The notes under the pieces: generated by a model
Databases searched by the model: none
What the model saw: the letters and a program-made list of their open reading frames with translations, nothing else
What the model was told of the DNA's origin: nothing
Shown: positions 1 through 34,262 of the stretch, piece after piece
Layout: each line of letters begins with the position of its first letter
Position numbering within the stretch: the stretch's first letter is position 1
Assembly (NCBI GenBank): GCA_029569495.1
Contig: JAKQTB010000147.1
Coordinates: forward strand, 1-34,262
Length of the DNA: 34,262 nucleotides
Direction of reading: 5' to 3'
Source: Pseudomonadota bacterium
Lineage (GTDB): Bacteria; Pseudomonadota; Gammaproteobacteria; Burkholderiales; Methylophilaceae
Made by a program: the position numbers and the translations under genes

Positions 1-681
1 ATGCGGCGTGCCTTCAGCCGCCACTTCCCCATTGGCAACAAAATAAACATAATCAGCAATCAAAAAAGTTTCTTTTACGTCGTGCGAAACGATAATTGAA
101 GTCGCGCCTAGCGCGTCATTGAGGCTTCGAATTAAGTCACAAATCACACCCATTGAAATTGGGTCTAAGCCTGCAAAGGGTTCATCGTACATAATAATAT
201 TTGGGTCTAACGCAATTGCGCGCGCCAAGGCCACGCGCCGCGCCATGCCTCCAGAAAGCTCAGGTGGCGTTAATGTGTGCGCCCCGCGCAAACCTACCGC
301 ATTGAGTTTCATTAATACCAAGTCGCGAATCATTGACTCAGGCAAGTCGGTAAGTTCCCGCATCGGAAACGCAACGTTATCAAACACGCTTAAATCGGTG
401 AATAAAGCACCGTGCTGAAACAACATGCCCATTTCACGACGTAATTTAAAAATTCCGTCACGATCTTGCTGGTGCACAACTTGGCCTTCAACGCGTACTT
501 CGCCTTTGGTTGGTTTAATTTGTCCGCCAATTAAACGCAACAAGGTGGTTTTACCACTGCCACTACCGCCCATAATTGCCACCACTTTGCGACGCGGGAA
601 CACCATATTGATGCCTTTATGCAGCAAACGGCCTTTGTACCCAAAGGATAAATTATCAATCTCTACAATATTATTGGTCAT
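1..681 (-). CDS. mlaF: ABC transporter ATP-binding protein, MlaF/Ttg2A-like (partial, runs off window start)
   Basis: Reverse-strand reading from ATG at 681: MTNNIVEIDNLSFGYKG..., Walker A GGSGSGKTTLLRLIGG, signature ELSGGMARRVALARAIALDP, Walker B IIMYDEPFAGLDP, H-loop SHD. Open at the window edge, so absent from the ORF track. Confidence 0.9.
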   Translation of the reverse strand, partial: MTNNIVEIDNLSFGYKGRLLHKGINMVFPRRKVVAIMGGSGSGKTTLLRLIGGQIKPTKGEVRVEGQVVHQQDRDGIFKLRREMGMLFQHGALFTDLSVFDNVAFPMRELTDLPESMIRDLVLMKLNAVGLRGAHTLTPPELSGGMARRVALARAIALDPNIIMYDEPFAGLDPISMGVICDLIRSLNDALGATSIIVSHDVKETFLIADYVYFVANGEVAAEGTPH

Positions 682-828
682 GTTGCAGTGTTGTTTTTTC
701 TGATTTTAAGCACGACTTTTTACGAAGCCACTATTCTAAAACAATTTGGAGACTAAGCAAGCGCTTAAATTAGCTGCCGCTAAAGTTGATTTGTTTTGAG
801 TTAAGCGTCTATAAGCTGTTAGCCAACA

Positions 829-854
829 AAAAAGCCCGCGATTGCGGGCTTTTT
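829..854 (-). terminator. Rho-independent terminator downstream of prepilin gene (symmetric, possibly bidirectional)
   Basis: AAAAAGCCCGC-GATT-GCGGGCTTTTT perfect stem with flanking A/T tracts, just 3' of the prepilin stop. Confidence 0.9.
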
Positions 855-871
855 CTCAAACTAAAAATTAG

Positions 872-1531
872 TTAGAAAGTCATACAAACGGTATAAATAT
901 TTCCATCTACAACAGCTGTCGCCGCCACCCCTGCACCAGGGGTTCCGCTTACTACCGCTCTCACCGAGCCAGTACTTGTTTCACCATCATCCAAGTTTGC
1001 GTCCACTTGTTTTGCAAGCCTGCCAGACAGGTTGTCAGAACAAACCACATATGAACCAGACATTCCGGTAATCGTCGGAAAAGCAGCTGACCAGGACTGA
1101 ACGCCTAAGCGCCCATTTTCTGCATTATTAGGTAAAAAATCGGCGGCAGCTGTGTTAGTTGGACCCGTTGCCAAGCCTGCTAGTCGAACATGTTGCCAAA
1201 AAAGGGCTGACTCATCCGTTAATGTTGTTGAATTCCAAGCGCCTTCAATACGAGCATTTCCTACGGTGCCACCTGTTGTTGCTAAGGTTGCACCATTCAA
1301 ATGGGCTGCCACGTTGCCATCATCTCCGGGTAATGCACGGAATTTATCTTGATATCCATAAATAAAAACCTGCACGTTTTTAAATTCAGCAATAATACTT
1401 TTTGCTTTAGCGCTGTTAATCAGCTCCTGCCCTTTAAGCACACCACCTAGAAGCAAGCCGATAATCACTAGCACAATCGCCAGCTCAATCAAAGTAAAGC
1501 CTGTTTGTTGTTTTTTCATATAATTTTCCAA
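872..1531 (-). CDS. Type IV prepilin-like protein (prepilin-type N-terminal cleavage/methylation domain)
   Basis: MKKQQTG|FTLIELAIVLVIIGLLLGGVLKGQELI class III signal peptide; C-terminal Cys pair (VVCSDN...YTVCMTF). Start may be the ATG at 1519 (MKKQQ). Confidence 0.9.
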   Translation of the reverse strand: MENYMKKQQTGFTLIELAIVLVIIGLLLGGVLKGQELINSAKAKSIIAEFKNVQVFIYGYQDKFRALPGDDGNVAAHLNGATLATTGGTVGNARIEGAWNSTTLTDESALFWQHVRLAGLATGPTNTAAADFLPNNAENGRLGVQSWSAAFPTITGMSGSYVVCSDNLSGRLAKQVDANLDDGETSTGSVRAVVSGTPGAGVAATAVVDGNIYTVCMTF

Positions 1532-1603
1532 ACCCGTTAATTATGTAAGTAAAACTGTTTTTAATGTTGTATATGATGCACTGTTTTACTGCTAGCAATT
1601 CTC

Positions 1604-1620
1604 ATGCAAACATCATGCCA
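1604..1620 (-). promoter_or_regulatory. Putative sigma-54 (-24/-12) promoter for the prepilin gene
   Basis: Minus-strand TGGCATG-ATGT-TTGCAT matches the sigma-54 consensus TGGCACG-N4-TTGCA/T, about 75-100 nt upstream of the prepilin start. Confidence 0.7.
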
Positions 1621-1833
1621 GCTGTGTTTTTACCATTTACTGACGCTTTTCTTGATAATTATTAACATTCTATCTGTTTTTTTGCTTTTTTCCATAGAAA
1701 ACTCTGCCGCCTGTGTTGATAATTTGACGATTGTGTCTAAATTTTAACATCGTCCAGTATGGTTAAATTGTAATGAATGCTATTACAATAACACGCTAGG
1801 TCGTTGTGAACATATCGCCAACTTCAATAATTG

Positions 1834-3561
1834 ATGAGCCAAAAATTTATGCTTAGTCTATCTAAAATTTACCGTCGCATGTTTGATGATACCGATCGCC
1901 TGATGGCGCTCATGCTGCTCTCTCTCCATGCACTTATGATTTGGGGGGATAACAGTCAGTTTTTTAGCGCCTTGTTTTTATGCCACTATGGGTTCTTCTT
2001 ATTATGGCAACCTATATTTCATCACAACAAAAAACTCTCCTGGCCATCTATTTTAGTTGTTTTAATTGGTGCCACTTTTGCCTTGTATTATATGAATTGG
2101 TGGATTACCGCTTTTTGGATTGCCGGTCTATTTGCACTGATTGGCGGGCGCATTATTTCAGGCGAAACAACGCGTGCCAGATTACCTAATATTTTAGCGG
2201 CAACTTATTTACTTGCCGTGCTATTACTTTGGGTGGTGCCAAAACTGCTCAATGCAAAAGATGATTTAATCGCCGCTGAATTCTTACTGACTTATTTACT
2301 GCCTATTCTGCCATTGACCATTTTGTTTCTATCAGCAAAAAATAAGCCTGTTTCGCCAGCGCAGAATATCGACTTTTTCTATACGCTGCTGATTTATTTA
2401 GTGACGCTGATTATTATTTTAGGCGGCTTTGCGATTGGCGTGACTTGGCAAGTGCATTACGTAAAACTGCTGATTTATGTGGTGCTGGGCTTGGCGGTGA
2501 CCTTAGTTATGCTCAGCTGGTTATGGAACCCTAGCGAGACTTTTTCGGGCTTAGAGTTGCTCATGTCACGCTACTTATTAAGTCTAGGCCTGCCCTTTGA
2601 AGAATGGTTAAGAAAAATCGCCATGCATGCTGATTATGAATTAACCGCCAGTGATTTTTTAGAAGCCTCTATGCGCGAGCTAGCCGCTTTAAAATGGGTG
2701 AGCGGTGTACTTTGGGAGGTGGATGGCGCGAAACATCAAGCTGGTTTTGCTACGCTGCACATCTCCACCTTTAGCTTTCAGCAATTGCATCTCACACTTT
2801 ATTCACGCTGGCAGTTTAGCCCTGCCATGTATTTACACGTACAACTACTCACGCAAATCATGAGCGAATTCTATGAGGCCAAATGCCGTGAAGAAACTAT
2901 CAGCCAAAATACCTATATGCAAACGTTTTATGAAACAGGCTCACGCCTCACGCATGATATTAAAAATATTCTGCAGTCTTTAGGCACGTTAACTTCTGCC
3001 GCTGAACAAACGAGTGACGCTGAAGGTGACATTAGATTGATTGAATTGATTAAAAAACAATTACCAAGACTCAATCAGCGCCTTGCCGCCACGCTCACCA
3101 AGCTCGAGCGGCCAAGTGTTGAGAAAAAACGTCAGGCAAAAGTGGCCACTTGGTGGAAAAGCTTCAGGCAACTCAATAGCAACCATCAAATTCAGTTTGA
3201 ATCGCCTGCTGTTTTACCAAAAGCCGACATTGACCCAGACGTGCTCGATAGCGTGGTGGATAACTTAGTACAAAACGCGCTTGAAAAAGCCAAATTAGAA
3301 GCCAACACGCAAATAAAAGTGACCTTAATGCCATCCAACCACTTTTGCCTTGAAGTCACCGATACTGGCTCCGCCATGCCACAAGACATTGCAGAGCAGT
3401 TATTTAAATCACATGTCACTTCAAAAAATGGTTTAGGTGTGGGGTTGTATCACGCAGCGCAGCAGGCGAGTCAGGCTGGCTATGAATTAAGTTTGGTCGA
3501 TAATGTGAATGGTGAAGTGCGCTTTAGGCTAGAAATGTTAGCCCCTGAACAAGCCATTTAG
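1834..3561 (+). CDS. Membrane sensor histidine kinase, orphan
   Basis: Multiple N-terminal hydrophobic segments, H-box RLTHDIKNILQSL, N-box DSVVDNLVQNALEKA, G-box like DTGSAMP and NGLGVGLY. Track starts at TTG 1831; ATG at 1834. Confidence 0.8.
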   Translation: MSQKFMLSLSKIYRRMFDDTDRLMALMLLSLHALMIWGDNSQFFSALFLCHYGFFLLWQPIFHHNKKLSWPSILVVLIGATFALYYMNWWITAFWIAGLFALIGGRIISGETTRARLPNILAATYLLAVLLLWVVPKLLNAKDDLIAAEFLLTYLLPILPLTILFLSAKNKPVSPAQNIDFFYTLLIYLVTLIIILGGFAIGVTWQVHYVKLLIYVVLGLAVTLVMLSWLWNPSETFSGLELLMSRYLLSLGLPFEEWLRKIAMHADYELTASDFLEASMRELAALKWVSGVLWEVDGAKHQAGFATLHISTFSFQQLHLTLYSRWQFSPAMYLHVQLLTQIMSEFYEAKCREETISQNTYMQTFYETGSRLTHDIKNILQSLGTLTSAAEQTSDAEGDIRLIELIKKQLPRLNQRLAATLTKLERPSVEKKRQAKVATWWKSFRQLNSNHQIQFESPAVLPKADIDPDVLDSVVDNLVQNALEKAKLEANTQIKVTLMPSNHFCLEVTDTGSAMPQDIAEQLFKSHVTSKNGLGVGLYHAAQQASQAGYELSLVDNVNGEVRFRLEMLAPEQAI

Positions 3562-3598
3562 ATGGGTTGAATTGACTTAAAAACAACCACTAAATCCT

Positions 3599-3681
3599 TC
3601 GAGAGAAAAACAATGCCCTGCGAGCCTTTATTTATAAGACTTTCAGAGCATCGCAAAAGGTTGGTGTTAAAACAGGGCATT
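3599..3681 (+). repeat. Dispersed palindromic intergenic repeat, copy A (rearranged)
   Basis: tcgagagaaaaaca-ATGCCCTGCGAGCCTTTATTTATAAGACTTTCAGAGCAT-cgcaaaaggttgg plus an additional cagggcatt half-site at 3673-3681. Shares arms and flanks with copies B-E. Confidence 0.85.
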
Positions 3682-3689
3682 AAAAAGCA

Positions 3690-3717
3690 TTTAGGGTAAC
3701 GTTTCCGCTACCCTAAA
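3690..3717. terminator. Hairpin, candidate terminator between convergent genes
   Basis: TTTAGGGTA-(10 nt)-TACCCTAAA 9-bp perfect stem downstream of both convergent genes; no strong U-tract. Confidence 0.45.
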
Positions 3718-3776
3718 TAAATCTTTATGGACTCCCAGACTCTCTCAATTCAGACGCATTACGTTTGCGTAAAAAT

Positions 3777-4421
3777 CTAGCGTAACCCTTGAATATAATC
3801 AGACACTGCCGCCATTTCAGCATCTGTCATTTTGGCAGAAATGACCATCATCATTGGTGCATTTGCGCGTTCACCTGAGCGAAACGCTTTGAGTTGCGCC
3901 AATGTGTAATCTGTATGTTGGCCGTTTACGCGCGGGAACTGCTTAGGAATACCCGCACCGTTTGCCCCATGGCAACTTGCACAGGCTGGCACATTGGTGG
4001 CAGCGACACCACCACGATAGATTTTTTCACCCAAAGAACCTTTGCCGTTAGTCGTTGCTTGCCCGAGCTTTAAACTTTGTTTTGAATAATAGGCCGCTAA
4101 GTTTTTCATGTCTTCATCACTTAACGCACCTGCAATACCCGCCATAACCGCGTTGGCACGTTTACCAGATTTAAATTCTGTGAGTTGCTTTTGCAGATAT
4201 TCAGGATGCTGACCCGCCAATTTTGGGTTCAGCGTAATCGCGCTGTTGCCATCGACTCCGTGGCAAGCCGAACAGACATTTTTAGCGGTTTCTTCAGCCG
4301 AATTGACCGCATCTGCCGCTTGCGCAGGCAAACTAAAAGCAAGGCTCAACATTAAACCCGTTAAACTTGCAGCCACTGAATTTAACCCTACCCTATGACG
4401 AAATTGCATTACAGCTCCCAA
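3777..4421 (-). CDS. Diheme cytochrome c (cytochrome c4-like)
   Basis: Two CXXCH motifs (CSACH, CASCH) in duplicated c-type domains, N-terminal signal sequence. Confidence 0.9.
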   Translation of the reverse strand: MGAVMQFRHRVGLNSVAASLTGLMLSLAFSLPAQAADAVNSAEETAKNVCSACHGVDGNSAITLNPKLAGQHPEYLQKQLTEFKSGKRANAVMAGIAGALSDEDMKNLAAYYSKQSLKLGQATTNGKGSLGEKIYRGGVAATNVPACASCHGANGAGIPKQFPRVNGQHTDYTLAQLKAFRSGERANAPMMMVISAKMTDAEMAAVSDYIQGLR

Positions 4422-4556
4422 AACTTAGGTTATTCAAAGAATTACTCAACATTTTAGCTAAAAAGACCCTTTCGTGATAGCATTTTTCACAGTTATTAAC
4501 TGCGCCTCACGTTTGAGGTTTCAAAGCAACACTTATCACTCAAGAATTGAAATTAA

Positions 4557-5198
4557 ATGCCATTGTTCCAAAACGCCACTTTTTTTATCTCCGCGCATCA
4601 CTTACGCGACTTACCGCCTGCAAGCGGCATTGAAGTGGCGTTTGCCGGGCGCTCAAACGCAGGAAAATCCAGCGCATTGAACACGTTAGCCAATCATAAT
4701 CGCCTCGCTTTTGTGAGTAAACAGCCAGGCCGCACACAGCTCATTAACTTTTTTACCCTTGGCAATGACCGCCATTTGGTTGATTTACCAGGCTATGGGT
4801 ACGCAAAAGTGCCAGAGGCGATGCGCGCGCACTGGCAAAATGTATTGGCACGTTACCTCAGTGAGCGCTCTAGCTTAGGTGGCTTGGTACTGGTCATGGA
4901 TAGCCGTCACCCACTCACCCCGCTAGACCGCCAAATGCTTGACTGGTTTTGCCCAAGTGGTAAACCAGTACATGTTTTACTCACTAAGTCTGACAAATTA
5001 TCACGTGGAGAAGCCTCACTGACACTCAACAAAGTTCGCAAAGAGTTAGTAGAAACTTGGGGTAACGCGTGCAGCATTCAGCTATTTTCTAGCTTGAAAA
5101 AACTTGGCGTGGAAGAAGCAGAAAAAGTGATTGGCAAATGGCTATTTGATGAAGACTCAAACTCTGGTGAAGACCATATCCCAAACACCGTGCCCTAA
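4557..5198 (+). CDS. engB: Ribosome biogenesis GTP-binding protein YihA/YsxC (EngB)
   Basis: G1 [15 protein letters not shown]3 [11 protein letters not shown]4 LTKSDKL. Confidence 0.95.
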
Positions 5199-5942
5199 TT
5201 TAAGTCCGCGATTCTCAAATTTAGTCAGCGGGCGGTAGCTCGGTTTAGGCGCATAATTTTCTGCGGTATTGGTAAGCTGTGTTTCCGCACTCAGCACGGC
5301 TAACACCCACTCAGCGTATTCTTGCCAATCGGTTGCCACATGCAAATAGCCGCCCACTTTAAGTTTAGTACAAAGCAGTTTTACAAACTCTGCCTGGATC
5401 AACCGGCGCTTATGATGGCGTTTTTTGTGCCATGGGTCAGGGAAGAAAATATGTACGCCATCGAGGCTAGCGTCTGCCAGCATGTTTTGCAGCACTTCAA
5501 CCACATCATGCTGAATAATGCGAATATTGGTCAGTGCATGCGCTTCAATAAGCTTTAACAATGCGCCAACGCCTGGCGTATGTACTTCTGCGGCTAAAAA
5601 ATCACAATGGGGTAGCGTTTGCGCAATTTTTGCAGTTGTTTCTCCCATTCCAAAACCAATTTCTAGAATTTTAGCTGATGCTTGACGATGAAACACCGCA
5701 TTCAAATCAATTGGCTTGGCCGCATATTGAATACCAAATTTTGGCCAACCAATTTCAAGTGCGCGCTCCTGCCCTTTTGTCACACGCCCTTGGCGCAATA
5801 CAAAACTGCGAATGCGGCGATGTTTTAATTCGTCATTCGTACTTTTCTCGTCTTTAGGGATTTCTTGCAGGGATTGATGTTCAGTTTTGATATCGTTTGT
5901 CATAGCCGCCATTATACTTTTAATGGCTATATTTTGAATCAT
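5157..5942 (-). CDS. trmB: tRNA (guanine-N7-)-methyltransferase
   Basis: [37 protein letters not shown] motifs typical of TrmB. Start may be internal (MTNDIKTEH). Confidence 0.95.
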
Positions 5943-5948
5943 TAAGCG

Positions 5949-7133
5949 CTATAAGGTGTGCGATTTATCCCCAGTCAAAAATCCCATTAGCGGCGTATCT
6001 ATCTCTTTGGTAAAAGCAATAACTTTAAATAAATCGCCCATCTCAGCAGGAGATAACAGCTTTTGAGCCGCGGCCGCCAACGGGGCATAGCGTGCCATAT
6101 CAGTTGGGGAAACTTCAGACAACAGCGTCAAAATGCCGCAATTCATCAGAAACTGCGCCTGACTACAAAAGCCACTTAAACTTAGGCCACCCTTCACTGC
6201 AGCATGGGCAATGCTAGTGAAATCTACGTGGGCCGTGATATCTTGTAGCCCCACATAAATTAACGGGTCAGTGTGCGCATAGTGCTGATAATGGCACATC
6301 AGAGTACCCTGATTGCGCTGCGGATGATAATATTCACGTGCTGAAAAGCCGTAATCAATCATCAATATTGCGCCGTTTTTTAATATAGTGGCGAGTGAAG
6401 TCATTAATCCACTGGCGGCAGGGTTAATCTCTGTCGTATAACCCTCGGGTAAATTGAGGTTTGTCACTGCTTCAAATAGGCTTTTTTCACTTGGGGTGCC
6501 GTGTTGATTGATGGGTCGGTTTTGCCAAACAAGCTTGTGGTTGACTACGGCAATGCCGCACACTTCAATGCCATTGGCATGTTTATGTACGATGTTTACT
6601 GGAATTGCATCTAGCACCTCGTTACCAATCACAATGCCTGCAAACTGCTGCGGCAATTCGTTTAGCCATTCGACCCGTTGAAGCACATCTTGCGGCAATG
6701 TTTGCGATAAAGTTTCAAGCTGCACCTGCCGCAAGTGGTCACTTACTTCCAAAATAAAATAGCGTTCGGGCAAGCCATTTAATTTCGCCAATGTAAGTAA
6801 ACAGTCCGCCGCCAGCTTACCAGTGCCTGCACCAAGTTCTAGCACACTGCCTTGCGTTAATTGCAGGACTTGTATCATTTGATTTGCAAGCGTTTGCGCA
6901 AATAGCGGAGAAATTTGTGGTGCGGTCACAAAATCTCCGCCACCTTTTTTAATATCTCCGAACTTTTGGCTGCCTGCGCTGTAATATCCTAAGCCAGTCG
7001 CATATAACGCTAACTGCATAAATCGCGCAAAATCCAGCCAGCCTCCAGCGCTTTGGATTTCATCCTGAATCTTTAAGACAAGCTGCTCGCTATGTTTTTC
7101 GGCCTCAGGGGCTGGTTTAGGTAATGTGCTCAT
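5949..7133 (-). CDS. SAM-dependent methyltransferase, MidA/NDUFAF7 (COG1565) family
   Basis: SVLELGAGTGKLAADCL, GNEVLDAIPV, LMIDYGFSAREYYHPQRNQGTLMCHYQH typical of the family. Confidence 0.9.
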   Translation of the reverse strand: MSTLPKPAPEAEKHSEQLVLKIQDEIQSAGGWLDFARFMQLALYATGLGYYSAGSQKFGDIKKGGGDFVTAPQISPLFAQTLANQMIQVLQLTQGSVLELGAGTGKLAADCLLTLAKLNGLPERYFILEVSDHLRQVQLETLSQTLPQDVLQRVEWLNELPQQFAGIVIGNEVLDAIPVNIVHKHANGIEVCGIAVVNHKLVWQNRPINQHGTPSEKSLFEAVTNLNLPEGYTTEINPAASGLMTSLATILKNGAILMIDYGFSAREYYHPQRNQGTLMCHYQHYAHTDPLIYVGLQDITAHVDFTSIAHAAVKGGLSLSGFCSQAQFLMNCGILTLLSEVSPTDMARYAPLAAAAQKLLSPAEMGDLFKVIAFTKEIDTPLMGFLTGDKSHTL

Positions 7134-7175
7134 GGTCTTGGATTATAATAGCTAACAATTAGAATTGGATATTGC

Positions 7176-7928
7176 ATGATTGCAAACAACATAAATAAAG
7201 TAGTGCTCATTACGGGCGGCGCTAAACGCGTGGGCGCGGCAATATGCCGCCAACTACACGCTCAGGGTGCAAACCTGATGATTCATTATCGTAGTTCCAC
7301 CAGTGAAGCGCGCGCACTGCAAGCCGAGCTGAATTTACAACGCGCCAATTCTGTTGCCATCATTCAGGCTGATTTATTGGACATCGTCAATTTACCGCAT
7401 CTTATTGGACAAACCATCCATCATTTTGGCCGGCTTGACGTACTCATCAACAACGCCTCGACCTATTATCCCAGTGAAATCGGCCACATTGATGAAGCCA
7501 AGTGGCATGACCTCATGGGTAGTAATTTAAAGGCGCCTTTATTTTTATCGCAGGCCGCCACACCTGAGTTACGAAAAAACCATGGCTGCATTGTAAATAT
7601 TACCGATATGCATGTCGAAAGGCCCAAAAAGGGCTACATCGTCTATAGCGTAGCCAAAGCAGGCTTGGTCACGCTTACAAAATCACTCGCGCATGAATTG
7701 GGGCCTGAAGTACGCGTGAATGCGGTTGCCCCTGGCCCAGTGCAGTGGCCAGAAGATAATCCGCAGTTTGATGAGGTTTATCGGCAAAGGGTCATCAATC
7801 AAACCCTGCTCAAACGCGTGGGTGAGCCTGAAGATATTGCCAAAGCGGTGAAGTTTTTAATCTACGATGCCCCGTTTGTGACTGGCCATGTATTGGCTGT
7901 AGATGGCGGTCGCTCCTTAAACCTTTAA
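7176..7928 (+). CDS. Pteridine reductase-like short-chain dehydrogenase/reductase
   Basis: VVLITGGAKRVGAAICRQLHAQGA, NNAS, YxxxK (YSVAKAGL); PTR1/FolM-like pattern. Confidence 0.85.
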   Translation: MIANNINKVVLITGGAKRVGAAICRQLHAQGANLMIHYRSSTSEARALQAELNLQRANSVAIIQADLLDIVNLPHLIGQTIHHFGRLDVLINNASTYYPSEIGHIDEAKWHDLMGSNLKAPLFLSQAATPELRKNHGCIVNITDMHVERPKKGYIVYSVAKAGLVTLTKSLAHELGPEVRVNAVAPGPVQWPEDNPQFDEVYRQRVINQTLLKRVGEPEDIAKAVKFLIYDAPFVTGHVLAVDGGRSLNL

Positions 7929-7940
7929 CTTTCTACTGAA

Positions 7941-8873
7941 TTGAATAAATTTAGTAATCATCCTGACATGATTAAACACCTACCTGAAAATCACTCAAAT
8001 AACTTCATCAAACTACGGAATAGTTTGATTAGCGCCACTGGCAAAGCGATTGGCGACTACAATATGATTGAAGAAGGCGACACCGTGCTGGTGTGTATGA
8101 GCGGTGGCAAAGACTCTCACGCCATGCTCATGCTATTACTGGCACTGCAAGCGCGCGCGCCCATTGACTTTAAGTTGATTGCGATGAATCTTGATCAAAA
8201 GCAACCCGGTTTTCCGGCTGATATTTTGCCCGCCTATTTTGAAAAACTGGGCGTTGACTACCGCATTGTTGAAGCTGACACTTACTCTATCGTGAAAGAA
8301 AAAATCCCTGAAGGTAAAACCACCTGCTCACTCTGTTCACGATTACGCCGTGGCGTGATTTACACCACGGCCAAAGAACTCGGTGCAAATAAAATCGCGC
8401 TGGGCCATCACCGTGATGACATTGTAGAGACGTTATTTTTGAATCTATTTTTTGGTGCAAAGATGAAAGCCATGCCGCCTAAACTTTCCACCAATGATAA
8501 ACAAAACATTGTCATTCGCCCATTAGCATATTGCAGCGAAAAAGATATTGCCAGCTACGCGCGGCAAATGGACTTTCCAATTATTCCTTGCGATTTATGT
8601 GGTAGTCAAGAAAATTTACAACGCCAAAAAGTCAAGGAAATGCTTCATAGTTGGGAGCGCGAACAACCGGGCCGCATTAATAATATTTTTCGTGCCATTG
8701 GTAATGTTGAACCTTCTCACTTGGCCGACTTTAATCTTTATGACTTTAAAAATTTAAGTCAAGCCAAACCTGAAGATGAAGATCCGTTATTCGGCGACAT
8801 CGCCAACGAAGGTGCAGCACTGAGCATTAATAACACTGCTGGCACACGCATCGAATTTGTTAGAAATACATAA
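7941..8873 (+). CDS. ttcA: tRNA 2-thiocytidine(32) synthetase TtcA
   Basis: PP-loop [20 protein letters not shown] and CDLCGSQ cysteine motifs. Track start is TTG; ATG at 7968 is an alternative. Confidence 0.95.
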
Positions 8874-9013
8874 TGTTACAAATATTTCAATAAATTTGCG
8901 TAGTATGCGCGGTAACGTGTTGTCTTTTAGCTATTGACCTTGCTATTATCCAAGCTACAGACAACGTAGCACCGTATTCCAGCCCTTTTAAACATTCATT
9001 TTCCTAGGCTTGC

Positions 9014-11617
9014 ATGTCCAAACTGTTAATTGTTGAATCCCCTTCCAAGGCTAAAACGCTTAAAAAATATCTTGGAAGCGACTTTGAGGTTTTAGCTTCA
9101 TACGGACACGTGCGTGATTTGATTCCCAAAAATGGCGCTGTAGATACCGAACACGACTTCGCGATGAAGTACGATATTATCGAGCGCAATAGCAAACATG
9201 TGGACGCCATTGCCAAAGCCGTCAAAAGTGCAGACAGCATTTACCTCGCAACCGACCCGGACCGTGAAGGTGAGGCAATCTCTTGGCATATCGCGGAGAT
9301 ATTAAAGTCTAAAAATCTACTTAAAAATAAGCTCATGAAACGCGTTGTGTTTCATGAAATTACTAAAACAGCGGTTGAACACGCCATTGCGGAGCCGCGT
9401 GATATTTCAATGCCAATGGTCAATGCGCAACAAGCACGCCGTGCGCTCGATTACTTGGTTGGCTTTAATTTATCGCCATTGTTATGGAAAAAAATCCGCC
9501 GTGGTTTATCGGCTGGGCGCGTGCAAAGCCCGGCGCTGCGGCTCATTGTTGAGCGTGAGTTAGAAATTGAGGCTTTTAAGTCTCAAGAATATTGGTCTAT
9601 TCATTTAGATGCGCTCAAACACAGCCACGGCTTTAGCGCAAAACTTATTCAGCTCAACCATGAAAAGGTAGAGCAATTTACCGTTATCAACCACGACCAG
9701 CAAAATGATATTGTCGGTAAATTATTACTTGCAAGCGCTGGCAAAACCACTGTTTCAAGGGTAGAGAAAAAACAACGCAGCCGTAACCCTGCTGCACCTT
9801 TCACCACTTCAACCCTGCAACAAGAAGCGGTACGTAAGCTTGGTTTCACAACCTCGCGCGCCATGCGCATCGCCCAACAACTCTATGAAGGCATGGACGT
9901 TGGCAACGGCACAGTGGGTTTAATTACTTACATGCGTACAGACTCATTTAGCATTGCGGCTGAGGCAATTGCGCAAATTCGTGATTATGTGAAAAAGAAT
10001 TTCGATACTGAATATCTGCCAAAAACGGCCATTGCCTACAAAACAAAATCAAAAAGTGCGCAAGAAGCACATGAGGCGATTCGCCCGACCGATATCAACC
10101 GCACCCCTGCTAGCGTGCGCCAATACTTAACCGATGAGCAGTTCAAGTTATACGAAATGATTTGGAAACGGGCGCTTGCCTGCCAAATGTCACCTGCCAA
10201 GTTTGATGCGGTGAGTGTTGATTTAAGTGTTGGCAGTGATGCTAATTTATTCCGTGCTTCTGGCCAAACATTGGTATTTCCGGGCTTTATCGCGGTGTAT
10301 ATGGAAGGCACTGATGACGAGGAAGAAGAGGCCGAAGCCAAATTACCGCACCTTGAAACTGGCGAAGTACTGACCGTAGAAAAAATTTACGGGGAGCAAC
10401 ATTTTACTGAGCCACCACCACGCTATGGTGAAGCCAGCTTGGTTAAAATTTTAGAAGAATACGGCATTGGCCGCCCATCAACTTATGCCAGCATTATTAG
10501 CACACTGCAAGATCGTGAGTATGTGATACTCGATAAAAAACGCTTTAAGCCAACAGATGTTGGTCGGGTGGTGAATAAGTTCTTAACTGAGCATTTCACA
10601 AAATATGTGGATTACGACTTTACTGCTAATCTTGAAAATGAACTCGATGAGATTGCTGAAGGCGACCGCGAGTGGATACCGGTCATGGATGAATTCTGGC
10701 ATGGATTTAACCAGCAATTACTCAGCAAAGCCGATGTAGACCGCCCTGGCAACGAATTAATTGACGAGGCTTGCCCAAAATGTGGCAAACCGCTACAAAA
10801 ACAACTCAGCCGCTATGGCAGTTTTATTGGCTGTACGGGCTATAACGACACGCCTAAGTGTGACTACAAACGCAGTATCGGTGGCGAAGCAGCGGTAGGT
10901 GCTGACCCCATCATCATTGGCAGCGACGATGAAACTGGCAAAGAAATTATGCTCATGAACGGCCCATACGGCCCATATTTACAGCTTGGCGCAGTCATTG
11001 AGGGCGACAAAAAGAAACCGAAGCGCGTCAGTGTGCCTAAAGAGATTTCACTGGCTGACATGAGTTTAGAAACCGCAAAAATGGTGCTGTCACTCCCGCG
11101 CGATTTAGGCCAACACCCGGAAACTGGCAAAAAAATTGTGGCAAATATTGGTCGTTTTGGGCCATATGTGAATCATGATGGTAAATTTAAGTCGATTCCA
11201 AAAACTGAAAGCGTCTTTACGATCGACCTTGCAGGGGCTGTCACCCTGCTTGCGCAAGCACATAGTGGGCCAGCACCCATTGCCGATTTAGGGCCGCATC
11301 CGTCAGGCGAAGGCCGCATTGAAATCTATGCCGGACGCTATGGCCCCTATGTTCAGCATGCAAAAATTCGCGCTACTTTGCCAAAAAGTGTAGAACCAGA
11401 AGCGCTTACTTTAGAAGAAGCGATAGAACTGCTCAATGCTAAAGCACTCAAAGATGCGCCTGCTAAAAAAACAACGGCAAAGAAAGTAGTTGCTAAAAAA
11501 CCAGCCACCAAAAAAGAAGCCGTAAAAAAAGAGGCGACTAAAAAAGCCGTCACTAAAAAAACGGTCGCTAAGAAAGTAAGCAAAAAAACTGTCGCTAAAA
11601 AGCCGGCTAAAGAATAA
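9014..11617 (+). CDS. topA: DNA topoisomerase I with lysine/alanine-rich C-terminal tail
   Basis: LLIVESPSKAKTLKKYLG, ATDPDREGEAISWHI, LITYMRTDS, GRPSTYASII, zinc-finger CPKCGKPL; C-terminal KKTTAKKVVAKKPATKKE... tail. Confidence 0.98.
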   Translation: MSKLLIVESPSKAKTLKKYLGSDFEVLASYGHVRDLIPKNGAVDTEHDFAMKYDIIERNSKHVDAIAKAVKSADSIYLATDPDREGEAISWHIAEILKSKNLLKNKLMKRVVFHEITKTAVEHAIAEPRDISMPMVNAQQARRALDYLVGFNLSPLLWKKIRRGLSAGRVQSPALRLIVERELEIEAFKSQEYWSIHLDALKHSHGFSAKLIQLNHEKVEQFTVINHDQQNDIVGKLLLASAGKTTVSRVEKKQRSRNPAAPFTTSTLQQEAVRKLGFTTSRAMRIAQQLYEGMDVGNGTVGLITYMRTDSFSIAAEAIAQIRDYVKKNFDTEYLPKTAIAYKTKSKSAQEAHEAIRPTDINRTPASVRQYLTDEQFKLYEMIWKRALACQMSPAKFDAVSVDLSVGSDANLFRASGQTLVFPGFIAVYMEGTDDEEEEAEAKLPHLETGEVLTVEKIYGEQHFTEPPPRYGEASLVKILEEYGIGRPSTYASIISTLQDREYVILDKKRFKPTDVGRVVNKFLTEHFTKYVDYDFTANLENELDEIAEGDREWIPVMDEFWHGFNQQLLSKADVDRPGNELIDEACPKCGKPLQKQLSRYGSFIGCTGYNDTPKCDYKRSIGGEAAVGADPIIIGSDDETGKEIMLMNGPYGPYLQLGAVIEGDKKKPKRVSVPKEISLADMSLETAKMVLSLPRDLGQHPETGKKIVANIGRFGPYVNHDGKFKSIPKTESVFTIDLAGAVTLLAQAHSGPAPIADLGPHPSGEGRIEIYAGRYGPYVQHAKIRATLPKSVEPEALTLEEAIELLNAKALKDAPAKKTTAKKVVAKKPATKKEAVKKEATKKAVTKKTVAKKVSKKTVAKKPAKE

Positions 11618-11640
11618 ATTCTGAATATTGGTAAAAATTA

Positions 11641-11667
11641 AAAACGGCGCTTGCGCCGTTTTTTTTA
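11641..11667 (+). terminator. Rho-independent terminator downstream of topA
   Basis: AAACGGCGC-TT-GCGCCGTTTTTTTT stem and U-tract right after the topA stop. Confidence 0.9.
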
Positions 11668-11723
11668 TCTAACATCTGGCTAATGACAGCATTGAAAATT
11701 AATTTTAATTCATGCTTTTTGTG

Positions 11724-11787
11724 CCGAGGAAAATTTAATGCCCTGAGAGCCTTTATTTATAAGGCTCACAGGGCATCGAAAAAGGTT
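11724..11787 (+). repeat. Dispersed palindromic intergenic repeat, copy B
   Basis: ccgaggaaaattta-ATGCCCTGAGAGCCTT-TATTTAT-AAGGCTCACAGGGCAT-cgaaaaaggttg; 16-bp arms with one mismatch. Confidence 0.92.
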
Positions 11788-11807
11788 GCAGTCTAATTTG
11801 TTGGTTT

Positions 11808-12881
11808 TTAGCCGCTTACGTGTTCACCTAGTACTTCAGTTTTATTATTTTCTACCCATTTGCGCACTCGATTGGCATCGCCAATTCTTGTAGATTTTCC
11901 AGCCGCGTCCAGCAAAATAATAATAAGCGATTGACCAGAAATTTCAGCTTGCATCACCAAGCAACGTCCCGCTTCACTAATATAACCCGTTTTAGATAGA
12001 CCAATCATCCATTCACCAGCCCGCACCAGCGCATTGGTGTTCACAAAATTCACCGGGTAATCATGGTTGAGTAAACTCATTTCTTGTGAAGCGGTGGTCG
12101 ATTCCTGACGAATTTCATCATACAAATAAGCAGTTTTGACCATTTTGACTAAATCTTCAGCGGTTGAAACATTGTTGCTGTCCAAGCCAGTTGCGTCATA
12201 AAACTTAGTTGACCGCATGCCGAGCGAAGTCGCTTTGCGATTCATAGCGCGCAAAAATGCATCGATACCACCTGGATAATTATGTGCCAGCGCTGAAGCG
12301 GCACGATTTTCAGATGACATCAACGCCAAACGCAACAATTCTGCACGCGTGAGGGCAGTGCCTACGCTTAAGCGTGAGCGTGTACCTTTTAGATAATCAA
12401 TGTCGTCTTCAGAGATATACAGGACTTCATCCATCGGCAGTTTTGCATCTAACACTACCATCGCGGTCATCAGCTTGGTAACAGAGGCAATGGGTGTCAC
12501 TTCTTTGGTGTTTTTTTCGTAAATCACTTCGCCTGTGTATTGATTGATGACCAAGGCCTTGGCAGAAGCTAATTGCAGTGGGCCATTGCCGTCATATAAA
12601 TCTTCAAAGGTTTCTGTAGGTTGAACATAAACAGGTTTACGCAATTTCACATGCATGTTTGACTTACGTGATGCATTTAACTTACTGCCTTTAAGTTTTG
12701 CACTAGGGCTATGCTTAGTTAACTTATATTTGCCAGTGACGTTTTTATTCAACGTATATTTTGCGTTGCTGACTTTAGCGTTGGATGCTACATTTTTTTG
12801 CTTTTGTTTAGACGCAGCCAATGAAGCCACCGGGGTGAGGGCTAGCATGAAAGCTAAATAAATGAGTGTAAATTTACGCAT
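11808..12881 (-). CDS. pbpG: D-alanyl-D-alanine endopeptidase (PBP7/8-type, S11 family)
   Basis: SVTKLMTAMVVLD (SxxK), SSEN (SxN), KTGYISEAG (KTG) motifs; signal peptide. Confidence 0.9.
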   Translation of the reverse strand: MRKFTLIYLAFMLALTPVASLAASKQKQKNVASNAKVSNAKYTLNKNVTGKYKLTKHSPSAKLKGSKLNASRKSNMHVKLRKPVYVQPTETFEDLYDGNGPLQLASAKALVINQYTGEVIYEKNTKEVTPIASVTKLMTAMVVLDAKLPMDEVLYISEDDIDYLKGTRSRLSVGTALTRAELLRLALMSSENRAASALAHNYPGGIDAFLRAMNRKATSLGMRSTKFYDATGLDSNNVSTAEDLVKMVKTAYLYDEIRQESTTASQEMSLLNHDYPVNFVNTNALVRAGEWMIGLSKTGYISEAGRCLVMQAEISGQSLIIILLDAAGKSTRIGDANRVRKWVENNKTEVLGEHVSG

Positions 12882-13087
12882 ATAAACCCCTAAATTTTCT
12901 TATGGTACATATAGTTATGTCGGGATATTATAATTAAACTTTAACTTTGTCATCAAATATTTACAATTTTCCCGATGAACGCTATAAAAACCATCATACT
13001 TTGACTACATCTTTAATTTTAACGCCAAACTGGGTGTTTCGGATTACAATAAAACCTATATTCACCTGCTAAATTAAAACTTAAATT

Positions 13088-13468
13088 ATGTCTATTCCAA
13101 AAACACTACACTACAGTAAAGAACACCTTTGGACACAAGCCGATGTTGACGGTTCATGGCAGGCAGGCATCACCGACTATGCGCAGGATTTGTTAGGCGA
13201 TATTGTGTTTGTTGATGCACCGGCAGTCGGCACAAAACTCGTTGCAGGCCAACCCTGCGGCTTGGTTGAATCGGTGAAAACGGGCTCTGACCTACACGCG
13301 TTGGTAGATGGCGAAGTCGTTGCAATCAATGTAGAAGTAATCAACGCGCCCGAGCGCATTAACGATAAACCTTATGAGGCTTGGATTTTTAAATTTAAGC
13401 CGCTTGAGGCCAATGTTGAAGCACAACTGCTTTCAAGTGAAGATTATCAGAAACTGATTAGTGCCTAG
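13088..13468 (+). CDS. gcvH: Glycine cleavage system H protein
   Basis: HYSKEHLWTQ..., lipoyl-lysine motif LVESVKTGSDLHALVDGEVVAIN. Confidence 0.96.
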   Translation: MSIPKTLHYSKEHLWTQADVDGSWQAGITDYAQDLLGDIVFVDAPAVGTKLVAGQPCGLVESVKTGSDLHALVDGEVVAINVEVINAPERINDKPYEAWIFKFKPLEANVEAQLLSSEDYQKLISA

Positions 13469-13542
13469 CTACCCTACGGCGCAAGGAAAATTTCACGTAC
13501 TTTATACCGTAAATTAAGCGCATTTTTAACGGATATTGAGTA

Positions 13543-13657
13543 CAAACCTTTTTTCGATGCCCTGAAAGCCCTATAATTAGTAATGCTTCATGCTTGCATG
13601 ATTAGCAGCACTTATGCCTGTGGTAATAAAGGCGCTCAGGGCATTAAATTTTTCTCG
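13543..13657 (-). repeat. Dispersed palindromic intergenic repeat, copy C (inverted orientation, expanded loop)
   Basis: Reverse complement reads ccgagaaaaattta-ATGCCCTGAGCGCCTTTATTA-(about 50 nt containing TGCTAATCATGCAAGCATGAAGCA hairpin)-TAGGGCTTTCAGGGCAT-cgaaaaaaggtttg. Confidence 0.88.
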
Positions 13658-13673
13658 GTGAAAATTTAAGGTT

Positions 13674-14876
13674 TTATTTTGGAAAAACCAAGCGTACCGA
13701 TTCCACCATTTTTCCAATTTCCGCTTTGATGTTAGCGGTTAAGGTTTCTTCAATACGGGGCACTTCCGCATCTAAAATCTCATGCACTTTGTTATCGAGC
13801 GCCTGCTCCACTTCAGGCAATTCGGCAGTTAATCCACGCTTAAATTCATTTTTGGCTTCAGCTGCCATCGTCATGTAGTCTTCGCGCAAGCTTGCACTCA
13901 ACTCATTCGATAGGCCTTGATAAAGCGCAGGGAAAGTATCGCCCAATTTTTGCTCAAGCGCCTGTTGCGATTCTACCTGCAGGGCATCTAAAAACACGCT
14001 GAGTTCTGAGTGCGTTTGTTGTGTCAGCTGATGATAGATGTCGGCCAGTTCGGTCGGCAGGTTCGTTTGACGTTCGGCAAGAATATCTTCATTTAATTGC
14101 GCAATTTTGCTCTGCAAACTATCTGTTGCGTTTTCCACCGTGAGGGTTTCCAAGCTGGCTAGTTTTGCTTGCAATTGCTCGGCCAACCCCTGCTCCATGG
14201 CAGGTAGGGCTTGCGTGAGGTTTGCCTGCACCGTTGCAATGCCTTGTACTTGCAGTTCATTTAACGTTTGTTCAATATCGGCTTTAACAATTGCAGCACT
14301 GTGGTGCAACATTGCCGGTAATTCTGTTGCCAAATCCGCTTTGGTTTTATCCACAAAATTCGCGGTGTTCGCCAATAATGATTGCTCTGCGCTAGTAACC
14401 GCCTGGCTTAGCTCCTGATTCACCGTTTGTTTGATGTGCGCGGCAAGTGTTTGCTGCGTTTGCTCCAACTCGGCGTAAATCGTTTCAGATAAAAAGTCGT
14501 GGCTAGCGCGTTGGGCATTCGCTAATTCATTGCTTACAAAAGATTTTAATGCACTTTCTTTTTCCAGTTGAATCGCTTCAAACTGTTTATCTAAGCGGGC
14601 TAATTGCTGCTCAAATTGCTGACTCAACGCACTTGCCAGATAGGCCTGATTGGCCTTTTGAATATTCGCGGACTCATTATGCAAGTTTTCTAAAATATCT
14701 TCCTGCAATTTTTTTCTGAGTTTTGGTATGACAGATTTTTCAATCTCATCTTCTAAATGCGGTCTGATTTTCGCAATAATTTCTGCAATTAAATTGGGGG
14801 ATAATGGAATCGACTTTGCTGAGGATTTATCTGCACCCGCAATTTCAGTTAATACAGGAATATCATCTTCTTTCAT
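13674..14876 (-). CDS. Uncharacterised coiled-coil/amphipathic-helix repeat protein
   Basis: 400 aa, E/Q/A/L-rich, no TM or signal sequence; recurring motifs such as ALPAMEQGLAEQL, TFPALYQGLSNEL, ELPEVEQALDNKV. Start overlaps the holC stop by 4 nt. Confidence 0.75.
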   Translation of the reverse strand: MKEDDIPVLTEIAGADKSSAKSIPLSPNLIAEIIAKIRPHLEDEIEKSVIPKLRKKLQEDILENLHNESANIQKANQAYLASALSQQFEQQLARLDKQFEAIQLEKESALKSFVSNELANAQRASHDFLSETIYAELEQTQQTLAAHIKQTVNQELSQAVTSAEQSLLANTANFVDKTKADLATELPAMLHHSAAIVKADIEQTLNELQVQGIATVQANLTQALPAMEQGLAEQLQAKLASLETLTVENATDSLQSKIAQLNEDILAERQTNLPTELADIYHQLTQQTHSELSVFLDALQVESQQALEQKLGDTFPALYQGLSNELSASLREDYMTMAAEAKNEFKRGLTAELPEVEQALDNKVHEILDAEVPRIEETLTANIKAEIGKMVESVRLVFPK

Positions 14877-15313
14877 TTCCAGTCCTTTACTTCACCTGTT
14901 TTTTCATCTGTTGCTTTAATTGCATAGCCACGATCTTTATAAAACTTGAAGCGCTGCCGTGCAGCAATTCTGTCGGATTCGTCTGTACCCACAATTTCCA
15001 CCAAATGCCTAAAGCGGCTAAAAAATGGCGGATGCTGATTCTGTAAATTAATTAAAATATCGTCTTGCTGCAAATTTTCGCCTGAACAATCAAGCAATAT
15101 AGCTGAAAATGCACTGTGTGCTTCAGTTGCCTTCGCATTTGCTAAAAAACTCGTTGCAGAATGTTGCCACAAATACTGCTGCAGCGCGCTGTTCATTTGC
15201 TCATCTTGCGTCAATAAAGTTAGCTGGCGGCCTTTATTCGTGGCTTTTTCACAAAGCTCAGCCGATTTTGCTAATTTATCAGCCACATTAAAATAGAACT
15301 CTACGCGCGTCAT
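14873..15313 (-). CDS. holC: DNA polymerase III subunit chi
   Basis: MTRVEFYFNVADKLAKSAELCEKA..., RFRHLVEIVGTDESDRIAARQRFKFYKDRGYAIKA; adjacent to pepA as usual. Confidence 0.9.
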   Translation of the reverse strand: MTRVEFYFNVADKLAKSAELCEKATNKGRQLTLLTQDEQMNSALQQYLWQHSATSFLANAKATEAHSAFSAILLDCSGENLQQDDILINLQNQHPPFFSRFRHLVEIVGTDESDRIAARQRFKFYKDRGYAIKATDEKTGEVKDWK

Positions 15314-15334
15314 ATTGCTAATATCACCCGAAAA

Positions 15335-16831
15335 TTATTGATTTGCGCGATTCACTAAAAATGCTGTTAAAAGCGGCACTGGACGACCGGTACCCCCTTT
15401 TTCTTTACCCGATTTCCAGGCAGTACCTGCAATATCCAAATGCGCCCAATGATATTTTTCAGCAAAGCGTGATAAGAAACAAGCGGCGGTAATGCTCCCT
15501 GCAGCGCGCCCGCCGATATTGGCTAAATCGGCAAAGTTACTTTCCAGTAACGGTTGATATTCTTCCCACATGGGCATGTGCCAAGCGCGGTCTAAGGCCG
15601 CCTCGCCCGCGCGCAGTAACTCGTGCGCCAGCGCGTCTTGGTTACTAAATAAGCCCGTTGCATGGTGACCAAGCGCAATGACACAAGCACCAGTGAGGGT
15701 CGCAATATCGACCACCGCACTCGGCTCAAAACGTTCAGCATAAGTCAGTGCATCACACAAAATCAGGCGGCCTTCTGCATCAGTATTCAGCACTTCAATC
15801 GTCAGCCCTGACATACTTGTCAGTACATCGCCTGGGCGCGTCGCGCGGCCATCTGGCATATTTTCACAGGTTGGAATAAGCCCAATCACATTTAACTTTA
15901 AGTCTAACGCTGCAATTGTTTTAAAGGTGCCTAACACGCTTGCGGCACCACACATATCATATTTCATCTCATCCATTTCAGCGCCTGGCTTCAATGAAAT
16001 ACCGCCGGTATCAAACGTAATTCCTTTACCCACTAACACGACTGGTTTTTCGCCCACACTCCCTTTGAGATGCTGCATGATGATAAATTTGGGAGGCGTT
16101 TCACTGCCTTGCGACACACCTAAAAATGAACCCATGCCTAATTTCTCAAGCGCCTCGCGCTCTAACACCTCTACCTGCAACCCATATTGCTGACCCAACC
16201 CCAGCGCCTGTTCTGCCAAATAAGTTGGATTACAAACATTTGGGGGCAAATTACCTAAATCTTTTGCCAAACTGACCCCAAGCGCAACGGCCTCACCATA
16301 GACCAAACCTGCATTTGCTTGAGCGATTTCACTCGTCTCAGTCACGCTGATATCCATGCTAAGCTGGATATTTTTCGTGTCTGCTTTTACTTTCTTTCTT
16401 TTGATTGCATCAAATTGATAGTGCGCATCTAATGTTGCTTCAACCAGCAACGCCACCCTACGCTCTGCGGTTAATTTTTTAACCGTTAATTCAGCTAAAA
16501 AAGTGGCAGCATTTTTTGCGCCACTTTTCACCAAAGCTTTGAGTGAAGCGCGCACGGCCTTGCAATATTGCTTTTCTGTAAATCCTGCCGCTTTACCTAA
16601 ACCTACCAGCATTACGCGCGCACTTGCGACATTTGCTACGTCGTGCAGCATTAAGGTGGATTCTAATTTGCCATCAAAATCACCACGCTTTAATATTTTT
16701 GTCAAAAAACCCTCGGCTACAGCATCCACCTGCTTTGCTGCAGCTGATAATTCCTGAGATTCGTACACCCCTAAAATGACACAATCGTTAAGCTCTTTCG
16801 CCGCACTACCGTTTTTTATGCTAAATTTCAT
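15335..16831 (-). CDS. pepA: Leucyl aminopeptidase (M17)
   Basis: VGKGITFDTGGISLKPGAEMDEMKYDMCGAA and NTDAEGRLILCDALTYAE signature. Confidence 0.97.
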   Translation of the reverse strand: MKFSIKNGSAAKELNDCVILGVYESQELSAAAKQVDAVAEGFLTKILKRGDFDGKLESTLMLHDVANVASARVMLVGLGKAAGFTEKQYCKAVRASLKALVKSGAKNAATFLAELTVKKLTAERRVALLVEATLDAHYQFDAIKRKKVKADTKNIQLSMDISVTETSEIAQANAGLVYGEAVALGVSLAKDLGNLPPNVCNPTYLAEQALGLGQQYGLQVEVLEREALEKLGMGSFLGVSQGSETPPKFIIMQHLKGSVGEKPVVLVGKGITFDTGGISLKPGAEMDEMKYDMCGAASVLGTFKTIAALDLKLNVIGLIPTCENMPDGRATRPGDVLTSMSGLTIEVLNTDAEGRLILCDALTYAERFEPSAVVDIATLTGACVIALGHHATGLFSNQDALAHELLRAGEAALDRAWHMPMWEEYQPLLESNFADLANIGGRAAGSITAACFLSRFAEKYHWAHLDIAGTAWKSGKEKGGTGRPVPLLTAFLVNRANQ

Positions 16832-16954
16832 GGTTTACAATCCTAGTGATTTGATTTAAGTTAAATTATCGCGTGTTTTACACGCATTTCAAAGTTGTAA
16901 ATAAACTAACCGTGCATATACTGCTCTTCAACATCAATTAAACCACCCATCAAT

Positions 16955-18064
16955 ATGCTTTTTAAGCGTTCTCTCATTCAAGAATTAAGTGCAAGTGCTG
17001 CTGGCGCTTTTCTTATATTAACGGGCATTGTTATTGCACAACGTGCAGGGTTTTTAATACGTCACGCCGCAAAAGGCATTATCCCCAACGACGCAATTAC
17101 CACCATGCTGGGATTCAACATGATTCGATTTTTACCCATGTTGCTGTCTTTAAGCTTGTTTTTAGCAATCCTCTTAACGCTCTCACGCTGGTATAGAGAC
17201 TCTGAAATGGTCATTTGGTTTAGCGCGGGCTTAAGTACCAACAGCTTAATTCGCCCTATTCTCAACTTCACAATCCCCATCGTCATCATCATCTCTTTAC
17301 TGAGTTTTTTCGTCACGCCGTGGGCCATCAATAAAGTTGAAGATTATCGCGTTCAACTTGAAAGTCGTGACGACTTATCCACAATTAACCCCGGGGTTTT
17401 TAAAGAGTCGGCCCATGCGGACCGGGTCTTTTTTGTAGAAAGCTTTGATGAACTGGGCAATGTTGTTAAAAATATCTTCGTACAATCTATTCAACATGAA
17501 AAACTAGGCATTATCGTCGCAGCAAAAGGCAGTCGTCTTGTGGAAAAAAATGGAGACAATTTTCTGCTCATGCAAAATGGCAGGCGTTATCAAGGCGTGC
17601 GCGGTACGGCTGAATACTCAACAACGGAGTTTGAAAAATACGCTATTCGCGTTGAAGCCGTAGAGGCACAGCGAGATGCACCAACCACCCAGTCCATTTC
17701 AAGCTTTGATCTCTTAAAAAACTCTAACAATGCAAACATTGCCGAACTACAGTGGCGTTTATCCATGCCTATTGCAGCCCTGATACTAGCAATCTTGGCG
17801 ATTCCATTAAGCGCTGTTGACCCACGCGCGGGACGCTCAGCTAACTTTGCGCTCGCCATCATCATCTATATTTTATACATTAACTTGTTAAGTATTATTC
17901 AGGCATGGATTGCTCAAGATAAGATAAGCGGCATTGTCGGTTTATGGCCCGTCCACTTTATTTTTGGGTCGGTAGCCATCTACATGGTCTATCGCCGCAT
18001 GCAGCAACTCACATTACTACCTACATTTATGATTAAGGCTTGGGGCAAACTTAAACGCACTTAA
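16955..18064 (+). CDS. lptF: LPS export ABC transporter permease LptF
   Basis: YjgP/YjgQ-family permease, first of a tandem pair divergent from pepA. Confidence 0.93.
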   Translation: MLFKRSLIQELSASAAGAFLILTGIVIAQRAGFLIRHAAKGIIPNDAITTMLGFNMIRFLPMLLSLSLFLAILLTLSRWYRDSEMVIWFSAGLSTNSLIRPILNFTIPIVIIISLLSFFVTPWAINKVEDYRVQLESRDDLSTINPGVFKESAHADRVFFVESFDELGNVVKNIFVQSIQHEKLGIIVAAKGSRLVEKNGDNFLLMQNGRRYQGVRGTAEYSTTEFEKYAIRVEAVEAQRDAPTTQSISSFDLLKNSNNANIAELQWRLSMPIAALILAILAIPLSAVDPRAGRSANFALAIIIYILYINLLSIIQAWIAQDKISGIVGLWPVHFIFGSVAIYMVYRRMQQLTLLPTFMIKAWGKLKRT

Positions 18065-18073
18065 CCAAAAAGC

Positions 18074-19144
18074 ATGAAAATTATTCACCATTACTTACTA
18101 AAAGAAATTGTTGCCAATATCCTGCTCGTGATGTTGGCACTGATTGCCATGTTTTCCTTTTTTGATTTGATTCAGGAATTAGACGCGTTAGGAAAAGGTA
18201 ATTATGGCTTAGGGCAGGTGTTATTGTTTGTTTTACTTAGTGCGCCAGGCCACGTTTACGAGGTGATACCGGTGGCCGTACTGGTTGGTACGATGCTAAC
18301 GTTAGGCCTGCTTTCACGCTACTCAGAATTGATAATTTTAAGAGTCAGCGGGCTGTCCATCTTCAACATTGCCGTCATGCTCTTAAAAATTAGCTTGGTT
18401 TTTACTTTAATTACCTTTTTGATAGGTGAAATGATTACACCTATCAGTGAAAAAATGGCGCAACGCATGAGAATCAAAGCAACTGATTCAGTGGTTGCGC
18501 AAGAATTTCGGTCGGGCCTATGGGTAAAAGACGGCAATAATTTTATCAACGCCGAAGAGGTATTACCCGATACCAGCTTACTGAACCTCCACATCTATGA
18601 ATTTGACGAGAATGCCAAACTAGTCAAAATACGCAACGCCAAGCGCGGTGAATATTCTCGCGGAGAATGGCTACTGTCTGATGTGTCCGAAACCAACTTC
18701 AGCGCCAACGCTGTAGAAGTGCGTCAATTTGCTGAAGTTAACTGGCAGTCTCTCATTCGCCCAGAACTTCTAAATGTGCTACTGATCATGCCAGAAAAAA
18801 TGTCCGCCTTAAACTTGTATTCATACATTCGACATTTAAGCCTGAATAAACAAAAAACAACCCGCTATGAAGTGGCGCTATGGGCCAAGATGATCTACCC
18901 GCTAGCATGTATTGTAATGGTCTTATTGGCGCTCCCATTTGGCTTTGTTCAACAACGGGCGGGTGGAGCAAGTAACAAAATTTTCTTAGGTATCATGCTG
19001 GGAGTAACTTATCAGGTATTAAATCGTGTTTCTGCGCATTTAGGGTTGCTCAACGATTGGCCACCGCTATTTAGTGCGATGATGCCCACCGTGCTGTTTC
19101 TAATAGCAGCGCTCACGATGCTCTATTTTGTTGAACGTAGGTGA
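18074..19144 (+). CDS. lptG: LPS export ABC transporter permease LptG
   Basis: YjgQ-family permease immediately downstream of lptF; MKIIHHYLLKEIVANILLVMLALIAMFSFFDLIQEL. Confidence 0.93.
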   Translation: MKIIHHYLLKEIVANILLVMLALIAMFSFFDLIQELDALGKGNYGLGQVLLFVLLSAPGHVYEVIPVAVLVGTMLTLGLLSRYSELIILRVSGLSIFNIAVMLLKISLVFTLITFLIGEMITPISEKMAQRMRIKATDSVVAQEFRSGLWVKDGNNFINAEEVLPDTSLLNLHIYEFDENAKLVKIRNAKRGEYSRGEWLLSDVSETNFSANAVEVRQFAEVNWQSLIRPELLNVLLIMPEKMSALNLYSYIRHLSLNKQKTTRYEVALWAKMIYPLACIVMVLLALPFGFVQQRAGGASNKIFLGIMLGVTYQVLNRVSAHLGLLNDWPPLFSAMMPTVLFLIAALTMLYFVERR

Positions 19145-19162
19145 TTATTTACGAATTATCAC

Positions 19163-19606
19163 TCAGCTTTGTTTAATGGATACCAGCTTATTTTTCAAAT
19201 AGCGGTCATGCCAATATAGATGCTCTTTATCTAGCACCGCCCAAATAAAACCTAAACCCAAAAAAAGCAAACTCACGGTAGCGAGTACATAGCGCAAGGT
19301 TGCTAATTGAAATGATAACAACTGCGCATGTTGATTGAATAACTTTAATCGCCATGTCTTCATGGCCAATGTTTGGCCGTTTTTATGCCAGCACCAAATG
19401 AAATACACCCCGACCGTAGCCCACAAGTAAAATTGAAACACATACCGTTTTAAACCATGCGTGGCTTCACCAAATAACCATAAATAAACAAAGGCACTGG
19501 CAAATAGTATCGCTGCCACTACAAGTGTCTCATATATGAAACAAGCCCCAAGTATTAAAAGGCTTGGGGCTTGTTTCAGGTGAGGGCTTGATGAATGCTC
19601 GAGCAT
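19163..19606 (-). CDS. RDD family membrane protein
   Basis: FIYETLVVAAILF...GQTLAMKTWRLKLF...R(Y) TM pattern typical of RDD. Confidence 0.85.
   Translation of the reverse strand: MLEHSSSPHLKQAPSLLILGACFIYETLVVAAILFASAFVYLWLFGEATHGLKRYVFQFYLWATVGVYFIWCWHKNGQTLAMKTWRLKLFNQHAQLLSFQLATLRYVLATVSLLFLGLGFIWAVLDKEHLYWHDRYLKNKLVSIKQS
19537..19578. repeat. Perfect 16-bp inverted repeat (hairpin) within 5' coding region of RDD gene
   Basis: TGAAACAAGCCCCAAG-(10 nt)-CTTGGGGCTTGTTTCA. Confidence 0.95.
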
Positions 19607-19636
19607 TATTGTGGCGAAATATCAGGCAAACTTTAT

Positions 19637-20077
19637 TTAATTTAAATCCGCATCTTGATACACCTCAGGTGACTCAGCTCTTAACCGAGCGCGCTCTGAC
19701 TCAGGTAGCTTTTGATATTCCACCCATTTTTTTCGTAATTCATTTTTTTTATCTGCTGACAGTGATTGAAATTGCTGGTGGCTCTTTCTTGCATTTTCAC
19801 GCTCATAGGGTGTCATACGGCTCCAATTACCCAAGCGCTTTTGCACCAAAGCCTGCTTTGCCGCATCCATTTTCGGATAATCGCGTGCAATATCCAGCAT
19901 TTTTTCTCGTTGCCACGGGCGAAGTGTGTCCCATTCTGAAGCAAGTGGATTTAATACTTGTTTTTGTGAATCGTTTAATTCTGCCCAAGAAACCGTACTT
20001 TCACCAGCCATTGCTTGCCCACTGATGAGCAAGACAAAAAATATTAAGTATTTGAATCTTTTTTTGAAACTAACCAT
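19637..20077 (-). CDS. DUF3106 domain-containing periplasmic protein
   Basis: Signal peptide followed by SWAELNDSQKQVLNPLASEWDTLRPWQREKMLDIARDYPKM... characteristic of DUF3106. Confidence 0.85.
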   Translation of the reverse strand: MVSFKKRFKYLIFFVLLISGQAMAGESTVSWAELNDSQKQVLNPLASEWDTLRPWQREKMLDIARDYPKMDAAKQALVQKRLGNWSRMTPYERENARKSHQQFQSLSADKKNELRKKWVEYQKLPESERARLRAESPEVYQDADLN

Positions 20078-20505
20078 GTATTAAACCCCTTATCGGCAAA
20101 TGCTTCTGGCGGCAATTCAGAAGCAAGCAAAAACGCATCACTACGCTCCAATGAATTTACGCCAGCATTATTTTTATCACTCAACTGCTGTACAGCAAAC
20201 AACGTTATTAGTAACGCACTGATCACCATAGTAGCTGACAACATTTTATGTTGCTCAACATAGGCGCTAAATTCAGACCCAAACCAAGCTAGCACGCCAC
20301 CACTGTGATTCACGCCACCAGTCTGCCTAGAAGTAAGGCGATTTACCGCAGCACCTCTGGCATTTGCTAGCTTTTGCAAGGTCGTGGCGTTCAAATGATT
20401 GGCATGGTCTTTTAACAAACCAGCCGCCAACTGCACAAGCGCTTCATCTTGTGCATCAATGGGTGCATCCCCTACATCATTTATTTTTTTTTGCATTTCT
20501 TTCAT
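20044..20505 (-). CDS. DUF3619 family protein (single TM; putative anti-sigma partner)
   Basis: LLASELPPEAFADKGFNTWL motif; one TM; directly downstream of the sigma factor. Confidence 0.8.
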   Translation of the reverse strand: MKEMQKKINDVGDAPIDAQDEALVQLAAGLLKDHANHLNATTLQKLANARGAAVNRLTSRQTGGVNHSGGVLAWFGSEFSAYVEQHKMLSATMVISALLITLFAVQQLSDKNNAGVNSLERSDAFLLASELPPEAFADKGFNTWLVSKKDSNT

Positions 20506-20514
20506 CGTATACTC

Positions 20515-21132
20515 CTAGCCTTTTGAGCTGTCGCTACTTAACATTAAGCCTGATAGGCCGATATTTTCTAATCCTTGTTTTTTTAATTCAATTGCAAGTG
20601 CATGAACAGCGCGTGAACAGTGCGTTTTAACGCTTCCGTCCGAACAGCCCATAATGGCCGCCGTTTCAGCTACATCCATCTCCTCCCAGTAACGCAACAC
20701 AAAGGCTTCACGTTGACGCGTTGGTAGCTTTTCTATCGCTTGCTCAAGCAGTCGAATGGTTTGGCTGCGTTCAAGCCTTGCTGAAGGCTCATCGCTATCA
20801 TCTTCTACATCTATGGTCTCAAGAGGATCATGATCATCGCCATCTTCACGACTGCCAAAAGATGATAACAAAGTAGTCCATAAATTTCGTACTTTTTGGC
20901 GTCGCCAAAAGTCGCGCATGGTGTTTTGTAAAATGCGCTGAAAGAGCATTGGAAACTCTTCGGCAGGTTTATCACCATACTTTTCAGCAAGCTTCATCAT
21001 GGCATCTTGTACAATATCAAGCGCGGCATGATCATCCCGCACGGCATACACCGTTTGCTTGTAGGCGCGACGTTCTACCTCTGCAAGAAAATCAGAAAGC
21101 TCTATTGGAGTTGCCATAATGTTTGTTATCAA
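20515..21132 (-). CDS. RNA polymerase sigma factor, sigma-70 family (ECF type)
   Basis: Region 2 DIVQDAMMKLAEKY and region 4 KLPTRQREAFVLRYWEEMDVAETAAIMGCSDGSVKTHCSRAVHAL. Confidence 0.92.
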   Translation of the reverse strand: MITNIMATPIELSDFLAEVERRAYKQTVYAVRDDHAALDIVQDAMMKLAEKYGDKPAEEFPMLFQRILQNTMRDFWRRQKVRNLWTTLLSSFGSREDGDDHDPLETIDVEDDSDEPSARLERSQTIRLLEQAIEKLPTRQREAFVLRYWEEMDVAETAAIMGCSDGSVKTHCSRAVHALAIELKKQGLENIGLSGLMLSSDSSKG

Positions 21133-21273
21133 TGCTTATTGCGAATACTTTCAAAATCTACGACTCTATTGTTGACTTAACCTGTCAGCCAATCGCAGTA
21201 TATCAGGTTTATATTTTGCACTAAGCGACGCTTTAGATACAATCATACCAATTCAATACACAAAGTATACCCC

Positions 21274-21525
21274 ATGTGGCGACTGATTTTTTTAGGCTTG
21301 GTGATTTGGTTGATGGTCTATTGGGTAAAACGTCATATTCGTTCATCCAATAAACCTAATGCAACTGATGCACAAAGTCAAAGCGAAACTGCTAGTAATG
21401 ACACTTCAGAAAAAGTGGAAGACATGGTGCAGTGCGCACATTGCGCCGTGCATCTGCCAAGGTCAGAGGCCTTTTTAGTCAATGGTAAAATATATTGCAG
21501 CAAAAATCACATACCCAAAATATGA
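21274..21525 (+). CDS. PP0621-family small protein with C-terminal Cys motif
   Basis: N-terminal TM and VQCAHCAVHLPRSEAFLVNGKIYCSKNH. Confidence 0.8.
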   Translation: MWRLIFLGLVIWLMVYWVKRHIRSSNKPNATDAQSQSETASNDTSEKVEDMVQCAHCAVHLPRSEAFLVNGKIYCSKNHIPKI

Positions 21526-23138
21526 GTATTTTAAAATTTAGCCTAAATTCTTTTTTAAATCAAACTGTTGCAAAACAGAGTGAGCTGCCATTACAAGTAC
21601 GCGCCGTCAATATTCTCAATATTTTCAGGCTCGTTTTGAGCCTTATTTTTATTGGCCTTTATCTGTTAATGAGTAAGGAAATTGGCTGGCACAAAGAAAC
21701 TGACCCGTTATTTTTTAATTTATCCGTCAGCTATTTTATTTTCAGCCTCATCTCACTCTTTATCAGCAGACTCAAATTTGCGGCGCACCCATATTTACTG
21801 CCCATGCAAGTATTGGTCGATATTTTGTTCATTACGCTCATTATGCATGCGGCAGGCGGCGCACAAAGCGGCTTGGGGTTATTGCTGATTATCAGTATTG
21901 TTACTGCAAGCCTGGTAAGCCCTGGCCGCTTAGCCTTGTTTTATGCGGCGGTTGCTAGCATTTGCTTACTTACTGAGCAAAGTTATCAAATTGTCATCAA
22001 AGATTTATCTAACAGCAGCTACACGCAAACCGTAATGCTGTGCCTGAGCTGTTTTGCAACGGCCTGGCTGGCTTATAGTTTAGCCAAACGCATGCAACAA
22101 AGTGAAGCGCTGGCTTCATCACGCGGCATTGACCTTAAAAACCTAGCGCAAGTGAATGCCCTTATCACCCAAGAAATGCAAGATGGCGTCGTTGTGGTCA
22201 ATGAAGATTTGGATATTCGTCACCATAATGTACAAGCGGAATCTTTATTAGGCTTTACTAGCAGCAATAAAGGGCCGATTTCACTCAATACCGCTGCCCC
22301 GGAAATTGCCACGGCATTTCACCACTGGGCGCATATTATTGGCGCAAGTAGCGAAACCATTGTGACGATTAGCAACCGCGAGCTCAAATTGAGATTGATG
22401 CCTATTAGCCAGCAACGTGATTTGGGCGCGGTGATTTTTATTCAGGATTGGAGTCTGCTACAAGCCAAAACCCAGCAAACCAAGTTGGCGGCACTGGGAC
22501 GATTAACCGCCAACATTGCGCATGAAATTCGCAACCCGTTAAGTGCTATTAGCCATGCCAATCAACTGTTGCAGGAAGACGAAAACTCACCTTCAACCAC
22601 ACGTGTGCTACAAATTGTTGAAGATAACATTGGGCGCATCGACCAAATTATTAAAGACGTGCTTGAACTCAATCGACGCGACCGCACCCATCAAGTGGAC
22701 ATTGAATTGGGAACATTTTTGAAAGATTTTTATAGTCAATTCTGCGCTATTGAAAACATTTCAACCATGCACTTTTTGCTGGAACCGACCCTTGGTGAAT
22801 ATCACGTGACTTTTGACCGCCGCCATTTAACCCAGATATTGTGGAACCTGTGCAAAAATGGCTGGCAACATAGCCAAAAACAAGTAGGCAGCTTATCACT
22901 TGGCTGTGTAGGTGTCGGTAAATCTGGCATTAATATTCAAATCACCGATGACGGTAGTGGTATTTCAGAGCAGGATTTACCGCGATTATTTGAGCCCTTT
23001 TTTACGACCAAATCAACAGGTAACGGTTTGGGGTTATATATTTCACGTGAACTGGCTGAGGCCAACGGTGCACAACTTAAATACCAAGCGGTGCCGCAAG
23101 GCAGTTTATTTTTAATTCAATTGAAAAGTTCTACTTAG
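21522..23138 (+). CDS. pilS: Two-component sensor histidine kinase PilS
   Basis: N-terminal TMs, H-box TANIAHEIRNPLSAISHANQLL, NLCKNGWQHS, DDGSGI, GNGLGLYISREL; adjacent to pilR. ATG at 21522 overlaps the upstream stop by 4 nt. Confidence 0.88.
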   Translation: MSILKFSLNSFLNQTVAKQSELPLQVRAVNILNIFRLVLSLIFIGLYLLMSKEIGWHKETDPLFFNLSVSYFIFSLISLFISRLKFAAHPYLLPMQVLVDILFITLIMHAAGGAQSGLGLLLIISIVTASLVSPGRLALFYAAVASICLLTEQSYQIVIKDLSNSSYTQTVMLCLSCFATAWLAYSLAKRMQQSEALASSRGIDLKNLAQVNALITQEMQDGVVVVNEDLDIRHHNVQAESLLGFTSSNKGPISLNTAAPEIATAFHHWAHIIGASSETIVTISNRELKLRLMPISQQRDLGAVIFIQDWSLLQAKTQQTKLAALGRLTANIAHEIRNPLSAISHANQLLQEDENSPSTTRVLQIVEDNIGRIDQIIKDVLELNRRDRTHQVDIELGTFLKDFYSQFCAIENISTMHFLLEPTLGEYHVTFDRRHLTQILWNLCKNGWQHSQKQVGSLSLGCVGVGKSGINIQITDDGSGISEQDLPRLFEPFFTTKSTGNGLGLYISRELAEANGAQLKYQAVPQGSLFLIQLKSST

Positions 23139-23200
23139 CGCAAGCGCGTAAAAAAATGTTTCATTGTTATCGTTTTAATTAAAACAAGGCATAATATCGC

Positions 23201-24622
23201 ATGACTCAAAAACACACTTGCCTCATTGTCGATGATGAATCAGATATTCGCGAACTGCTCGTGATGACGCTTGAGCGCATGGATATTGACACCTATAGCG
23301 CCAACGGTCTAGAAGAAGCAAAAACTTTACTCGCGCAGCGCCCCTACTCGCTCTGCCTAACCGATATGCAAATGGGCGATGGCACTGGGCTTGAACTGGT
23401 GCAATATATCAATGAGTTTCATGCTGGCCTGCCCGTCGCGGTGATTACCGCACATGCAAGTGCCGACAACGCCGTGGCCGCGCTCAAGGCTGGGGCTTTT
23501 GATTATTTAAGTAAGCCGCTGTCCCTCAAGCAACTGCGCCCTGTCATTGAATTTGCCCTCAAACTCACCCCGCAGACCAGCCACGCGCCTTCAGACACCT
23601 TAGAGATGATTGGCGATTCTGAGCCGATGACGCATGTACGCCACATGATTGCGAAACTTTCACGCAGTCAGGCGCCCGTGTACATTAGTGGAGAATCAGG
23701 TAGCGGCAAAGAGCTTGCGGCCAAACTTATTCATAAAAACAGCGCGCGGGCTGAAGGCGCTTTTATTGCGGTGAACTGTGGGGCGATTCCTGAAAATTTA
23801 ATGGAAAGTGAATTTTTTGGCTACAAAAAAGGCGCATTCACTGGGGCAAACCAAGACAAAGAAGGCATGTTTCAGGCCGCCAATGGCGGCACATTGTTTT
23901 TAGATGAAGTGGCCGATTTACCATTGCCCATGCAAGTGAAATTATTACGCGCCATTCAGGAAAAGAAGGTCCGCATGGTGGGCGGTACCGCTGAAGAAGC
24001 GGTGGATGTGCGCATTATCAGTGCCACACACAAAAACTTGGTTGAAATGATGGAAGCTGGCCAATTCAGGCAAGATTTATACTACCGCCTGAATGTGATT
24101 CAGCTCAAAATGCCCGCGCTGCGTGATCGGCCCGTGGATATTCCGCTATTGGCGAACTTATTACTTGAAAAACTTTGCAAAAACCTAGGTGTTGATGCAC
24201 CAAAAATTGAGCAATCCACGCAAGATTACATTTCAAATCTGGCTTTTCCAGGCAATGTGCGTGAGTTAGAAAACATGCTTGAACGCGCGCTCGCCATGTG
24301 TGACGGACAAACGATTACCATTGATGACTTGATGCATCATGAAGAAATTCGTATTGAGCGCAGAAAAGTACCGCGTGATGAATTTCATAAACTGCCTTCG
24401 ACCAACCCAAATATTTCGCCTGATGTGAAACTGCCGGAGTATCTTGAAGAAGTTGAAAAACGCGCTATTTTGCAGGCGCTTGAAAAAACCAATCAAAACA
24501 AAACGGCTGCCGCCAAATTATTAGGCGTGAGCTTTCGAACCTTGCGTTATCGTTTGGTAAAACTTGGGCTTTCAAAAGAGGCCGAAACCGCGTTAGAAGA
24601 TGAGTTAGAAGCTGAAGAATAG
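23201..24622 (+). CDS. pilR: Sigma-54-dependent response regulator PilR
   Basis: Receiver domain, GESGSGKELAAKLIH, GAFTGA, C-terminal Fis HTH (NKTAAAKLLGVSFRTLRYRL). Confidence 0.92.
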   Translation: MTQKHTCLIVDDESDIRELLVMTLERMDIDTYSANGLEEAKTLLAQRPYSLCLTDMQMGDGTGLELVQYINEFHAGLPVAVITAHASADNAVAALKAGAFDYLSKPLSLKQLRPVIEFALKLTPQTSHAPSDTLEMIGDSEPMTHVRHMIAKLSRSQAPVYISGESGSGKELAAKLIHKNSARAEGAFIAVNCGAIPENLMESEFFGYKKGAFTGANQDKEGMFQAANGGTLFLDEVADLPLPMQVKLLRAIQEKKVRMVGGTAEEAVDVRIISATHKNLVEMMEAGQFRQDLYYRLNVIQLKMPALRDRPVDIPLLANLLLEKLCKNLGVDAPKIEQSTQDYISNLAFPGNVRELENMLERALAMCDGQTITIDDLMHHEEIRIERRKVPRDEFHKLPSTNPNISPDVKLPEYLEEVEKRAILQALEKTNQNKTAAAKLLGVSFRTLRYRLVKLGLSKEAETALEDELEAEE

Positions 24623-24692
24623 GCTGGCGCACGCCGCGCTTTTTTTCAAAAAATTCCTTCTTAAAAATGCTTATATTTTAAGCAAAATTTCC

Positions 24693-24757
24693 TCGAGAAA
24701 AAATTTATGCTCTGCGAGCCTTATAAATAAAGGCTCGCAGAGCATCGAAAAAGGTTG
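24693..24757 (+). repeat. Dispersed palindromic intergenic repeat, copy D (perfect palindrome)
   Basis: tcgagaaaaaattt-ATGCTCTGCGAGCCTT-ATAAATA-AAGGCTCGCAGAGCAT-cgaaaaaggttg; 16/16 bp arms. Confidence 0.93.
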
Positions 24758-24801
24758 TGCGATAAATTGCTTAAATTTTAAATGCTTTATCTCGCTGAAA
24801 A

Positions 24802-25806
24802 CTACAGTAAAACAATCGCTAAATAAGTCACATAAAGCAAGCCATTGAAGCCGATGTGCCAAACACGCAAACCACCTTCACGCGTTGCCATCACCCGCAG
24901 CCAAATGGCGGCAATCATGGTAATAATTACCCCGGCCAACACTTCTTTGCGCGGCTCCCAAGGCGTGAGCATAATGCCGATGGCTGGCAATAATGTACCC
25001 TGAAACACCATTGCGCCAGTAATGTTGCCAAACGCCAGTGTGTCTTTACCTTTGCGTATCCATAAAATGCTATTCACTTTTTCGGGCAATTCTGTAGCGA
25101 TTGGAATAATCAATAATGAAAGTAGCAAAGCAGAAATGCCAAGAATAGAAGCCGCCTCTTCTACGCCATGAATAAAGCCTTTGGCGCCCGCAATCAACAG
25201 CGCTAAACCCAATACCAGTTGCACAATAATGACCACCATATTATTGGGCAGCCCTAATTTACATAAAAACATATCGCTATCGGCTTCGGTGGCGTGGCCG
25301 TCTTCAACCAAATCTTTGGATGCGCGCAGCGTGAGCATGACATACACAAAATAAATCATGACCATGCCAAAACCCAGCCCATAGCGCACCACAATGTGCT
25401 GATGCGGCACAAACATCGCCAAGGTTGCAAAGGCAAAAGCGGCAATAAAGAAATTTAAATCGCGTAGCAAGCCCGTTTTTTCAGGCCGAAGATGACCGAT
25501 TGATGTGCGTCGCTTCCAAACAGAAAATGCCATCAAGAAAATAGACAATGTCGCTAACATCAATGGCGCCCCCAAAATTGCGCCCACGCCAATTTCTTCG
25601 TTAACCGCAACGCTGGATGTACCGGCCAATAACGCCAATAGCGGCACCATGGTTTCTGGCAGTGCGGTGCCCACTGCGGCAAACAGTGAGCCCGTTACCC
25701 CTTCTGAAATACCTAATTTTTCACCCAAATGCTCGAGCGCATTGGTAAACACTTCTGCTGCGATTAGAATCACAATGAGCATTAAAAATAATGTCGCGAA
25801 AACCAT
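24802..25806 (-). CDS. CaCA-family sodium/calcium exchanger-like membrane protein
   Basis: SLFAAVGTALPETMVPLLALLAG and LLIIPIATELPEKVNSILW alpha-repeat signatures. Confidence 0.85.
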   Translation of the reverse strand: MVFATLFLMLIVILIAAEVFTNALEHLGEKLGISEGVTGSLFAAVGTALPETMVPLLALLAGTSSVAVNEEIGVGAILGAPLMLATLSIFLMAFSVWKRRTSIGHLRPEKTGLLRDLNFFIAAFAFATLAMFVPHQHIVVRYGLGFGMVMIYFVYVMLTLRASKDLVEDGHATEADSDMFLCKLGLPNNMVVIIVQLVLGLALLIAGAKGFIHGVEEAASILGISALLLSLLIIPIATELPEKVNSILWIRKGKDTLAFGNITGAMVFQGTLLPAIGIMLTPWEPRKEVLAGVIITMIAAIWLRVMATREGGLRVWHIGFNGLLYVTYLAIVLL

Positions 25807-25871
25807 AGCTTGCCTTTAGCCTAATTATTAACACGCGCATTTTACAGGAGTTTGCTAGAATTACCGCAACT

Positions 25872-26432
25872 ATGCATTTACTAGAATCTTCCGTCATTTC
25901 AATCAGTCAAGCTGGCTTTGCCAATAACGGGGTTTACATCCCCTCTCCCAACCAAGATGTGCGGCCAAACCATGAAATTGCGCTCATTGTGATTCACAAT
26001 ATCAGCCTGCCGCCCCAGCAATATGGCGGCAATGGCATTGTCGAGCTATTTACCAACCAGCTAAACCCAAATGACCACCCCTATTATGCTGAAATCTACA
26101 CGCAAAAAGTTTCAGCCCATTTTTTGATTCGGCGTGATGGCCACCTCATTCAGTTTGCGTCTTGTTTGGCGCGCGCCTGGCATGCTGGTGTATCAAATTG
26201 GCAAGGTCGGGAACGTTGTAACGATTTTTCGGTCGGAATTGAATTGGAAGGCTCTGACTTTGAACCCTTTGAAGACGTACAGTACAATACACTTAATAAA
26301 TTAATTGCAGCGCTCACGAAAATCTACCCCATACAGGCGATTATCGGGCACTCAGATATTGCCCCAAATCGAAAAACGGACCCTGGCCCCTATTTTGATT
26401 GGTTAAAATTGCATCATCCAATTCAAAGTTAA
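25872..26432 (+). CDS. ampD: 1,6-anhydro-N-acetylmuramyl-L-alanine amidase AmpD
   Basis: SPNQDVRPNHEIALIVIHNISLPP, HFLIRRDGHLIQF, ARAWHAGVSNWQGRERCNDFSVGIELEG, GHSDIAPNRKTDPGPYFDW. Confidence 0.95.
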   Translation: MHLLESSVISISQAGFANNGVYIPSPNQDVRPNHEIALIVIHNISLPPQQYGGNGIVELFTNQLNPNDHPYYAEIYTQKVSAHFLIRRDGHLIQFASCLARAWHAGVSNWQGRERCNDFSVGIELEGSDFEPFEDVQYNTLNKLIAALTKIYPIQAIIGHSDIAPNRKTDPGPYFDWLKLHHPIQS

Positions 26433-26436
26433 AAAA

Positions 26437-27534
26437 ATGAAAATTTACAACACGTTAATCTTGTTGGCTGCAGTAGCGGTACTCGCCGCTTGCAATAAAC
26501 CAAAAAATGCCGAAGAAAAAGCCGCGCGCAACCCGCCCGTTATTACCACAGCGCAAGTGCAAACTCAGACGCTTGCCATTACAGAAGAGGCCATCGGCAC
26601 TTTAGAAGGCTTGGTTGACCCCACTGTGACTGCTGAAATTGCCGCACGTATTATTAAAGTAGATGTGAGTGTTGGCCAAACCGTTAAAAAAGGCCAGCTG
26701 ATTGCCCTGCTGGACGCCACCGATTCGGGCTTGGCACGCCAAGAAGCGCAAGCCGAAGTGGCCCGAATTGAAGTATTACTTGCTAATCAAGAACGCAACG
26801 TGGCACGCAACCAAACATTGGTGGATAAAAATTTTATTTCTAAAAATGCGCTCGATGATGCCACAGCCCAGAAAAACGCGCTAAAACAGCAACTTCAGGC
26901 GGCCAAAATTCGCGTGGCGAGTGCGAGTAGCACCAACGCTAAAACACGAATTTACTCACCCGCCGATGGCAAAGTAGAAAAGAAAATCGTGGACTCTGGC
27001 GAGTATGTGCGTGCTGGCGACCCGATTGTGCAAATTATCGGCAACCAAAAATTACGCGCGCATATTCCTTTTCCTGAAAACATTGCAGTTAAAATTAAGC
27101 CCGGTCAGCCAATTAAACTGAGTACGCCAACTTCTAATACCATCGTCAACACCACGGTAAAAGAAATTAAACCGCTCATCATGGCGGATAATCGCTCGGT
27201 CGATGTGATAGCGGATGTACAAAACGTGCAGGACTGGCAAGCAGGGGCGAGCATCAATGCGGAACTGACCTTGAACGAAAAAACCGGCGTGTTGATGGTG
27301 CCAGAACAAAGCGTGGTGCTACGCCCTGCGGGTGAGGTGGTTTACGTTATTCAAAATAACAAAGCGTTTCAGCGCATTATTCAAGCGGGTGAACGCAAGG
27401 CTGGCATGGTTGAAGTGCTCAATGGTCTTGAAGCAGGATTAGAAGTGGCCGTGGATGGCGCCGCTTATTTAACGGACAAAACGCCTGTCAAAACTTCTAC
27501 CCAACAAGCCAATGTTGAGAAAAACTTACCGTGA
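26437..27534 (+). CDS. RND efflux periplasmic adaptor (membrane fusion) lipoprotein
   Basis: Lipobox LAAC; VGQTVKKGQLIALLDATD; HlyD-like hairpin; 4-nt overlap with the permease. Confidence 0.92.
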   Translation: MKIYNTLILLAAVAVLAACNKPKNAEEKAARNPPVITTAQVQTQTLAITEEAIGTLEGLVDPTVTAEIAARIIKVDVSVGQTVKKGQLIALLDATDSGLARQEAQAEVARIEVLLANQERNVARNQTLVDKNFISKNALDDATAQKNALKQQLQAAKIRVASASSTNAKTRIYSPADGKVEKKIVDSGEYVRAGDPIVQIIGNQKLRAHIPFPENIAVKIKPGQPIKLSTPTSNTIVNTTVKEIKPLIMADNRSVDVIADVQNVQDWQAGASINAELTLNEKTGVLMVPEQSVVLRPAGEVVYVIQNNKAFQRIIQAGERKAGMVEVLNGLEAGLEVAVDGAAYLTDKTPVKTSTQQANVEKNLP

Positions 27535-30500
27535 CCCTACCTGAGCTTTCCATTAAGCGCCACGTACTCGCGTGGATGATTTCAGGATTATTGGTGCTAT
27601 TTGGCCTCATTGCCTATGGCCGCATTGGGATTGACCGCATGCCCAATGTGGAGTTACCCGTTATTTCAGTCAGCACTACCTTACGTGGTGCCAATCCTGA
27701 AATTATGGACACCAGCGTCACCAATTTAATCGAGTCCGCCGTCAACACCACACCCGGCATTGAACATATTCAATCCACTTCCTCGCCTGGTTTTTCTAAC
27801 GTCACTATTACTTTTGCGCTCGAAAAAAATATTGATGTAGCGTTTAACGAGGTGCAGTCGAAGGTGAATCAAACCTTACGTCGATTACCCGGTGACGCAG
27901 ACCCGCCCGTTGTACAAAAACTGGAAACCAATGCCCAGCCCATCATGTGGCTAGCCCTGCATGGTGACCGCACGGTGCAGCAATTAAACCTATATGCACA
28001 AAATGTCATAAAAAAGAAATTAGAAAACATCAATGGCGTGGGTGAAGTGCGCCTTGGTGGCAGACGTGACCGCACAATCCGTGTGAACTTAAACCCTGAT
28101 CGTATGGCGGCATACAAAATTACTGCAGGCGATTTAACCACGGCCTTTCAAAAAGAGCATATTCAATTGCCCGGTGGTTTTTTGGTGGGCAGCCATGCTG
28201 AGCAACTGCTTAAGCTCGATTTGGAATTTCATGACTTAAAATCGCTGGCTGAGTTAGTCATTAGCTACAAAAGTGGCGCACCCATTCGGCTCAAAGATGT
28301 GGCTGAAATTGAAGATGGGCTTACTGATAACCGTCAAGTGGCACGATTTAATGGCAAACCGACCATTGGCTTGGGTATCGTTAAAATTTCTAACGCAAAT
28401 ACGGTGGCGATTATTGATGCCGTGAATCAAAAGTTAAATGAAGATATTCGCCCGAATTTGCCACCTGGATTAACCCTCGATATTTCGACCAATGATGCTG
28501 ATTTTATTCATGAAATGGTGCAAACACTGCAAGACCATTTGGTGGAAGGCACACTGTTTGCAGCGCTGATTGTGCTAATTTTCATGCGCTCGTTCAGTTC
28601 AACGCTGATGATTTGCTTGGAGATTCCTGTTTCACTTTTCGGCGCGATAGCGGTCATGTATTTTGCTGGTTACACCTTTAACAGCATGACGTTGCTCGCC
28701 CTGCTTTTACTCATCGGCATTGTGGTGGATGACGCCATTGTGGTGCGCGAAAGTATATTGCGGCATATGTCTGGTGAAATCGGCACTGCCCTTCCGCTGG
28801 CTGATCAAAATAACCCGCAAGCGATACGCCGTTTTCGCACGCAGGCCACTATTAATGGTAGCCAAGAAGTAGTATTTGCCGTGTTGGCCTCAACCGCTGC
28901 GCTTGTCTGTATTTTCGCCCCTGTGATTTTCATGGAAGGCATGATGGGCAAATTTTTTAAATCGTTTGCCGTTGTCGTCACCTTTGGTGTATTGGTGTCG
29001 CTGCTTGTCTCCCTCACGCTTACGCCTATGCTGTGCGCACACTACTTAAAAGTGCAACCCAAACAAAATAAAATTTACTTAAGCTTGGGCCGTTTTTTCA
29101 ATCATATGGATTTGGCCTATCATAATCTTTTGACGGTGGTGCTATATCATCGCTGGTTGGTGCTTGTTGTGACACTTTTGGTGGTGCTATCCAGTGCTTA
29201 TTTTTTAAAAAATCTGGATAAAGATTTTGTGCCAGAAATGGACGAAGGCCGCTTCATGGTCAACATCAAAACGCCACTGGGTTCTAACCTCAATTACACA
29301 GAGTCACGACTGAAACTGATTGAAGACGCATTAGCTCCGCATCGCGACCAAATTGCCAGCTACTTTGCGGCCATTGGCATGGGTAGCCAAGGCCAAGTGA
29401 ATCAAGGCATGATGTTTGTGACGCTCAAGCCTAAAGAAATGCGCAGCATGAAACAACAAGACATTATTAAATCGTTGCGCAAAAAATTTGATGAGATTCC
29501 TGGCGTGCGGGCAGCGCCCAGTGCCATTTCGATTGTGCGCGGCCAACGCTCAGAAAAGCTGCAATTTAATTTAACTGGTCCAAATCTACAGCAAGTTGGC
29601 GCACTTTCGCTAGCCTTGCAACAAAAGCTAAATGAAACGCCGGGCATGGGCAAGGTGGATTTAGACATGCAGCTCGATTTACCGCAATATGTGATGCATG
29701 TAGACCGCGTGCGCGCAGCAAGCCTAGGCATTACCTCAAGTGACATTGCCAACGCCATTACGGTATTTACCGGTGGGCTGGATATTGCCGAATATAACGA
29801 TGCGATTAGTGATGGACAGCGCTACAAGATTCGCCTTAAAGCTAAAGATAGCGATTTCAGCCAAATTGCCGATGTAAACAAAATTTATCTGCGCACAAAA
29901 AGCGGAGAACTCACACGGCTCGACTCTGTTGTGACGTTCAAACAAGAACTAGGGGCAGCCGTGATTGGCCGTTATGACTTGCAATATGCGGCTAACTTAT
30001 ACAGCAACCCCAGCATGCCACTTGGTGAAGCAAGCCAGAAAGTGGATGAAGCAGCAAAAAACTTGCTGCCTGCTGGTTATCGCATTGGCCTCACCGGTCA
30101 GGCCTTAGAAATGCAAAAAACCGTTAAAAATACTGCGTTTATTTTCATTTTGGCATTTGTGCTGCTCTACATGGTACTGGCCAGCCAGTTCAACTCGTTT
30201 ATACAGCCGATGATTGTGATGCTGGCGCAGCCACTGGCGATTATTGGCGGGCTATTTGCACTTTGGCTCACCAATCATTCGCTTAATATTTATTCAATGA
30301 TTGGCTTAGTGCTGTTAATTGGCTTGGTGGCAAAAAATTCGATCTTACTGGTTGATTTAACGAATCAGCTACGCGAGAAAGGCACGGGCATCAATGAAGC
30401 GCTCTTAGAGGCTTGTCCGGTGCGGTTACGACCAGTCATCATGACTTCACTGACCCTGATTTTAGCGCTATTTCCTGCCGCGCTGGGTTTAGGTGCCGGT

Positions 30501-30659
30501 GCTGAAACCAATGGCCCACTCGCTGTTGCCGTGATAGGCGGCATGATTTCATCCACATTACTCACGCTGGTGGTGGTGCCTGCCGCGTATTCTTTAGTGA
30601 TGCATGGCGTGGCGCGTTTTGAGGCAAGGTCCAATCAACCCGCAAAATCTATTGCGTAA
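27531..30659 (+). CDS. RND efflux permease (HAE1-like)
   Basis: 1042 aa; LLLIGIVVDDAIVVRESI and GLVLLIGLVAKNSILLVDLTN motifs; two large periplasmic loops. Confidence 0.95.
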   Translation: MTLPELSIKRHVLAWMISGLLVLFGLIAYGRIGIDRMPNVELPVISVSTTLRGANPEIMDTSVTNLIESAVNTTPGIEHIQSTSSPGFSNVTITFALEKNIDVAFNEVQSKVNQTLRRLPGDADPPVVQKLETNAQPIMWLALHGDRTVQQLNLYAQNVIKKKLENINGVGEVRLGGRRDRTIRVNLNPDRMAAYKITAGDLTTAFQKEHIQLPGGFLVGSHAEQLLKLDLEFHDLKSLAELVISYKSGAPIRLKDVAEIEDGLTDNRQVARFNGKPTIGLGIVKISNANTVAIIDAVNQKLNEDIRPNLPPGLTLDISTNDADFIHEMVQTLQDHLVEGTLFAALIVLIFMRSFSSTLMICLEIPVSLFGAIAVMYFAGYTFNSMTLLALLLLIGIVVDDAIVVRESILRHMSGEIGTALPLADQNNPQAIRRFRTQATINGSQEVVFAVLASTAALVCIFAPVIFMEGMMGKFFKSFAVVVTFGVLVSLLVSLTLTPMLCAHYLKVQPKQNKIYLSLGRFFNHMDLAYHNLLTVVLYHRWLVLVVTLLVVLSSAYFLKNLDKDFVPEMDEGRFMVNIKTPLGSNLNYTESRLKLIEDALAPHRDQIASYFAAIGMGSQGQVNQGMMFVTLKPKEMRSMKQQDIIKSLRKKFDEIPGVRAAPSAISIVRGQRSEKLQFNLTGPNLQQVGALSLALQQKLNETPGMGKVDLDMQLDLPQYVMHVDRVRAASLGITSSDIANAITVFTGGLDIAEYNDAISDGQRYKIRLKAKDSDFSQIADVNKIYLRTKSGELTRLDSVVTFKQELGAAVIGRYDLQYAANLYSNPSMPLGEASQKVDEAAKNLLPAGYRIGLTGQALEMQKTVKNTAFIFILAFVLLYMVLASQFNSFIQPMIVMLAQPLAIIGGLFALWLTNHSLNIYSMIGLVLLIGLVAKNSILLVDLTNQLREKGTGINEALLEACPVRLRPVIMTSLTLILALFPAALGLGAGAETNGPLAVAVIGGMISSTLLTLVVVPAAYSLVMHGVARFEARSNQPAKSIA

Positions 30660-30710
30660 TCACCGCAATTTTCACGCTATTAAAAACATTAATACAAAGG
30701 CAAAAACTCC

Positions 30711-30774
30711 CGAGAAAAAATTACTGCCCTGCGAGCCTTTGTTTATAAGGCTCACAGGGCATCGAAAAAGGTTG
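30711..30774 (+). repeat. Dispersed palindromic intergenic repeat, copy E
   Basis: cgagaaaaaatta-CTGCCCTGCGAGCCTT-TGTTTAT-AAGGCTCACAGGGCAT-cgaaaaaggttg. Confidence 0.92.
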
Positions 30775-30907
30775 TTGCCAAAATAAGCGCGTAAACAGCC
30801 TTTTTTACAATATTACGCATTTCTCAGTGTAAAAATTCACGCAATCAACCTGTCAGTTTTGGAATATTGCATTCAGGTGTTATGATTCTGCGAGAAATTT
30901 GTAGTTA

Positions 30908-31052
30908 AGGAAGCACGGAATAAGTGAGCGAGCGGGATGAAGTGCGAGGCGTACGGCGCGCAGAAACCGAGATAGTACAAGTTGTACAGCGAGGCTTCGA
31001 GCACCGCGCAACGAAGCAATTCGCCCGCGTAGCCGCTTATTCCGTGTTTCCT
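30908..31052. mobile_element. MITE-like element: 145 bp near-symmetric imperfect palindrome with terminal inverted repeats
   Basis: Ends AGGAAGCACGGAATAAG / CTTATTCCGTGTTTCCT; central symmetric GTACAAGTTGTAC (30975-30987) at the exact midpoint; no real ORF. Confidence 0.75.
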
Positions 31053-31126
31053 AAATTTCACGGATGACCACATCCTCCTTATCAATAATTAAAAATAACT
31101 GGCCTAGGTTATCTAAGGGATTAAAC

Positions 31127-32515
31127 ATGTCAAATAATCAGACACCCATCGTGTTTAAAGGTAGAACCAGCGAGTATTTCGGCATTTGGATTGTTAACCT
31201 TTTACTGTCAATTTTTACGCTCGGCATTTATTCAGCTTGGGCAAAAGTGCGTCGTAAAAAATATTTTTATAACAGCACGCTCATTGATGGGGTTGGCTTT
31301 GATTACCACGCCAACCCAATTGCCATTTTAAAAGGCCGCATCATTGCCTTTATTTTATTTGTGCTCTACCAAGTGCTGGCTGCATTTAGCCCGATTGCGG
31401 CTGGGGTGTTATTTGTTCTATTCTTAATTGCATTGCCATGGATTGTGATTCGCGGCTTAATGTTTAACGCGCGCAACTCAAGCCACCGCGGCTTACGTTT
31501 TGATTTTGATGGTAAGTATGGTGAAGCGGCATTGGTATTTATTGGCTATACGCTTTTAACTGTGGTCACTTTAGGTTTGGCCATTCCATTTGTGGCACAG
31601 CGCACCAATCAATTCATCGTCAGTCACCATAAATTTGGTACCAGCCATTTTAAAATGGAAGCGCTGGTCAAAGATTTTTACAAAATTTATCTCATTATCT
31701 TTCTTATTCCACTGATTGGTATTTTGGCGGCCGTGGCCATTCCTGCGTATCAGCAATATGTTAATAAAGCGAAACAAGCACAGGTTCAACCTATTTCGCA
31801 AAGTCTATATCAAGAAATCAATGTGGGTGGATTTATTAAAGTGGCCAATACTGATGCGGTTGAAATGCCCGCAGAAGAAATTGACGCAGCTGAGATGGCG
31901 ACGCAAGAAGCCATTGACGCGGCCGAAGCAGAAGGTTACGCGCAAGACGCCTCTGAAGAAGCACTGCTTAAAGACTTAACGCCTGCAGAACGTGCGGAGT
32001 ACGAAAAATTGATGAAAGCGTTTGAGGGTGATGCGATGGCCGACGATGCCGAAGGCAATTATGATGATGAAGCCTTAACGCCTAAGAAAAAAGACCCCAT
32101 CGAGGAATATTTTACCAACCTAGCCACCACTTGGGGCGTGGTTGCGGCCATCATCATCGGCATTCTGGCAATGTTGCTCTATCTGGCTTTTATTTTCTCT
32201 TTCATCGCTTATTTCAAATCACGCATCCAAAACTTGGTGCTAAATAACACCACGCTTGATCATATTGGCTTTTCAAGCACGCAACGCATGCGCGACTTGC
32301 TTTGGCTGTATATTTCAAACGCGCTGGTGTTGATGTTCACCATGGGATTTGCCACGCCTTGGGCGCAAATTCGCATGGCACGCTATCGCCTAGAACACTT
32401 GGCCCTTGTTGGCGAGGCTGATTTAGATAAATTTGTCGGTGAGAAAAAAGAATCTGCGCGCGCATTGGGTGAAGAAGTAGCAGACTTTTTTGATGTTGAC
32501 CTTTCATTCGGTTAA
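31127..32515 (+). CDS. DUF898 (YjgN-like) membrane protein with internal pilin-like helix and acidic insert
   Basis: FKGRTSEYFGIWIVNLLLSIFTLGIYSAWAKVRRKKYFYNSTLIDG... typical DUF898; ATG MSNNQTP at 31127 preferred over the upstream start at 31064. Confidence 0.85.
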   Translation: MSNNQTPIVFKGRTSEYFGIWIVNLLLSIFTLGIYSAWAKVRRKKYFYNSTLIDGVGFDYHANPIAILKGRIIAFILFVLYQVLAAFSPIAAGVLFVLFLIALPWIVIRGLMFNARNSSHRGLRFDFDGKYGEAALVFIGYTLLTVVTLGLAIPFVAQRTNQFIVSHHKFGTSHFKMEALVKDFYKIYLIIFLIPLIGILAAVAIPAYQQYVNKAKQAQVQPISQSLYQEINVGGFIKVANTDAVEMPAEEIDAAEMATQEAIDAAEAEGYAQDASEEALLKDLTPAERAEYEKLMKAFEGDAMADDAEGNYDDEALTPKKKDPIEEYFTNLATTWGVVAAIIIGILAMLLYLAFIFSFIAYFKSRIQNLVLNNTTLDHIGFSSTQRMRDLLWLYISNALVLMFTMGFATPWAQIRMARYRLEHLALVGEADLDKFVGEKKESARALGEEVADFFDVDLSFG

Positions 32516-32529
32516 ACCCCGCCCAACTT

Positions 32530-33585
32530 ATGCAATTTGAAGCGGATTATTTTGACGGCATCAGCCCCCGCGCCAAGCGGGTGCTGGTAACGGTGCGTGA
32601 CGGGCATGCACTCATTATCGCGCCAGTCCAATCTGCCGAAATTGCAATCAATACGCTTGAAGCAACGCTGCAGTATGAAATTAAGCATTGCACCGTTCAG
32701 GCGCGTTTAGGCCAAGGGCGGCGGCTGATTGACTTACCCGATGACACGCGTCTTGAAACCGATTACCAAGACTTGGAAGGTTGCCTGCCAGCAAAACCAA
32801 GTAATGCTTTTTGGAAAGGCTTACATTACGCTGAATCGCACTTGGGTTTAGTGGCCATTTCGGTGGTATGTATTGTTTTTGCTGGGTATGCACTTTTAAA
32901 ATATGGCGTACCGGTGGCGGCAAAATATGCCGCCATGGCTACCCCACCGGCCATCGAAAAAGACTTAGGCAAGCAAACACTTGCCACCTTAGATCATGAA
33001 AAACTTGGCTATTTTGAAGCCACAAAACTACCAAAAGCAAGGCAAGATGAAATCAAAGCCGCCCTGAATGTATTATGCCAAAAAACGCAAAACTGCCCTG
33101 AATACGATTTGCAATTTAGAAAAAGCCCAACGATTGGCGCCAATGCTTTTGCCCTGCCTGGCGGCTATTTAGTGATGACAGATGAACTGGTTGAGCTCGC
33201 TAAAAATAACGATGAAATTACCGCCGTATTAGCCCATGAACTTGGCCACGTAAAAGGCCGCCATGCACTACGGCAAACCTTACAAGGCACGGTGTCTGGC
33301 ATTATTATCATTGCCATCACAGGCGATGCGAGTAGCGTTGCTGCTGGTTTGCCTGCACTGATGATGAACATGAGTTACTCACGTGAGCTAGAAACTGAAG
33401 CGGATATTTATTCACTTGAAGCGCTTAAAACAGCTTGCATTCCAACCAAATCATTTGCAACTTTATTGCTTAGATTAGTTGGCAGCCACGGCGGCGGCGA
33501 TATGATTCCTGAAATGGTTTCCTCTCACCCTGATACCAAAGCACGGATTAAACCCTTTTTACAAGAACAGCAAACCTGCGTTTAA
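32530..33585 (+). CDS. M48-family zinc metallopeptidase
   Basis: HELGHVKGRHAL (HEXXH), downstream ETEAD motif, N-terminal TM. Confidence 0.92.
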   Translation: MQFEADYFDGISPRAKRVLVTVRDGHALIIAPVQSAEIAINTLEATLQYEIKHCTVQARLGQGRRLIDLPDDTRLETDYQDLEGCLPAKPSNAFWKGLHYAESHLGLVAISVVCIVFAGYALLKYGVPVAAKYAAMATPPAIEKDLGKQTLATLDHEKLGYFEATKLPKARQDEIKAALNVLCQKTQNCPEYDLQFRKSPTIGANAFALPGGYLVMTDELVELAKNNDEITAVLAHELGHVKGRHALRQTLQGTVSGIIIIAITGDASSVAAGLPALMMNMSYSRELETEADIYSLEALKTACIPTKSFATLLLRLVGSHGGGDMIPEMVSSHPDTKARIKPFLQEQQTCV

Positions 33586-33620
33586 AGATTGATATCCAGC
33601 TTGCCGTTTTGACACCCGCT

Positions 33621-34142
33621 TTAAGTCAGTTTGACAAGCTGCACTAACTTTAGGCCATCAACTTTCGGCTGCCACATTTCAGCATTCACAGGAAAATCCT
33701 CATCAACGCCTGTACTCTGATAGCCGCGTCGATGATAGAAATCAATCAGTGCATGGCGTTGCGAAATGACTCGCATCATCAATCTATTAGAATTAAAGTG
33801 TTGTTTGGCATAATCTTCAGCGTAAGTAAGTAATTGCTTACCAATACCTTTTCCTTGCAGATTGGGGCGCACCACAAACATGCCGACATGTGTCGTTTCA
33901 TATTGATGCTCTAAGCAAATCGAGCCGACGATAACTTCGTTTTGCAGACACAACAGGAGGACTGAGTGTGGGGTTTTGATGATATCAACGACCTGCTCGG
34001 TTGTCGTTCGCAAACCGTCCAGCAAGTCTGCCTCTGTGGTCCAGCCTTGCCTGCTTGCCTCACCGCGATAGGCCATATTAACAAGGGCTGAAATTTGCGC
34101 TGCATCTGCAACCCTTGCTAGGCGAAAACACAATGCTGACAT
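33621..34142 (-). CDS. GNAT-family N-acetyltransferase
   Basis: GMFVVRPNLQGKGIGKQLLTYAEDYA acetyl-CoA binding motif. Confidence 0.88.
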   Translation of the reverse strand: MSALCFRLARVADAAQISALVNMAYRGEASRQGWTTEADLLDGLRTTTEQVVDIIKTPHSVLLLCLQNEVIVGSICLEHQYETTHVGMFVVRPNLQGKGIGKQLLTYAEDYAKQHFNSNRLMMRVISQRHALIDFYHRRGYQSTGVDEDFPVNAEMWQPKVDGLKLVQLVKLT

Positions 34143-34150
34143 CGCTAAAT

Positions 34151-34262
34151 CTAGTGAGATTGATCGACTAATTTTTGCACCACTAAACTGCCCACCATGT
34201 CGCCTTGTACATTTACCGTGGTGCGCAATGTATCGAGCAGCCGATCAATAGGCAACAAAATG
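34151..34262 (-). CDS. Dicarboxylate:cation symporter family, C-terminal fragment (runs off window end)
   Basis: Reverse-strand reading ILLPIDRLLDTLRTTVNVQGDMVGSLVVQKLVDQSH*, matching the DAACS C-terminal D-x-x-R-T-x-x-N-V-x-G-D motif. Confidence 0.7.
   Translation of the reverse strand, partial: ILLPIDRLLDTLRTTVNVQGDMVGSLVVQKLVDQSH

Follow-up and report, generated by a model that had tools for sequence, protein, structure and literature searches.

A high-copy palindromic element with phased A/T flanks in a Methylophilaceae lineage: a putative DNA-topology site

Architecture of the element and its copies in the window

The window, which is the whole 34,262-nucleotide stretch of DNA that was analysed, corresponds to one contig (C39) of a 2.25-Mb draft genome, 94% complete, from a bacterium of the family Methylophilaceae (the host genome, G000). 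Copies A to E of a dispersed palindromic element lie on this contig, at the positions listed below together with the parts of copy D.

3599..3663, plus strand: copy A, with a decayed stem
11724..11788, plus strand: copy B, in a gap between convergent genes (palindrome 11738-11776)
13545..13658, minus strand: copy C, its loop lengthened by about 49 bp (normal loop in the orthologue from genome G035)
24586..24692, no strand: left flank of copy D, class of phased A/T tracts (period about 11.4 bp, symmetric about 24726), defined on the aggregate of 177-180 copies and not on D alone
24693..24757, plus strand: copy D, 65-nt core element consisting of (T)CGAG, an A/T tract, a 39-nt palindrome and a CATCGAAAAAGGTTG tail, from the ungapped alignment of 183-232 copies
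24707..24722, plus strand: left palindrome arm of copy D, with the covarying base at 24711 (column 18)
24723..24729, plus strand: 7-nt loop of copy D, ATAAATA, inverted relative to the TATTTAT of most copies
24730..24745, plus strand: right palindrome arm of copy D, with the covarying partner at 24741 (column 48)
24758..24866, no strand: right flank of copy D, class of phased A/T tracts, likewise defined on the aggregate of 177-180 copies and not on D alone
30710..30774, plus strand: copy E, in a tandem gene gap, 51 bp after the stop codon that precedes it (palindrome 30724-30762)

The 39-bp palindrome contains two fixed half-sites, CTG-NN-AGCCTT and AAGGCT-NN-CAG, and alignment columns 1-4, 17, 19-21, 24-29, 37-42, 45-47, 49-51 and 56-63 are nearly invariant. 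In copy D the arms pair at all 16 positions, and the palindrome has a single-strand DNA fold of -20.2 kcal/mol (z = -7.1). A first-pass annotation of this DNA had described the perfect pairing of copy D, the arm sequences GCCCTG/CAGGGC of copies B and E and a varying ninth pair (C:G in D, A.A in B and C.A in E), a description that was found to be correct. Between CGAG and the stem, the A/T tract (columns 5-13) takes one of a small number of discrete forms, among them AAAAATTTT, GATTTTTTT and AGAAAAACA, which are linked as blocks. The extra loop stretch of copy C has a small palindrome of its own (TCATGCAAGCATGA) and is carried by two copies, the one at 13545-13658 in the window and another on contig C127 of the host genome at approximately 1395-1508, with a third match to the stretch on contig C96 at about 3660. 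The orthologue of the long-loop copy in G035 (C201:719) has a loop of the usual 7 nt.

Distribution among genomes

Counted by the pattern of its tail, the element is present in approximately 214-236 copies in the host genome (reversed control, 1-7) and in about 148 copies in a second species of the genus (MAG USOA134_metabat.83; G035). A third genome, USDV_maxbin.015 (G010), has about 6 copies, possibly on contaminating contigs; these and the copies in a Bacteroidota-labelled bin appear to be mis-binned sequences from a third member of the element's lineage. The element was above background in none of the other 184 of the 187 genomes of the family. In addition, two closed relatives had no such repeat family in the 200 kb sampled in each, and at the gcvH locus of relatives, where directly readable, the gaps were mostly short and without the element. 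Since close relatives do not carry it, the element is not essential to the genus. An Rfam covariance-model search of the window gave no match above the gathering score, and no published description for this genus was found in open-access papers. Viral carriage has been rejected, the single 20-mer match lying within an open frame without the hairpin and being due to chance. As to the assemblies, the copies of the third genome (C9, C33, C103, C131 and C161; L081-L085) and of the Bacteroidota-labelled bin (L205) are mostly on short contigs, and contigs of the host draft often end at a copy of the element (C9:3, C86:22, C116:24, C127:22, C180:32 and C232:3).

Placement relative to genes and resemblance to REP sequences

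The element lies downstream of genes, with a median of 48-53 bp between it and the closer stop codon. Copies were found in 63 of 102 convergent, 87 of 660 tandem and 8 of 106 divergent gaps, figures that are informative only as a comparison between classes, given that the gaps were sampled around copies and were classed from gene calls based on a simple codon-usage heuristic. Within this sampled set, copies occupy most convergent gaps and avoid divergent ones. Orientation relative to the gene is the same in 38 cases and opposite in 49, a bias that is not significant. The copies are also more evenly spaced than simulations on gene gaps, with a coefficient of variation of 0.54 compared to 0.76±0.08 (0 of 500 simulations being as even) and 14 spacings below 3 kb where 30.7 are expected, an evenness that could be inflated if short contigs dropped out of the draft. 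The 13 spacings available in G035, where stretches were short, did not show it.

In being dispersed, intergenic, palindromic and close to gene 3' ends, the element resembles the BIME-2/REP sequences of enterobacteria, and as a family of many intergenic palindromes avoiding divergent gaps it is a REP in the loose sense. It differs from REPs in having no GTAG or CGTC at the foot of the stem, with a 5' motif, CGAG, about 10 nt away from it, and from BIME-2/REP in the lack of clustering into BIMEs, the long perfect palindrome, the long symmetric phased flanks and the even spacing. An ordinary REP-like or MITE parasite would have spread in an ancestor and survived at gene ends since other insertions are harmful, its arm and loop changes being template-switch noise. 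Such a parasite would share with REPs the traits above and the absence from relatives (PMC3733652), and CGTC-type REPs likewise occur without a transposase. Nonetheless, a search for the Y1 (RAYT) transposase (PF01797) gave no match in the 94% complete host genome, with matches in control genomes, which rules out a RAYT-driven REP. Orthologous sites were found filled in both G000 and G035, with flanks about 14% divergent, and no unshared copy was found among those checked in the two species. Neither the even spacing nor the selected A/T phase described below is expected of a parasite, an explanation considered unlikely.

Covariation in the stem

The alignment comprises 232 full-length copies from three genomes, without gaps, a set of 183 copies being used for some tests, and 50 orthologous pairs were compared between G000 and G035. 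Full 16/16 pairing occurs in 42 of 183 aligned copies, compared to 10.5 expected under random reassignment of the right arms (maximum of 19 in 200 shuffles). The column pair 18/48, which corresponds to 24711:24741 in the window, alternates between C:G and T:A. On a tree built without the columns of that pair, 32 co-occurring changes have been detected against 14±3 expected, and the 50 orthologous pairs show 7 double changes (C:G to T:A or the reverse), together with 6 changes confined to the left side and 6 to the right (p = 0.023). With an R-scape-like null and a tree including the tested columns, the same pair is top-ranked but not significant (E of about 2). The result hinges on the handling of ancestry, and more trust is placed in the orthologous pairs and in the tree that omits the tested columns. 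An excess of joint changes was absent on the tree for pairs 14/52, 22/44 and 23/43. About half of the copies have a mismatch at 22/44, which is the ninth pair, and about half at 23/43; with two of 16 stem pairs free in this manner, pairing is not maintained over the entire stem. The first-pass annotation had taken the two-sided arm change as suggesting conserved pairing that a covariation test should reveal; this stands for the pair 24711:24741, on the column-free tree and in the orthologues, and fails for the whole stem and under the R-scape-like null.

Mismatches in the stem are divided between G.T (100) and A.C (108) and show no dependence on the direction of the neighbouring gene, which indicates that there is no overall RNA-strand signature. 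An RNA-level device, whether a terminator or a 3' mRNA stabiliser with selected hairpin pairing, would fit the location of copies after stop codons, the terminator-like character of copies D and E (on the minus strand only, with a tract that starts AAA) and the covariation at 18/48, where unpaired states are C.A in 34 copies and T.G in 12, an asymmetry unlike the overall mismatch balance and equivalent to G.U on the minus strand. However, in addition to the balanced mismatches, gene orientation is not significantly biased, canonical terminators already precede copies B and D, pairs 22-23/43-44 are not kept paired, and symmetric phased flanks extending to 100 bp are unnecessary for an RNA function. 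A device of this kind is therefore improbable, and of the selected RNA hairpin or cruciform suggested in the first reading what remains is one compensating pair; the object under selection is most simply DNA.

Loop inversion and template switching

The loop of copy D is inverted relative to the TATTTAT of copies A and B, and the flip previously proposed on this basis is borne out, as the core flips in place, 16 of the 50 orthologous pairs having loops that face opposite ways. The loop is equally different between orthologues and between random copies, which indicates that flips are saturated. With the exception of the loop, each variable column of the stem and flanks shows orthologous copies to be more alike than random ones. 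A process in which copies replace one another's entire palindrome is rejected, since the likeness of orthologues persists outside the loop, and gene conversion in this form, an alternative that had been offered for the two-sided change, is contradicted. When copies are compared, the inner-arm state GA, which is asymmetric, switches side with the loop (13 left and 34 right with the normal loop, 10 and 3 with the inverted one; p = 0.003), and the outer pair does not. Within orthologous pairs the same tendency of the inner arms falls short of significance (p = 0.12).

Template switching at inverted repeats is known to cause one-step compensatory changes and spacer inversion (PMC8794818, PMC8604942), and this mechanism suffices for the loop flips. 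The element resembles this quasipalindrome mutation in that its loop inverts in place and its compensatory changes occur in one step, and departs from the precedent in that its changes are parallel at dozens of orthologous copies and that homogenisation spares columns 22-23/43-44. The rapid inversion of the loop and the paired substitutions in the arms are best read as the usual template-switch mutations of inverted repeats, combined with selection that favours either similar half-sites or pairing at a single position. As a matter of caution, arm changes on both sides, when found in repeats, are not by themselves a sign of RNA structure.

Phased A/T flanks

The A/T content around the copies is phase-locked to the palindrome centre and mirror-symmetric, with a period of 11.4 bp that is detectable beyond ±100 bp. 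The phase-locking power is 0.64/0.77, compared to null maxima of 0.02/0.04, and the 11-bp periodicity of the flanks greatly exceeds that of other gene 3' gaps in the host genome (p = 5e-47). A/T peaks are found on both sides at about 24, 39-40, 50-51, 61-61.5, 73, 85 and 96 bp from the centre, with inner peaks at 94-98% A/T and troughs down to about 40%. The flank profiles of G000 and G035 have a correlation of 0.96 and equal amplitude, the near flanks having diverged by 17-23% between the two species. Between these species, the ratio of W->S to W->W changes is 75:94 at the A/T peaks, 85:37 at the troughs (p = 3e-5) and 431:160 far away (p = 1e-11), which amounts to a roughly three-fold suppression of W->S changes, relative to W->W, at the peaks. 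Such a suppression at peaks, absent at troughs and far away, indicates that the A/T phase is under selection and is not a mere insertion fossil. A symmetric phased A/T pattern of about 200 bp is kept by selection, and this constitutes the strongest selection signal, located outside the stem in tracts absent from the first-pass annotation.

Insertion sites chosen on wrapped DNA also yield symmetric periodic flanks. That the flanks are a fossil of target choice, left by insertion into pre-bent or protein-wrapped DNA and without present function, would fit this symmetric periodicity and an element length near six helical turns, but is highly improbable given the suppressed W->S changes in flanks so diverged and the same A/T amplitude retained in both genomes. 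Flank-to-flank complementarity, as left by insertion into the arms of an old terminator, did not go beyond shuffles, and a search of the flanks for phase-preserving indels of about 11 bp gave mostly 1-4-bp indels and did not reveal a clear pattern.

A putative DNA-topology site

The symmetry, the phased bending at more than 10.5 bp, the placement at 3' ends and in convergent gaps and the even spacing together point to a role in DNA topology. From its sequence, the element is best read as a new REP/BIME-2-like, lineage-specific DNA-topology site; that it is a high-copy DNA-level site of this lineage, putatively a wrapped or curvature-pinned supercoil site, is given a probability of roughly one half. 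Each copy would be a site of bending or wrapping with two-fold symmetry and would pin a supercoil, as a plectoneme tip, or a wrapping enzyme, at a location where transcription-driven positive supercoils accumulate. Plectonemes are pinned by intrinsic curvature, and the phased A/T tracts of the element would be expected to fix a supercoil tip in like manner (PMC6301789). Unlike the curvature-pinned plectonemes described upstream of promoters, the element is downstream of genes and centred on a palindrome.

As to the reader of the site, DNA gyrase is the best single candidate by analogy, though a somewhat doubtful one. In Escherichia coli, the gyrase motif is symmetric over 130 bp, with a 36-bp centre and flanks phased at 10.75 bp; the enzyme is drawn downstream of transcription units, and BIME-2 palindromes are strong sites bound independently of transcription, with cleavage in the loops or mismatched stem parts of BIME-2/REP (PMC6379681). 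The element shares with strong gyrase sites (the Mu SGS and the E. coli motif) its two-fold symmetry, a core of about 36-39 bp and helically phased A/T flanks with a period above 10.5 bp, and it differs from them in its period of 11.4 instead of 10.75 bp, its fixed sequence core and its hundreds of near-identical copies; its pattern also exceeds the 130 bp of gyrase. The host GyrA has a full set of six C-terminal blades. At the phage Mu gyrase site, where the cut is annotated, A/T peaks occur at about 33-36, 44-47 and 54-58 bp from the centre, compared to 39, 50 and 62 bp in the element, and the arms are thus not in the same phase, with an offset of approximately 3.5-5 bp. When scanned with the element profile, the Mu site ranked 5th of 3001 with a 110-bp profile and 11th-34th with profiles of 66-75 bp, which is suggestive only.

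It is tentatively proposed that the approximately 230 putative sequence-encoded supercoil anchors form a genome-wide grid, with one every 5-6 kb at the ends of transcription units, kept by selection, which would constitute a new class of chromosome-organising element. If true, DNA sequence alone would mark points for holding or relaxing supercoils, evenly spaced along a bacterial chromosome, and a recently arisen family that can be compared between species would make the role of REP/BIME palindromes at gene ends directly testable.

Apart from this family, the window carries a second, much rarer repeat, which is GC-rich, about 145 bp long (30909-31053) and bounded by the inverted sequences GGAAGCACGGAATAAG and CTTATTCCGTGTTTCC; one related end lies at 10241-10260, and contigs C116 and C46 of the host genome carry core-like matches.
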